Below, one piece after another: positions 1 to 53,952 of a stretch of 53,952 bases of DNA. The notes under the pieces were generated by a model, which made no database searches, was not told the origin of the DNA, and saw nothing but the letters and a program-made list of their open reading frames with translations. A program made the translations under genes and the position numbers. Source of the DNA: Deltaproteobacteria bacterium (lineage in GTDB: Bacteria > Myxococcota_A > UBA9160 > UBA4427); the NCBI GenBank assembly GCA_029261855.1, contig JAJDAN010000034.1, positions 1-53,952 of the forward strand. The letters are read 5' to 3'. Positions within the stretch are counted from its first letter, which is position 1; every line of letters begins with the position of its first letter.

Positions 1-197
1 GACCGCAGCTAGGAGCGTCAGCCAAGACGCAGTCTTGGGGCGCGACGACGCAAAGGTCGCCGACCGCAGCTAGGAGCGTCAGCCAAGACGCAGTCTTGGG
101 GCGCGACGACGCAAAGGTCGCCGACCGCAGCTAGGAGCGTCAGCCAAGACGCAGTCTTGGGGCGCGACGACGCAAAGGTCGCCGACCGCAGCTAGGA
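1..197. repeat. 61-bp tandem repeat array (3 identical copies plus partial fourth)
   Basis: Units start at 1, 62, 123 and 184; the first three look identical and the fourth stops after about 14 bases. Each unit carries a perfect hairpin, CCAAGAC-gca-GTCTTGG (22-38 in the first copy). The array begins at the window edge, so it may extend further left. It lies just beyond the stop codon of the barrel gene that follows on the minus strand. A diverged inverted pair of the same family lies at about 2799-2946, also directly 3' of a gene. A REP/BIME-like intergenic repeat or a terminator-like element is the most natural reading. Confidence 0.9.
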
Positions 198-217
198 ACG
201 GGGGCCCGACGCGGGCA

Positions 218-1177
218 CTAGAAGAAGTACTTCACGTTCATGCCCAGGATCGGGGCGGCCTTGTAGTCTTCCTTGAGGATCTTGCCGCCACCCTGACGCC
301 CCGACCGGATCTCGCCACCCAGCGCGATACCGGCGGTACCCTCGAGCCTCAGTGAATCCGTCGCCTGAAAGCCGACGCGTGCAAAGACCGGGAAGGAGGT
401 CTCCTGACCGATGCCCTTGTTGGCGGACAGGAAGGGGGGCACGCTCGGGGAATCGCTGTCCAAACGGAAGCGGCGGACCTGGTAGCTGCCGCCGAACGCG
501 AAGGACCACTTGTCCGCGCGATACGAGACCTCGGGTCCGACTCCCGGAAACGCCGCGGCGCTGACGATGCCGAAGTGCAGGAGCCAGTCGTCCGCGAATC
601 GCCAATCGACGGTGGGGACCGGAATCAGCGCGACGTTGTCCTCGAGCTCGGACAGCGCACCGATGATGAGCCCCGTGGTCAGCGTGTCACTCCACTTGTA
701 GTCCGCGATGAACGCGGCGCCCCCGGTCAGCGTGTCACTGAAGCTGGCACCGCCCTCGCCGTCGGATCGACCGAGGGCCAGGAAGACCAGGTTCCAGTTG
801 TCGCTGGCCTTCCAGCCGAGACCGGCCATCAGGGTGAGTCGGTGGATGTCGTTCCAGCGGAGGCCGGAAGTCGTTCCCTGACTGAAGTCGTAGTAGCTGC
901 CGTTGTAGACAGCGTTTCCGACCAGGAACACGTCGTCGCTCAGGGTGATGCGATGCCCTGCCACGACCGACACATTGTTCCTCGAGAACTCCGCCGGCGA
1001 GTTCTTCACGTCCGTGTTGAACTGGTGCGAGTAGTCCGCGGTCGCCCAGGTGTTCTTGTCGTGGGACCCGGTGACGATCATGGGGATGTCGATAGCCTGG
1101 GCCAGAGCCTCGCCCGCCAGAAGCAGGCACGTCGCGGTCGCGATTGCGATCTTGAAAGAAGCTCGTACGGAAGTCAT
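218..1177 (-). CDS. Putative outer-membrane beta-barrel protein, family not identified
   Basis: A 319-residue exported protein. The start at 1177 is chosen because it gives a clean signal peptide (cleavage after ALA, about residue 26) and has AAGGAGA a few bases upstream; in-frame sequence further upstream lacks secretory character. The mature part shows alternating polar and hydrophobic strands with many Gly, Tyr and Trp. It ends in KYFF, a C-terminal aromatic typical of proteins inserted by the Bam machinery. No catalytic motif is visible. It resembles uncharacterised MetA-pathway/DUF6268-type barrels in general layout, but I cannot assign a family. It is monocistronic; the 61-bp repeat array lies immediately 3'. 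Confidence 0.75.
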   Translation of the reverse strand: MTSVRASFKIAIATATCLLLAGEALAQAIDIPMIVTGSHDKNTWATADYSHQFNTDVKNSPAEFSRNNVSVVAGHRITLSDDVFLVGNAVYNGSYYDFSQGTTSGLRWNDIHRLTLMAGLGWKASDNWNLVFLALGRSDGEGGASFSDTLTGGAAFIADYKWSDTLTTGLIIGALSELEDNVALIPVPTVDWRFADDWLLHFGIVSAAAFPGVGPEVSYRADKWSFAFGGSYQVRRFRLDSDSPSVPPFLSANKGIGQETSFPVFARVGFQATDSLRLEGTAGIALGGEIRSGRQGGGKILKEDYKAAPILGMNVKYFF

Positions 1178-1309
1178 CGACTTCTCCTTGCTCGATGGGG
1201 GATCGGAACCGGCCGGACCGTAGCAAACGGGGTTCGAGCAGATGCGCGACGCCCGCCGCTCTTTCGTCGCCCGCCGCCAACCCGGGTCGGCAACCGCTAG
1301 CTTCTTCGC

Positions 1310-1819
1310 ATGTTTGGACGCATCGCCCTTCGAGACGGCCTCTTCGTTGCCGTCGCCTTCCTTTCCTGGCAGGGCTTCGCCCAGCTCACCGCGGCGGACG
1401 GTGCACTCGCGGACGCACTCGGCGTGGTGTTGGGGCTTTCTGTCGCGCTGGCCTGCTACTTCGGCCACGAGTGGGGGCACCTGCTGGGTGCCCTGGCGAC
1501 GGGCAGCAAGGTGGCCGCACCCGAGAAGCTCACCGGATTGTCGCTTTTCAGCTTCGACTCGAAGGTCAACGATCGACGCCAGTTCCTCGTCATGTCCTTC
1601 TCGGGCTTCGCGATGACGGGCGTCGCCCTGGCCGTCGTGTACTTCCTGCTCCCGGACGGACTACTGGCGACGCGGGTCGCCCGCGGAGGGGTGCTGTTCC
1701 TGACCACACTCACCGTTGTGTTGGAGTTCCCCCTCGTGGTCTGGGCACTGGTGCGTCAGGACCTTCCCCCAGTCGAGGCCTTCGAGTCGCGCACCGCACC
1801 CGCGGACACCGCGAACTGA
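1310..1819 (+). CDS. Small integral membrane protein with HEWGH motif (M50-like metalloprotease candidate)
   Basis: A 169-residue protein with about four hydrophobic segments. HEWGH at residues 53-57 sits inside or beside the second membrane segment, the arrangement seen in site-2-type (M50) intramembrane metalloproteases. Family knowledge: those enzymes also need a distal Asp ligand in an NxxPxxxxDG-type motif, and I do not see a convincing one. It may therefore be a degenerate member or an unrelated membrane protein. It is short for M50. The gene is divergent from the barrel gene with about 130 bp between them. No function is claimed beyond possible membrane proteolysis. Confidence 0.6.
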   Translation: MFGRIALRDGLFVAVAFLSWQGFAQLTAADGALADALGVVLGLSVALACYFGHEWGHLLGALATGSKVAAPEKLTGLSLFSFDSKVNDRRQFLVMSFSGFAMTGVALAVVYFLLPDGLLATRVARGGVLFLTTLTVVLEFPLVVWALVRQDLPPVEAFESRTAPADTAN

Positions 1820-1868
1820 TATACGTCAAAATCGGTCGCTTGAGTAAGGGTTTTCCCTTTTTCGGAAG

Positions 1869-1889
1869 CCGAGTTCGGTTCCGAGTTCG
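1869..1889. repeat. Short direct repeat upstream of the PEP-CTERM gene
   Basis: CCGAGTTCG occurs at 1869-1877 and 1881-1889, a 12-bp period, about 80-100 bp upstream of the sigma-54-like promoter. That is a plausible position for an enhancer-binding protein site. No known operator consensus is recognised. Confidence 0.3.
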
Positions 1890-1965
1890 CAAGGTCTCCG
1901 AGGCCGCTGCACACAACTCCCCGGAAACAGGACACTTCCGTGGGTCGACCCCTTCGCTGGAAGAA

Positions 1966-1981
1966 CGGCCCACAAGTTGCA
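1966..1981 (+). promoter_or_regulatory. Sigma-54 (-24/-12) promoter candidate
   Basis: CGGCCCACAAGTTGCA matches the sigma-54 consensus TGGCACG-N4-TTGCA with exact GG-to-GC spacing; differences are at the first, fifth and seventh bases. It lies in the 292-bp gap before the PEP-CTERM gene and would give a leader of about 120 nt. Sigma-54 control with the PrsK/PrsR system is reported for PEP-CTERM genes in several bacteria, so the location agrees with family knowledge. Confidence 0.5.
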
Positions 1982-2111
1982 GTACTGATGCGACTGGGAA
2001 GGGGATGCGTGGTCTTGGCCTCGCGCATCTTCGGGGTCCTCGTGTGGATCCGGTCCGGCTGCTGGAAGCGCAGTCGGAAACCGCCCGAACGTCGCGAGGT
2101 AGATCGTCCCG

Positions 2112-2798
2112 ATGCGCCGGATCCTCTCCTCCGCTCTCTCTGCCGCCCTTCCCGCCGCCCTTGTTGCTGCTGCCGCGGTCCTGTTCCTGTCCTCTGCACC
2201 CGCCGCGCAGGCTGCGTCGATCAGCTTCGACCTGAACTTCGAGTTCAGCGGCGGTACGGCACCGGCGGGACCGGCCCCGTGGATGCGGATCACCCTCGAC
2301 GATTCCTTCGGGGGTTTGAACACCGTCCGGCTCACGATCGATGCCATCGGCCTGATCGACGACGAGAGTGCCAAGGGCGTCTACCTGAACTTCGACCCGA
2401 CCCTCGACCCGACCCAGCTGTCCTTTGCGGTCGTCGACAACTCGGATGCCGTGCCCAACGCCATCAATACCGGCGTCAACGCCTTCCAGGCGGACGGCGA
2501 CGGGCTCTTCGACATCGAGTTCGACCTGCCGCCCCCGCCCGGCAACGACCCCGCCCGGCTGATGGGCGGCGAATCGATCGTCTACGACCTCACCTATGTC
2601 GGGCCCATCAGCGCTTCCTCCTTCGATTACACGAGCGTGATGGGGGGCGGGACCGGCAGCTACCAGGCGGCGGCCCACATCCAGCGCATCGGACAGACCT
2701 CGGAGAGTGGCTGGGTCGGGCCCGTCCCGGAGCCTTCGACCGGCCTGCTCCTCGGCATGGGACTGCTCTTCTCCGTGCGGAGACGCGCGCAGCCCTAG
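2112..2798 (+). CDS. PEP-CTERM sorting-domain protein
   Basis: A 228-residue secreted protein. It has a signal peptide (Arg-rich start, long Ala/Leu segment, cleavage near residue 34 after AQA). A Gly/Asp-rich body of about 170 residues follows, with no recognised domain. The C-terminal 24 residues are a classic PEP-CTERM signal: VPEPS (residues 205-209), a Gly/Leu transmembrane segment, then RRR. Such proteins are processed by an exosortase and go to the cell surface or extracellular matrix. No exosortase is encoded in the window. A sigma-54-like promoter lies at 1966-1981 and a hairpin-bearing repeat pair follows the stop codon. Confidence 0.9.
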   Translation: MRRILSSALSAALPAALVAAAAVLFLSSAPAAQAASISFDLNFEFSGGTAPAGPAPWMRITLDDSFGGLNTVRLTIDAIGLIDDESAKGVYLNFDPTLDPTQLSFAVVDNSDAVPNAINTGVNAFQADGDGLFDIEFDLPPPPGNDPARLMGGESIVYDLTYVGPISASSFDYTSVMGGGTGSYQAAAHIQRIGQTSESGWVGPVPEPSTGLLLGMGLLFSVRRRAQP

Positions 2799-2870
2799 GA
2801 GGCCGACCCAAGACTCCGTCCTGGTGGGATCTCGGCTTCCGTCGCAAGCGAAGCCTACGCTTCGCCAGCT
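2799..2870 (+). repeat. Diverged copy of the 61-bp repeat family (direct half of an inverted pair)
   Basis: It begins right after the PEP-CTERM stop codon. CCCAAGACtccGTCCTGG at 2807-2824 is a degenerate version of the hairpin in the 1-197 array. A second hairpin, GCGAAGC-ctac-GCTTCGC, lies at 2848-2865. It meets the inverted copy at the shared junction around 2867-2880. The hairpins may also act as the gene's transcription terminator. Confidence 0.55.
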
Positions 2871-2946
2871 AGCCGCGGTCTGCGACCTTTGCTGCGTCGC
2901 CTGGCTCCCCAAGACGACGTCTTGGGTGAGGCTCCTGGTCCGCTAG
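2869..2946 (-). repeat. Inverted copy of the 61-bp repeat family
   Basis: Read on the minus strand, this stretch matches the tandem unit of 1-197 closely: CCCAAGAC-N3-GTCTTGGG hairpin at 2908-2926, then a CGACGCAgCAAAGGTCGC-type block, then GACCGCgGCTAG. With the degenerate forward copy just before it, it forms a head-to-head pair like a BIME. It lies in the gap before the luciferase-like monooxygenase gene. Confidence 0.7.
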
Positions 2947-2998
2947 CCCGGGCATTTGCTGGTACGTTCGTCACGCGCGGGTCGCGTGGAGAGCTGCC

Positions 2999-4063
2999 GT
3001 GAATGTCGGGGTCCTGCTCATCTTCCAGAACTTCATGGGCCGCCTGGCCGATGGAGAGATGGTCGACGGTGAGATCCAGCTCGCGCTGCTCGCCGAAGAG
3101 CTCGGATTCGACTCGGTCTGGCCCCCGGAGCACCACTTCACCGACTACTCGGCCTGTCCCGACAACATCCAGCTGCTGACCTACCTCGCGGGCCGCACCC
3201 GGCGCATCAAGCTCGGGACCGGCGCCGTGATCGTGCCGTGGAACGATCCCCTGCGCGTGGTCGAGAAGATCGTGCTGCTCGATCACCTGTCCGGCGGGCG
3301 CGCGATCCTCGGGCTGGGACGCGGGCTGTCCCGGCACGAGTACGATCACTTCGGAATCGACCGCAACACGTCCCGTGACCGCTTCGACGAAGCGTCGCGC
3401 ATGATCGTGGAGGCACTCGAGACGGGCTTCATCGAAGGAGACGGCCCCTACTACCCGCAGCCTCGCACCGAGATCCGTCCGCGCCCACTCGAGGGCTTCG
3501 GCGACCGGCTCTACGCCGTCGGCCTCTCGCCCGAATCCGTCGAGCAGGCAGCGAAGCTGGGAGCGCGACTGATGACGTTCTCCCAGCAGCCCTGGGAGCT
3601 GTACAAGGACGGCCCCCTCGCCTCGTACCGCAAGGCCTTCCGCGAGGCCCACGGCATGGAAGCACCCCCTCCGCTGACCGGGGACCTGATGTTCTGTCAC
3701 GCCGACGAGACACGCGCCGAAGAGGTCGCCATGGAGCACATGTCGAACTACTTCCTCACCATCGCGGATCACTACGAGCTGATGAGCGAGCAGTTCAAGC
3801 AAGCGAAGGGGTACGAGTTCTACGCGTCGGCTGCAGAGCTGTTCGCCGCGGTGGGAGTCGAGTCCGCCGCACGAACCTATTGCCAGGTGCAGACCTGGGG
3901 AACGCCGGACCAGATCATCGACAAGCTGCGGGCTCGCCAGGCGCTGATCGGCGACTTCAACGTCGTGCTCATCGCACGCTACGGCGGCATGCCCCTCGAG
4001 CTGGCCGAGCAGAGCCTGCGTCTGTTCGCCGACGAGGTCCTGCCGGAGTTGCACTCCTGGTAG
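2999..4063 (+). CDS. LLM-class flavin-dependent oxidoreductase (luciferase-like monooxygenase)
   Basis: A 354-residue cytoplasmic enzyme of the bacterial luciferase superfamily (F420- or FMN-dependent). Seen in the sequence: the N-terminal strand of a TIM barrel, WPPEHHFTDY near residue 42, the LGTGAVIVPWNDPLRVVE segment near 75-92, and GGRAILGLGRG near 100-110. These are hallmarks of the family. The start is GTG at 2999 with GGAGAG upstream. The substrate cannot be predicted. A glycosyltransferase gene starts 8 nt after its stop, so the two are probably cotranscribed. Confidence 0.88.
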   Translation: MNVGVLLIFQNFMGRLADGEMVDGEIQLALLAEELGFDSVWPPEHHFTDYSACPDNIQLLTYLAGRTRRIKLGTGAVIVPWNDPLRVVEKIVLLDHLSGGRAILGLGRGLSRHEYDHFGIDRNTSRDRFDEASRMIVEALETGFIEGDGPYYPQPRTEIRPRPLEGFGDRLYAVGLSPESVEQAAKLGARLMTFSQQPWELYKDGPLASYRKAFREAHGMEAPPPLTGDLMFCHADETRAEEVAMEHMSNYFLTIADHYELMSEQFKQAKGYEFYASAAELFAAVGVESAARTYCQVQTWGTPDQIIDKLRARQALIGDFNVVLIARYGGMPLELAEQSLRLFADEVLPELHSW

Positions 4064-4071
4064 CGCTCCGG

Positions 4072-5121
4072 GTGCTCTTCGTTCCGCCCTGGCCGCGAAA
4101 CCCGTACCAGGAACGCCTCGCCGAGGCGCTGTCTCGGGTTGGGGTCGGGGTGAGCCCCTGCAAGCGGGGTCGCCTGCAGCACCCGGTCCGCCTGCTGCGG
4201 GGCGGCGTCGACGTCGTGCACCTGCATTCCGCCGCCGCACTGATCCGCGACGCGCGCCTCGCGGGCGCGTGCTCGCGCGCGCTGCGGGTGTTGGCCGCCC
4301 TCACGTGGCTGCGGCTTCGCGGCGTGACGGTCGTCTGGACAGCGCACGATCTCGAGGATCACGATCGGGCGCGACCGCGGCTCGAGTACGCGTTCACGTG
4401 GGTCCTGGCCCGGATCGCTTCCGGAATCCTCTGTCACGGCGAAGAGGCCAGCCGGCAGGTCACTAGACGCTTTCACCTGTCGGCTGCCCGGCACCCCCGG
4501 GCCATGCCGCTTCCGCCCTACGACGCGGGCGTCGTGATCCCTCGCGCCGAGGCCCGGCAACGACTGCTTCCGGGCGTCGCTCCGGACGATGTGGTCTTCC
4601 TCTTCCTCGGAAGCATCAAGGAATACCGGGGAGTCGACGATCTCGTCGCTGCGTTCACCCGCATCGCGCGGCCGGGTCTGCACCTCGTCGTCCGCGGTCC
4701 GGCCAAGGACCCGGAAGTCGCGCAGCGGCTCGAACGCGCCGCGAGCCAGCCGGGCATCGACATCGCCTTCGGCTTCGTGCCCGAGAGCGACATTTCCGCC
4801 TGGATGGCCGCCGCCGATGTCGTGACGGCACCCTACCGACGGATCCTGACCTCCGGCTCGGTCGCGCTTGCCGCCTCACACGAACGGCCCGTCGTCGCGC
4901 CGCGGATGGGTGCGATCCCGGAGACGGTCGGCGATGGAGGCGGCCTGCTGTACGACCCCGGCGATCCAGACGGCCTCGAGAGAGCCCTGCTCGACGCGAT
5001 CGATGCGCGGGACGCACTCCCGGACATGGGCAAGCACGCGTTGCAACACATCGAGCGCTTCAGCTGGGACGACGCCGCCCGGGAGACGGCGGGCTGCTAC
5101 CGCGCGTGGCGCGGGCGGTAG
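4072..5121 (+). CDS. Glycosyltransferase, GT4 type
   Basis: A 349-residue protein with two Rossmann-like halves, transferring a sugar from a nucleotide donor to an unknown acceptor. Seen: an N-terminal HLHSA segment and a TAHDLEDHD stretch; FLGSIKEYRG near residue 178 marks the start of the donor-binding half; SGSVALAASHERPVVA and GAIPETVGDGG (near 281) correspond to the conserved C-terminal donor-site region of GT4. No ATG is available; GTG at 4072 is chosen because it begins the first beta strand (VLFVPPW) and lies 8 nt after the upstream stop, suggesting translational coupling. Its 3' end overlaps the convergent hydrolase gene by 25 bp. Confidence 0.82.
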   Translation: MLFVPPWPRNPYQERLAEALSRVGVGVSPCKRGRLQHPVRLLRGGVDVVHLHSAAALIRDARLAGACSRALRVLAALTWLRLRGVTVVWTAHDLEDHDRARPRLEYAFTWVLARIASGILCHGEEASRQVTRRFHLSAARHPRAMPLPPYDAGVVIPRAEARQRLLPGVAPDDVVFLFLGSIKEYRGVDDLVAAFTRIARPGLHLVVRGPAKDPEVAQRLERAASQPGIDIAFGFVPESDISAWMAAADVVTAPYRRILTSGSVALAASHERPVVAPRMGAIPETVGDGGGLLYDPGDPDGLERALLDAIDARDALPDMGKHALQHIERFSWDDAARETAGCYRAWRGR

Positions 5122-6089
5122 CGCAGGACCGCGAACGCGATACCCGAGAGCATCGCGAGGAGCACGATACGACCGCCTGCTCCCAGCGCCGGCACCGTCG
5201 CTGCTCCGACGACGTGCACGTAGAAGAAGGAGACGAAGCGGTCGAAGACCGTCTCCCCCGGCACGACCTCGTCTTCGAAGATGTCGAAGTTGGTGTGGCC
5301 CTTGCCGGCCAGCACGATGAGCTCGTGGGGAATTCCGGCGGCGACGGCGGCGTCCCGCAGCGCGAAGGCCCCGGAGACGGGAACCACCGTGTCCTGGTCT
5401 CCGTGGGACAGGATCATCGGGGCTTCGCCCGCCTCGACGGTGATGCTCGGATCGACGGATCCCGAGATGTTGTAGGTCGCCCGCACGGGCACAGGCAGAG
5501 TCGCGCCCCCGTCGTCCGCGATGTAGGCAGTCATCTCGGTGAGGACGCCGCCCGCCGAATAGCCCGCCAGCCCGATGCGCTGGGGGTCGATGTCGAGCGC
5601 CCCGGCGTTCGCTTCCAGCCACGTCATCGCCGCAACGGTGTCTTCGGTCGCTGCCGCAATGGGCCCCGCCAGGGTCGGGTCGCTCAAGGCGATCAGGGTC
5701 TCGAGGCCCGTGAAGTCCGGACCCACGACGGGGTCGTCGCCCACCAGTCGATAGTCGATGGATACGCAGGTCCAGCCACGGCGCGCCATCGCTTCGCAGA
5801 TGGCGAGCATGAACGAGGAAAAGCGGCTGCCGCCGGTGAACGAACCTCCGTGAATGGCGACGAGGGCCGGCCGGTTGGGCGGGAGACCCGGGCCCGTCGG
5901 CTCGTAGAGCTCGAGACGAAGATTCATCGGGACGGGCGGCTCGCCGACGGGCTTGCTGGTGTAGATGACGCCGGTGGTGACCTGGAAGCCGAACTGCTCG
6001 TCCAGATAGAGGGCCTGGGCGTGGGCCGCCCCGGGCGCAGTCACGAGGAACACGGCGAGGCAAGCAGCAGCAACGAACCCGGTCCGCAT
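5097..6089 (-). CDS. Secreted alpha/beta hydrolase with a C-terminal sorting-signal-like tail
   Basis: A 330-residue protein. The start at 6089 gives a signal peptide ending near AHAQA. An esterase/lipase-type fold follows: HGGSF oxyanion region, GYSAGG with nucleophile Ser178, acid in HGDQD, and a late GKGHTNF carrying the catalytic His. The last 32 residues (299-330) are odd for a hydrolase: VPALGAGGR, then a hydrophobic stretch, then an Arg-rich end. This layout recalls the IPTL-CTERM/PEP-CTERM family of exosortase substrates. The substrate is unknown. It is divergent from the amidohydrolase at 6152 and overlaps the glycosyltransferase tail. Confidence 0.85.
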   Translation of the reverse strand: MRTGFVAAACLAVFLVTAPGAAHAQALYLDEQFGFQVTTGVIYTSKPVGEPPVPMNLRLELYEPTGPGLPPNRPALVAIHGGSFTGGSRFSSFMLAICEAMARRGWTCVSIDYRLVGDDPVVGPDFTGLETLIALSDPTLAGPIAAATEDTVAAMTWLEANAGALDIDPQRIGLAGYSAGGVLTEMTAYIADDGGATLPVPVRATYNISGSVDPSITVEAGEAPMILSHGDQDTVVPVSGAFALRDAAVAAGIPHELIVLAGKGHTNFDIFEDEVVPGETVFDRFVSFFYVHVVGAATVPALGAGGRIVLLAMLSGIAFAVLRYRPRHAR

Positions 6090-6151
6090 GTCCCGCACCC
6101 TACGCGTCGACTTCTGCGGTGTCAACGAGACGCACGCTGTACCCTGGCCGC

Positions 6152-6991
6152 GTGCAGATCGACGCCCATCAGCACTTCTGGCAGCTCGCGCGCGGCGACT
6201 ATGAATGGCTCACCCCCGACCTGGACGGGCTCTACCGCGACTTCCTGCCGGAAGATCTCGATCCCCACCGGCAGCAAACCGGCATCGACGCCACGGTCCT
6301 CGTCCAGGCCGCCGCCACCTTCGACGAGACCCGCTTCCTGCTCGAAATCGCGAGCGCCACGCCCTGGGTGGCCGGCGTCGTCGGCTGGGTGGACTTCGAA
6401 GCTCCGCGCGACGCGGTCGAAACCTGTCTGGACGAGATCGCGCGGCATCCCAAGGGCGTGGGTATCCGCCCGATGATCCAGGACCTGCCGGACCCCGCAT
6501 GGGTCGCCGACGCGCGACGGACCCCGATCTTCGAGATGCTCGTCGAGCGCGACCTCCGTTTCGATGCTCTCGTCAGGCCCGCGCATCTTGGCCACCTGCT
6601 GGCTCGGCTCGAAGCACATCCCGAGCTGCGGACCGTGATCGACCACGGCGCGAAGCCCGAGATCGCCGCTGCCCGCATGCAGCCGTGGGCGCGGGACCTC
6701 GCCCGCATCGCCGACGAGACGAGCGCGGTCTGCAAGCTGTCGGGGCTGCCGAGCGAAGCCGGGGACGACCCCGGCGTCGACGCGCTACGGCCCTTCGTCG
6801 AGCATCTGATCGGCAGCTTCGGCGCCGAGCGGCTCTTGTGGGGAAGCGACTGGCCGGTCGTCGAGTCGGCGGGTGGCTATGCGGCGTGGCGGAAGACGAG
6901 TGAAGCCCTGCTCGCCCCACTCGGCGCCGCGGACCGCGAGCGCGTCTTCGGCGGCAACGCGCGCGGCTTCTACGGGCTCGATCCGGGCTAG
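6152..6991 (+). CDS. Amidohydrolase family protein (COG3618, lactonase-like)
   Basis: A 279-residue TIM-barrel metal-dependent hydrolase of the family containing L-fuconolactonase and related sugar or aromatic lactonases. Seen: IDAHQHFW at residues 3-10 (first metal-binding pair), a central IDHGAKP with the barrel His, and LWGSDWPV near the C-terminus with the catalytic Asp. GTG at 6152 is chosen over an upstream GTG at 6119 because homologues begin right at this motif. It is the first gene of a tight operon with an aldehyde dehydrogenase (27-bp gap), a second amidohydrolase and an NTF2-like protein, pointing to catabolism of a lactone- or aldehyde-yielding substrate. Confidence 0.85.
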   Translation: MQIDAHQHFWQLARGDYEWLTPDLDGLYRDFLPEDLDPHRQQTGIDATVLVQAAATFDETRFLLEIASATPWVAGVVGWVDFEAPRDAVETCLDEIARHPKGVGIRPMIQDLPDPAWVADARRTPIFEMLVERDLRFDALVRPAHLGHLLARLEAHPELRTVIDHGAKPEIAAARMQPWARDLARIADETSAVCKLSGLPSEAGDDPGVDALRPFVEHLIGSFGAERLLWGSDWPVVESAGGYAAWRKTSEALLAPLGAADRERVFGGNARGFYGLDPG

Positions 6992-7018
6992 ACTCACGGC
7001 CTCTCACCGGAGGACGCC

Positions 7019-8422
7019 ATGAGCGCAGCCGAGATCCTGCCCCAGCCCCACACCGACCTCGAGTCCATCCCCGCCGCCGTCGCGCGCCTGCGCGCCGCCT
7101 TCGACGCGGGGCGCACGCGCCCCCTGGCCTGGCGCAAGCAGCAGCTCGAGCAGCTCATCCAGATGCACGACGACCACAAACAGGAATTCATCGACGCCCT
7201 GCACGCGGACTTCGGCAAGCCGGCCTTCGAGGCGTTCGCGAGCGATGTGGGCCAGGGCAAGACCGAAGCCAAGACCGCGCTGAAGAACCTGAAGAAGTGG
7301 ACCCGCCCGGAGCGCATCGGCGGCATCCCGCTGCTCGGCAAGGGACGCATCCTGCGCGAACCCCTCGGCGTCGCGCTGATCATCTCTCCCTGGAACTACC
7401 CCATGGGACTGCTGCTCTCACCCCTCGCCGGCGCGATCGCCGCGGGTAACGCCGTCGTCCTCAAGCCCTCGGAAGTCACGCCGCACACCTCGGCGGCGCT
7501 GGCCAAGCGCATCCCCCAGTACATGGATGCCGAGGCGATCACCCTGGTCGAGGGCGGTGTCGAGGAGACGACCTCGCTGCTCGAGCAGCGCTTCGATCAC
7601 ATCTTCTACACCGGCAACGGCCGGGTCGCGCAGGTCGTCCTGGAGGCCGCCGCCAAGCACCTGACGCCCGTCACCCTGGAGCTCGGTGGCAAGAGCCCGT
7701 GCATCGTCGACGAGGACGCCGACATCGACATCGCTGCCCGCCGCATCGCCTGGGGAAAGTTCGTCAATGCCGGCCAGACCTGCATCGCGCCCGACTACAT
7801 CCTCGTGCACGAATCGAAAGAAGACGCACTCGTCGAGGCGCTCGAGCGCAGCGTCACCGAATTCTACGGGCAAGACCCCAAGACGACTCCCGACTACGCG
7901 CGCATCGTCAACCATCGCCATCACGAACGCCTGTCGACCCTGATGAAGGACGGCGTGCCGGCCTTCGGCGGCCAGCTCGACGCGGAGCAGAAGTACGTCG
8001 CCCCGACGGTGCTGCGCAACGTGTCACGCGATTCCGCGATCATGCAGGAGGAGATCTTCGGGCCCATCCTGCCGGTACTTTCCGTCAAGAGCATCGACGA
8101 GGCCGTGGACTTCGTGAACGGACGCGACAAGCCCCTGGCGCTGTACCTCTTTACGAAGAGCTCCGCCGTCGAGGACGACGTGCTGGCGCGCACCAGCTCC
8201 GGAGGCGCCTGCGTGAACGGCACCTTGCTCCACATCATGGACGCGCGGATGCCCTTCGGCGGCGTCGGCCCCAGCGGCATGGGCGCGTACCACGGACGTC
8301 ACACCTTCGAGACCTTCAGCCACCGCAAGTCCGTGCTGACGCGTGGGACGCGCTTCGACCCGAAGATCATGTACCCGCCGTACAGCGAGCGCCTCGCCAA
8401 GCTGATGCAGCGCTTCATGTAA
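7019..8422 (+). CDS. Aldehyde dehydrogenase, class 3 (ALDH3-like)
   Basis: A 467-residue NAD(P)-dependent dehydrogenase oxidising aldehydes to carboxylic acids. The catalytic pair is visible: Glu221 in ELGGKSP and Cys255 in AGQTCIAPDY. The SPWNYP cofactor-site motif and the MPFGGVGPSGMG C-terminal motif are present. The absence of an N-terminal extension and the PWNYP signature fit the fatty/aromatic-aldehyde ALDH3 group, also called coniferyl-aldehyde-dehydrogenase-like. An ATG with a CCGGAGGA region upstream supports the start. It sits between two amidohydrolase genes; the downstream one starts 2 nt after its stop codon. Confidence 0.93.
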   Translation: MSAAEILPQPHTDLESIPAAVARLRAAFDAGRTRPLAWRKQQLEQLIQMHDDHKQEFIDALHADFGKPAFEAFASDVGQGKTEAKTALKNLKKWTRPERIGGIPLLGKGRILREPLGVALIISPWNYPMGLLLSPLAGAIAAGNAVVLKPSEVTPHTSAALAKRIPQYMDAEAITLVEGGVEETTSLLEQRFDHIFYTGNGRVAQVVLEAAAKHLTPVTLELGGKSPCIVDEDADIDIAARRIAWGKFVNAGQTCIAPDYILVHESKEDALVEALERSVTEFYGQDPKTTPDYARIVNHRHHERLSTLMKDGVPAFGGQLDAEQKYVAPTVLRNVSRDSAIMQEEIFGPILPVLSVKSIDEAVDFVNGRDKPLALYLFTKSSAVEDDVLARTSSGGACVNGTLLHIMDARMPFGGVGPSGMGAYHGRHTFETFSHRKSVLTRGTRFDPKIMYPPYSERLAKLMQRFM

Positions 8423-8424
8423 CG

Positions 8425-9426
8425 GTGGCGAGGACCACCGGAGACGACGCCTGGCTCGCGCAGGTCGACGAGGAGATCCTCGATCCGGCGCTCCCCATCT
8501 GCGACGCCCACCATCATCTGTGGGGCCAGTCCACTGCGTATCTCCTGCCGGACCTGCTCGCCGATACCGACAGCGGCCACAACGTGGTGTCGACGGTCTT
8601 CGTCGAATGCGGAACCGCCTACCGCGAGATCGGGCCGGAGGACCAGCGCTTCGTCGGCGAGACCGAGTTCGTCGAGCCGATCGCCGCGGGAACGGCGAAG
8701 GATGCCACCCGCGTGGCCGCAGCCATCGTCGCTCGCGCGGACCTGTCTCTAGGCGACGGCGCGCGCGCCTGCCTCGAAGGGCACCGCGTCGCGAGCCCGA
8801 CCCGCTTCGCGGGCATTCGCCACGTGACCGCCTGCGACCCGCTCGGGCAGGCCCATCGCTCGCACACCTCTCCGCCCCCGGGCCTGATGGCGGACGACGG
8901 CTTCCGGGCGGGCTTCGCGCTGCTCGGAGAGCTCGGCCTGTCCTTCGACGCCTGGCTCTACCACACCCAGATCGACGAGCTGACGGATCTCGCAGACGCC
9001 TTCCCCGACGTGCCGATCGTGCTCGATCACTTCGGTGGGCCACTTGGCGTCGGCGACTGGGCGAAGAAGCGAGACGAAGTCGCCGCGGACTGGCGCGCGG
9101 CGATCGAGCGTCTGTCGAGCCGTGAGAACGTCGTCGCCAAGCTGGGCGGACTCGCCATGCCGGTGAACGGCTTTGGATGGCACGAGCGCGAACGGCCTCC
9201 TGGCTCCGCCGAGCTGGCCGACGCGACCCGAGACTTCTACCTCCACACCATCGACTGCTTCGGACCGAAGCGCTGCATGTTCGAGAGCAACTTCCCGGTC
9301 GACCGGGTGTCCTGCTCCTACGCCGTGCTGTGGAACAGCTTCAAGCGCCTGGTCGCCGACTTCAGCCCCGACGACAAAGCGGCGCTCTTCCACGACACTG
9401 CGGCCCGCGTCTACGGTTTGGACTGA
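8425..9426 (+). CDS. Amidohydrolase family protein (TIM-barrel, amidohydrolase 2)
   Basis: A 333-residue metal-dependent hydrolase. It shows CDAHHHLWG near residues 23-31, VLDHFGGP in the barrel centre, and FESNFPVD near the C-terminus with the conserved active-site region. It belongs to the same broad COG3618 group as the gene at 6152 but is clearly a different subfamily. The start is GTG at 8425, 2 nt after the aldehyde dehydrogenase stop, implying coupling. The next gene starts 4 nt after its stop. The substrate is not predictable; in such operons these enzymes act as lactonases, hydrolases or decarboxylases on ring or lactone substrates. Confidence 0.85.
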   Translation: MARTTGDDAWLAQVDEEILDPALPICDAHHHLWGQSTAYLLPDLLADTDSGHNVVSTVFVECGTAYREIGPEDQRFVGETEFVEPIAAGTAKDATRVAAAIVARADLSLGDGARACLEGHRVASPTRFAGIRHVTACDPLGQAHRSHTSPPPGLMADDGFRAGFALLGELGLSFDAWLYHTQIDELTDLADAFPDVPIVLDHFGGPLGVGDWAKKRDEVAADWRAAIERLSSRENVVAKLGGLAMPVNGFGWHERERPPGSAELADATRDFYLHTIDCFGPKRCMFESNFPVDRVSCSYAVLWNSFKRLVADFSPDDKAALFHDTAARVYGLD

Positions 9427-9430
9427 AGGA

Positions 9431-9856
9431 ATGGACCTCGCCGAGATCGCCGATCGCATCGCCCTGCGCGAGCTGGTCGAGCGCTACGCGCAGATCCCGG
9501 ACGACCGGAACTACGACCTCGTTGCAGACGTGTTCGCCGCCGACGCGACGCTCGTGGGCCCAGGCTTCGAGCTCACCGGGCACGGCGCGATCCGCGCGGC
9601 CATGCAGTCCATCGAGCAGTACAGCGCGACGCTTCACTGCGTCCACAATCACCTGGTCGAGATCGACGGAGACCGCGCCCGGGGTGAGACCTGGTGCATC
9701 GCCAACCACCTGCACGAAGTCGATGGACGGCCCCACAAGCTCGACTGGGGGATCCGCTATCAGGACCGCTACCGACGAGAGCCCGCAGGTTGGCGCATCA
9801 GCCGACGCGAGCTGCGGGTCGTCTTCGAGCAGGACGCTCCTCTTCAGGGGAGCTGA
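9431..9856 (+). CDS. NTF2-like (SnoaL-type) protein
   Basis: A 141-residue alpha+beta cone-fold protein. It has the typical order of the family: N-terminal helices with ALRELVERYA, a D-R-N-Y-D-L-V-A-D-V-F-A-A-D segment, and the late W-R-I-S-R-R-E-L strand. These small proteins act as hydratases, isomerases or dehydratases, or as accessory ligand binders. It is the last gene of the 6152-9856 operon and likely works on the same compound as the two amidohydrolases. The AAGGA sequence touches the ATG directly, closer than a normal ribosome binding site, so initiation may depend on coupling to the preceding gene. Confidence 0.8.
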   Translation: MDLAEIADRIALRELVERYAQIPDDRNYDLVADVFAADATLVGPGFELTGHGAIRAAMQSIEQYSATLHCVHNHLVEIDGDRARGETWCIANHLHEVDGRPHKLDWGIRYQDRYRREPAGWRISRRELRVVFEQDAPLQGS

Positions 9857-9876
9857 CCCCCGAACTGGCCGTCGAG

Positions 9877-10326
9877 CTACGACTGGCTCGAGATCCCGAG
9901 CGCACTCGACTCGGAGTCTTCGGTCGAGAACGCGTCGGGCTCGACGGGGTCTGGAAAGTCCGAGAACGGAAACGGTACCCGCGACTCGTTGTAGGTGAGA
10001 TAGCGGCCGACCCGGTAGTAGTAGGAGATGATCCGGTTGGCCAGATCGCGGATACGGGGACTGGGCGGACGCTCCGTCGCCAGGGTGCTGATCAGTTCGA
10101 ACAGAACGATCACCGCGAGCAGCGTCTCGACCACACTCGCCACGACCACGAACAGGACGGTCAGCCCGATCCGAAGGCCCGTCTCTCCGCGCGGAACGAA
10201 GTCGTCGACGCCGGGCTCGACCGCTTCGTCGCTGGCTTCATCGCTGTCGTCGCGGACGGCTTCGTCGTCCCGCTCGTCATCGGGGGTCGGTTCCGTCCCC
10301 AAGCTCATGCGCAGTTCGGGTCCCAT
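9877..10326 (-). CDS. DUF4389 family membrane protein
   Basis: A 149-residue protein. Residues 1-45 are acidic and disordered-looking (many Asp and Glu). One or two closely spaced membrane segments follow. The conserved DUF4389 tail then shows YYYRVGRYLTYNESRVPFPF. The function of this domain is unknown. The start at 10326 is favoured by GGAGG seven bases upstream; in-frame sequence further upstream looks non-coding. It is convergent with the NTF2-like gene and divergent from the redox operon at 10600. Confidence 0.8.
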   Translation of the reverse strand: MGPELRMSLGTEPTPDDERDDEAVRDDSDEASDEAVEPGVDDFVPRGETGLRIGLTVLFVVVASVVETLLAVIVLFELISTLATERPPSPRIRDLANRIISYYYRVGRYLTYNESRVPFPFSDFPDPVEPDAFSTEDSESSALGISSQS

Positions 10327-10524
10327 GGTGTCGCCTCCGGGCAAGCTCGATGCCCGTTTCCCGGGATCAGTGCAGGACCCGTGCCGGACACGATCGTGTC
10401 TGCGCCGTGCTGCGCTCTCCTGGTTCGCGGATCCGATCCCGCGCCGCAGCCTCGTGGGTGCACTGCAGCGTTTCGGCTGCCTTCCGCTAGTAGAAACCCA
10501 AGCGCTGCCCTGCACTTGGCTTCG

Positions 10525-10556
10525 TCTGTCCGAGATCTCTGTCCGAGTTTGTCCAG
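10525..10556 (+). promoter_or_regulatory. Direct repeats in the leader of the redox operon
   Basis: TCTGTCCGAG occurs at 10525-10534 and again at 10538-10547, with a weaker third TTTGTCCAG at 10548-10556. They sit about 45-75 bp before the ATG at 10600, just upstream of a TTGACA (10565-10570). They could be an operator or activator site for the selenoprotein operon. No regulator is recognised and no clear -10 box is seen. The rest of the 273-bp gap shows nothing else I can name. Confidence 0.35.
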
Positions 10557-10599
10557 ATAAAACCTTGACAGAAACAGAAATCCGGTCACCCTGGGCACC

Positions 10600-12072
10600 A
10601 TGTCCCAGGCCATCCTCCTCACCGGCGCCACCGGCTATGTCGGGGGCCGTCTCCTGCGTGCGCTGGAGGGCTCGAGCGACTCGCTCCGGTGCCTGGCGAG
10701 GCGCCCGCGTGAGCTGCTCGGGCGGGTGCGGCCCGGGACCGAGGTCGTGGGAGGCGATGCCGTTTCCGGGGAAGGCCTACGCGAAGCACTGAGCGGCATC
10801 GACACCGCCTACTACCTCATTCATTCGATGGGAGAGGGAGACGACTTCGAGGAGCAGGACCGACGAGCGGCAACCAACTTCGCGGCAGCCGCTCGTGCGG
10901 CTGGGGTTTCCCGCATCGTCTACCTCGGTGGCCTCGCCGACGAGAGCCACGAACTGTCGGCTCACCTGAGAAGCCGGATCGAGGTGGGACGACTCTTGGG
11001 CGCGACGGGGGTTCCGGTCGTCGAGCTGCGCGCCTCGATCGTGATCGGCTCGGGCAGCCTCTCATTCGAGATGATCCGCGCCCTCGTCGAACGCCTGCCC
11101 GTGATGGTGATGCCGCGGTGGGTCTCGATGCTGGCCCAACCCATCGCCATCGATGACCTGCTCGCCTATCTGCTCGAAGCGAGAAGCATCGCTCCCTCGC
11201 TCGCGTCCGTCTACGAGATCGGAGGCGCCGACGCGATGTCCTATGGGGACGTAATGAGGGAATACGCGCACCAGCGCCGGCTGCGTCGGGTGATGATCCG
11301 GGTGCCGATCCTGACGCCGCGCCTCAGCAGTCTTTGGTTGGCGCTCGTGACGCCGCTCTACGCCCGTGTCGGGCGCAAGCTGATCGATAGCATCTGCCAT
11401 CCGACGGTGGTGCGGATCGACGCGGCGGAGAAGGTCTTTCGCGTCCGCCCCCGTGGCGTGCGTCAGGCGATCGCGACGGCCCTTGCGAACGAGAAGACAG
11501 AGGTCGAGGCTTCGCGCGGGTCCGACAGCCGCTCGGCGATCGGTCGGCCGCGCCCCCTCGGGAGCCGCGTCGGGCGACAGCGGGTCGACTGCCGGGAGAT
11601 CCACGTCCCGCTCCCGCCCGAGGATCTGTTCCGAGCGGTTCGACGCATCGGCGGCAAGACCGGCTGGTACGCCTACGACTCGCTCTGGCGGTTGCGCGGC
11701 GTCCTCGACCTGATGTTCGGCGGGCCCGGGCTGAAGCGGTCCAGGCGCGACCCGGATCAGCTCGTCGTGGGTGACGTGCTGGATTGCTGGAGCGTCGAGG
11801 CCATCGAGCCCGGACGCCTGCTGCGTCTGCGGGCCGAGATGCGGCTGCCGGGGCGCGCAACGCTCGCGTTCGAGGTCACGCCCGCGCCCGGAGGCTCGAG
11901 ACTGCGGCAGACGGCGGTGTTCGACCCGCGCGGTCTGGCGGGGCTCGCCTACTGGTACGGCATCTACCCGCTGCATGCGCTGGTATTCGAGGGCATGCTG
12001 CGCGGGATCGCCAATGCCGCCCGAACGACGGCGGCCCGACCGCCGCTCGCTTCGCGCGAGAAGGCGGCCTGA
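10600..12072 (+). CDS. SDR (atypical, NmrA/UDP-epimerase-like) with C-terminal DUF2867 domain
   Basis: A 490-residue protein. The N-terminal Rossmann domain starts with LLTGATGYVGG (cofactor motif GxxGxxG, residues 9-15) and binds NAD(P)H. The part after about residue 330 is DUF2867, a START/SRPBCC-like ligand pocket, seen in the WYAYDSLWRLRG and GLAYWYGIYPLH segments. Such fusions are annotated as NAD(P)H-binding oxidoreductases of unknown substrate, possibly a lipid or isoprenoid. It is the first gene of a tight operon; the predicted selenoprotein starts 5 nt after its stop codon. Confidence 0.87.
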   Translation: MSQAILLTGATGYVGGRLLRALEGSSDSLRCLARRPRELLGRVRPGTEVVGGDAVSGEGLREALSGIDTAYYLIHSMGEGDDFEEQDRRAATNFAAAARAAGVSRIVYLGGLADESHELSAHLRSRIEVGRLLGATGVPVVELRASIVIGSGSLSFEMIRALVERLPVMVMPRWVSMLAQPIAIDDLLAYLLEARSIAPSLASVYEIGGADAMSYGDVMREYAHQRRLRRVMIRVPILTPRLSSLWLALVTPLYARVGRKLIDSICHPTVVRIDAAEKVFRVRPRGVRQAIATALANEKTEVEASRGSDSRSAIGRPRPLGSRVGRQRVDCREIHVPLPPEDLFRAVRRIGGKTGWYAYDSLWRLRGVLDLMFGGPGLKRSRRDPDQLVVGDVLDCWSVEAIEPGRLLRLRAEMRLPGRATLAFEVTPAPGGSRLRQTAVFDPRGLAGLAYWYGIYPLHALVFEGMLRGIANAARTTAARPPLASREKAA

Positions 12073-12077
12073 CGAGC

Positions 12078-13622
12078 ATGCGCCTTTCCACTCGCCTCGC
12101 GCGCCTGACCCTGAATGACTGGCAGGGAGACCCGGTCGAACTGGGCTCGCTCTGGAAGCACCGCCCCGTCGTCCTGGTCTTCATCCGTCACTTCGGCTGA
12201 CTGTTCTGCCGTGAGCAAGTCGCGCAGTTGCGCGATCGGGTAGACGAGATTCGGGCCGGGGGAGCCGAGCTCGTGATCGTGGGAAACGGAGCCGCGAACT
12301 TCGCGGCGGCGTTCCGCGAGGACTTCGGACTCGACGGACCGCTGCTCGTCGACCCGGACCTTCGCGCCTACCGGGCCGCTGGCCTGCGGCGGGGACGCGT
12401 CGAGCTGCTGTCACCACGCCTGCTCGGTGCCGGCCTGCGAGCGATCCGGGCCGGGTCCCGGCAAACGGCAGTGGAAGGAGACCCCTGGCAGCTCGGAGGT
12501 GTCTTCGTGGTCCGACCGGGCGGCGACCTCGCCTACCGCTTCGAGAGCCGGGACGCCGGAGACCATGCACCCATCGAGGAGATCCTGACGGCGCTGGATC
12601 CAGCCACGCCAGCGATCGATGAGAGCGCGTCGCGATCACCGCTGCTGGCGTTCGCCAGCCGCGCGATCTCCCGTGTGATCGATCCGCTGATCGTGCCGTC
12701 GTTCGATCGCAACGGCTTCCGACTCCACGCACTCGGCTTCGACCCGGACGACCTGCAGGTGGATCTCGCGGGGCGGCGTTGCCTCGTTACCGGAGCGAAC
12801 TCGGGCATCGGGTACGAGACGGCGCTCGCACTCGCAGATCTCGGAGGCGAGGTCCTGCTGTTGTGCCGCGACCCCGAGCGCGGACGGGGCGCCGCCGAGA
12901 GCATCATCGCGTGCACGGGCAATCCGGCCGTCCGCGCGGAGACCGTGGACCTCTCCGACCTGGACTCGGTCTGCGCGCTCGCGAGTCGCCTGGGAGAGCA
13001 GGCGGTCGACATTCTCGTCCACAACGCCGGCGTGCTCCCCGCTGACCGCATCGAGACCGCCCAAGGGGTGGAGCTCTGCTTTGCGACACACGTTGCGGGG
13101 CCGCATCTCCTGACCCGCCTGCTGCGTTCGCGCCTCGAACGCTCTCGAGATGCGCACGTCATCTGGGTGTCGTCCGGCGGGATGTACACGCGGCGATTAC
13201 AGGTGTCGGATCCGAACTGGATGTCGCGGCGCGGGGCCTATGACGGCGTGACGGCGTACGCCGAGACCAAGCGCGCCCAGGTGGTACTGGCGGAACTCTG
13301 GGCCGACGAGTTGGCTGACACGTCGGTCGTGGTGAACGCGATGCATCCGGGCTGGGCCGATACGCCGGCCGTACGCCAGTCGCTCCCCACCTTCCACCGC
13401 GTGGTCCGCGCGATCCTGCGAAGCCCTGCAGAAGGTGCAGACACCGTCGTCTGGATGGCAGCCGCGGAGACCGCGCGGCGCTGGTCCGGTCGCTTCCTGT
13501 TCGATCGCGCACCGAGAACCACACACCTGCTTCCAGGAACCCGGGAAACGAAATCGGAGAGAGCGTCCCTCTGGCGCCGTTGCGAGTCGTTGGCCGACGC
13601 GGCCGCGGCGAGGAAGCCGTGA
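12078..13622 (+). CDS. Predicted selenoprotein: SelU-like (AhpC-TSA_2) thioredoxin-fold domain fused to DHRS12-like SDR
   Basis: One reading frame of 514 residues if TGA at 12198-12200 is read as selenocysteine 41. Domain 1 (about 1-175) is a peroxiredoxin-like AhpC-TSA_2 domain: FIRHFG-U-LFCREQVAQL gives a UxxC redox motif (Sec41, Cys44), followed by VIVGNG and GDPWQLGGVFVV. Relatives normally have Cys here, and SelU proteins have Sec. Domain 2 (about 225-514) is an SDR with TGANSGIG at 238-245, the active-site pair Tyr394/Lys398 and MHPGWADTP, closest in pattern to DHRS12. The frame is open on both sides of the TGA and homology runs straight through it. A SECIS-like hairpin follows the TGA. 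The gene sits between an SDR and a flavin-binding protein, suggesting a redox pathway. Alternatives are a true nonsense mutation or a sequencing error at a Cys codon. Confidence 0.85.
12219..12236 (+). promoter_or_regulatory. Bacterial SECIS-like hairpin
   Basis: Stem GTCGCGC / GCGCGAT (7 bp including a terminal G-U) encloses the loop AGTT at 12226-12229. The loop starts 26 nt after the TGA. This fits published bacterial SECIS rules: apical loop about 16-37 nt past the UGA, a G within the first two loop bases, then U, and a short stable stem. It lies wholly within the coding sequence, as bacterial SECIS elements do. Confidence 0.65.
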
Positions 13623-14065
13623 GGCGGTCGGGGCCGTGGTCGGCGGAGGAGACGCACCGCTTCTTGCGCGACGCGCTCGTACCGGTCCGCGTCGCTTGCC
13701 ACGGGGCGTCGGGGCATCCGGTGATCGCCTCACTCTGGTACCTCTCGCTAGACGGACACCTGTGGTGTGCGACTCAGCGAAGCGCGCGGGTCGTGCGCCT
13801 GCTGACAGACGAGCCTCGCTGCGGATTCGAGGTTTCCCTCGAACGCCCGCCCTATCGCGGCGTTCGAGGGGCCGCGACAGCCCGCCTCCATGAGGACCGC
13901 GGAGAGGAGATCCTTCGCGCACTCCTCGAACGCTATCTGGCAGGCTCGAACGTGGCGCTCGCCCGCGATCTTCTCGAGAAGGTCGACACCGAGACGGCGA
14001 TCGAGCTGATCCCGAGCCGTCTCACTTCCTGGGACTTCCGCGGCCGCATGGAGCCGGCTGCTTGA
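13619..14065 (+). CDS. Pyridoxamine 5'-phosphate oxidase-like flavin-binding protein
   Basis: A 148-residue split-barrel protein, probably binding FMN or F420. Seen: HPVIASLWYLSLDGHLWCAT, the core strands that contact the flavin phosphate, then CGFEVSLERPPYRGVRG and a late LIPSRLTSWDFRGRM strand. The start is GTG at 13619, overlapping the previous stop as GTGA, with a purine-rich gaggaag upstream. The overlap indicates coupled expression with the predicted selenoprotein. The substrate is unknown; family members include flavin reductases, heme-degrading enzymes and F420-dependent reductases. Confidence 0.85.
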   Translation: MRRSGPWSAEETHRFLRDALVPVRVACHGASGHPVIASLWYLSLDGHLWCATQRSARVVRLLTDEPRCGFEVSLERPPYRGVRGAATARLHEDRGEEILRALLERYLAGSNVALARDLLEKVDTETAIELIPSRLTSWDFRGRMEPAA

Positions 14066-14080
14066 TGCGTCGCTAGATCG

Positions 14081-14824
14081 TCAGCGCGCCGAGTAGCCGC
14101 CGTCCACGCACAGGGTCTGCCCGGTAATGAACTTTGCTGCCGAGCTCGCCAGAAAGAGATAGGCGGGCGCGATGTCGTCGGGGGTTCCCCAACGCCCCAT
14201 CGGGGTGCGGTCCATTTCGGGCCCCTCGAGCGCCTCGACGCCTTTCATGACCGCGGTCATGTTGCTCTCGATGAGCCCTGGCGCCACGGCGTTGACCCGT
14301 ACGTTGTCCTTCGCCCAGGCGACCGCCATGTTCTTCGTCATCTGGACGATCGCCGCCTTGGCGGCGCCGTAGCCCGGCACCAGGGGCACCGCGACGAACG
14401 CCGACATGCTGGCGATGTTGAGCACGCTGCCGCCACCCTCGATGGCACTCCTCGAGACCCGGTCCTTGAGGCGCACCGCCAGCTGGAAGGCGCCGAAGAG
14501 GTTGATGCGCACGGCTTCCTCGAAGACCTCCGGGTTCCACTCGTTGCGGGCCACCAGGTTCGCACCGGCGTTGTTGACGAGTACATCGAGGGAATCGAGG
14601 GACGCGGCCAACGCGTCGAGCGCGGCGGGATCGCGCATGTCGACAGCGTGATAGCGGAAGTCGGCCAGGTCGTGGTCGTAGTCGCTGGCCCCGGCGCGGG
14701 TGCCGGTGATGTCGACGCGGGCACCGGCTTCCGCGAAGGCGCGTGCGATCCCGAGGCCGATGCCGTTCGACCCGCCGGTCACGAGCACCCGGGCACCGCG
14801 GAAGTCGAAGTCGACGTCGCTCAT
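14081..14824 (-). CDS. SDR family oxidoreductase
   Basis: A 247-residue classical short-chain dehydrogenase. Seen: TGGSNGIG cofactor motif near residue 15, NNAG near 90, Ser in the NIASMS strand, YGAAK (YxxxK), and a C-terminal ITGQTLCVDGGYSAR typical of 3-oxoacyl-reductase-like SDRs. Start and upstream stop overlap as ATGA, so it is translationally coupled to the SDR gene upstream on the same strand. The substrate is not predictable. It ends 15 bp from the convergent flavoprotein gene. Confidence 0.9.
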   Translation of the reverse strand: MSDVDFDFRGARVLVTGGSNGIGLGIARAFAEAGARVDITGTRAGASDYDHDLADFRYHAVDMRDPAALDALAASLDSLDVLVNNAGANLVARNEWNPEVFEEAVRINLFGAFQLAVRLKDRVSRSAIEGGGSVLNIASMSAFVAVPLVPGYGAAKAAIVQMTKNMAVAWAKDNVRVNAVAPGLIESNMTAVMKGVEALEGPEMDRTPMGRWGTPDDIAPAYLFLASSAAKFITGQTLCVDGGYSAR

Positions 14825-15573
14825 CCGCTTCGTTCCGCTGCCGCCGGCTGGTTCTCGACGAGGACGACTTCCGCGATCTTCTCGTCGTCGCGAACGAGGG
14901 CGAGGACCGCGTCTGCGATCTCTTCGGGACGCAGCAGGGTCACGCCGTCGTAGACCGGCTTCAGCCAATCCGCGATGGCGCCGCCGCCCGTCTCGAGGAT
15001 CATCGGCGTGTCCACGAGGCCGGGGCAGACACAGTTGACGCGCACGCCGTGGCTTTCGTGCAGCGGCGCGCACGAGCGCGTGAAGTGCACGACCCCCGCC
15101 TTGGTCGCCGCGTAGACGGCCTGGGGCGGCAGCGGCACGAAGGCGCCCCCGGACGAGGTGTTGACGACGACACCGCCGCCGCTGCGCTTCATCGGCTCGA
15201 GCGCCAACTGGGTACCGAGAATCACGCCCGTGAGGTTCACGGCGACGATGGCCGCGCAACGTTCGGAGGGAACCGCGGGCCAGATGTCCGCGCCCTCCCC
15301 CATCCCGGCGTTGTTGTGCAGGATGTCGAGGCGGCCGAAGGCGGCCTCGGTGCGCGCGAACAGGTCACGCAGTGAACCGAGATCAGAAACGTCCGTCGGG
15401 ACCGACAGGGCCTCGGCGCCTGCATGGACGACGGCCTCGGCGGTGTCGCCGACGTCCTTGCGATCCGCCAGCACGACGGCCCGCGCGCCCGCACGGGCGA
15501 GACCGACCGCGGTCGCGCGCCCGATGCCCGTCGCGCACCCGGTGACGACGGCAACTCGATCCCGGATCTCCAT
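14821..15573 (-). CDS. SDR family oxidoreductase
   Basis: A 250-residue classical SDR with TGCATGIG near residue 11, NNAGMGEG near 87, the NTSSGG strand with catalytic Ser and YAATKAG (YxxxK). It lacks the common GxxxxVDGG C-terminus of the neighbouring SDR, so it is a separate subfamily. First gene of the two-SDR operon, with only 35 bp separating it from the divergent sulfotransferase gene. Confidence 0.9.
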   Translation of the reverse strand: MEIRDRVAVVTGCATGIGRATAVGLARAGARAVVLADRKDVGDTAEAVVHAGAEALSVPTDVSDLGSLRDLFARTEAAFGRLDILHNNAGMGEGADIWPAVPSERCAAIVAVNLTGVILGTQLALEPMKRSGGGVVVNTSSGGAFVPLPPQAVYAATKAGVVHFTRSCAPLHESHGVRVNCVCPGLVDTPMILETGGGAIADWLKPVYDGVTLLRPEEIADAVLALVRDDEKIAEVVLVENQPAAAERSG

Positions 15574-15608
15574 CTCCCGATGCTAGCCCGCGCTACGCTG
15601 GGCGAGCC

Positions 15609-16859
15609 ATGCTCAGCGCCCCCATCCTTCCGCTTCCGGTCCGCCTCTACAACGGCGCCCGGCGCCTCGCGAACCAGGTCGGGCTACCGCTTCCCTCCCT
15701 CGAGCCCGACGTGCTGATCGAACGCGCCCGCAAGAACACCGGCCTGTCGGACCTCGGTCCCGACAGCTTCCGAGAGCCACTGCGCCGCCTGGTCGCGAGT
15801 CTCGAAGAAGACGCCGGTCTGCACGCACTCGGCCGTTCCATCGCCGCGACACAGCTGGTCTCGAACCTCGAGAACCGGATCCACCTGCACGATTGGATCG
15901 CGCGCGAGCCGAGCATCGTGCAGGGCGAAGTGTCGCGTCCGATCCTGATCGTGGGCATGGCGCGATCGGGTACGAGCATCCTGCACGAGCTGTTCGGGCA
16001 GGACCCGACGGTTCGGGTCCCCGCGTCGTGGGAAGTGCTGACCCCGACGCCTCCGCCCGAGCGGGAAAGCTACGACGCCGACCCGCGCATCGCGCGTTGC
16101 GACGACGCGCTCGCCCAGACCGAACGCCTGATCCCGGACTTCCGGAGCATGCACCGGATGGCGGCCCGTCTCCCCCAGGAAGACGTGGCCATCACCTCCC
16201 TCGAGTTCACCAGCATGATCTTCGAGGCCGCCTTCCGCCTGCCCAGCTACACGACCTGGTTTCATCACGAAGCAGACATGGCTCCGGCCTACCAGATCCA
16301 CCGCAAATTCCTGCAGCTGTTGCAGTGGCGCTGCCCCGCGGAACGCTGGGTGCTGAAGACGCCGGCTCATCTCTGGTCCCTGGAGGCCTGTCTCGCCGAG
16401 TACCCGGACGCCTGCCTGGTCCAGACCCACCGCGACCCGTTGTCGGTGTTGTCTTCCCTGACGAGCCTCTGCACCACCTTGCGAGCACTCGCCAGCGAGA
16501 CCGTCGACCCCCACGACATCGCGCGGGAATGGCAGGCGCTCAACGACACCGCCTACGACGCCTCGATCGACGCCCGGGAGAGCGGGCTGATCGATCCGTC
16601 GCGGGTGATCGACATCCACTTCGCCGAGTTCATGGCCGATCCGTTCGCGTCGATCCGCAAGATCTACGACAAGTTCGAAATGGAATTCACGCCCGGCGCC
16701 GAAGCCGGCATGCGCAGCTATCTCGAGACCCACACCACCGAGGAACACGGAAAGCACCGGCACCGCTTCGAAGACACGGGCCTGGTCGTCGGCGAGGCCC
16801 GCGAGCGGGTCAAGCGCTACCAGGAATACTTCGACGTGCCGTCCGAGATCACGGACTGA
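15609..16859 (+). CDS. Sulfotransferase family protein (Sulfotransfer_3)
   Basis: A 416-residue PAPS-dependent sulfotransferase. The 5'-phosphosulfate loop is VGMARSGTS at residues 115-123. The 3'-phosphate-binding region is represented by VLKTPAHLW and QTHRDPLSVLSS near 255-285. The long N-terminal and C-terminal helical parts fit the bacterial Sulfotransfer_3 group acting on lipids or small alcohols. The acceptor is unknown. The enzyme would release PAP; a PAP-type phosphatase is encoded at 29364-30344. Confidence 0.88.
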   Translation: MLSAPILPLPVRLYNGARRLANQVGLPLPSLEPDVLIERARKNTGLSDLGPDSFREPLRRLVASLEEDAGLHALGRSIAATQLVSNLENRIHLHDWIAREPSIVQGEVSRPILIVGMARSGTSILHELFGQDPTVRVPASWEVLTPTPPPERESYDADPRIARCDDALAQTERLIPDFRSMHRMAARLPQEDVAITSLEFTSMIFEAAFRLPSYTTWFHHEADMAPAYQIHRKFLQLLQWRCPAERWVLKTPAHLWSLEACLAEYPDACLVQTHRDPLSVLSSLTSLCTTLRALASETVDPHDIAREWQALNDTAYDASIDARESGLIDPSRVIDIHFAEFMADPFASIRKIYDKFEMEFTPGAEAGMRSYLETHTTEEHGKHRHRFEDTGLVVGEARERVKRYQEYFDVPSEITD

Positions 16860-16877
16860 GCCCGTCTGCCAGCCCTG

Positions 16878-17558
16878 CTAGCCCTGCCAGTACTCCGACA
16901 TCGGCGTCGATTCCAGGGCGCTCAAGTCGAGGAAGGCCGTCACGCTTTCCATCATGCGCTGCAAGCGCTTCTTGTACTCGTCCTCGTTCGAGCAGTCGTA
17001 CCAGACATGCGGATCGCTGAGCGCCTCGAGCGGAAAGCTCTCCTCGACGATGCCGTCCCAGTCTGCGCCCTCGGTCGTGAGCCGCCGCACCACCGCGTTG
17101 CGGACGTACGCGAAGGTGGACTGGGTCTCGACCGCGACCTTGCGGTGCTCGTTGTTCCAGCGGTCGATGAACTCGTCGTAGCGGATGTCTGGCTTCTGCT
17201 TGATGCAGGTGACGAGATTCGCTCCGGGCGCTCGCTTCCCGACTGGGGGCTCGTGCAGCAGCGGGCGCGACTCGACGACGAGATAGCCCGCGAGGGTGTG
17301 GGCGTACTCGGCGAGCGCGGCCTCGCAGGGACCCCGGTCATCGGCGTTCTGCATCCAGAATGACACCATCGCGCAGATGGGCGGGTCCGAGCGGCGGATC
17401 GCGACGCCTTCTCCGTGCGCGACATGCTCGTCGTTGACGTTGACGGCGATCTGGCTCGCCCCGCCCGCCCGCAGTCCGGGCACGGCCTTCTCGACGAGGG
17501 AATCGCGAAGCGTCGCCCCGGACCCTTTCCCGGTGAGCAGGTAGACGAGCTTTTCCAA
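16878..17558 (-). CDS. EthD domain-containing protein
   Basis: A 226-residue protein with a ferredoxin-like dimeric alpha/beta barrel. The second half shows the EthD pattern: KQKPDIRYDEFIDRWNNEHRKVA, then a strand and YDCSNEDEYKK. The first half looks like a diverged repeat of the same fold. EthD-type proteins are small oxygenase- or cyclase-like helpers of unknown chemistry. It lies 24 bp upstream of the convergent M48 gene's end on the same strand order and is probably an independent unit. Confidence 0.75.
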   Translation of the reverse strand: MEKLVYLLTGKGSGATLRDSLVEKAVPGLRAGGASQIAVNVNDEHVAHGEGVAIRRSDPPICAMVSFWMQNADDRGPCEAALAEYAHTLAGYLVVESRPLLHEPPVGKRAPGANLVTCIKQKPDIRYDEFIDRWNNEHRKVAVETQSTFAYVRNAVVRRLTTEGADWDGIVEESFPLEALSDPHVWYDCSNEDEYKKRLQRMMESVTAFLDLSALESTPMSEYWQG

Positions 17559-17582
17559 GGGGGCCTCCGCTTTCTCTCGAGT

Positions 17583-19046
17583 TCAGGGAGCCGGCGCGGC
17601 CGCCGGCTTCTCGCGCGCGGCTGTTTCAGGGGCGACATACGGTCGCACGCGCACGGTCTTGACCAGATCGCCCGCCTCGAAGCGGTGATTGATGAAGACG
17701 CCGTTGAAGAGCGCGGTCTCCCGCACGTCCCAGGCGTTGCCGGTGCGCTGGTTCAGGCGCTCGATGTCGTCCCCGGCGTTCGCCGTCGCGATGTGCAGGT
17801 TCGACTCGGTGACCGAGCGCTTCTCCTCCGGGGTCAGCGGGCGGAAGCTGCGCGTGGTCGCCAGGATGCGACCCCGGTACTGGTTGGCCTCCGACGCGAG
17901 GCTCATGCCGGTCATCCGCCAGGTGGCGTTCGCATAGGGGATGAAGGTCACAAGGGAGCTCACGAGACCGCCCCCCATCCGCGCATCGACGGTCATCCGC
18001 CAGGCATCGATGTGACCGATCTTGACCGCGCGCGAATCCTTGACGTCGATGGCCTGGGTCTGTCGGGTCTTCGTCGCCCAGGTCTCGGCAATCTCCTGCG
18101 GGTCGCCCGGGGGCGCGTCGGCACTCAGGAACACGACGGCGCGGCCCCGAGGCTCCTGGGCCCCGACCGCACTGTTGGTGTTCTGCGTGTACCAGCCGTC
18201 CGGGAAGCGCAGGTAGAAGTCGAGATCGGGGTGGATGAAGATGTCGCCGTCGAACACACCCGCCTGCGGCCGCTGACCCCAGGGCAGCCCGTCGATCTTC
18301 GCGAAGAGCGACTGCTGTGAGTTCTTGATCAGCGGGTCCCGCTTCCAACGGATCTCGCTGGCTCGAACGGCGTTGATCGCCGCACGCTCGTTCGAACCCG
18401 GGTGCGTGTCGAGCCAGCCGGGGTTGCGCGAGAAGCCGAGGCGGTAGCGCTCGGTCTGCGCCAGGTTGTCGAGGAAGGACGACATCCCGATCGGGTCATA
18501 GCCCGCGGCGGCGCACAGGATCTGCCCGCCCTTGTCGGCGTCCCGCTCCATGTCCCGCCCGTAGGCGGCCATCTTGCCGGCCTTGATCCAGGGCATGGCC
18601 AGGCCGCGCTTCGACAGCTGCTGCTGGGCGGCAGCATGGCGGTGGTTCACGTGGGTGATTTCGTGGCCGATCACGCACGCCAGCTCGTCCTCGTTGTTGG
18701 CGAGCGCGAGCAGACCACGGGAAATGAAGATGTAGCCACCCGGCAGCGCGAAGGCGTTCGGCTCTTCCTGGTCCACCACTGCGAAGTGGTACTGGAAGGA
18801 CCGTCGCGGCAGACCGCGCAGGAGCTTCAGTCCGAGCTCCGTCACGTAGGCGTTGATCTTGGGATCGTCCAGGACGCCCATCTGCGCGGCGACGTCGGTG
18901 GAGGCCTCCTGGCCCACCCGCGCGTCGTCGTACTCGGTCATCAGGACCGTGCGCTTCTTCTTCTTGGACCCACTGCTCGCACAGCCGCCCAGGGCGAGGG
19001 CGAACCCGCACAACAGCGCGACGAAGATGGCGACCGATCTATTCAT
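17583..19046 (-). CDS. M48-family metalloprotease lipoprotein
   Basis: A 487-residue lipoprotein. The signal sequence has lipobox LGGC (Cys22) followed by a Ser/Lys linker. The zinc protease domain has HEITH at residues 128-132, preceded by PNAFALPGGYIFISRG, a signature of BepA/YfgC- and Oma1-like peptidases. The third ligand is in the ERDAD region near 165. After about residue 260 comes an extra domain of roughly 220 residues not found in short M48 proteins. It is likely a periplasmic outer-membrane quality-control protease. It lies 7 nt downstream of the solute-binding lipoprotein gene. Confidence 0.9.
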   Translation of the reverse strand: MNRSVAIFVALLCGFALALGGCASSGSKKKKRTVLMTEYDDARVGQEASTDVAAQMGVLDDPKINAYVTELGLKLLRGLPRRSFQYHFAVVDQEEPNAFALPGGYIFISRGLLALANNEDELACVIGHEITHVNHRHAAAQQQLSKRGLAMPWIKAGKMAAYGRDMERDADKGGQILCAAAGYDPIGMSSFLDNLAQTERYRLGFSRNPGWLDTHPGSNERAAINAVRASEIRWKRDPLIKNSQQSLFAKIDGLPWGQRPQAGVFDGDIFIHPDLDFYLRFPDGWYTQNTNSAVGAQEPRGRAVVFLSADAPPGDPQEIAETWATKTRQTQAIDVKDSRAVKIGHIDAWRMTVDARMGGGLVSSLVTFIPYANATWRMTGMSLASEANQYRGRILATTRSFRPLTPEEKRSVTESNLHIATANAGDDIERLNQRTGNAWDVRETALFNGVFINHRFEAGDLVKTVRVRPYVAPETAAREKPAAAPAP

Positions 19047-19053
19047 GCCAGCG

Positions 19054-19920
19054 TCACGGCAGCTCGGACAGCCAGGCCCCGTCGGACAGCCACTTCGCCT
19101 TCAGCTGTGCAAGGAGACCCGTGTCCTTGAGGGTTCTCAGGTAGTTCTCCACCAGGTTCATCAGCAGGGGTGCGTCCGGCGGCAAGGCGATGCCCAGCGG
19201 CTCGACGGTGAACGGTGTGCGAATCGCCATCAGCCGGGCCTCGGGATAGCGCCAGGTGGACAGGACGCAGATCTGGAAGTCGGCGACCAGGCCATCGACC
19301 TTGCCCTGGATGACCATCTGCACGGCGTCTTCGTAGTTCTCCGTCTCGACGAGTTCGGTCTCGGGCAACACCTCTTCGACGAAGCTCGCACTGGTCGAGC
19401 CGGCGAGCGCCGCGAACTTGCGGCCCGCCACGTTCAGGTCCGTCGGCTCCTGGGTCGAAGCAATCTCTTCGTCCCGGGTCAGCACCGACGTTCCGGAGAT
19501 GAAGTACGGGCCGACGAACGCGACATGGGCGTTGCGCTGAGGGGTCATGGTCATTCCGGAGATCACCATGTCCACCTTGCCGTCGAGCAGCGTCTGCAGC
19601 AGCTGGGGGAACGGAGTTTCGACGAAGCTCACCTCGAGGCCCATGGCGTGCGCGAGGGCCGAGACGATGTCGATCTCGAGGCCGATGAACTCACCGGCCT
19701 TGTTCTTCATGTTGAGGGGCGGCAGGTCTGCGGAAACCGCGACGCGGAGTTCTCCGCGGTCGAGGATCTGGGCCAGGGGCCGGGACACAGGCACGCCCCG
19801 GGGCGTGCCATCGCCCTTCCCGGACAGACCGAGGGCTTGGCACCCGGTCAGAGCCAGGGCAGAGGCCAGGGCGAATGCCACGAGCGCAGCTGCCCCAGCG
19901 GGTCGGAGGAGACGAAGCAA
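19054..19920 (-). CDS. Extracellular solute-binding lipoprotein (SBP family 3)
   Basis: A 288-residue lipoprotein with lipobox LTGC (Cys27). The body is a type-2 periplasmic binding protein: LRVAVSADLPPLN at the start, GLEIDIVSALAHAMG, VDMVISGMTMTPQRN, then a C-terminal LLAQLKAKW. Family 3 members bind amino acids or other small polar ligands for an ABC transporter. No permease or ATPase is in the window, so the role could be sensing or scavenging. It is likely cotranscribed with the M48 protease (7 bp apart). Confidence 0.88.
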   Translation of the reverse strand: MLRLLRPAGAAALVAFALASALALTGCQALGLSGKGDGTPRGVPVSRPLAQILDRGELRVAVSADLPPLNMKNKAGEFIGLEIDIVSALAHAMGLEVSFVETPFPQLLQTLLDGKVDMVISGMTMTPQRNAHVAFVGPYFISGTSVLTRDEEIASTQEPTDLNVAGRKFAALAGSTSASFVEEVLPETELVETENYEDAVQMVIQGKVDGLVADFQICVLSTWRYPEARLMAIRTPFTVEPLGIALPPDAPLLMNLVENYLRTLKDTGLLAQLKAKWLSDGAWLSELP

Positions 19921-19998
19921 GGTGTTCCCCTTTAGTCGAGTTGGAGCCGTCCCGGGTTCTAGCGCAGGCCTGCCACTACCGCCCCGAGCCTCGGGTCG

Positions 19999-22038
19999 CT
20001 AGGGCCGGACGATCTCGAAGGTCGGCTCGAAGCTGTCGAGCAGGGAGAAGAAGCCGAGCAGTGCAAGCCGGCTTCCGTCGACGTCGATCTCCCCCGCGAG
20101 AATCGCACCCTGCAGGGTCTTTTCCTGGGTCAGCACCGCGTCCCAGGTCGAGCGCGCCAACTTGACGGTGACGTCGGCGTCTTCTCGCGCGGGTGCTTCC
20201 TCGTGGTGCAGGACCGCGTTCTCCACCCACAGCACGTGGGTCTCGCCAATGTCCGTGAACTCGAAGTTCAGCACGACCTCCTCACCGTCGGCCTTCTCGC
20301 CGTTCATGCGGACGGCGAGCGCGTCGAAGAAGAGCCCGGTCGGCATCGCCGACACGATGTCGGTGGTTCCCGTCAGCCGGAACGGAAGCGCGACAGCGCC
20401 CTCCCGCAGCTCGAGCGCGCCCGTCAGATAGAAGTCCCGCCACGGGCCGGATTCCGCCTGATAGCCCAGCTGGTCGTAGGTGTCGGCGAGTAGCGCCCGC
20501 GCCCGGTCATTCTCGGGTTCGGCGAAGACCAGGTGGTTCAGCACCATGGCGACGAAGCGGTAGTCGCCGGCGTCGTAGGACGCCCGCGCCTTCTCGACGA
20601 CGGCGTCGGCGCCCCCCATGAACTCGACGTATCGCCTGCCGGCCTCTTCCGGCGGCAGCGGATTCAGATTGGCGGGGTTGCCGTCGAACCAGCCGAAGTA
20701 GTGCTGGTAGACCGCCTTCGAGTTGTGGCTCAGGGTTCCGTAGTAGCCGCGGTTGCCGAAGCTCTTTGCGATCGAGTCGGGCAACCGGATCTCTTCGGCG
20801 ATCTCGAGCGGCGTCTTGCCGTGGTTCGCGAGTCGCAGGGTCTGGTCGTGGATGTACTTGTACAGGTCGCGCTGCTTCTTCAGGTATGCGACTACGTCGG
20901 GGTTGCCCCAGGTCGGCCAGTGGTGGCTGGAGAAGAGGATCTCGGCATCGGGGAAGATGCGAAGGGCTTCCTGGATGTAGTTGCTCCAGCGCAGGGCGTC
21001 GCGAACCTTGGCCCCGCGCAGGGTGTACAGGTTGTGCTGGACGTGGGAGATATTCTCCGCGCCGCAGAGCGCCTTCCAGTCCGGCAGGTAGATCATCATC
21101 TCGGCCGGCGCTTCGGCGCCTGGCGTGTTCTGGAACACCAGCCGCACCCCGTCGATGGTCATCTCCACCGGCGTGGCATCGATGAACTGCGTCGGCGCGA
21201 CCAGCCCGAAGGTGCCGGGCGTCGACGCCTTCCCCAGGCCCGAATCCACGTGTTCCCGGGGACCGCGGCCGAGCAGGAAGCCGAACATGTAGGCCGCGCG
21301 ACGGGACATGGTGGTGCCCGCGAGCACGTTCTCGCTGACGGCCTCCACCACGAAGCCCTCGGGAGCGATGACCGGCACGCCCTCGGCGGTAGCCAGGTCC
21401 GGAAAGACCGCCCGCGCTCCACCGAAGTGGTCGATGTGACTGTGGGTGTAGATGAGCGCCGATATGGGCCGCTCGTCGAGATGCTCGGCCACGAGCCGCA
21501 ACGCCGCGGCGCCCGTCTCGCGGGTCGTCATCGGGTCGATGATGATCCAACCCGTGTCCCCCCGGATCAGGGTCATGTTCGCGAGGTCGTAGCCGCGCAC
21601 CTGATAGATGCCGTCGGTCACCTCGAACAGACCGTGGATCGAGTTGAGCTTTGCCTGTCGCCAGAGGCTCGGGTTGACGCTGTCCGGCGAGTCGCCGGTC
21701 TCGAACGCGAACTTGTCGAGGTTCCAGACCTCGACCCCGGACTCCGTCAGGATGACCGGGTCCTCGATGGCGGCGATGAAGCCCCGGCGCGCCAGCTCGA
21801 AGTCGGTCTCGTCCTCGAAGGGCAGCTCGGACAAGACGGCGGTGTTGGCGGCGATGGTGGCTGCGCTCGGTGCCGCATGACCGCTGCCGTCGTCGCCGCT
21901 CGGCGCGAGCCGGGCGGTGGGTGCGGGCTCACCGCAGGCAACGAAGCCGCTCGCCGCGGCGAAGGTCGCCGCAAACGCGAGGAACCGCGTGGGAACGCAC
22001 CTGAACAGCGGGCGTCTCATGATGCTCCGGACGGACAT
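19999..22038 (-). CDS. Alkylsulfatase (SdsA/BDS1-type, MBL fold)
   Basis: A 679-residue enzyme hydrolysing primary or secondary alkyl sulfates such as SDS to alcohol and sulfate. Seen: a lipobox FVACG (Cys35) suggesting a lipoprotein, the two-zinc motif THSHIDH at 198-204, SSHHWPTWGN in the middle, a helical dimerisation region, and a C-terminal SCP2-like domain. The layout and length match SdsA1. ATG at 22038 is used; ATG at 22020 is equally possible since neither has a strong ribosome binding site. The upstream SDR gene ends 10 bp before it. Sulfate release links it loosely to the sulfur genes elsewhere in the window. Confidence 0.92.
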   Translation of the reverse strand: MSVRSIMRRPLFRCVPTRFLAFAATFAAASGFVACGEPAPTARLAPSGDDGSGHAAPSAATIAANTAVLSELPFEDETDFELARRGFIAAIEDPVILTESGVEVWNLDKFAFETGDSPDSVNPSLWRQAKLNSIHGLFEVTDGIYQVRGYDLANMTLIRGDTGWIIIDPMTTRETGAAALRLVAEHLDERPISALIYTHSHIDHFGGARAVFPDLATAEGVPVIAPEGFVVEAVSENVLAGTTMSRRAAYMFGFLLGRGPREHVDSGLGKASTPGTFGLVAPTQFIDATPVEMTIDGVRLVFQNTPGAEAPAEMMIYLPDWKALCGAENISHVQHNLYTLRGAKVRDALRWSNYIQEALRIFPDAEILFSSHHWPTWGNPDVVAYLKKQRDLYKYIHDQTLRLANHGKTPLEIAEEIRLPDSIAKSFGNRGYYGTLSHNSKAVYQHYFGWFDGNPANLNPLPPEEAGRRYVEFMGGADAVVEKARASYDAGDYRFVAMVLNHLVFAEPENDRARALLADTYDQLGYQAESGPWRDFYLTGALELREGAVALPFRLTGTTDIVSAMPTGLFFDALAVRMNGEKADGEEVVLNFEFTDIGETHVLWVENAVLHHEEAPAREDADVTVKLARSTWDAVLTQEKTLQGAILAGEIDVDGSRLALLGFFSLLDSFEPTFEIVRP

Positions 22039-22048
22039 CGGGGCGAGC

Positions 22049-22966
22049 TCAGTCGAGGCCGCCGTCCATGTCCTTGCCGTTCATGCCGGCGTTGAGGCGC
22101 GCACTCTTCACGAGCTCGCGCGCGATGGGTCCGATCTTCGTCGGATCGTCGACGGGCTCGATGGTCGGCCCACGGTGCCAACCCTCCGCCACGGCGAGCA
22201 TCCGACCCGACGCCTCGAACACGCGACCGGTGACGTCGCGTGAGTCGGCGCTGGCCAGCCAGGTGACGATGGGCGCGATCCAGCGCGGGCTCCGCCGAGC
22301 CAGCTCCTCCTCGCTGAGCTCGCCGCCGGACCCGAGGTCCTCGGTCATGCGGGTGAGCGCGCCCGGGGCGACGGCGTTCACCGTGACGCCGTAGCGGCCG
22401 AGCTCGCGCGCCGCGATGATCGTGAAGCCCGCGATGCCCATCTTGGCGGCGCCGTAGTTCGTCTGCCCCGGATTCCCGTAGATGCCCGAGACCGACGAGG
22501 TGTTGATGATGCGCGCATCCACCGATTCTCCGGCCTTCGACCGCTCGCGCCAGTAGGCGGCGGCGTGCCGCGACGGTGCGAAGGTCCCCTTCAGATGGAC
22601 CTGGATGACTGCGTCCCACTCTGCCTCGTCCATGTTGACGAGCATGCGGTCTCGCAGGATGCCCGCGTTGTTGACGACGGCATCGAGGCGGCCGAACTCG
22701 TCCACCGCCTGATCGATCATGCGCTTTGCGGCCGCGAAGTCGCTGACGTCGTCGGTGTTGGCGACGGCCTCTCCACCCGCCGCGCGGATCTCCGAAGCGA
22801 CCTCTTCGGCCGGGCCGGCGTCGGCGCCCGCCCCGTCCCGCGCTCCACCGAGGTCGTTGACGACGACCTTCGCGCCGTGGGCGGCGAGCATGAGGGCGTG
22901 TTCACGGCCGATGCCGCGACCGGCTCCGGTCACGATGACGACACGGTCTTCGCAGAAGCTGCTCAT
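22049..22966 (-). CDS. SDR family dehydrogenase (HSD17B4/MFE-2-like 3-hydroxyacyl-CoA type)
   Basis: A 305-residue SDR. Seen: TGAGRGIG near residue 14, VVNDLGGARDG (the long insert typical of peroxisomal MFE-2 dehydrogenase domains), NNAGILRD, HLKGTF, and YGAAK as YxxxK. The family acts on (3R)-hydroxyacyl-CoA or 17beta-hydroxysteroids. A matching hydratase-2 gene is encoded separately at 45984-46835. The ATG at 22966 has a GGA-rich upstream region. A run of 15 G lies 36-50 bp upstream of the start. It is probably the third gene of the wax-ester-synthase/TetR operon. Confidence 0.88.
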   Translation of the reverse strand: MSSFCEDRVVIVTGAGRGIGREHALMLAAHGAKVVVNDLGGARDGAGADAGPAEEVASEIRAAGGEAVANTDDVSDFAAAKRMIDQAVDEFGRLDAVVNNAGILRDRMLVNMDEAEWDAVIQVHLKGTFAPSRHAAAYWRERSKAGESVDARIINTSSVSGIYGNPGQTNYGAAKMGIAGFTIIAARELGRYGVTVNAVAPGALTRMTEDLGSGGELSEEELARRSPRWIAPIVTWLASADSRDVTGRVFEASGRMLAVAEGWHRGPTIEPVDDPTKIGPIARELVKSARLNAGMNGKDMDGGLD

Positions 22967-23001
22967 GGGAAGTCCTCCGGCGATGGCCCGCCCGGGAAGT
23001 C

Positions 23002-23016
23002 GGGGGGGGGGGGGGG
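23002..23016. repeat. Homopolymer of 15 G
   Basis: An uninterrupted G run in the 60-bp gap between the TetR gene and the SDR gene on the minus strand, where it reads as poly-C in the transcript. It is a likely site of replication slippage and of sequencing-length error. It does not alter any reading frame here but could affect the downstream leader. Confidence 0.95.
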
Positions 23017-23026
23017 AGCCGATAGT

Positions 23027-23686
23027 CTAACCCTGAGCAGCCTTCTCACGAGGGGCCGGCGCACCGGCCGGCAGGACCCGGCCGAGGGCCGCATCGATGA
23101 AGAGCAGCGCCATACGGTCGGCCATTGCGGGGTCCGCGCCCGCGAGCCGCTGCTGCGCAGTCATCTGGGCGCTGGCGATCAGCATGCGTGCGCTGGTTTC
23201 AGGGTCGACGCTGGACGCGACGTCCCCTTCGGCCTGCCCGCGCAGGATCGTCCGGACGTGGTTGGCGACCAGCTGATCGGTGAACTCGATGTAGCGCGGC
23301 CACAGCTCCTCGCGCAGCGCGGTGCTCCAGTCGAGAGCGAGCCGGGCGTGATACGGGTGCGAGTCGAGTGACTCGTGGAAGGCGAGCCGGTGGTCGACCA
23401 GGATCTCGCGGCAGGGCTTCTCCTGCTGATGCACGCGCAGAGCGAGATCGAGATAGAAGCGTCCGACCTCCGCCAGGACCGCGTCCACCAGCGCTTCGCG
23501 GGTCTTGAAGTAGAGGAAGACGGTCGACACCGCGACGCCGGCGGCCTCGGCGATCTCCGCGTGACCGGCGCGACCGAAGCCGCGGCGCGCGAAGACTGCC
23601 ATCGCCGTCTGGAGCAGCTGTGCCCTGCGCTCTTCGGGCGGCAAGCGCCTGCGCGGACCTGCGGAGAGTTGGGAATCGGCTGCCAT
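23027..23686 (-). CDS. TetR/AcrR-family transcriptional regulator
   Basis: A 219-residue repressor. The N-terminal helix-turn-helix shows LLQTAMAVFARRGF, HAEIAEAAGVAVSTVFLYFKTREAL. The remainder is an all-helical ligand domain resembling FadR-like/TetR_C types. The start at 23686 overlaps the wax-ester-synthase stop by one base (TGATG), giving coupled translation. It probably represses its own operon at the 25178-25206 palindrome, with a fatty acyl-CoA or similar as inducer; that part is inference. Confidence 0.9.
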   Translation of the reverse strand: MAADSQLSAGPRRRLPPEERRAQLLQTAMAVFARRGFGRAGHAEIAEAAGVAVSTVFLYFKTREALVDAVLAEVGRFYLDLALRVHQQEKPCREILVDHRLAFHESLDSHPYHARLALDWSTALREELWPRYIEFTDQLVANHVRTILRGQAEGDVASSVDPETSARMLIASAQMTAQQRLAGADPAMADRMALLFIDAALGRVLPAGAPAPREKAAQG

Positions 23687-25113
23687 CAGACGACCGCGAA
23701 GACCTCGTCGAAGCCCTTCCGCATGCACTCGACCAGCAGGCCCGGATCGGTGACCGCGGCCGGGTCGGCGTTGATGCCGACGGCGACCTCACCGTCGTAG
23801 CTGAAGCAGGTGACGTTGAGCGCGCCACCCGCGCAGGGACCGAAGCCGAAGGTGTGCTCGATCTTGGCACCGCTCATGTAGACCGGGAAGCGCGGCCCCG
23901 GCACGTTGCTCGTGGTGAAGTCCATCGCCTTCATCATCATGCCCGAGAAACGCGCCGCGCCGTCGCCGGGAAGCGCACCGATCACGGACGAGATCTCGTC
24001 CATCAGGGGCAGCGCCGGCTCCGACCGCTGTCCCGCGACCCGGCGGCGGATCTCCTGCATCCGCTCGATGGGGTCGAGGATGCCGACCGGGACGGGGAAG
24101 CGCACCGGCATGAACTGGTTGCCAGCGTCCTTCGCCTTGTCGCCCTCGCGAATGTTGATGGGCATGTTCATGCGGAGCTCTTCGACGGGCGCACCGCAGG
24201 CTTCGTGGTACAGGCGAAGCCCCGCGGCGACTCCACCCACGAAGGCGTCGTTGACGGTACCGCCTGCCGCCTTGCCGGCCCGCTTGAACTCGGCGAGAGG
24301 CAGGAAGATCACGTCGTAGCGCGACGACAGGGAGCGCCCCGTCATGATGGGGCTCATGGGCTCGGTGACCGGCGCCAGCAGTCGCGTGATCGACTGCACA
24401 CCGTCTCGCGCCGTGCGGAGCGTCCCGACCGGGTCGCGGGCGAGGCCCGCGAGACTTCCGCCCACGAAGCCCGCCAGGCCGCGGACGCGCTCGACGTTCT
24501 TGTCCCAACGGTCGGCCAGTGCGCGGCGGGTGCGGTCGCTGTCGCTCAGGACTTCCGGCGCCGTCCGGGGTACGGGAGGCACCGAGAGCGGCGCCTCGTC
24601 CGCCGTCTCGCGGCTGCGTTCGATCATTCCCTCGGTCATGCGAACCAGTCCGACGCCGTCGCTGATGGCGTGGTGGAGCTTCATGACGACGCCCGCGCGG
24701 CCCCCGACCAGGCCCTCGTAGAGATGGAACTCCCAGAGTGGGCGGTCGCGATCGAAGGCCTGCATGCCCAGGGGTTGGGCGGCGTCGAGCAGCGCGCGCA
24801 GCGATCCATCGCCCGGGGCGCGGTGCCTTCGGATGTGGAACGCCACGTCGAAGTTGGGGTCGTCTTCCCAGGCCGGCGGCGCGATTCCGAAGGGATCGGA
24901 GACGACCCGCTGGCGCAGGCGCGGGATCGTGGCGGCGGCCTCTTCCAGCTTGCCCGAGAGGCGATCCCAGTCGGGACAGCGATCGAGGATCCAGAGCGAG
25001 ATGATCGTCGAGCGCAGGGCGGGGTCGGACTCGATGTTCCACATGATCGCGTCTGAATCGCTCATGCGGTCGTTGAATCGGGTCCTGGAAGCACGGGGCG
25101 CTTGGCCTGCCAT
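23686..25113 (-). CDS. Wax ester synthase / diacylglycerol acyltransferase (WS/DGAT)
   Basis: A 475-residue acyltransferase joining acyl-CoA to fatty alcohols or diacylglycerol for storage lipid. The catalytic motif HHAISDG (HHxxxDG) is at residues 147-153. The later NDAFVGG, a PVNIR-like MPINIREGD and the SNVPGP motif of the family are present. The start at 25113 has AGAGGA upstream and matches the family N-terminus (MSDSDAIMW-like block near residue 17). First gene of the minus-strand operon with the TetR regulator and the SDR, controlled by the promoter/operator at 25178-25212. Confidence 0.95.
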   Translation of the reverse strand: MAGQAPRASRTRFNDRMSDSDAIMWNIESDPALRSTIISLWILDRCPDWDRLSGKLEEAAATIPRLRQRVVSDPFGIAPPAWEDDPNFDVAFHIRRHRAPGDGSLRALLDAAQPLGMQAFDRDRPLWEFHLYEGLVGGRAGVVMKLHHAISDGVGLVRMTEGMIERSRETADEAPLSVPPVPRTAPEVLSDSDRTRRALADRWDKNVERVRGLAGFVGGSLAGLARDPVGTLRTARDGVQSITRLLAPVTEPMSPIMTGRSLSSRYDVIFLPLAEFKRAGKAAGGTVNDAFVGGVAAGLRLYHEACGAPVEELRMNMPINIREGDKAKDAGNQFMPVRFPVPVGILDPIERMQEIRRRVAGQRSEPALPLMDEISSVIGALPGDGAARFSGMMMKAMDFTTSNVPGPRFPVYMSGAKIEHTFGFGPCAGGALNVTCFSYDGEVAVGINADPAAVTDPGLLVECMRKGFDEVFAVV

Positions 25114-25177
25114 GGGAGAATCCTCTTGCTCGAAGCCGGCTGGAGCCGGGTCAGGGCCATTTCGATCTTTACTGATT

Positions 25178-25206
25178 GATCTATCATTAGAACTTAATGA
25201 TAGATC
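25178..25206. promoter_or_regulatory. 29-bp perfect palindromic operator
   Basis: Two 12-bp arms, GATCTATCATTA and TAATGATAGATC, flank GAACT. It stands out as AT-rich in GC-rich DNA. It lies between the divergent WS/DGAT operon, which encodes its own TetR regulator, and cysteine synthase, 65 bp and 88 bp from the two start codons. The long dyad is typical of TetR-family operators. Whether it also affects cysK is open. Confidence 0.75.
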
Positions 25207-25212
25207 TGTCAA
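25183..25212 (-). promoter_or_regulatory. Sigma-70-type promoter of the WS/DGAT operon
   Basis: On the minus strand TTGACA (25207-25212) is followed by an 18-bp spacer and AATGAT (25183-25188). The -35 is perfect and the -10 matches four of six. The spacer and -10 lie inside the 29-bp palindrome, so repressor binding would block the promoter. Confidence 0.55.
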
Positions 25213-25294
25213 CAAGCGAACGAGCTCCGGCCTCCCTCTTGCCTCGCCCGTCCCTTCGGGGATACTTCGAGGTCCACCTGCGAGGAGACCCCCC

Positions 25295-26248
25295 GTGATC
25301 TACGAGAACATCCTGGACACGATCGGGAACACACCGGTCGTCAAGCTGAACAAGATCGCCCCCAACCACGTGGAGATGTACGCGAAGGTCGAGTCCTTCA
25401 ACCCGATCGGGTCGGTCAAGGACCGTCTGGCCTTTGCGATCATCGACGATGCCGAGCGCCGCGGTGTGCTCAAGCCCGGCCAGACGGTCATCGAAGCGAC
25501 GTCGGGCAACACGGGAATCGCGCTGGGCATGGTGTGTGCCGCCAAGGGCTACCCCTTCGTGGCGGTGATGGCCGAGAGCTTCTCGGTGGAGCGCCGACAG
25601 ATCATGCGCGCGCTGGGCGCGAAGGTGATCCTGACACCGGCCGCGGAACGCGGAACCGGCATGGTCAAGAAGGCCGAAGAGCTGGCGAAGAAACACGGCT
25701 GGTTCCTCACCGAGCAGTTCGACAACCCGGCGAACCCCGCGTACCACCGCCAGACCACGGGCCCGGAGATCCTGAGCGACTTTGCGGGCAGACGGCTCGA
25801 CTACTGGGTCAGCGGCTGGGGGACGGGCGGCACGATCACGGGCGCGGGCGAGGTCATCAAGCTGGCGCGACCGGAAGTGAAGATCGTTGCCACCGAGCCT
25901 GCCGGCGCATCGATGCTAGGCGGCAAGGAATGGCAGCCCCACAAGATCCAGGGTTGGACGCCGGACTTCCTGCCGGGCGTGTTGAACCAGAAGATCTACG
26001 ACGAGCTGCGACCGGTGACCGACGAAGAGGCGAAGGATGTCGCGCTTCGACTCTCGCAGGAAGAAGGCATCTTCTGCGGGCTGTCTTCCGGGGCGACGAC
26101 GGCCGCCGGGCTGCAGATCGCGAAGGACGCCGAGCCGGGCTCGGTGATCCTGGTGATGCTGCCCGACACCGGGGAGCGATACCTGACGAGCTACCTGTTC
26201 GAGGAGATCGAGACGGGCTCCGACGACGAGTGGTTGGAATCGCTCTAG
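25295..26248 (+). CDS. cysK: Cysteine synthase A
   Basis: A 317-residue PLP enzyme making L-cysteine from O-acetylserine and sulfide. Lys42 in NPIGSVKDR forms the Schiff base. TSGNTG at 69-74 binds the acetylserine carboxylate, and SGWGTGGTITG binds the PLP phosphate. The length fits the CysK/CysM group. The start is GTG at 25295 with GAGGAG 8 nt upstream. It is divergent from the WS/DGAT operon across the 29-bp palindrome. Assignment as CysK rather than CysM or cystathionine beta-synthase is probable, not certain. Confidence 0.92.
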   Translation: MIYENILDTIGNTPVVKLNKIAPNHVEMYAKVESFNPIGSVKDRLAFAIIDDAERRGVLKPGQTVIEATSGNTGIALGMVCAAKGYPFVAVMAESFSVERRQIMRALGAKVILTPAAERGTGMVKKAEELAKKHGWFLTEQFDNPANPAYHRQTTGPEILSDFAGRRLDYWVSGWGTGGTITGAGEVIKLARPEVKIVATEPAGASMLGGKEWQPHKIQGWTPDFLPGVLNQKIYDELRPVTDEEAKDVALRLSQEEGIFCGLSSGATTAAGLQIAKDAEPGSVILVMLPDTGERYLTSYLFEEIETGSDDEWLESL

Positions 26249-26274
26249 GGCACGTCGGGATTCGGTAGGGCACC

Positions 26275-26371
26275 CGGGCAGGGGAAGGGCCGCTCCTCCC
26301 TGGGCGGCGCTGCTTTCCCTTTGCCGAGTCTTCGTCATGCCATACGTCGTCGCTGGCCCTTCCCCTGCCCG
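26275..26371. repeat. 17-bp perfect inverted repeat with 63-bp spacer
   Basis: CGGGCAGGGGAAGGGCC (26275-26291) and its exact complement at 26355-26371 lie in the 190-bp gap between cysK and the amidohydrolase gene. The transcript could fold into a large stem. Possible roles are a bidirectional terminator, a REP-like element or a remnant of a small mobile element. Nothing else is seen in this gap. Confidence 0.8.
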
Positions 26372-26438
26372 CGCGCTTCGGGGCTTGGGTGCGGCGAGTC
26401 TGGTAGTTTGGAACCCTGAGATTTTAGGAGAAGAAGAG

Positions 26439-28163
26439 ATGCATGATCTGGTGATCCGGGGTGGGACGGTTGTCGACGGTTCCGGAGCGGCGGCGCGCAC
26501 GGCGGATGTGGCGGTGGACGGCGATCGCGTGGTCGCCGTCGGCAACGACGTCGGTGCCGGTCGACGCGAGATCGATGCAACGGGTCTGCTGGTCACGCCC
26601 GGCTGGGTCGACATCCACACCCACTACGACGGCCAGGTCACCTGGGACACGCACCTCACGCCTTCGGGTTGGAACGGTGTCACCACCATCGTCATGGGCA
26701 ACTGCGGCGTCGGCTTCGCACCGGTGAAGCCCGGCGAGCAGGCTTTCTTGATCCAGCTGATGGAAGGAGTGGAGGACATCCCGGGTACCGCTCTGTCCGA
26801 AGGCATCGACTGGTCCTGGGAGAGCTTCCCCGAGTACCTCGACGCAGTCGAGCGGATGCCCCGGGCCATCGACGTCGGCGCGCAGGTGCCCCACGGCGCC
26901 GTGCGTGCGTACGTGATGGGCGAGCGCGGCGCCAAGAACGAAAAGGCAACCAGCGAGGACATCTCGCAGATGGCGGCGCTCGTAAAGGAGGCGCTGCAGG
27001 CCGGCGCCCTCGGCTTCACGACTTCCCGCACGATCCTGCACCGCGCCAAGGACGGCGAGGTGGTTCCCGGCACGAACGCCGAAGACGAAGAAGTGCTCGG
27101 CATCGGCCGCATGCTGGGCGAGGTCGGCCACGGTGTGTTCGAGGTGGCGAGTGATCTGGCGCCCGAGGGCGACGAGCTCGCGTGGATGAGCAAGCTCGGC
27201 AAGGAAACGGGGCGCCCGGTCGCGTTCGCGTGCCTGCAGAACCCGGGCGATCCCGACCAGTGGCGCCGACTGCTCGCGGCCGTGGAAAAGGACGCCGCGG
27301 AGGGCGGGTGTCTCACGCCGCAAGTCGCCCAACGACCGGCGGGGCTGCTGCTGGGCTTCGAGAGCACCGTGCATCCCTTCTCGGCACACGCCGGCTACCA
27401 GGCCCTGGCACAGCTGCCGCGAAAGGAGCGACTCGCCAAGCTCGCCGACCCTGCGGTGCGAGCGCAGATCCTCGACAACCCGCCCGACTACTCGTCCATG
27501 CCCGGACCGGCGATGCTCATCATGCAGGGCTTCCACATGATGTATCCCCTCGGTGACCCGCCCGACTACGAGCCGGCCCCGGACAAGAGCGTCGCGGCCA
27601 TCGCGGCACGCGAATGTCGCAAGCCCCTCGAAGTCGTGTACGACATCATGATCGGGAACGACGGCCGCGGTCTCGTGTACCTGCCGCTACTCGGCTACGC
27701 GAACGGCAGCCTCGACGCCATCCGCGAGATGATGATGCACCCGCGCTCGGTGTTCGGGTTGTCGGACGGCGGCGCCCACTGCGGGCTCATCGCGGACGCC
27801 AGCATGCCCACCTACCTGCTGACCCACTGGGTGCGAGACCGTTCGCGGGGCGAGCGGATCGAACTCGAGAAGATCGTGGCGGCCCAGACCCGGGAAACCG
27901 CGCGCTTCTACGGCATGGAAGACCGGGGCTTGCTCGAACCCGGGATGAAGGCCGACATCAACGTGATCGACTTCGACGCCCTGCACATCCACGCACCGGA
28001 GATGGTCTACGACCTGCCCGCAGAAGGGCGCCGGCTGATCCAGAAGGTGGACGGCTACCGCTACACGATCTGCAGCGGCGAGGTGATCTACGAGGACGGC
28101 GTGCCCACCGGCGCCCTACCGGGCAAGCTCGTGCGGGGCCCCCAGGCACAGCCGGCCGCCTGA
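26439..28163 (+). CDS. N-acyl-D-amino-acid deacylase-type amidohydrolase
   Basis: A 574-residue metal-dependent hydrolase. Seen: an N-terminal beta-sandwich (LVIRGGTVVDGSG), the first metal pair His60/His62 in DIHTHYDGQ, GNCGVG with the bridging Cys typical of D-aminoacylases, SDGGAHCG near 445 with the catalytic Asp, and the C-terminal LEPGMKADINVID. Members cleave N-acyl-D-amino acids; many environmental relatives have unknown substrates. The start at 26439 has AGGAG upstream, and an in-frame upstream ATG at 26337 overlaps the inverted repeat and looks non-coding. Confidence 0.9.
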   Translation: MHDLVIRGGTVVDGSGAAARTADVAVDGDRVVAVGNDVGAGRREIDATGLLVTPGWVDIHTHYDGQVTWDTHLTPSGWNGVTTIVMGNCGVGFAPVKPGEQAFLIQLMEGVEDIPGTALSEGIDWSWESFPEYLDAVERMPRAIDVGAQVPHGAVRAYVMGERGAKNEKATSEDISQMAALVKEALQAGALGFTTSRTILHRAKDGEVVPGTNAEDEEVLGIGRMLGEVGHGVFEVASDLAPEGDELAWMSKLGKETGRPVAFACLQNPGDPDQWRRLLAAVEKDAAEGGCLTPQVAQRPAGLLLGFESTVHPFSAHAGYQALAQLPRKERLAKLADPAVRAQILDNPPDYSSMPGPAMLIMQGFHMMYPLGDPPDYEPAPDKSVAAIAARECRKPLEVVYDIMIGNDGRGLVYLPLLGYANGSLDAIREMMMHPRSVFGLSDGGAHCGLIADASMPTYLLTHWVRDRSRGERIELEKIVAAQTRETARFYGMEDRGLLEPGMKADINVIDFDALHIHAPEMVYDLPAEGRRLIQKVDGYRYTICSGEVIYEDGVPTGALPGKLVRGPQAQPAA

Positions 28164-28218
28164 CTCTCGGCGCTATCGGGCTCAGGGACTCAGGGATTCG
28201 ATTCGGATGGCCGGGGAT

Positions 28219-29358
28219 TCAGATCGGCTGCGACGCCATCTTGCGCAACGCACTGGTCCCCGCGCTGTCGGGGACGAGCCGCATCGCGCTGTTTCGTAGC
28301 CGGCACAGCAGGCGATTCTCGAGCTGACCGATGCGACCGATGCGTCGCGACTGGTCTTGCACCCAGCGCACGCGACTCTCGCGTCGCGCGACCAGGGCGG
28401 GCAGGGCGTCGACGACCGGCATGCCGGAAGCCAGCAGCTCCACCAGCACCATCGAGTCCTCGAGCGCCATGGCCGCGCCCTGACCCATGTTGGGCGTCAA
28501 CGCATGGGCGGCGTCCCCGATGAGGACGGCGCGACCGTCGAACCACGGCCCCGCCGGCAGCTCCTCGAGATCGTTGTGGATCAGCTGGTCGGGACTCTCG
28601 AGGGCGGCCAGGATCTGCGGAACCTGGCCGCCGAAGCCCGCGAAGCGCTCGCGAAAGCGGCCGAGCAGCCCCGGTCCCGAATCCGTCTGCCCGCGCGGCG
28701 CGTTCGCGACCGCAAAGCAGTAGACGTGTGCATCGTCGATCGCAACGATTCCGAAGCGCTGACCGAAGCCCCACATCTCCCGCATCTGCACGTCATCGAC
28801 GGGGAAGTCCACCACGAGGCGCCAACACGTGTAGCCGGAATAGGTGAGAGGGACCTCACCGAACAGCAACTCGCGCACCCGCGAACGGATTCCATCGGCC
28901 CCGATCACCAGGTCGTAGCGTTCCTCGCGTCCGTCGCTGAGGCGCACCCGGGTGTGGTCCGCCCGCGAATCGATTGCGTCGACGGTGGTGCCGAGCGAGA
29001 CCGGCACCTCACCTGTGCCCGCGAGCAGCACCTCGTGCAGCGCCGCCCGGTGGATCGCGATCGTGGGGCCGAGATCCGCTTCGAGCAGACCGAAGTCGCT
29101 GGTTCCGATCGGTCGGCCGAGATGATCGGTGATGGCACCCTGTCCGAGTCGGCGACCCCGGGCTGCCACGGCTTCGGCCAGACCGAGGCCGCGCATCACG
29201 CGCATGGCGTTCACGCCGAGCACGATCCCGGCGCCCACCGGCTGCCACTGGGGCGTGCGCTCGACGATCTCGCAGGCGATGCCGGCGCGGGCAAGTCCTG
29301 CCGCAGTGGCGAGCCCTGCGATACCACCCCCGACGATGAGAACGCGACCTTGCCGCAT
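28219..29358 (-). CDS. FAD-dependent monooxygenase (UbiH/salicylate-hydroxylase-like)
   Basis: A 379-residue flavoprotein of the PHBH/UbiH family. GGGIAGL at residues 10-16 is the dinucleotide-binding motif; LVIGADGIRSRVR is the DG motif near 150; GDAAHALTPNMGQG near 278 is the second FAD motif. It would hydroxylate an aromatic or related substrate with NAD(P)H and O2. The start at 29358 places the FAD fold at the N-terminus. The phosphatase gene upstream ends 5 nt before it, so the pair is likely cotranscribed. Confidence 0.92.
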   Translation of the reverse strand: MRQGRVLIVGGGIAGLATAAGLARAGIACEIVERTPQWQPVGAGIVLGVNAMRVMRGLGLAEAVAARGRRLGQGAITDHLGRPIGTSDFGLLEADLGPTIAIHRAALHEVLLAGTGEVPVSLGTTVDAIDSRADHTRVRLSDGREERYDLVIGADGIRSRVRELLFGEVPLTYSGYTCWRLVVDFPVDDVQMREMWGFGQRFGIVAIDDAHVYCFAVANAPRGQTDSGPGLLGRFRERFAGFGGQVPQILAALESPDQLIHNDLEELPAGPWFDGRAVLIGDAAHALTPNMGQGAAMALEDSMVLVELLASGMPVVDALPALVARRESRVRWVQDQSRRIGRIGQLENRLLCRLRNSAMRLVPDSAGTSALRKMASQPI

Positions 29359-29363
29359 CCGCG

Positions 29364-30344
29364 TCAGCCCTCGGCTCGAACCTTCTTCACGACGGCGATC
29401 ACCTCGTCGTGGATGGGACCGCAGGTGGCGACCACGCCGCGGTTCGCGTCCAGGGTGCGCCCGTGGCTGAAGTCGAGGGGATTGCCCTCGACATCGGTCA
29501 CCCGACCACCCGCCTCTTCGACCACGAGCTTGCCCCCCGCGTGGTCCCAGATCTTCTCCCGGTAGTCGGCCCGGGTCGGCATGCGCAGATAGATCGAGGC
29601 GTCGCCCCGGGCGATCGCCGCGTACTTGCATTGGCTGTCGATGCGGAAGGGTTCCTGGGTGATGCCCAGGCCCGCGGCGATGCGTGCGGACTGGTCCTGG
29701 TTCGAGTGCCCGGACTCGACGGACTCGCAGAAGCGCGCTTCGGCGGGACGGGTCACGTCGGAGACACGAACGACGCTGCCGAGATCGCCTTCTTCCCACA
29801 GCGGAAAGCGCTGCGCACCTTCGCCCTTCACGGCAGCGAACAGTGCGCCGCGTCCGCCCGCGCCGTCGTCGAGGTTCGGACAGCCCAGGATGCCGACGAC
29901 CACCTGCCCCTTCTCGATCAGGCCCAGGGCCACCGCGTATTGCTCGCCGCGCAGAAAGCCCTTGGTGCCGTCGATGGGGTCGAGGGTCCAGTAGCGAGCG
30001 CTACTGGCGTCCGCGCCGCCCCGGTCGATCCAGGACAGGACCTCGTCCGCATCGCCCGACCTCTCGCTCGCGACCTCTCGCACCACCGCGTCGAGCAGCG
30101 CCGCCTGGGCGCCCTGCCGCAACTCGTCCGAACCTTCTTCGCCCACCACCGGGTCGCCGGGCAGGGCACGCATCAGCTGCTCGCAGACGATCGCCTGGGA
30201 TGCGAAGTCGGCCACCGTAACGGGGCTCTTGTCCTTCTTCTCCAGGGCCTCCGCGGTAGCGAGGCGGGCCTGGACCGATCGACACACCCGCGACGCGGCG
30301 CGAACCGCCGCGAGTCCGGCCGTCAACTCAGTTTGGTATGCCAT
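29364..30344 (-). CDS. 3'(2'),5'-bisphosphate nucleotidase (inositol-monophosphatase superfamily)
   Basis: A 326-residue metal-dependent, lithium-sensitive-type phosphatase. DPIDGTKGF at 122-130 holds the metal-binding Asp residues; GEEGSDEL carries the acidic ligands; REKIWDHAGG is the C-terminal signature. The sequence pattern is closer to the HAL2/SAL1 group that hydrolyses PAP to AMP than to plain inositol monophosphatases. PAP is the by-product of PAPS-using sulfotransferases, and one is encoded at 15609-16859, so this could recycle it. That link is inference. Confidence 0.87.
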   Translation of the reverse strand: MAYQTELTAGLAAVRAASRVCRSVQARLATAEALEKKDKSPVTVADFASQAIVCEQLMRALPGDPVVGEEGSDELRQGAQAALLDAVVREVASERSGDADEVLSWIDRGGADASSARYWTLDPIDGTKGFLRGEQYAVALGLIEKGQVVVGILGCPNLDDGAGGRGALFAAVKGEGAQRFPLWEEGDLGSVVRVSDVTRPAEARFCESVESGHSNQDQSARIAAGLGITQEPFRIDSQCKYAAIARGDASIYLRMPTRADYREKIWDHAGGKLVVEEAGGRVTDVEGNPLDFSHGRTLDANRGVVATCGPIHDEVIAVVKKVRAEG

Positions 30345-30439
30345 CGGAGCTCCTTCGAGTTCGCGGGGTCAGGGGGCGCAGGGGCTGGGTGGGCAGAGTC
30401 AGCGCGCGCCGGGCGCGAAGATTCCCCGAGATCGCGCTT

Positions 30440-31525
30440 TCAGGCAAGCGAGACCCAGCAGCGCTCGGCGTCCGACTTGCGGATGGCGTCGAGCACCGCC
30501 TGGCAGGCAACGCCGTCGGCGAAGGTCGCGGGGACCGGGTCGGACGCGGGGGCCGCGCCGTGGATGCGCGCCGCCATCGCCTCGAACAGGCGCGTATACG
30601 GCGCGAGATCGATGCCCATGGAATGCAGCATGTCGTAGGTGGTGTGGAGCAGCTCGCCGGGAGGCGGCACCGGGGCCGGCAGCTTCAGGTCGTCGGGCAC
30701 GTCGAGGGTCGTCGTTCCGCTGCGGTCGGCGAGGACGACGTCGTCGCCCTGGATCGTGACGGTGCCCCGCGTGCCCGAGATACGGCTGCAGAACGCGGGC
30801 GGTCCCCACGAACCCGCGGAGCTCTGCAGGATGCCGTCCACGCCGGTGGTCGTGCGGAAGTGCACGCTATAGCTGTCTTCTGCCGTCCAGTCGCGATCGG
30901 AGACCAGGGAAAGCGACGCGCTCAGTCCGTCGAAATCGCCCAGGGTGACGCGCACCTGGTCGATGACGTGACTCGCGTAGGCGCCGAGCCAACCCCCGCC
31001 CTCGCCGGCGGAGGTCCACCACGCGGGCACCTCACCAGCGGGGTCCGCCAGGGCCGGCATCTGCAGCAGGAACGTCGCCAGACGCGGCTCGCCGATGCGC
31101 CCCTCCCGAATCGCCCGCGCGGCCAGCGCTTGACCCGTCGCGTAGCGAAACTCACAGCCCAACATGTGCACGACGCCCGCCGCCTCCGCGGCTTCGTGCA
31201 TGCGCCGCGCCTCACCGGCGTTCGCCGCGAAGGGCTTCTCGCACATCACGTGCTTGCCCGCGGCGATGGCCTCGAGGACGATCGCCTCGTGGGTGTGAGG
31301 CGGCGTCGCCACCGCGACCATGTCGACCCCGGGCAGGGCGAGCGCCTGGGAAAGGGACGTGAGTCCGTGCGGGACCCCGGCGTCCGCTGCCCGGGCAGAC
31401 GTCTTCTCCGGATCCCTGCCCACCAGGGCCTCCACCGTGAAGCCCGCCGCGCGCAGGGCACGAAGGTGGGTGATGACGCCAAAGCCGGTACCAACGACCA
31501 CGGCCCGAAGCGGATCGCTGCTCAT
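30440..31525 (-). CDS. Gfo/Idh/MocA-family oxidoreductase
   Basis: A 361-residue NAD(P)-dependent oxidoreductase. The Rossmann motif is VVVGTGFGV at the N-terminus, CEKPF (EKP at 96-98) is the hallmark, and a C-terminal alpha/beta substrate domain includes EGGGWLGAYASHVID, where the conserved Asp/His active-site pair lies. Substrates are usually sugars or cyclitols; this one is unknown. The start at 31525 has AGGAG upstream. It is the last ordinary gene before the AT-richer cassette. Confidence 0.92.
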   Translation of the reverse strand: MSSDPLRAVVVGTGFGVITHLRALRAAGFTVEALVGRDPEKTSARAADAGVPHGLTSLSQALALPGVDMVAVATPPHTHEAIVLEAIAAGKHVMCEKPFAANAGEARRMHEAAEAAGVVHMLGCEFRYATGQALAARAIREGRIGEPRLATFLLQMPALADPAGEVPAWWTSAGEGGGWLGAYASHVIDQVRVTLGDFDGLSASLSLVSDRDWTAEDSYSVHFRTTTGVDGILQSSAGSWGPPAFCSRISGTRGTVTIQGDDVVLADRSGTTTLDVPDDLKLPAPVPPPGELLHTTYDMLHSMGIDLAPYTRLFEAMAARIHGAAPASDPVPATFADGVACQAVLDAIRKSDAERCWVSLA

Positions 31526-31611
31526 GGGGTCTCCTGGAGTAGGGCCGCCCATTCTAGGGGCTCCCGAGGCCCCGCCAGCCCGGATTTCGACCCCGAGTAG
31601 AACATTTGATC

Positions 31612-31636
31612 TCTATATATCGGAAGTATGTACTTG
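31612..31636 (+). repeat. Left arm of a 25-bp inverted repeat
   Basis: TCTATATAT followed by CGGAAGTATGTACTTG. The complement occurs at 33434-33460 with a 2-base insertion between the two blocks; all other bases match. The pair bounds a 1.85-kb segment. The transposase remnant begins immediately after this arm. Confidence 0.8.
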
Positions 31637-31637
31637 A

Positions 31638-31815
31638 TGAATGGCGGTCACGAGACAGTCGAGCATGGTGCGAAGGATACGTGCGCGGAGACATCTACAC
31701 GCGAACACCATCGAGGGCTTCTTTTCGCTCCTCAAGCGCGGCGTCTACGGGACGTTCACCCGCACCGCTATATTGTGTCGCCGAGTTCGAGTCCGGTACA
31801 GCACGCGGAATTTTG
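31638..31815 (+). pseudogene. Degenerate IS1595-family transposase fragment (C-terminal part)
   Basis: Pieces of an IS1595/ISXO2-type DDE transposase occur in three frames in the expected order. GGHETVEHGAKD is in the first frame, then GYVRGDIY, then HANTIEGFFSLLKRGVYGTF, the strong family signature with its catalytic Glu. AEFE and RYST follow, again out of frame. At least three frameshifts and the absence of the N-terminal half make it nonfunctional. It abuts the left 25-bp repeat arm. Remaining sequence to 31845 shows nothing else. Confidence 0.8.
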
Positions 31816-31845
31816 TATGCCGCGTCGTGATAGAGGCGACACTGC

Positions 31846-32232
31846 CTAACGCAGGATGCGAATTAGTTCCTTCTTGATCTCGATTCTCATCCGGCTATCT
31901 CGCCTTTCTTGAAGCTGCTCGTACTCGAACTCGATCAAGCCGATTACGTCTTCGATTCGCTTCCTGCCCAACGCGTGATTGCACTCGAAGGACACCAGTC
32001 CGAGCCGTCGAAGACGCTCCGAGCCCTTTAGCCTCGGCCGGATGATCTTCTTGTAGTGCTTGGCATTCCAGGTGACGAAGACCGCTCCGTCTGCATCTCC
32101 GATGGCAGCCAAGACGTGGTCCGACTTCCCGCGCAACTCTGGCATCTCAGTTACTTCAGTCACTTGGTGACCACGAGATCTCAGAAACTCAGCCACCTTC
32201 CGTGGCACGTCCTCGTCTACGAGAAAGAGCAT
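31846..32232 (-). CDS. PIN-like (DUF5615-type) toxin candidate
   Basis: A 128-residue protein. The N-terminus MLFLVDEDVP (acidic residues 6-8), then HQVTEV, HVLAAIGDADGAVFVTWN and LGLVSFECNH follow the DUF5615/Mut7-C pattern of small PIN-like nuclease domains. Such proteins pair with DUF433 antitoxins. It starts 13 bp after the MerR-DUF433 gene, a normal order for this pair. It would act as a ribonuclease held inactive by its partner. The codon and base composition is visibly less GC-rich than neighbouring genes. Confidence 0.8.
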   Translation of the reverse strand: MLFLVDEDVPRKVAEFLRSRGHQVTEVTEMPELRGKSDHVLAAIGDADGAVFVTWNAKHYKKIIRPRLKGSERLRRLGLVSFECNHALGRKRIEDVIGLIEFEYEQLQERRDSRMRIEIKKELIRILR

Positions 32233-32245
32233 TCAGTCCACGTTC

Positions 32246-32866
32246 TCAGCCAGCCTGGTGTGTTCGCTCTTGCTCCCAGCGGATCGCTGCCTCGATGTCT
32301 TCTGTCGAAAGGCCCGGGTACTCAAACAGAATCTCTTCTGGGGAGCACCCGCTCGCGTGGAAATCGTAGATCGCTCGTGTAGTAACTCGAGTTCCCGCAA
32401 GCACGGGGGAATTGCGCATCACATCGCGAAAACGCACAACCTGTCCGAGCTGGTCGGGATTTCGCTGCCTCCGTTCTACGGCGCGAATCGTCTGGTTGCG
32501 AATCTCGTCAAGATCGATCTCCATAACTTCTTGCCCCGGATACTTCGTGGACACCAGATCCTGGGAATCAGGTTCCGCGAAGACAAGATCATCGCCCGCC
32601 AGGTAGAACCTCAGTGATGACCAAGGGGCTTCATAGTTGCTGTTCAGCCAGTGCGAAATCTCGCGGATGGATTGAAGTGAAAGCCTCTGTCGGATCGGTG
32701 CGATCGCTCGCAGCCCGACGAGGTCGCGGAAGGAGTAGACTCGTTTCGAGTCCACGCGGAATGAAGGACGGAAGAACCCTGTGGAGTCCCAATAGCGAAG
32801 CTGACGCTGGCTTAGTCCTGTCAGCGAGGAAACCTCTTCCTCGCTAAACGCACCGTGGGTCGACAT
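32246..32866 (-). CDS. MerR-type HTH / DUF433 fusion, antitoxin candidate
   Basis: A 206-residue protein. Residues about 7-75 form a MerR-like winged helix (SQRQLRYWDSTGFF, YSFRDLVGLRAI). Residues about 140-200 form a DUF433 domain (SPVLAGTRVTTRAIYDFHASGCSPEEIL, then YPGLSTEDIEAAI). The DUF433 part would bind the adjacent PIN-like toxin and the MerR part would bind DNA for autoregulation. The start at 32866 has AGGAGC upstream. Plain DUF433 antitoxins are only 70-100 residues, so the fusion is a longer architecture known for some of these pairs. AT-richer than the host background. Confidence 0.82.
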   Translation of the reverse strand: MSTHGAFSEEEVSSLTGLSQRQLRYWDSTGFFRPSFRVDSKRVYSFRDLVGLRAIAPIRQRLSLQSIREISHWLNSNYEAPWSSLRFYLAGDDLVFAEPDSQDLVSTKYPGQEVMEIDLDEIRNQTIRAVERRQRNPDQLGQVVRFRDVMRNSPVLAGTRVTTRAIYDFHASGCSPEEILFEYPGLSTEDIEAAIRWEQERTHQAG

Positions 32867-33009
32867 TGCTTGACGCTCCTGACGTGATGGGCACGCAAAA
32901 CCACACGCGCTATCGTCCTAGCGCCCTCGTCGGCATCGAATTCGTCCTCACAATGACCCTGCCCTGGCCGGCGGGGTCTTTGCGTGTCCGGACCTCTCCT
33001 AAGATCTGA

Positions 33010-33210
33010 GTGGCTCGTCTGTACTATCATTACAGCGTGTCAGGGTCGCCTGCACGCGACAAACTCAGCCCCAAGCCCGAGCGGCTCAAGATCGAGGTTG
33101 ACCCCTCGGTTGACCCCGAGGACGCTCTTCAGAAGCTCCTCAACACGCCGCCGCCCGAGAAGGAAGAGCCGGAAGCGCAGCAAGACTCGGAAGAGCCCCA
33201 AGGGGACTAA
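33010..33210 (+). CDS. Small acidic Pro-rich hypothetical protein
   Basis: A 66-residue ORF starting at GTG. It shows a basic first half (PARDKLSPKPERLKIEV) and an acidic tail with DPEDALQKLLNTPPPEKEE. The DPEDAL..LLNTPPP block looks like real protein and recalls small uncharacterised proteins. No ribosome binding site is visible, so the call is tentative. It lies inside the inverted-repeat-bounded cassette and converges with the next small ORF, overlapping by a few bases. The 143 bp before it hold only the divergent promoter region of the antitoxin gene. Confidence 0.4.
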   Translation: MARLYYHYSVSGSPARDKLSPKPERLKIEVDPSVDPEDALQKLLNTPPPEKEEPEAQQDSEEPQGD

Positions 33211-33350
33211 TTCTTTTTCCGTCCATTCAAGCCGTGTCGGCACAGCGCGACAATCGCGGCGCCCAACAACGCCACGGCTGCTAATGCGCGCCCCCAATCC
33301 CCGAAGACAAGCTGTACTGAGTCGAGAAGAACGGCCAAGGATTCCGCCAT
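33207..33350 (-). CDS. Small single-pass membrane protein, hypothetical
   Basis: A 47-residue ORF starting at ATG 33350, with GGAGG nine bases upstream. It has an N-terminal amphipathic part, one hydrophobic helix (AAVALLGAAIVALC) and a basic C-terminus (NGRKKN), the outline of a small membrane peptide. No homologue is recognised. It could be a small toxin-like or stress peptide, or chance coding; its placement inside the mobile-looking cassette is the only context. Confidence 0.4.
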   Translation of the reverse strand: MAESLAVLLDSVQLVFGDWGRALAAVALLGAAIVALCRHGLNGRKKN

Positions 33351-33433
33351 TGATTCAATCCTCCAACGAGGCCTTATCGTCGACTTGGCCAATGGAATTG
33401 AATTCCCTGGCGCAGCTACTTCCCGGCTCTCAA

Positions 33434-33460
33434 CAAGTACATACTTCCGTCATATATAGA
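33434..33460 (-). repeat. Right arm of the 25-bp inverted repeat
   Basis: CAAGTACATACTTCCG then tc then ATATATAGA is the complement of 31612-31636 apart from the 2-base insertion. Its outer end overlaps the TetR-type operator at 33456-33473, so the promoter region of the TetR gene is part of the repeat. Confidence 0.8.
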
Positions 33461-33473
33461 ACACTTGTGCTAT
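33456..33473. promoter_or_regulatory. 18-bp operator-like palindrome before the TetR gene
   Basis: ATAGaACAcTTGTgCTAT is symmetric except for one base pair and the central two bases. It ends 10 bp before the ATG of the TetR gene at 33484 and overlaps a TATATAG -10-like box. The position fits autorepression by that regulator. Confidence 0.55.
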
Positions 33474-33483
33474 TCAGCCTGCC

Positions 33484-34131
33484 ATGTCCGAAAGCCAGCA
33501 CCCGGATGGATTGAGTCACGGCGAGCGGAAGCGGCGGGCCATCCTGCGGACGGCCCTCGATCTCGGGTCCGAGCAGGGCCTCGAGGGTCTCTCGATCGGG
33601 CGCCTCGCCGAAGCCACGGGCATGAGTCGCAGCGGTCTGTTCGCGCATTTCGGCTCGAAGGAGGGTCTGCAGCTGGCCGCCGTCGCCGCCGCGCAGGCGG
33701 ACTTCGAGGCCCATGTCATGGCGCCGGCCCGCGACGCCCAGCCCGGCCTCGACCGCTTGCGCGCACTCCATCGCGCCTGGCTCGACTACGTCGACGGAAC
33801 CGCCTTCCGGGGCGGCTGCTTCTTCTTCATGACGACCTCGGAATACGGCAGCCGACCGGGCGCCGTGCGCGATCGCCTGGCGGCGCTGGCGCTCGGCTGG
33901 ATCCGCGAGCTGTTGCGCGAAGCCGAGACGGCGGGGCGCCAGGGCGAGCTGCGGGACGACGGCGACCCGAAGCAGATCGTCTTCCGGTTGCACGCCTTCG
34001 CCCAGGAGGCCAACTGGGCTCGCGAGCTCTTCGACGACGACGAGGCCTTCGGTCGCGCACGGCGCGCCGCAGGCGAACTCCTGGAATCCATCCGACGCGC
34101 CCCCGAGAACGAGGAGAGACAGAGGTCATGA
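33484..34131 (+). CDS. TetR/AcrR-family transcriptional regulator
   Basis: A 215-residue repressor. The helix-turn-helix is at residues about 15-60 (RAILRTALDLGSEQGLEGLSIGRLAEATGMSRSGLFAHFGSKEG in segments). The C-terminal ligand domain has RGGCFFFMTTSEYGSRPG near 108, a pattern of the TetR_C_13-like group. It overlaps the following membrane-protein gene (ATGA), so it probably controls that gene and itself through the 33456-33473 palindrome. The inducer is unknown. Confidence 0.92.
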   Translation: MSESQHPDGLSHGERKRRAILRTALDLGSEQGLEGLSIGRLAEATGMSRSGLFAHFGSKEGLQLAAVAAAQADFEAHVMAPARDAQPGLDRLRALHRAWLDYVDGTAFRGGCFFFMTTSEYGSRPGAVRDRLAALALGWIRELLREAETAGRQGELRDDGDPKQIVFRLHAFAQEANWARELFDDDEAFGRARRAAGELLESIRRAPENEERQRS

Positions 34132-34571
34132 ACACCTCATACGAGAACCGGGCACACGAGAACCCGGCATCCGATCGTCTGCTCCGAGGGGCCCTGCGCG
34201 CCAACGCGGGCTTCTCGGGGATCTGCGGCATCACGGCACTCGCGGCCGCGGACAGCCTCGCGGCGAGCCTCGGCATCCAGGACCCAGCCATCCTGCCCGT
34301 TCAGGGTGTGAGCCTGGTCTGCTTCTCCGGCCTGCTGGTGTGGATCGCGACGCGCAAAGAGATCAAGCGGGGCATCGCCCTGGCCATCGTCGTCATGGAC
34401 CTGCTGTGGGTCGCGACGACGGCCGTTCCGCTGCTGCTTTCCGGCTGGCTCACCGGCGGGGGCACGGCCGTGGTACTCGTGCTCGCGGCGATCGTCACGA
34501 CCTTCGCTGGCCTGCAGTACGCCGGCGTGCGACAGCTCAAAGGACGACCGACAGAACAGCACGTCGCCTAG
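34128..34571 (+). CDS. Four-helix membrane protein, unknown function
   Basis: A 147-residue protein with about four transmembrane segments after a polar N-terminal 20 residues. Helices run at about 25-48, 55-72, 82-105 and 110-130. No catalytic motif or transport signature is recognised. The start overlaps the TetR stop by ATGA and has AGAGG five bases upstream, so the two form a regulator-target pair. It could be a small-molecule exporter subunit or a DoxX-like protein, but neither is supported. Confidence 0.75.
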   Translation: MNTSYENRAHENPASDRLLRGALRANAGFSGICGITALAAADSLAASLGIQDPAILPVQGVSLVCFSGLLVWIATRKEIKRGIALAIVVMDLLWVATTAVPLLLSGWLTGGGTAVVLVLAAIVTTFAGLQYAGVRQLKGRPTEQHVA

Positions 34572-34587
34572 CCCTGGCACCCAGGCG

Positions 34588-35412
34588 CTATTCGCCCGTG
34601 AAGACGGGCTTGCGCTTCTCCTTGAAGGCGCGCGGTCCCTCCCGCGCGTCCTTTGAGGTCATCACGGCGACGGAGACCTCGTTCTCGATCTGGAGGCCCT
34701 CTTCCAGGCTCTTGCCGCTCGATCGGAGCACGCCTTCCTTGACCTTGCTCATGGCGAGCGGGCCGTTGGCGGCGATCAGCTCGGCGAGATCGAGGGCCTT
34801 CTGCATGAGTTCCGCGCGCGGCACGACATAGTTGACCAGGCCCATGTCGAGACATTCCTGTGCGCTGAAGGGCCGACCCACCATCAGCATCTCCATCATC
34901 TTCGCGTACGGGATCTGACGAGGCAGGCGGGTGATCGAGCCACCACCGGGAATCAGGCCGACCTTTACCTCGGGCGTTCCGAAGACCGCGTTGTCCGAAG
35001 CCACCCGCAGGTCGCAGGCGTTCATCATCTCCGTTCCGCCGCCCAGGGCGTTGCCGTTCACCGCCGCGATGATCGGCTTGTAGATGTCGTATCCGCGCAG
35101 GATGCCGTCCGTGAACTTGCCCGGGTTCGCCATCAGGGCGTGGTCCCATTCGTCCTCGGGCTGCCTTGCACCCGTCATCAGCGGCATCGTGAGCTTGAGG
35201 TCGCCGCCGGCGCAAAAGTCCTCGTCGCCGGCTCCCGTGAGGATCGCCACGCGGAGCGCCTTCGTGTCCGCGAACTCGTGCCAGGCGTCGCAGAGCTTGA
35301 GCAGCATCTGCGGACTGAGGGCGTTGCGCGCCTGCGGGCGGTTCATGGTGAGGATCATGACGCCGTCGGGGCGGCGGTCGACGAGGAGGTGGCTCTCTTC
35401 TGCTTCCGTCAT
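34588..35412 (-). CDS. Enoyl-CoA hydratase/isomerase family protein
   Basis: A 274-residue crotonase. Seen: MNRPQARNALSPQM at the N-terminus, FCAGGDLK (first oxyanion strand), AAVNGNALGGGTEM (second oxyanion loop), GTPEVKVGLIPGGG with the region of the catalytic Glu, and a C-terminal EGPRAFKEKRKP motif. It would hydrate 2-enoyl-CoA in a beta-oxidation step. It follows the acyl-CoA dehydrogenase gene by 14 bp and ends the minus-strand side-chain operon. It is convergent with the membrane protein gene 16 bp away. Confidence 0.93.
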   Translation of the reverse strand: MTEAEESHLLVDRRPDGVMILTMNRPQARNALSPQMLLKLCDAWHEFADTKALRVAILTGAGDEDFCAGGDLKLTMPLMTGARQPEDEWDHALMANPGKFTDGILRGYDIYKPIIAAVNGNALGGGTEMMNACDLRVASDNAVFGTPEVKVGLIPGGGSITRLPRQIPYAKMMEMLMVGRPFSAQECLDMGLVNYVVPRAELMQKALDLAELIAANGPLAMSKVKEGVLRSSGKSLEEGLQIENEVSVAVMTSKDAREGPRAFKEKRKPVFTGE

Positions 35413-35426
35413 CTTCGCGCGAATCC

Positions 35427-36494
35427 TCAGAACCAGTCGGGCTCGACGTGCACCTGGCCGGCGACCACCGCCATGCACTCGTCGAAGCTGCCCCAGGCGA
35501 GCGACTGTTCCTTGGCCCGCAGGGTATAGAAGTAGAGATCGTTCTCTTCGATGACGCCATTCCCCCCGTGGAGCTGGTGGGCCAGCATCGTCACCTCGGG
35601 CGCCGCCCGGGAGGCCGATGCCTTGGCGAGTGCCGCCTGGGCGTCGCTCGCCACGCCGCGGTCGATGGCGTCGAGGGTCTCGTACGCGAGCAGGCGGGTA
35701 CTGGCGACGCGAATCGCCATGTTCGCAGCGTGATGGCGCACCGCCTGGAAGCTGCCGATGGCCACGCCGAACTGCTTGCGCACCTTCACGTACTCGACCG
35801 TCATGTCGAGAGCCTGCTGCAGGCCACCCACGATCTGCACTGCGCTCAGGCTGCGCCCCAATCGCACCAGCAGGGCCGACGCTTCGAGGCCCGCGACGCG
35901 CCTGGCGGGAACGCCCTCGTAGCGAACGTGACACAGGGGCGTCCGACCGATCGAACGCAGGGGTGTAGTCGTCACCTCGGGCGTGCGCGCATCGACGACG
36001 TAGAGCCCATCGAGAGCGGCGACCACGTGATGCGTGGCCGACTGGCCGTAGTCGACGAAGTGCTTCTCCCCGCGAAGCACGCCGTCCCTCACGGCCACGG
36101 ACGGTGCGCCTTCGCTCCCGGCACCCTCCCAGACGGCCGGGACGGGCACGGCTTCCCCGGCCTGGATGGCGGCGAGCAGGTCGGAGACGTCCTCGCCGCA
36201 TCTCTCGAGCACGTGCCCCACGGCGGCGACTTCCAGGATCGGGACGATGGCCGCTCGGCGCGCGATCTCCTCGACGACCAGACCGACGTCGACGAGCGAG
36301 CCGCCGGCGCCGCCGTTCTCTTCCGAAAAAAGCAGCCCCAACCATCCCTGGTCGACGATGCCCTTCCACAGGACGGCGTCGGAAGTGCCCGCCTTTTCCT
36401 GTTCACGAATCCGGTCGTAGGGAACTTCGCGCTCCAGATAGGAACGAACGGCTTCCTGCAACAGCAGCTGGGTTTCGGTGAGCTCGAGATCCAT
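35427..36494 (-). CDS. Acyl-CoA dehydrogenase, short subunit type
   Basis: A 355-residue flavoprotein with the ACAD order: N-terminal helices (LLLQEAVRSYLEREV), a beta domain near 115-210, and a C-terminal helical domain with VRKQFGVAIGSFQAVRH (FAD contact) and HQLHGGNGVIEENDLYFY. It is shorter and more diverged than the adjacent 387-residue ACAD, and the two are 4 bp apart. In steroid side-chain degradation such pairs form alpha2beta2 heterotetramers with only one full active site. A similar complex is inferred here. Confidence 0.92.
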   Translation of the reverse strand: MDLELTETQLLLQEAVRSYLEREVPYDRIREQEKAGTSDAVLWKGIVDQGWLGLLFSEENGGAGGSLVDVGLVVEEIARRAAIVPILEVAAVGHVLERCGEDVSDLLAAIQAGEAVPVPAVWEGAGSEGAPSVAVRDGVLRGEKHFVDYGQSATHHVVAALDGLYVVDARTPEVTTTPLRSIGRTPLCHVRYEGVPARRVAGLEASALLVRLGRSLSAVQIVGGLQQALDMTVEYVKVRKQFGVAIGSFQAVRHHAANMAIRVASTRLLAYETLDAIDRGVASDAQAALAKASASRAAPEVTMLAHQLHGGNGVIEENDLYFYTLRAKEQSLAWGSFDECMAVVAGQVHVEPDWF

Positions 36495-36498
36495 GGCG

Positions 36499-37662
36499 TC
36501 AGCCTCGTGCCAGACCGAGGCCCGCAGCCGCGACGATGTCGCGCTGGACCTCGTTGGTGCCGCCCCCGAAGCGGAAGATCGGCGACAGACGGAAGTTGAA
36601 CTCCGCGCGTCCTTCGTAGGGCGCAGCGGCCCCCGAATCGACGCTCAAGCCGCCTTCGCGGCCCAGCAGGTCCATGGACACGTTCGCGATGCGAGTCCGC
36701 AGCTCGGTGCCGGAGATCTTGGCCATGGACGCTTCGGCGATGGGTGTGCCGCCGCGGGAGATGATCCAGGCGTTGCGAAGAGCCAACGCACGGTGCTCGC
36801 GGATGTCGAGCTCGAGCTCGGCGAGCCGGCGACGCGCAACCGGGTCCTCGAGCTTCTCCGGGCGGCGGTCGCGCAGGTGCGCGACCAGCTGATCGTAGAG
36901 CCGCGCCAGGGCGCCGACCGCAGCCAGGCCCACGCGCTCGTGGTTGAGGGCGTGCATGACGATCCCCCAGCCCTGGTTCACGCCGCCGACGACGTTCGCC
37001 GCGGGCACGCGCACGTCGTCGTAGAAGGTCTCGCAGGTGTGACCGCCGTACATGGTGTAGAGCGGGCGGATCGTCACACCCGGCGTGTCCGTGGGCACCA
37101 CGATGATCGAGACGCCGGCGTGCTTGCGAGCGTCGGGGTCGGTGCGTACCGCCAGCCAGATGTGGGTCGAGACGTCGGCCAGCGAGGTCCAGATCTTCTG
37201 CCCGTTGATCACGTACTCGTCGCCGTCGAGCTCAGCCCGGGTGCGCAGGGACGCGAGGTCCGTGCCGGCATTCGGCTCGCTGTAGCCGATGGCGAAGCAG
37301 TACTCGCCCCGGTAGATGCCGGGAAGCCATTCGGCCTTCTGCGCGTCGCTGCCGAAGGCGACGATCGAGGGAGCGATGGAGGTGTAGGTCAGGTTGCCGT
37401 AGGGCATCCCGTAGTACTCCATCTCTTCGACGAAGATGTACTGGTAGAGCAGGTTGCGTCCCTCACCGCCGTTCTCGACGGGCCAGCACATCCGCATCCA
37501 GCCGCGCTCGTCGAGCTCGCGGTGGAAAGCACCGATGAGCGGGCCGCCGCTGCCGTAGGTCGCGGCGTACTCGGCCAGCAGCTCCGGGGTGCGGCGGTCC
37601 TGGATGAACGCGCGCAGCTCGCGCCGGAAGTCGGCGTACTCGGCATCCCATTCGAATTCCAT
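36499..37662 (-). CDS. Acyl-CoA dehydrogenase, long subunit type
   Basis: A 387-residue flavoprotein. Seen: MCWPVENGGEG near 55, AIGYSEPNAGTDLASLRT (substrate/FAD motif) near 125-142, the beta domain with INGQKIWTS, HERVGLAAVG, and the C-terminal FRFGGGTNEVQRDIVA. Probably the partner of the 355-residue ACAD downstream, dehydrogenating a bulky acyl-CoA. The start has AGGACGAAC upstream. It lies 13 bp after the DUF35 gene, which mirrors the order of dehydrogenases beside DUF35 and thiolase-like genes in actinobacterial steroid operons. Confidence 0.93.
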   Translation of the reverse strand: MEFEWDAEYADFRRELRAFIQDRRTPELLAEYAATYGSGGPLIGAFHRELDERGWMRMCWPVENGGEGRNLLYQYIFVEEMEYYGMPYGNLTYTSIAPSIVAFGSDAQKAEWLPGIYRGEYCFAIGYSEPNAGTDLASLRTRAELDGDEYVINGQKIWTSLADVSTHIWLAVRTDPDARKHAGVSIIVVPTDTPGVTIRPLYTMYGGHTCETFYDDVRVPAANVVGGVNQGWGIVMHALNHERVGLAAVGALARLYDQLVAHLRDRRPEKLEDPVARRRLAELELDIREHRALALRNAWIISRGGTPIAEASMAKISGTELRTRIANVSMDLLGREGGLSVDSGAAAPYEGRAEFNFRLSPIFRFGGGTNEVQRDIVAAAGLGLARG

Positions 37663-37675
37663 GTCAGTTCGTCCT

Positions 37676-38110
37676 TCAAGCAGCAGGTGCGGGCACGAAG
37701 CAGATGCGCGCGAAATCGTCGGTCACCACCTCGATCTCCGCTCGTACCGGGAGATCGAGGCGAAGACCTTCGGGGTCCATTCCGCGCAGGGCTCCGACGA
37801 TGCGCGGTCCTTCGTCCATTGCGACCACCAGCGTTGCGTACGGGATCTCCCGCGCCCAGGCGGCGTCCACCGGCCGGTGTGTGACCGTCCATGAGAACAC
37901 CCGGCCGCGACCGCTCACGGGCACGAACGCGAGCGCGTCCGAGCCGCACTCGCGACACAGGTAGCGCGGCGGGTGATAGAAGTGGCTGCAGCCACTGCAC
38001 TGCTGCAGGTGGAGCCGTCCCGTCGCCGCGTGCCGGTAGAAGTCGGCGTTGCGACCGTCCGGGTCCGGGATCAGCTTCTGCGGAAGCGGCGGTGCGGAAC
38101 CTTCGCTCAC
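37676..38110 (-). CDS. Zn-ribbon/OB-fold protein (DUF35)
   Basis: A 144-residue protein with a rubredoxin-like zinc ribbon (Cys38, Cys41, Cys52, Cys55) followed by an OB fold ([31 protein letters not shown]). DUF35 proteins bind acyl-CoA and partner with thiolase-like proteins, as in ChsH2-Ltp2 of steroid catabolism, where they form the aldolase. The start is GTG, overlapping the thiolase-like gene's stop as GTGA, so the two are made in a coupled manner and likely form one complex. Confidence 0.92.
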
Positions 38111-39315
38111 GCCGATGCGTCCTGGCCCAGGATGGCGATGCTGCCGTCGCCGAAATCGCCCCAGCCCGTGACGAGCCCCAGGCGCGCGTCCGCCACCTGG
38201 GCGGCGCCGGCTTCGCCGCGAAGCTGGCGTGTGGCTTCGACGACGTGATTCATGCCCCACATGTGCCCCTGGGAAAGCAGGCCGCCGTGGGTATTGAGCG
38301 GACGCGGCCCGCCCAGACGGAGCGCGCCGTCCCGGACCAGGTCCGCGGCGCCGCCGGGCTCGCACAGCCCCAGCGCTTCGAGCTGCAGCAACACCACGTA
38401 GGTGAAGCAGTCGTACACCTGCAGGAAGTCCATGTCGCTCGCCTGGACGCCGGCCATCTCGAAGGCCCGCGGCGCCGCGTGGTGCAGACCCACCTTGAGC
38501 GGATCCTTGCGGTTGGTGATGTCGTCCGCCGGGTAGGGGTGCCCCTCGGCGCCACCCAACCAATAGACGGGTGGCCTCGCGAGGTCTCGCGCCCGCTCGG
38601 CGGAGGTCATCACGACGGCCGCCCCGCAGTCGGTTTCGAGGCAGCAATCGAACTTGCGCAGGGGCTCGGCGATGAACGGCGCGGCGAAGTAGTCGTCCAG
38701 CGTCAGCTTGCGACCGCGCATGAGCGCCTTGTCGTTCAGCTGTGCGTGCTCCCGGCAGGTGAGCGCGATCTCGGCCGCCGCTTCGTCGGGAATGCCATAC
38801 AGCTTCTTGTAGCGGGTCAGGATGAACGAATAGAACTGCGCGGCGCTCATGGCGCCGTAGGGGAGGTAGTAGTCCATCGTCACGTTGCCGACGGAAGCGG
38901 GGTCCAGGCCATAGCGCGGTGGCTTCACGCCGGGACGCGGCCGAAATGCCGAGTAGCCGTTCCAGCCCACGACGACGAGCACGCAGCTTGCGACGCCGCT
39001 GGCGATGGCCATGGCGGCGGTCTGCAGCGAAGCCGTCGGGCTGGCCCCTCCCAGGTGCACGGTCGCCGCATAGCGAAGCTCTTCGACACCCAGGTTGGCG
39101 GCGATCTCCTCGGCGGACGTGTAGCCGGGCGGTGGCAGGATGCCGTCGATGTCGCTGCGCGCGAGGCCGGCGTCGGCGATCGCTTCGGTGGCCGCGCGCA
39201 ACATCAGCTGCACCGGCGTCTCGTCGGCGGGCCGCATGAACGCGGTCTCACCGATGCCGACGATGGCGGCCTGGCCGGAAAGCGGATGCGGAGGCAAGTG
39301 GGGGGACTCCGGCAA
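38107..39315 (-). CDS. Thiolase-like lipid-transfer protein (SCP-x/Ltp2 type)
   Basis: A 402-residue thiolase-fold protein. It begins with [11 protein letters not shown] and has [13 protein letters not shown] where true thiolases carry the nucleophilic Cys, so the Cys is missing. It ends with [14 protein letters not shown], which supplies the conserved His region. These changes are typical of Ltp2-like retro-aldolases rather than acetyltransferases. It is coupled with the DUF35 gene and divergent from the racemase gene. Predicted role: cleavage of a beta-hydroxy branched acyl-CoA side chain. Confidence 0.9.
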
Positions 39316-39316
39316 T

Positions 39317-39332
39317 TACGAAACGCTTCGTA
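39317..39332. promoter_or_regulatory. Operator-like palindrome TACGAA-N4-TTCGTA
   Basis: Perfect 6-bp arms with a 4-bp centre in the 108-bp gap between the divergent thiolase-like and racemase genes, 2 bp upstream of the former's start codon. A TATACT (-10-like for the plus strand) lies at 39340-39345. A TetR- or GntR-type regulator site is plausible; the regulator is unknown. Confidence 0.4.
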
Positions 39333-39367
39333 TCGTACCCTATACTCGGCGCTTCCGAAGGACCGTC

Positions 39368-39415
39368 GAACAAGTGCGCGAACAAGTGCGAGAACGAGCG
39401 CGCGAACGAGCCTGG
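39368..39415. repeat. Four copies of a 12-bp tandem repeat
   Basis: gaacaagtgcgc, gaacaagtgcga, gaacgagcgcgc and gaacgagcctgg follow each other directly, ending 8 bp before the ATG at 39424. They contain the ribosome binding site region of the racemase gene (GGAG). Copy-number change could alter its leader. Confidence 0.75.
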
Positions 39416-39423
39416 AGATCGCC

Positions 39424-40572
39424 ATGGGACCGCTGCACGGCACGCGCATCATCGAGATCGCCGGCATCGGGCCCGGCCCCTTCGCGGCGATGATCCTCGC
39501 GGACATGGGTGCGGACGTGATCCGCGTGGCGCGTCCCGGTGGCGGCATGTTCGCGTCCGGTCCGACCGACCTCTTGAACCGAGGCAAGCGCTGCATCTGC
39601 GTCGACCTCAAGCAGCCGGACGCCCTGAACGTGGTTCTTTCCCTGGTGAAGGAAGCCGACGGTCTCGTCGAAGGCTTTCGCCCGGGTGTCACAGAGAAGC
39701 TCGGCATCGGCCCGGACGCGTGCCTGGCTCTGAACCCGAGGCTCGTCTACGGCCGCATGACGGGCTGGGGCCAGGACGGTCCGCTCGCCCAGGAAGCCGG
39801 GCACGACATCAACTACATCTCGCTGACCGGCGCCCTGCACGCCATGGGCCGGGCGGGCGAGAAGCCGGCGATTCCCCTGAACCTCGTCGGCGACTTCGGG
39901 GGCGGCGGGCTGATGCTGGCCTTCGGCGTGGTCTGTGCGTTGCTCGAGGCGAAGAACAGCGGGCGCGGGCAGGTCGTCGACGCCGCCATGGTGGACGGCG
40001 CCGCCGTGCTGCTCGCCAGCATCTATGGCGCACAGCAGATGGGTTGGTGGAGCAACGAGCGCGGCACCAACCTGCTCGATTCCGGTGCACCCTTCTACGA
40101 GGTCTACGAGACCGCGGACGGCCGCTACGTCTCCATCGGATCCCTCGAGCCCCAGTTCTACGCCAGCCTGCTCGAGCGCCTGGCGTTGGCGCCCGTCGGG
40201 CCGGACGGCAAGCCGCGCCCGGGTCAAATGGACAGCACGCACTGGCCCGCCTTCAAGGACGAGCTGACTGCCATCTTCAAGACGAAGACCCGGGACGAGT
40301 GGTGCGCGGTGTTCGCGGGCAGCGACGCCTGCTTCGCGCCGGTGCTGTCCATGTCCGAGGCACACGAGCATCCCCACAACGCGGCGCGGGAGACCTTCGT
40401 GGACGTCAACGGCGCCCGCCAACCGCGCCCGGCACCGCGCTTCTCGCGCACCGAAGCCGAGATCGGTATCAGTCCCGCAAAGCTCGGCGAGCACACCGAC
40501 GAGATCCTGGCCGAAGCCGGCTACGCGTCGGACGCGATCGCGGCCCTGCGCGAGGCAGGCGCCGTCTCGTAG
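39424..40572 (+). CDS. CaiB/BaiF family: alpha-methylacyl-CoA racemase
   Basis: A 382-residue class III CoA-transferase-fold enzyme. Residues line up with the catalytic set of the mycobacterial racemase MCR: His127 in GHDINY, Asp157 in LVGDFGGG, and Glu242 in LEPQFY, each one position later than His126/Asp156/Glu241. It should interconvert (2R)- and (2S)-methylacyl-CoA so that branched or sterol side chains can enter beta-oxidation. The start at 39424 has GGAG upstream. It is divergent from the thiolase-like/DUF35/ACAD operon and supports the side-chain degradation reading. Confidence 0.9.
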   Translation: MGPLHGTRIIEIAGIGPGPFAAMILADMGADVIRVARPGGGMFASGPTDLLNRGKRCICVDLKQPDALNVVLSLVKEADGLVEGFRPGVTEKLGIGPDACLALNPRLVYGRMTGWGQDGPLAQEAGHDINYISLTGALHAMGRAGEKPAIPLNLVGDFGGGGLMLAFGVVCALLEAKNSGRGQVVDAAMVDGAAVLLASIYGAQQMGWWSNERGTNLLDSGAPFYEVYETADGRYVSIGSLEPQFYASLLERLALAPVGPDGKPRPGQMDSTHWPAFKDELTAIFKTKTRDEWCAVFAGSDACFAPVLSMSEAHEHPHNAARETFVDVNGARQPRPAPRFSRTEAEIGISPAKLGEHTDEILAEAGYASDAIAALREAGAVS

Positions 40573-40617
40573 TCGAGGGGTTCGGCCACGTCGCTCGACG
40601 TCGCTCGTCCGGGGTCC

Positions 40618-41952
40618 TCAGGCGTAGAGCCGCTTCGCCTCGTCGCGCAGCCAGTCCCGGTGGTCCGGGTGCGCGACCTGGATCATTTCCTGCGCGCGCT
40701 CGCGCACGCTCTTGCCGAGGAGCCGCGCGACGCCCTGGTCGGTGACGATGGTGTCGGCCAGCTCGCGCGGGATCGAGACGATCTGGCCCGCTTCGAACTG
40801 GGGAACGATGGTCGAGATCGTTCCGTCCTTCGCCGTCGAGGGGAGCACCGTACAAGCGCGGCCCCGCTTCGAAAGGAACGCGCCGAGATGGAAGGCGAGC
40901 TGGCCGCCGAGCCCCGAGTAGACCTTCGGCCCCATGGCGTACACGCCGATCTGACCGCTCAGGTCGACCATCAGGGCGCCGTTGAGAGTCAGCATCTGAT
41001 CGTGCTGGGCGATGCGGATGGGATCGTTCGTGTATTCGTAGGACCGCAGCTGGAAGAAGGGGTTGCGTTCGATGTGGTCGAGGTCGTCGAGGCTGTTGCC
41101 GATGAAGCAGGCCACGAAGTGGCCGGGCTCGACCTCGCTGTAGCGGCCGTTGATGATGCCCTTGCGCGCAAGACCCACGCAGCCCGGCACCGTCAGCTCG
41201 GAGAAGAAGCCGAGGTCGTTGCAGTCGTCGAAGGCGCCGAGCAGGGGCAGGGCGCCCGTGTGCTTGCCGAGCCCCAGCTGCAGGGTGTCCCGGTCCCGGA
41301 CAATCGTCTTGACGTTGGCCGCGATGGCCCGGTCGACGTCCGGAAAGCTCGCGGGATCCGGGTCGGGTATGCCGAGGCGCGGACGGTCTCCTTCGACGAA
41401 GGCATCGACCTGGGACACGTGAAGCCAGCTGTCGCCGCAGGTGCGGGGCATCACGTCGCTGATCTCGACGATGACGCGCTTGGCCCGCCGCGCGCTCGAA
41501 ACGGCGTCCCACACGGAGTTCCCCACGCAGCACCAGCCCCGGGCGTCCGGTCGGGTGGCCAGGATGAGGAGATCGTCGATGGGGCGCGCCTCGTCGGGCC
41601 GGGTGTCTGCCGCCTTGTGCTCGCGGATCATCGAGAAGGGTTGAAAGTCGATCAGCCTCTCCGCCAGTGCCGCGCGGTTGTCCGGCGCCAGCGCGTACTG
41701 CACCTGTAGATCGAAGGCCTCGCGGGCGTCCTCCCGGAACCAGCCCATGTTGGGGATCACGACGCTGCGGATCTTCACGTCGCGCAGCTCGTTCTCGCGG
41801 GTGGCGAGCGCAGTCAGGATCGTCGGGGGCTGATGGGCGCTCGGCATCCACACCAGGTCTCCCGACTCGACGAGACCCGCCGCCGCATAGGGATCGACGA
41901 GTTTCCGTTCGAAGTCCGCCGCCGGGTCGATAGTCAAGTCCAGCTGCGCCAT
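40618..41952 (-). CDS. Acetyl-CoA hydrolase/transferase family protein (4-hydroxybutyrate CoA-transferase-like)
   Basis: A 444-residue class I CoA-transferase-fold protein. Seen: VWMPSAHQPPTILTALA at the N-terminus, LQLGLGKHTGALP in the middle, the C-terminal GGQLAFHLGAFLSKRG and IVTDQGVARLLGK motifs. It would move CoA between acids, or hydrolyse acyl-CoA. The start at 41952 has GGGAGG five bases upstream. Its 3' end lies 45 bp from the convergent racemase gene. The exact acyl partners are unknown. Confidence 0.87.
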   Translation of the reverse strand: MAQLDLTIDPAADFERKLVDPYAAAGLVESGDLVWMPSAHQPPTILTALATRENELRDVKIRSVVIPNMGWFREDAREAFDLQVQYALAPDNRAALAERLIDFQPFSMIREHKAADTRPDEARPIDDLLILATRPDARGWCCVGNSVWDAVSSARRAKRVIVEISDVMPRTCGDSWLHVSQVDAFVEGDRPRLGIPDPDPASFPDVDRAIAANVKTIVRDRDTLQLGLGKHTGALPLLGAFDDCNDLGFFSELTVPGCVGLARKGIINGRYSEVEPGHFVACFIGNSLDDLDHIERNPFFQLRSYEYTNDPIRIAQHDQMLTLNGALMVDLSGQIGVYAMGPKVYSGLGGQLAFHLGAFLSKRGRACTVLPSTAKDGTISTIVPQFEAGQIVSIPRELADTIVTDQGVARLLGKSVRERAQEMIQVAHPDHRDWLRDEAKRLYA

Positions 41953-42053
41953 GGATCCTCCCTTTCGCTGCGTTCGTCGTGCCCGGTCCCGGGCGGTCCG
42001 GGATCGTACCCGACCGCCGCGCGGAAGCGCCGCCGCGGCTATCGTTCGGCGCG

Positions 42054-43739
42054 ATGCGCCCCGCACACCATCGCGTCGTCTGGGGCGGGGCAGCCGTCCT
42101 CGCCGTACTCGCAGCCGTTGCCCAGCTGCCGATCGTCGATCGCAATTTCGTCTCCATGGACGAAGGGCACCTGGCCCTGACCGCAAGCCGCCTGCTGGAC
42201 GGCGACCTGCTGTACCGCGACATCCACACCGGCATCTTCCCCGGCATCTATCTCGTCACCGCCGCCCTGTTCGACGTGTTCGGAACGGAGGTGCTCGTCA
42301 CGCGCTGGGCCCAGCTCGTGGTGAACGCCGCGACGGTCGCACTGCTGTGGGGCATCGGCCTGCGCATCCTGCCCCCGCGCTGGGCGGTGTTGCCTGCCGT
42401 CGGGTTCGTGGCGCTGGTCTGGATCTCGTTCCCGGTGCTCACCATGTTCAACTACGCGGCCCTGTCTGGCGTGTTCGGACTGGCCGCCCTGCTGATGGCC
42501 CTGCGCTACCTCGACACAGGGGAAGGCCGCTTCGGCATGGCGGTGGGCCTGCTCGTCGGGCTCTGCCTGTTCACCAAGCAGAACTACGGGGGGCTCGCCG
42601 CGGTGGCCATCGCGCTGGGGCTCCTGCTCGCCCGGCCCGGCTCGGCACTGGCGGCACGCTCCGTCGTCGCGCTGTTTCGACCCATCGTGCTCGCGGGCTC
42701 GGCCTTCCTGGTCGTCGCCATCGGCTGGCTCGCACTCACCGGAACGCTCTTGGCGTGGATCGATCTGACCTTCCTCAGTCTCGTGGGACCGCAGCTGGCG
42801 AGCTTCGACAACCCGATACCGCCGATCCTTGGCGCTCATCCGCAAGGGGACGGCCGCTTCATCTACCTCTACATCCCGTCGAGCTTGTTCGACCTGCTAT
42901 TGCGAGGCGATCGCTTCGCCGGTGTCGAACTCTCGCCGGGCGTCGTGTCTGCTTCGATCCGACTCGTGTACGGCCTTCCCATCGCGGCGCTGATCGCGGC
43001 GTCGGCCCGCTTGGCCTGGCAGCGGCCGTCCGAGGGAACAGCCGAACAACGTGCACAGCGAGGCAGTGCCGTCCTCGTGGTCACCTACGCCGTCGGCTTC
43101 TTCTTCGGGATCTTCCCCTCGGCGGTCTACTCCCACCTCGCCTACGTGATGGCGCCCGTTCTGCTGCTCTTTGCCTGGCTCGGCGCCTCGCTGGAAGCCG
43201 GTCTCGAAAATCGCGGGTTGGCCCGCGGCTGGTACGCCACCTCGTGTGCGGTGGCCCTGCTGGTGCTCAGCGCCTGCGCGACCCTCCCCGCCCACATCCG
43301 TCAGAGCTACGCGACGCCGTCGGGCCTGCCGCAGGTGGGCATCCAGGTCTCGCCCGGCCAGGCGGAGCTTCACGCGCAGGCACTCGGCTTCATCGGACAG
43401 TGTGCAGGGCCGAACGAGCCGATCTTTACCCTCCCCATCCTTCCCGTCCTCTACCTTGCGAGCGGACACCCCAACCCGGTGAAGTGGGACCTGCTCATTC
43501 CCGGCGCCATCGACGAAGCGGTCATCATCCAGGCACTCGCGCGAGACCGCGTGCGCTGCGTCGTTCGCCAACGCGACATGAACCCGGAGTTCCCGCCCCT
43601 CGAAGTGCTGTACCCGAGCTTGCATCGCTACATCGCCACCAACTACGCCAAGGGCCGCGCCCTGCGCGGCGCCGGGCAGGTCTGGTTCGGGCTGGTGCGC
43701 ACGACGCCCTTCGAGGCGCCGGGCGGTTCTGCTCGATGA
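42054..43739 (+). CDS. Multi-pass membrane glycosyltransferase-like protein (GT-C/GT39 type), copy 1
   Basis: A 561-residue integral membrane protein with about 10-12 transmembrane segments. MDEGHLALTASRLLDGDLLYRDI near residues 35-57 corresponds to the first luminal loop of GT-C enzymes, with the acidic Asp-Glu pair that serves as catalytic base or metal site. The C-terminal 130 residues are soluble. Such enzymes use polyprenyl-phosphate sugars at the outer face of the membrane. It overlaps copy 2 by 4 bp (ATGA), so the two are coupled and may act together. Confidence 0.8.
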   Translation: MRPAHHRVVWGGAAVLAVLAAVAQLPIVDRNFVSMDEGHLALTASRLLDGDLLYRDIHTGIFPGIYLVTAALFDVFGTEVLVTRWAQLVVNAATVALLWGIGLRILPPRWAVLPAVGFVALVWISFPVLTMFNYAALSGVFGLAALLMALRYLDTGEGRFGMAVGLLVGLCLFTKQNYGGLAAVAIALGLLLARPGSALAARSVVALFRPIVLAGSAFLVVAIGWLALTGTLLAWIDLTFLSLVGPQLASFDNPIPPILGAHPQGDGRFIYLYIPSSLFDLLLRGDRFAGVELSPGVVSASIRLVYGLPIAALIAASARLAWQRPSEGTAEQRAQRGSAVLVVTYAVGFFFGIFPSAVYSHLAYVMAPVLLLFAWLGASLEAGLENRGLARGWYATSCAVALLVLSACATLPAHIRQSYATPSGLPQVGIQVSPGQAELHAQALGFIGQCAGPNEPIFTLPILPVLYLASGHPNPVKWDLLIPGAIDEAVIIQALARDRVRCVVRQRDMNPEFPPLEVLYPSLHRYIATNYAKGRALRGAGQVWFGLVRTTPFEAPGGSAR

Positions 43740-45940
43740 CGGAAACCGGCTCGCCCCGCACCCGTGTCCTCGACACGGCCGCCCTCGTCGTCGCCACGGC
43801 GGCCGTGGTCGCCGTGGGATTCGTCCTGCTGCGCCGGGGCATCAATTTGTCCGACGAGGGCTTCCTGCTGCTCGAAGCCGTCGACATGCTGCAGGGGAAG
43901 ATCCTGTACCGCGACATCGAGATGTTCATCGCGCCGGGCATCTGGTTCCTGGTCGCCGGGCTCTTCCAGCTCGTCGAGCCCAGCGTACTCGCCAGCCGGA
44001 TCGTGGCGGCGGTCTCCTATTTCGCTCTCGCTGCGCTGATCTTTCGCATCGTCTGGACGCAGGTCGGAGGACGATCCGGAATTCGCTACGGGGCGGTCTG
44101 TCTCGCCCTCTATGCAGCTCTCACGGTGTGGTCCTTCCCGCACTGGACCTGGGCCTGGTACTCGCCCTGGTCCATTCTCTTCGCGCTGCTCGCGATGCAG
44201 TGCCTGCTGCGCTGGCGCCAGGACCGGCGTGCCCTGTGGCTGTTCACCGCCGGGGTCTGCGTCGGCGTCACCGCGCTCTTCAAGCAGAACTACGGCTTCT
44301 TCGCCCTGGCGAGTTGCGGCCTCGGCATCTTCTTCCTCCGACTCGAGGCGGGCGAGCGCGGGGGTACGCTGCTGCGCGAGACCCTGGTCGACGGCCTCCG
44401 CGTCGGCACCGGCGTGGCCGTCGCCATCCTCCCGCTGCTCGTGTACTTCGGCGCCCACGGCGCGCTCTACTCCATCTACGACCGCTTCTTCCTCTACCCC
44501 CTCGAGTTCACGACCGCGGCCAACATCCCCTATCTGCCCGCGACTGCGATCTTCGATCACGCACTCTTCGCTGACCGAGTCACTTCGACGAACTACCTCG
44601 CGCAGCTCGCGCTGAGCACACCAACCAACGTGGCGGGCCTGCCCGGCCCCGTCACCATCCACACCCTGCACGGCGTGCTCTACTGGGCGCCGCCAGTCGT
44701 GATGCTCGCAGGGGTGATCCTCGGGCTTCGACGCGACGAGAACGGTCTCCGCTTCGACGGTCCGCTGCTGCTGTCCACCGCCTTCTCCGGCTTCGTCTTC
44801 CTGGGTGTCTTCCCGCGCGCGGACTTCACGCATCTGGTCACCGTCTACCAGCCGCTCCTCATCACCGGGGCGCTCGTGTGGCATCGCGCCGCGACGCGCC
44901 TGCCCGAACCCAAGCCGATCTGGGCCTGGGTCCCCGTGGCGGCTGGCCTGGGCGTCGCGAGCCTCTACGCCTTGTCGGCCGGCGCCTGGCTCGTCTACCT
45001 GACGCAGTCGATGACCGAGCGCCTGCCGCAGCCGCGGGGCGGTGTCCTCGTCCACAAGATCACCGCCGTCGGCGTCAACCAGCTGGTCGAGGTCGTGCGA
45101 GCGCACACCGCGGAAGGCGAGCCCTTCTTCGGCATCCCCGACCTGGCGATGATCAACTTCCTCGCTGAACGGCCGGTGCCGGGGTCCCAGTACCAGACCT
45201 ACGCGCACATGATCGCGCGCGACGAAGGCGCACTCACGACCCAGCAGCTCGATGCCGCCGGGGTTCGCTTTGCGATCGCGCGCTACGACAACGTCCTCTC
45301 GACCGAGCCGCGACTCGCCGAGTACGCGCCCATCCTGGACGACTACCTCGCGCGCCACTTCGAGGCGACCTGGATGATCCAGAACGATCAGTACCTGCTG
45401 CTCGAACGTCGCGACACGGCGGCCGAGCTCGTGTCGTCCCAGAGCCTGCTCGACGACTGCCGTTTCGCCGGAGGCACGGCTCCGGAAAGCTCGGTCCGAG
45501 AACATCTGCTCTTCGAAAGCCTGTTCCAGCCCCTCGCCCCGGACGCGGCGAGCCAGCACGCCGAGACACACTGCCGCGTGAAGGTCCCGCCGGACGCCGT
45601 CCTTGCGGTGCAGATCGGCTACAAGCGACCCATCGGCGTCGAACGCGGTGCGACCTTGACCGCCGAGGTGCTCGTTCTGCGCGACGGGCATGGGCCCGAG
45701 CCCCTGCTGCGCGAGACGATCCCCGTGCGCGGAATGCAGGTGGAGGGCGTGCGCGTCCCGAAGCCCCGGCGCGCGAATCTCTCTCACCTCGCCGGAGAGG
45801 AGGTCACCCTGGTGTTCCGCACGGAGCGGCGTGGCCGGGTGAAGCTCTCACCCTTCACCCTCGAGACCTACGGCATGTTCTGGCAGCGCCCGGTCTTCGA
45901 GACCCGACCCGACCCGGACGATCGCGTCAGCGAAGAGTGA
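43736..45940 (+). CDS. Multi-pass membrane glycosyltransferase-like protein (GT-C/GT39 type), copy 2 with extra C-terminal domain
   Basis: A 734-residue relative of the upstream gene. SDEGFLLLEAVDMLQGKILYRD near residues 39-60 matches the same first-loop motif as copy 1, and FKQNYGFFALA matches FTKQNYGGLAA of copy 1, so they are probably an old tandem duplication. It is about 170 residues longer; residues after about 560 form an additional soluble, beta-rich domain. The start overlaps the preceding stop. The gene ends inside a 19-bp tandem repeat that supplies its last codons. Confidence 0.8.
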   Translation: MTETGSPRTRVLDTAALVVATAAVVAVGFVLLRRGINLSDEGFLLLEAVDMLQGKILYRDIEMFIAPGIWFLVAGLFQLVEPSVLASRIVAAVSYFALAALIFRIVWTQVGGRSGIRYGAVCLALYAALTVWSFPHWTWAWYSPWSILFALLAMQCLLRWRQDRRALWLFTAGVCVGVTALFKQNYGFFALASCGLGIFFLRLEAGERGGTLLRETLVDGLRVGTGVAVAILPLLVYFGAHGALYSIYDRFFLYPLEFTTAANIPYLPATAIFDHALFADRVTSTNYLAQLALSTPTNVAGLPGPVTIHTLHGVLYWAPPVVMLAGVILGLRRDENGLRFDGPLLLSTAFSGFVFLGVFPRADFTHLVTVYQPLLITGALVWHRAATRLPEPKPIWAWVPVAAGLGVASLYALSAGAWLVYLTQSMTERLPQPRGGVLVHKITAVGVNQLVEVVRAHTAEGEPFFGIPDLAMINFLAERPVPGSQYQTYAHMIARDEGALTTQQLDAAGVRFAIARYDNVLSTEPRLAEYAPILDDYLARHFEATWMIQNDQYLLLERRDTAAELVSSQSLLDDCRFAGGTAPESSVREHLLFESLFQPLAPDAASQHAETHCRVKVPPDAVLAVQIGYKRPIGVERGATLTAEVLVLRDGHGPEPLLRETIPVRGMQVEGVRVPKPRRANLSHLAGEEVTLVFRTERRGRVKLSPFTLETYGMFWQRPVFETRPDPDDRVSEE

Positions 45941-45997
45941 CGCCGTCAGCGAAGAGTGACGCCGTCAGCGCAGTGTGACGCCGTCAGCGCACTGTAA
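45926..45997. repeat. 19-bp tandem repeat at two convergent gene ends
   Basis: GTCAGCGAAGAGTGACGCC at 45926-45944 and 45945-45963, a variant GTCAGCGCAGTGTGACGCC at 45964-45982, then a partial copy to 45997. The first copy contains the stop codon of the membrane glycosyltransferase gene, and the last copy contains the stop codon of the convergent hydratase gene. Confidence 0.9.
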
Positions 45998-46835
45998 TAG
46001 CAGCGTTCGAGATCACGACGGCATCGTCCCGTTCCGGGATGCGGGCCTCGATCAGGATCTTGTCGTCTTCCCGCCACCAGCGGGTCTGGTAGGTCTCCCC
46101 CGGCCAGGCCACACCGGCGAAGCGTGCCTGGTAGCGCGCGACCTTCGTCGGATCGCCGCCCAGGGCATCGTCGACCACGGCCTTGCACACGATCCCGTAC
46201 GAACACAGGCCGTGGATGATGGGGCGATCGAAGCCGCCCATCTTGGCGAAGTCCGGGTCGATGTGGAGCGGATTCTTGTCGCCGTTCAGCCGGTAGAGGA
46301 TGGCCTGCTGGGGCAGGGTGGTGGATTCGACGACGCCGTCGGGTGCGCGATCGGGTGCCACGTTCCCGGGCTTGGGCCCGGCGCCGCCGCCGAAGCCTCC
46401 CTCGCCGCGCAGGAAGAGGGACATGCGCACGGTGTAGAGGGGATCGCCGGCTTCATCCTGAGACTCGGTCTGAAAGACGAGCAGCGCGGCCTTGCCCTTG
46501 TCGTAGATGTCGACGATCGAAGACCTGCCGCTGAGAACGGCTTCGGGCGGCAGGGGCTTGTGGATCTCGACGTCCTGCTCGCCGTGGAGCATCAGCGCCG
46601 GGTTGAAGTCCAGCCCGGGCACACCGAAGAACGAGCTGCCCCCGCCGTTCGCGGTGGTGACGAAGCTCGGCAGCACCTTCAGGTTCTTCTCGTAGGTGTA
46701 CTCGAGCTCGCTCGGATCGAGGGGCGGGTCGCCCGCGCCGACACCCAGCGCATAGAGGATGACGTCATCCTTGGCATAGCCTCCCTGGCCTTCCGGAAAG
46801 CGGTGAGCGAGCGCCTTGTCGCGGTCGATCGGCAT
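45984..46835 (-). CDS. MaoC-like (R)-specific 2-enoyl-CoA hydratase (hydratase 2, MFE-2 type)
   Basis: A 283-residue double hotdog protein. The hydratase-2 motif is YRLNGDKNPLHIDP with catalytic Asp186 and His191, followed by GGFDRPIIHGLCSYG. It converts trans-2-enoyl-CoA to (3R)-hydroxyacyl-CoA. In animals this domain is fused with an HSD17B4 dehydrogenase and SCP2; here an HSD17B4-like SDR is separate at 22049. The start at 46835 has AGGAGG upstream. Likely part of the same branched or steroid acyl-CoA pathway as the 34.5-41.9 kb block. Confidence 0.93.
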   Translation of the reverse strand: MPIDRDKALAHRFPEGQGGYAKDDVILYALGVGAGDPPLDPSELEYTYEKNLKVLPSFVTTANGGGSSFFGVPGLDFNPALMLHGEQDVEIHKPLPPEAVLSGRSSIVDIYDKGKAALLVFQTESQDEAGDPLYTVRMSLFLRGEGGFGGGAGPKPGNVAPDRAPDGVVESTTLPQQAILYRLNGDKNPLHIDPDFAKMGGFDRPIIHGLCSYGIVCKAVVDDALGGDPTKVARYQARFAGVAWPGETYQTRWWREDDKILIEARIPERDDAVVISNAAITVR

Positions 46836-46908
46836 GGGGGCCTCCTGTCGACGGACGGACGAGCGTATCACGGGCAAGAGCCCCTGCCAGACGGCCGGGA
46901 GTCTCCGA

Positions 46909-48675
46909 TCAGTCGAGATCGGAGACGGGCAGATGCACCTTGAAGGTAGACCCCTCGCCTGGCTTCGACTGGACGGTGATGACCCCGCCATGCTGGGTGA
47001 CGACCTGGTGGGCGATGCCGAGCCCGAGACCCGTGCCTTCGCCAACCGACTTCGTGGTGAAGAAGGGATCGAAGATGCGGTCGAGCACGTCGGGGCGCAT
47101 GCCGCGCCCGTCGTCGCGAACACTCGCCACGGCCAACGAGCCGTCCATTCGCGTGGAGATCTCGATCAAGCCCTCGCCGTCCACTGCGTGGATGGCGTTC
47201 ACGAGAAGGTTGAGGAAGACCTGCTCGATTTCCGGCGCGCAGCAGACGATGGGCGGAAGGTCCCCGAAGTCGAGGGCGATGCGGATCCCCGGGCCGAGCT
47301 GGGGTCCGACGAGCTTCAAGCAGTCCTGGATCAGGTCCGCGATGTACGCCGGCTCGCGTTCCCCGCTGCCCACGTGGGTGAAGTTCTTCATGCGTCGGAC
47401 GATGTCCGTCGCGCGCTCGATCCCTTCGAGCGACTCGACGATGATCTCGCGACCCTCTTCGACGAGTACGGCGTTGTCGTCGTCGAGCTTCGCGTCTGCG
47501 CCCGTCGCGGTGACCTTCGCCCAATGGCCCTGCAACATGCGCAGGTTGGCACCGACGAAGGCCATCGGGTTGTTGATCTCATGCGCCAGACCCGCTGCCA
47601 GCTCTCCCACTGCCGCGAGCCTCGCGTTCACCATCGAGCTGCGACGCAGGTCCTCGAGCTCGCGCAGGTCCCGCAGCACCATGACCACGCCGACCTCGTT
47701 GTCCTGTCTCTCGCGCAGGACCGCGGCCGAGACGGCGACCGGGATGCGTTCGCCCCGGGCGTGACGCAACATGCGACGCATGTCGCCCGACCTGGACGCC
47801 GCGCCCGACTCGCTCTCCAGGAGCGACTCCATGCGCATCCCCGTCAAGTCCGCGAGCGGGTATCCGCTGAGGCGCACGAGCCCACGGTTCGCCCGCACGA
47901 TGCTGCCGTCTCGCGAGACGACCGCCACGCTCTCGTCCAGGGTCTCCAGGATCTCGTTGCCGAAGTCGTGGGGACTGATCATCGACATGCCGTAATGGAT
48001 GACGGTCCACGAGACGATCATCCCACCCAATGCGATCGATGCCGCGCCCATGCGGGGCACGTCGACGGATAGCCCCGGCAAGAGAATGTCGGTGAGGAAC
48101 ACGACCGCAGTCGGGAGCAGGATGCCGAGCCAGATCCACGGAATCTGGAGCGAGTCGGCGCTCGAGCGTCCATTCCGACAGCGGAAAACGATGAAGGAGG
48201 TCACGATCACGCCGACCGTGACCACGCTGTAGTTGATCTCGAGGATCTGCCCGGGGCTGCCGGACCAGCCCCAGCTTCGCGCCGTGAGCCCGACGACCCA
48301 GCCGTCGCTTCCCAACACGACTCCCGCCATGACCGCGGACCAGGCGGTCTGGAACCAGGCGTTGAAGGCCTGGAGCTTGCGATAGGGACGGAAAGTCGAG
48401 GGCTGCGACTGGTCGAGAGCGTGGAAGGCGAGGTGCGGAATCAGGGCACCGATGGGCAGCCAGCCGAGGGCGGCGAGCCGCATCCAGCGGAGCGCGTCCT
48501 CGGGGTTCGAGGACAGGCTCCCTCCCAGCTCGCCCCCCGACCACCAGGCCCCCAGCACGAGGATCGCGGCGAGCAGCTGAGACGTCCGGCGGTGAGGCGC
48601 CTGGGCGTACAGGAAGCCGGCGCTCGCGGCGCTGACCAGCGTCGCCGCCATCAGGAGAGTGGGATACCAGGGCAC
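46909..48675 (-). CDS. Sensor histidine kinase, 7TM-PAS-HisKA-HATPase, orphan
   Basis: A 588-residue membrane kinase. Residues about 1-225 contain seven hydrophobic segments of the HisKA_7TM type; about 235-345 is a PAS domain (NEILETLDESVAVVSRDG). The phospho-acceptor is His365 in GLAHEINNP. The ATP domain shows NLLVNAIHA (N box), DDGRGM (G1), FFTTKSVGEGTGLGLG (F/G2). GTG at 48675 with GAGGA upstream is preferred to a TTG 39 bases earlier. No response regulator is adjacent, so the partner is unknown. Class is similar to NtrB-like kinases that feed sigma-54 activators. Confidence 0.9.
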   Translation of the reverse strand: MPWYPTLLMAATLVSAASAGFLYAQAPHRRTSQLLAAILVLGAWWSGGELGGSLSSNPEDALRWMRLAALGWLPIGALIPHLAFHALDQSQPSTFRPYRKLQAFNAWFQTAWSAVMAGVVLGSDGWVVGLTARSWGWSGSPGQILEINYSVVTVGVIVTSFIVFRCRNGRSSADSLQIPWIWLGILLPTAVVFLTDILLPGLSVDVPRMGAASIALGGMIVSWTVIHYGMSMISPHDFGNEILETLDESVAVVSRDGSIVRANRGLVRLSGYPLADLTGMRMESLLESESGAASRSGDMRRMLRHARGERIPVAVSAAVLRERQDNEVGVVMVLRDLRELEDLRRSSMVNARLAAVGELAAGLAHEINNPMAFVGANLRMLQGHWAKVTATGADAKLDDDNAVLVEEGREIIVESLEGIERATDIVRRMKNFTHVGSGEREPAYIADLIQDCLKLVGPQLGPGIRIALDFGDLPPIVCCAPEIEQVFLNLLVNAIHAVDGEGLIEISTRMDGSLAVASVRDDGRGMRPDVLDRIFDPFFTTKSVGEGTGLGLGIAHQVVTQHGGVITVQSKPGEGSTFKVHLPVSDLD

Positions 48676-48807
48676 GTCGGGTCCTCGCGCAGAGCCTCCG
48701 CGCGTACTCCTCAATCGGTCGAATGAAGGCGGCCCTTGATATGCCCAGGGGCCTGCCGTTCCAGCGCTGCTGGAATTCCCCGCATGCCGTCCTAATCTCG
48801 CGGCGAC

Positions 48808-50013
48808 ATGGACGCGAAGGCCCCGACGCGCTGGTGGGTGCTCGTCAACGTGGTGCTCGTCAACGTGATCGTGACGGGCATGGCCTGGAACTACCTCATC
48901 ATGTTCGTACCGGACGTGGTGGAAGATCTCGGCATCGCGGTATCGAGCTGGGGCGCCCTGTGGGCCGGGATTCCGCTCGGCGTCCTCCTCTTTTCCCTAC
49001 CGGCGGGTGCGGCAGGGGATCGCTTCGGCGTCCGCGCCGCCTTGGGAACGGGGCTCTTGCTGGCTGCAGCGGCCCTGGCCGCGCGCATGCTCGTCGACGG
49101 GCCGGTCTCCATGTTCCTCTCGATGGTGGGCTTCGGACTGGCACTGGCTCTCGTCATGGCCGTCTTCCCGAAGGCCATCGCCCAGGTGTTCCCGGCTTCG
49201 GAGCTGGGAATGGCCAACGGCTTCGCCCAGGCCGGTGTCGGAATCGGCCTCGGGTCGGCGACCCTGCTGGCGCCGCTGTTGTCGGACGAGCTCGGCGGCT
49301 GGCGCGGACTGAGCGGCGGGCTCGCAGTGGCGAGCCTCGCGCTGGCGGCGCTGTGGTTCGCGAGCTTCCGCAATCCTCCGCCCCAGGCGAAGGGACCGGA
49401 AGGAAGTGAAGCCCCTGCAGCAGCGGGGCACGCGTCGATCCGCGACGTGCTCCGGGTCGCTCCGGTTCGTTGGATCGCGATCAGCTACGCGCTCTACATG
49501 GGCGGCTACCTCGGCGCGGTCGGTTACCTGCCCACCTATCTCACCACCAGCCAGGGCATCGCTCCCGAGACTGCCGGTGCGATGATGTCTCTCGGTCCCT
49601 GGTCCTTCACCCTCGGCAGCATGATCCTGCCCGCCCTCTCGGACCGACTCGGCCGTCGCATCGTCTACCTGCCCGGCATGATCCTGGGCGGCCTCGGCCT
49701 CTTCGCTGCGTCGCTCACCAGCGGTGTTCCCCTCGGCCTCTCCATCGCGATCCTCGGCTTCGGGACCGGAGTCGTCGGCCTGCTCTTCGTGATCCCGGTG
49801 GAACTGCCGGAGGTGGGACCCGAACGCGCCGCTTCGGCGGTGGGCGCCATCACAGCCGCCGGCTTCCTCGGCGGCTTCATCTCGCCGGTGATCGGGATGC
49901 CCATCGTCGAGGCCAACGCCGGCGTCGGCTTCGGTCTCTGGACGTTGTGCTTCGTGGCTTCGGCCCTGGTCATTTCGCGGGTGCCGCGGACCGGTCCAGG
50001 ATCCAACGCGTGA
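48808..50013 (+). CDS. MFS transporter
   Basis: A 401-residue transporter with 12 predicted transmembrane helices in two halves joined by a polar loop near residues 190-210 (Pro/Glu-rich). The first loop carries AAGDRFGVRAALG, the MFS motif A (GxxxDRxGRR) in relaxed form, and a second copy occurs as SDRLGRR near 275. The substrate is unknown; the layout resembles small carboxylate or nitrate/CynX-like MFS members. It is divergent from the kinase and its 3' end overlaps the convergent hydrolase gene by 44 bp. Confidence 0.9.
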   Translation: MDAKAPTRWWVLVNVVLVNVIVTGMAWNYLIMFVPDVVEDLGIAVSSWGALWAGIPLGVLLFSLPAGAAGDRFGVRAALGTGLLLAAAALAARMLVDGPVSMFLSMVGFGLALALVMAVFPKAIAQVFPASELGMANGFAQAGVGIGLGSATLLAPLLSDELGGWRGLSGGLAVASLALAALWFASFRNPPPQAKGPEGSEAPAAAGHASIRDVLRVAPVRWIAISYALYMGGYLGAVGYLPTYLTTSQGIAPETAGAMMSLGPWSFTLGSMILPALSDRLGRRIVYLPGMILGGLGLFAASLTSGVPLGLSIAILGFGTGVVGLLFVIPVELPEVGPERAASAVGAITAAGFLGGFISPVIGMPIVEANAGVGFGLWTLCFVASALVISRVPRTGPGSNA

Positions 50014-51160
50014 GCGGCGCATAGACCTCTTCCGGGGCGCGCTCACCCACGAGCACGTCGAGATGCCCGTACCCTTCGAGGACGTGCAGGGTCACGTCGT
50101 CGCTGCCGCTCCGCGCCGCGGAATACACCCCGTCGAGAATCCAGTCCGGGCCCATGTTCGTTGCGCCGTAGTACAGGACGGGAGCCGCGAGCTCGCCCCA
50201 GCAGTCGTCGATCGCCGTGCTCGGGTCATCGGCCCGCCCTGCGATGCTCTGCCCCTCCAGGTTCTGGACAGCTGGCCAGTAGCGATCGTACCCGCCGAGC
50301 AGCTGTGCGAGCACCTCGACACGGGACACGCCGTGCAGCGCGTCCGCCAGGGCGCCGGGCCGCCAGGCGTCGTAGAGGATCTGTGACAACTGAGCGCCGA
50401 CGTTCTCGAAGCCCGGCGCAGTCGCCGGGCCCTTCGGGTCGGACGCCGCCCCTTCCATGATCTGGCGTCGGTGCTCCCACCCGATACCCGCGGCGACGTC
50501 GGTCGAGAATCGGCCCGACCCCAGGAGTTTCTCGCGTTCCGCAGCCAGGTCGAAGTCCGACTCCCTCGCTCGCTTGAAGAAGCCGTCGAGCACCACCAGC
50601 CCCGCCACCCCGCTCGCGGCTTCAGTGCACGCGAAGCCGTAGGCCAGAGTTGCCCCTCGGCTGAAGCCCGCGACGAACACCCGGTCGTTGCCGCTTTCCC
50701 GGCGGGCCAGGGCGGCGACCGCGCGAGCGTCATCGACGAACGCGCCGAGGGTCCAGTCCTGCATGAAGGCGTGATCGCCGGGGGCAGCGGGCGCCGGCGG
50801 GACGAAGTGCGTCCGGTAGTCGAGCACCCAGGTCTCGACACCCTGCTCGGCCAGAACCGTCCAGAGATCGTGGCGCGCGTCGCGGACGACGGAGGTCCCG
50901 TTCATGTAGGTACCGGGCAGATAGACGAGCACGGCACGGGTGCGGCCGGGCACCCGATAGCGATGCGCCTGAACGCGGTCTGCCAGACTGCCGGGCGGAC
51001 GAGTCGACGACCAACGTGTCTCGAGCACCTCCGAAGCCCGGGCGACAGCCTCTTCCTTCGCCACGCGCTCCCACTCGGCCCCGGCGGGCGCCGCGACGAG
51101 CAGGAAGAACACCCCCCAGGCACCGAACGACGGCATGACCATCCGAGAGAGTCGAAGCAT
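49970..51160 (-). CDS. Secreted alpha/beta hydrolase
   Basis: A 396-residue protein with a signal peptide (start MLRLSRMVMP, hydrophobic core, cleavage near PAGAEW). The fold is esterase-like: LVYLPGTYMNG as the oxyanion region, AGFSRGA with nucleophile Ser167, and a late GYGHLDV with the catalytic His. The acid is probably in the strand near 340. The substrate is unknown, possibly an ester related to the acyl-CoA pathway, because the gene overlaps the preceding acyl-CoA ligase gene by one base (TGATG) on the same strand. Confidence 0.85.
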   Translation of the reverse strand: MLRLSRMVMPSFGAWGVFFLLVAAPAGAEWERVAKEEAVARASEVLETRWSSTRPPGSLADRVQAHRYRVPGRTRAVLVYLPGTYMNGTSVVRDARHDLWTVLAEQGVETWVLDYRTHFVPPAPAAPGDHAFMQDWTLGAFVDDARAVAALARRESGNDRVFVAGFSRGATLAYGFACTEAASGVAGLVVLDGFFKRARESDFDLAAEREKLLGSGRFSTDVAAGIGWEHRRQIMEGAASDPKGPATAPGFENVGAQLSQILYDAWRPGALADALHGVSRVEVLAQLLGGYDRYWPAVQNLEGQSIAGRADDPSTAIDDCWGELAAPVLYYGATNMGPDWILDGVYSAARSGSDDVTLHVLEGYGHLDVLVGERAPEEVYAPLTRWILDRSAAPAK

Positions 51161-52704
51161 CAGACGATGCGCGAGTCCTTGTTCCCCCAGTAGCGATCCC
51201 GCAGCAGCCGCTTGTAGAGCTTCCCGGTGGGCAGGCGCGGAAGCTCCTCTTCATAGTCGATGGACCGCGGCACCTTGAAGCGCGCGAGCCCATCGCGACA
51301 GAACGCGAGCAGCTCTTCGGCCAGCTCCTCGTCGGGCTCGACCCCGGGCATGGGCTGAACGACCGCCTTGACCTCTTCCCCGAAGTCTTCGTTGGGAACA
51401 CCGAAGACCGCGACGTCCGCGACCTTCGGATGCGTGATCAGGTGGTCTTCGATTTCGCGCGGGTAGATGTTCACGCCGCCCGAGATGATCATGTACGCCT
51501 TGCGGTCCGTCAGGAAGAGGTAGCCGTCCTCGTCGATGTACCCGACGTCGCCGAGGGTGGTTCGTCCCTCGCCGAGCCGGCTCTCCTGGGTCTTCTCCGG
51601 GTCGTTGTGGTATTCGAAGCTGCCGCCGCCCGAGAAGCAGACGGTGCCTTCCTGTCCCGGCGGCAGGTCCTTGCCGTCCTCGTCGACGATGTGCAGCTGC
51701 GTCGCCATGGCGCGGCCGACCGAGCCCGGCTTGGCGAGCCAGTCTTCACTGTTGATGAAGGTGCTGCCGTTGCCCTCGGTGCCCGCGTAGTACTCGAGCA
51801 GGATGGGGCCCCACCAGTCGATCATCGCGCGCTTCACCGGAACGGGGCAGGGGGCCGCCGCGTGGATCGCGATGCGGTGCGAGGCGAGATCGTGAGCCCG
51901 CCGGTCCTCTTCGGGAAGTTTCAGCATGCGACTGAACATGGTCGGGACCCACTGGCTGTGGGTCACGCCGTACCTCTCGATGTGCGACAGGGCGTTGCGG
52001 GGTTCGAAGCGCTCCATCACGACGACGGTACCGCCCAGGGAAAGAGTGCCGGACGAGAACGCGAGCGGCGCGGCGTGGTAGAGGGGCGCCGGCGATAGAT
52101 AGGTCATCTCCTGCTCGAAACCGAAGAGGACGCTCAACGCTGCCGCGGACTGGTTCTCGGACGGCGTCGTCTCGGGCAACGGGCCGAGCACGCCCTTCGG
52201 GCGGCCGGTCGTCCCGGACGAATAGAGCATCGTGGCGCCCATGGTCTCGTCCGGCAGCCGCTCTCCGGAGAACGCGTCGATCGCAGGCTCGTAGGCGTCG
52301 AAGCCGTGGGAGATTCCATCGACCATCAAGCGGGTGTGGATTTCGGGGGTCGCGTGCTCACCGGCCAGGTCCGCGACGATCGGCGCCTTCGCGGCGCTGG
52401 TCACGAGCGCGCGGGCGCCGCAGTCGTTCACGATGTAGGCCACCTCGGGAGCCGTCAGGAAGCTGTTGATGGCCGTGACATAGAGGCCCGAGCGAAGCGC
52501 CGCGAGGACCACTTCCATGAAGCGCGGCTGGTTCTCCATGAAGAGGGCGATGTGATCGCCCTTCCCGAGACCGGACTCGCGCAGCAGCCGCGCCAGGCGA
52601 TTCGCCCGCGCGTTGATCTCCGCGAAGCTGACGACTTCACCCGACGAACCCATGATGATCGCGGGCTTGTCGGGGGTGGATTCCGCGTAGTCTCCGGGGT
52701 ACAT
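51160..52704 (-). CDS. Acyl-CoA synthetase (AMP-forming, FadD type)
   Basis: A 514-residue ANL-superfamily ligase. Seen: YSSGTTGRPKG (ATP-binding P-loop motif) at 161-171, EYYAGTEGNG near 310 (A5), GDVGYIDEDGYLFLTDR (A7-A8), and RLPTGKLYKR with the catalytic Lys near the C-terminus. It activates a carboxylic acid to its CoA thioester. EYYAGTEG with a shortened lid resembles steroid/bile-acid and FadD3/FadD17-like ligases, consistent with the side-chain genes. The start has AGGAGG six bases upstream. Confidence 0.92.
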   Translation of the reverse strand: MYPGDYAESTPDKPAIIMGSSGEVVSFAEINARANRLARLLRESGLGKGDHIALFMENQPRFMEVVLAALRSGLYVTAINSFLTAPEVAYIVNDCGARALVTSAAKAPIVADLAGEHATPEIHTRLMVDGISHGFDAYEPAIDAFSGERLPDETMGATMLYSSGTTGRPKGVLGPLPETTPSENQSAAALSVLFGFEQEMTYLSPAPLYHAAPLAFSSGTLSLGGTVVVMERFEPRNALSHIERYGVTHSQWVPTMFSRMLKLPEEDRRAHDLASHRIAIHAAAPCPVPVKRAMIDWWGPILLEYYAGTEGNGSTFINSEDWLAKPGSVGRAMATQLHIVDEDGKDLPPGQEGTVCFSGGGSFEYHNDPEKTQESRLGEGRTTLGDVGYIDEDGYLFLTDRKAYMIISGGVNIYPREIEDHLITHPKVADVAVFGVPNEDFGEEVKAVVQPMPGVEPDEELAEELLAFCRDGLARFKVPRSIDYEEELPRLPTGKLYKRLLRDRYWGNKDSRIV

Positions 52705-52738
52705 GCGCGCCTCCTTTCGCACCTATACTCGCGCAGAT

Positions 52739-52779
52739 CCGCTGGATCGAGAAAGCACTCGATCACACCGCTGGATCGA
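52739..52779. repeat. Direct repeat in divergent promoter region
   Basis: CCGCTGGATCGA occurs at 52739-52750 and 52768-52779, 29 bp apart, between the acyl-CoA ligase and carboxylesterase genes. A TATACT box (52725-52730) lies beside it. It could be a regulator site shared by both genes, but there is no further evidence. Confidence 0.3.
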
Positions 52780-52798
52780 CTCAGGAGGAACGCGCCGC

Positions 52799-53952
52799 AT
52801 GTCGCCCTCGATCCGACCGGCCCTCGCCCTACTGACCTTCGGGCTCGCCTGCGGCCTGGCCCTCGCTTGCGGGGCCCCGCCGGAGCCCGAGCCGCGGGTC
52901 GCCGACGAAGCTTCCGTCCGGCAGCTCGTCCAGGGCGAGGTGGTGGGCTACGTCGGCGACTACGACAACCACGCCTGGCGCGGCATTCCCTTCGCCAAGC
53001 CCCCCATCGGGGAACTGCGCTGGCATGCCCCCCGTCCGGCAGAAGCCTGGGACGGTCGCCTCTCGGCACTCGAGCAGGGGAACGCCTGTCCCCAGTTCGC
53101 CGGCCCCGGCGGCGGGCGGAACGGCGAGGAGGCGGGCACGCCCGTCGGCGACGAGGACTGCCTCAGTATCAACGTCTTCGCTCCCCGCTTCGCGGCTGGC
53201 GAGGTACCCAGCGGCGACGCACGTCTTCCCGTGCTCTTCTGGATCCACGGGGGCGGCAACACGATTGGCGACTCGCGTCTCTACGACGGTGGCAACCTGG
53301 CGAGCACCCACGACGTCGTGGTCGTGACCGTGCAGTACCGGCTGGGCGCGTTCGGATGGTTCACGCACCCGTCGCTCCGGCGGGAGGGCATGGACGTCCG
53401 GGACCAGTCTGGCAACTGGGGGACCCTCGACCTGATCCGAGGACTCGACTGGACGCGCGAGAACATCGCCGCCTTCGGTGGAGACCCGGACAACATCACG
53501 ATCTTCGGCGAGTCTGCGGGCGGCACCGACGTCTTCTCGCTACTCGTCTCACCGGCGGCCCGCGGACGCTTCCAACGCGCCATCGTCCAGAGCGGCGGGC
53601 TCGGCACCAGCACCTGGGCGGAGGCGGAGAACCTGAAGGACGCCTCGGAGCCCGGGGACGAGTGGAGTTCGAGCGAGATCCTGCTTCGACTCTTCCAGGC
53701 AGATGGCGCGGTCGATCGATCGGCCGCCAAGCTGAAGCTCGCGTCCATGAGCGACGCGGAGACCGCCGCCTATCTGCGCGGCAAATCGGCGGACGAGGTG
53801 CTGTCCGCCTATGCGGGTGAGCGCATGGGCGGCATGTACTCGATCCCCATGCTCATCCGCGACGGCCACGTCATCCCCGTGGACGAGCCCAGGGACGTGT
53901 TCGCCCGGGCCGGCGGTACCGCCGACGTCCCGACCATCCTGGGAACGAACCG
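52799..53952 (+). CDS. Carboxylesterase type B lipoprotein, truncated by the window end
   Basis: At least 384 residues, open to the end of the window. A signal sequence with lipobox LALAC (Cys24) is followed by the type B esterase pattern: GIPFAKPPIGELRW near residue 63, EDCLSINVF near 122, FWIHGGG (oxyanion hole), and FGESAGG with nucleophile Ser239. The Glu and His of the triad fall beyond the visible part or at its end. It hydrolyses carboxylic esters at the outer surface or periplasm. The start has AGGAGGA upstream. The family is usually about 500-550 residues, so about 130-160 are missing. Confidence 0.92.
   Translation, partial: MSPSIRPALALLTFGLACGLALACGAPPEPEPRVADEASVRQLVQGEVVGYVGDYDNHAWRGIPFAKPPIGELRWHAPRPAEAWDGRLSALEQGNACPQFAGPGGGRNGEEAGTPVGDEDCLSINVFAPRFAAGEVPSGDARLPVLFWIHGGGNTIGDSRLYDGGNLASTHDVVVVTVQYRLGAFGWFTHPSLRREGMDVRDQSGNWGTLDLIRGLDWTRENIAAFGGDPDNITIFGESAGGTDVFSLLVSPAARGRFQRAIVQSGGLGTSTWAEAENLKDASEPGDEWSSSEILLRLFQADGAVDRSAAKLKLASMSDAETAAYLRGKSADEVLSAYAGERMGGMYSIPMLIRDGHVIPVDEPRDVFARAGGTADVPTILGTN

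Follow-up and report, generated by a model that had tools for sequence, protein, structure and literature searches.

The question raised by this locus is whether a TGA inside an otherwise open reading frame is read as selenocysteine (Sec), and what a selenium-based redox domain would be doing on the same chain as a classical short-chain dehydrogenase (SDR). The stretch analyzed here, referred to as the window, comprises 53,952 nucleotides from the 7.0 Mb genome of an uncultivated myxobacterial relative (98.6% complete). Standard annotation would end the protein at codon 41 or begin it past the TGA, and the Sec half is therefore easily lost. The features discussed below all lie on the forward strand:

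10600–12072 (+): upstream operon neighbour, an NmrA-like NAD(P)-binding and DUF2867 protein, 5 bp gap
12078–13622 (+): full open reading frame of a predicted 514-residue selenoprotein, PRXL2/SelL-related domain plus classical SDR (translation, profile matches)
12102–12593 (+): peroxiredoxin-like domain (SelL-related/SelU-like, PF13911/NF040769), residues 9–172 (profile matches)
12198–12200 (+): predicted Sec codon TGA, U41 of UxxC (translation and relatives)
12219–12236 (+): putative bSECIS hairpin with a 7-bp stem, GTCGCGC/GCGCGAT (fold and family comparison)
12228–12230 (+): Leu51 codon TTG, a loop/stem constraint, invariant in 38 of 38 Sec homologues sharing the sequence context
12594–12761 (+): linker and N-terminal extension typical of the SDR subgroup (SFDRxGFxxHxLxFxPxDLxVDL)
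12762–13511 (+): classical SDR domain, residues 229–478, with TGANSGIG, HNAG, S365/S366, Y394 and K398
13257–13271 (+): SDR catalytic Y394-AET-K398
13619–14065 (+): downstream operon neighbour, pyridoxamine-phosphate-oxidase-like (flavin, PNPOx-type), its start overlapping the stop by 4 bp

Reading frame and selenocysteine machinery

Translated with TGA as U, the frame consists of 40 codons, U41, 473 further codons and a TGA stop at 13620–13622, with U41 at the first redox position of FIRHFG-U-LFC-REQ. Both the in-frame TGA at the first-Cys site and the open frame on either side of it had been claimed in the initial annotation and were reproduced by translation. The same annotation had treated a genome devoid of Sec machinery as an argument against its reading; instead, selA (517 bits), selB (273 bits), a tRNA-Sec with anticodon TCA (selC) and selD were all found in the source genome, while ARAGORN detected no tRNA within the window itself. 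The selD gene (G000:C24:63971-64897, L148) carries its own in-frame TGA in a GGUARK loop, making SelD a predicted selenoprotein as well. Two peroxiredoxin-like candidates with in-frame TGA codons were also observed elsewhere in this genome, with the motifs FYRGHW-U-PFC (C32:94495-94794, L210) and FYRSADW-U-PYC (C3:153249-153551, L211). Genome-wide recoding of UGA was ruled out, as TGA also serves as the stop codon of this very gene and a Sec tRNA is encoded in the genome.

Since selA was present in 84 of the 91 genomes of the window's class, its co-occurrence with the fusion is uninformative on its own. One fusion-bearing genome (G089) gave no selA match, perhaps owing to incompleteness, and an SAR324 genome in which the two domains are encoded by two genes also has selA.

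The conservation of the codon itself was followed in three sets of relatives. Scanning the 91 class genomes yielded 29 with a fusion homologue covering the site (53–81% identity), and each had exactly one TGA; Cys, TAA or TAG occurred at the Sec site in none of these 29. Among 60 relatives, TGA was found at the aligned codon in all 21 fusion-type loci (the window's locus counted), and a separate scan of named genomes gave TGA in 15 of 15 readings among the matches listed, some records being shared with the other scan. The codon position was verified by translation in the 21 loci and the 15 readings. Thus, another stop codon at this site, which the initial annotation had regarded as damaging, was not seen in any relative fusion. 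The UxxC motif was present in all fusions whose motif was inspected. Single-domain homologues elsewhere in the phylum have the Cys form RHFGCxFC at the Sec position, and Cys-type SDR fusions were found neither in the class, nor in 379 genomes drawn from the phylum, nor among the 80 best matches of the named-genome scan. A search of plasmid records returned SDR-only top matches and no record spanning 80% of the query. Judged by sequence, UGA codon 41 is almost certainly decoded as Sec, and the predicted product is a single chain composed of a selenium-based UxxC reductase-type domain and an NAD(P)-binding SDR.

The hairpin downstream of the UGA

Folding located the SECIS-type hairpin that had been proposed earlier at 19–36 nt past the TGA, and it is conserved across the family. 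Its apical loop AGTT (12226–12229) begins 25 nt past the UGA and has G at loop position 2, so that the locus shows what is expected of bacterial selenoproteins, namely a hairpin that follows closely on the UGA, is under selection and has G among its first two loop bases. A 53-nt fold of the window reached −20.5 kcal/mol (z −2.0). Compared with synonymous recodings, the window's own hairpin was only mildly better (z −0.37), and the RNA case rests for this reason on the family, in which Sec loci had a mean z of −1.24 versus +0.02 for Cys loci. All seven stem pairs were kept in 39 of 54 Sec-type loci, and compensatory variants of the stem were found (GTCACGC/GCGTGAC, GTTACGC/GCGTGAC, GCCGCGC/GCGCGGC and, with an Arg to Gly change, GTCGCCC/GGGCGAC). 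In total, 301 of 315 stem cells were paired, whereas shuffles averaged 288 and did not exceed 295. At the leucine spanning the loop (Leu+10), TTG was used in 38 of 38 Sec loci versus 5 of 220 other neighbouring leucines, and Cys homologues have other codons at this position; these and the hairpin figures come from related sequences that are not independent and are consequently not strict probabilities.

No Rfam family matched in the window; since no general model captures the variety of bSECIS elements, this absence is uninformative. Five single-domain Sec relatives from other families (L190-L193, L195) have another hairpin, whose 6-nt loop lies 16 nt past the UGA; within a single protein family, one SECIS thus seems to have taken the place of another.

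A sequencing error, a real stop or a pseudogene, with the SDR made alone from an internal start, could invoke the SDR-containing open reading frame that starts at 12228. The TGA is, however, common to 29 assemblies, the hairpin and the TTG codon are conserved, coding is intact on both sides of the TGA, and the Sec machinery is present, which leaves this explanation a practically negligible probability. A pseudogene or assembly error in particular was ruled out by the conservation of TGA in 29 of 29 fusions.

The two domains and the origin of the fusion

The N-terminal domain matched the NCBIfam model SelL_rel_redox (NF040769) with 136.6 bits for the window (cut-off 120; range 136.6–140.1 bits) and Pfam AhpC-TSA_2 (PF13911) with 63.5 bits against a gathering threshold of 27. 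The initial annotation had seen a SelU-like selenoprotein here, which is borne out by the Sec machinery, the TGA-conserving relatives and the PF13911 match. Its statement that homology runs through the TGA held in part: NF040769 and Pfam AhpC-TSA cross the TGA, whereas the local match to AhpC-TSA_2 starts at residue 50. The only strong solved relative was prostamide/prostaglandin F (PGF) synthase (PDB 9us9, E 1.9e-16), in which the first Cys of RRFGCVVC aligns with U41. This enzyme is SelU3 and reduces prostamide H2 (PMC3473315).

AlphaFold modelled the whole chain with a mean pLDDT of 93.1 and a pTM of 0.88. The lists of Foldseek and VIA matches were filled by the SDR half and speak to the SDR fold, not to the N-terminal fold. 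The SDR half superposed best on LPOR (PDB 6l1h, 7jk9) and on 3rd5, with VIA Z of about 31 and an rmsd of 2.2–2.4 over 254–274 residues; the nearest solved folds for 12762–13511 are light-dependent protochlorophyllide oxidoreductases. Pfam adh_short covers residues 235–367 (81.9 bits), and the claimed Tyr/Lys pair is intact. TGxxxGxG, NAG, the catalytic Ser and YxxxK of classical SDRs are present in the fusions except L054 (genome G016), which has F for the catalytic Tyr and other SDR changes and perhaps represents a degenerating SDR half beside an intact Sec half. The tetrad Asn is replaced by His338 in 26 of 26 fusions. As this position varies within the SDR group (His in 26 and Asn in 38 standalone SDR relatives, approximately 40% His), His338 does not exclude SDR membership. 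The motifs SSGGM, MHPGWADTP and EGADT are what we take to be a likeness to DHRS12 (SDR40C).

Outside the fusions, the two domains were encountered as neighbours. SAR324 (L102) has one gene for the SDR and, next to it, another for the UxxC protein; MAPEG, DUF2867 and photolyase genes come after this pair, and BLUF lies upstream of it. Separate adjacent genes were also found in two genomes of the window's phylum (G274 and G336), and in G214 a Cys-type gene directly precedes the SDR gene. Because the domains are separate neighbours in other Myxococcota and in SAR324, the fusion can be regarded as a 'Rosetta stone' that shows which SDR works with the selenium domain, and a functional link between the two halves is highly probable. 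On a 65-row tree, the rows labelled as fusions need one change relative to the Cys rows, a count that leaves out unlabelled single-domain rows. Since several Sec rows with a single domain lie within the fusion group, there are also splits, losses or truncated contigs. A metagenome-assembled genome (MAG) labelled Acidobacteria (L090) also carries the fusion, which may reflect transfer or misbinning.

Gene context and proposed function

Neither a photolyase nor a B12-MerR gene was found within the window's own 19 kb, where the DUF2867 and PNPOx genes are the only such neighbours. In its relatives, photolyase, MerR-B12 regulators (LitR/CarH-type), SRPBCC, lipocalin, CMAS (CFA-type methyltransferase) and RudS (TudS-DUF1722) recurred, with FolE2, haem peroxidase and GST as single cases; B12-MerR was located at L216, L218 and L233. 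By tblastn, 13 of 23 fusion loci (349 kb) contained one or more of ten marker genes, compared to 0 of 25 control regions (475 kb), the controls being taken from some of the same genomes and several of the probes from the tested loci. The remaining 10 fusion loci, some on short contigs, had no marker. Photolyase, whose probe came from SAR324 and thus from outside the test set, was found in 7 of 23 fusion loci versus 0 of 25 controls (Fisher p 0.003), and DUF2867, with the window excluded, in 4 of 22 versus 0 of 25 (p 0.04). Standalone SDR relatives, mostly from other phyla, had such marker genes in 22 of 51 loci. In another myxobacterial MAG (L086), 13 kb hold SRPBCC, SDR, sigma-70, DUF2867, RudS, photolyase, a Cys-type AhpC-TSA_2 and a partial CMAS. 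In Pseudomonas, the genes known to be grouped in LitR clusters include those for photolyase, a short-chain dehydrogenase, UfaM, FolE and RudS (PMC9758184, PMC11417400). On the basis of this gene context, a role in light or photo-oxidative stress appears likely.

Our slightly favoured reading is that the two-domain Sec protein may be a photo-oxidative-stress enzyme acting on oxidised lipids, with two successive steps per chain. Light and oxygen generate singlet oxygen, and this in turn yields hydroperoxides and endoperoxides of unsaturated or furan lipids. The U41 selenolate would attack the O–O bond of a lipid (endo)peroxide or hydroperoxide, similar to the CxxC of prostamide/PGF synthase, and the resulting U41-C44 selenenylsulfide would be reset by a thioredoxin- or glutathione-type donor. 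With the help of NAD(P)H, the SDR half would then reduce (or oxidise) the carbonyl or alcohol product. For the parts of this proposal, we put peroxide or endoperoxide reduction by the selenium half at even chances, and the succession of both steps on one substrate is offered tentatively, being somewhat doubtful. The endoperoxide idea rests on distant homology, and, to our knowledge, prostaglandins are not bacterial lipids, which counts against it. It is rather unlikely, though worth stating, that the whole picture applies, with the first known Sec-SDR fusion as a two-step bacterial lipid-(endo)peroxide detoxifier that is related to PGF synthase and under LitR/CarH-type light control. If the context holds, selenium would be tied to the protection of lipids against photo-oxidation, and the prostamide/PGF synthase reaction would have a bacterial counterpart. 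Two families of unknown role also gain a testable function from the fusion.

Other readings of the same architecture were weighed against this one. A general Sec antioxidant of the peroxiredoxin or thiol-peroxidase kind might be fused to the SDR for co-expression only, the two sharing no substrate. Both families are broad, the domains are found apart and as neighbours in either order, and relatives with the Sec or Cys domain alone are still found in the same class or phylum, all of which would suit independent activities; yet the adjacency recurs in distant lineages and the fusion was retained through one clade, and we consider this explanation unlikely while granting it real weight. The initial annotation had instead proposed that electrons pass between the selenol/thiol centre and NAD(P)H, in which case the SDR would reduce the selenenylsulfide of the peroxiredoxin domain. 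In its favour, the two domains are part of a single polypeptide, and a bridge between them could conceivably be provided by the flavin-type PNPOx neighbour. However, SDRs are free of flavin and transfer hydride to a carbonyl carbon, NAD(P)H reduction of a disulfide or selenenylsulfide normally needs flavin, and no flavin domain was among the profile matches in the fusion, so that direct passage is unsupported and such a relay improbable. Equally improbable is a UxxC domain that senses redox state or peroxide and thereby turns the SDR on or off during photo-oxidative stress: the light-stress gene context and the fast reaction of Sec would fit, but the motif is of the catalytic type and conserved throughout, and the domain also occurs by itself, with no SDR attached.

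The protein stands close to several known systems. With the SelL-related proteins of NF040769, it shares the same domain above cut-off, and single-domain relatives in the phylum are UxxC or CxxC; the family model describes a single domain, whereas the window protein carries an SDR in addition. SelL, a UxxU diselenide protein of aquatic organisms, has the Prx-like fold and the two-residue redox spacing in common with it, but the window domain has UxxC and is thus not SelL proper, and its bacterial SECIS lies inside the coding sequence. The latter also separates it from SelU/PRXL2 and especially SelU3 (9us9), with which it shares PF13911 and the placement of Sec over the first Cys, while the eukaryotic members are single-domain proteins and the one described here is bacterial and SDR-fused. 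Fold, TGxxxGIG, NAG and S-Y-K are shared with LPOR and 3rd5; in contrast, all fusions checked have His at the tetrad Asn, and they bear the N-terminal selenium domain. LitR/CarH light-inducible clusters contain photolyase, SDR, UfaM/CFA-type methyltransferase, FolE, RudS and MerR-B12, but the selenoprotein of the window's relatives has no counterpart in the excerpted cluster descriptions (PMC9758184, PMC11417400).

The initial annotation knew of no description of a selenoprotein joined to an SDR, and this fusion is indeed absent from both a 2026 inventory, which covers 119 families and subfamilies of prokaryotic selenoproteins (PMC13188914), and the fusion list of the GOS survey (PMC2398784); annotation databases may already hold some of the fusion sequences. 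Selenoprotein fusions of the Trx fold are known from these sources, such as Prx/PP2C and Prx-like 2/3 with unknown domains (PMC2398784, PMC13188914). The protein described here is a fusion of the same kind with a different partner: both component families are already known and the SDR is the new part. The prokaryotic selenoproteome thus gains a domain architecture whose Sec insertion is backed by unusually clean evidence at the RNA level.
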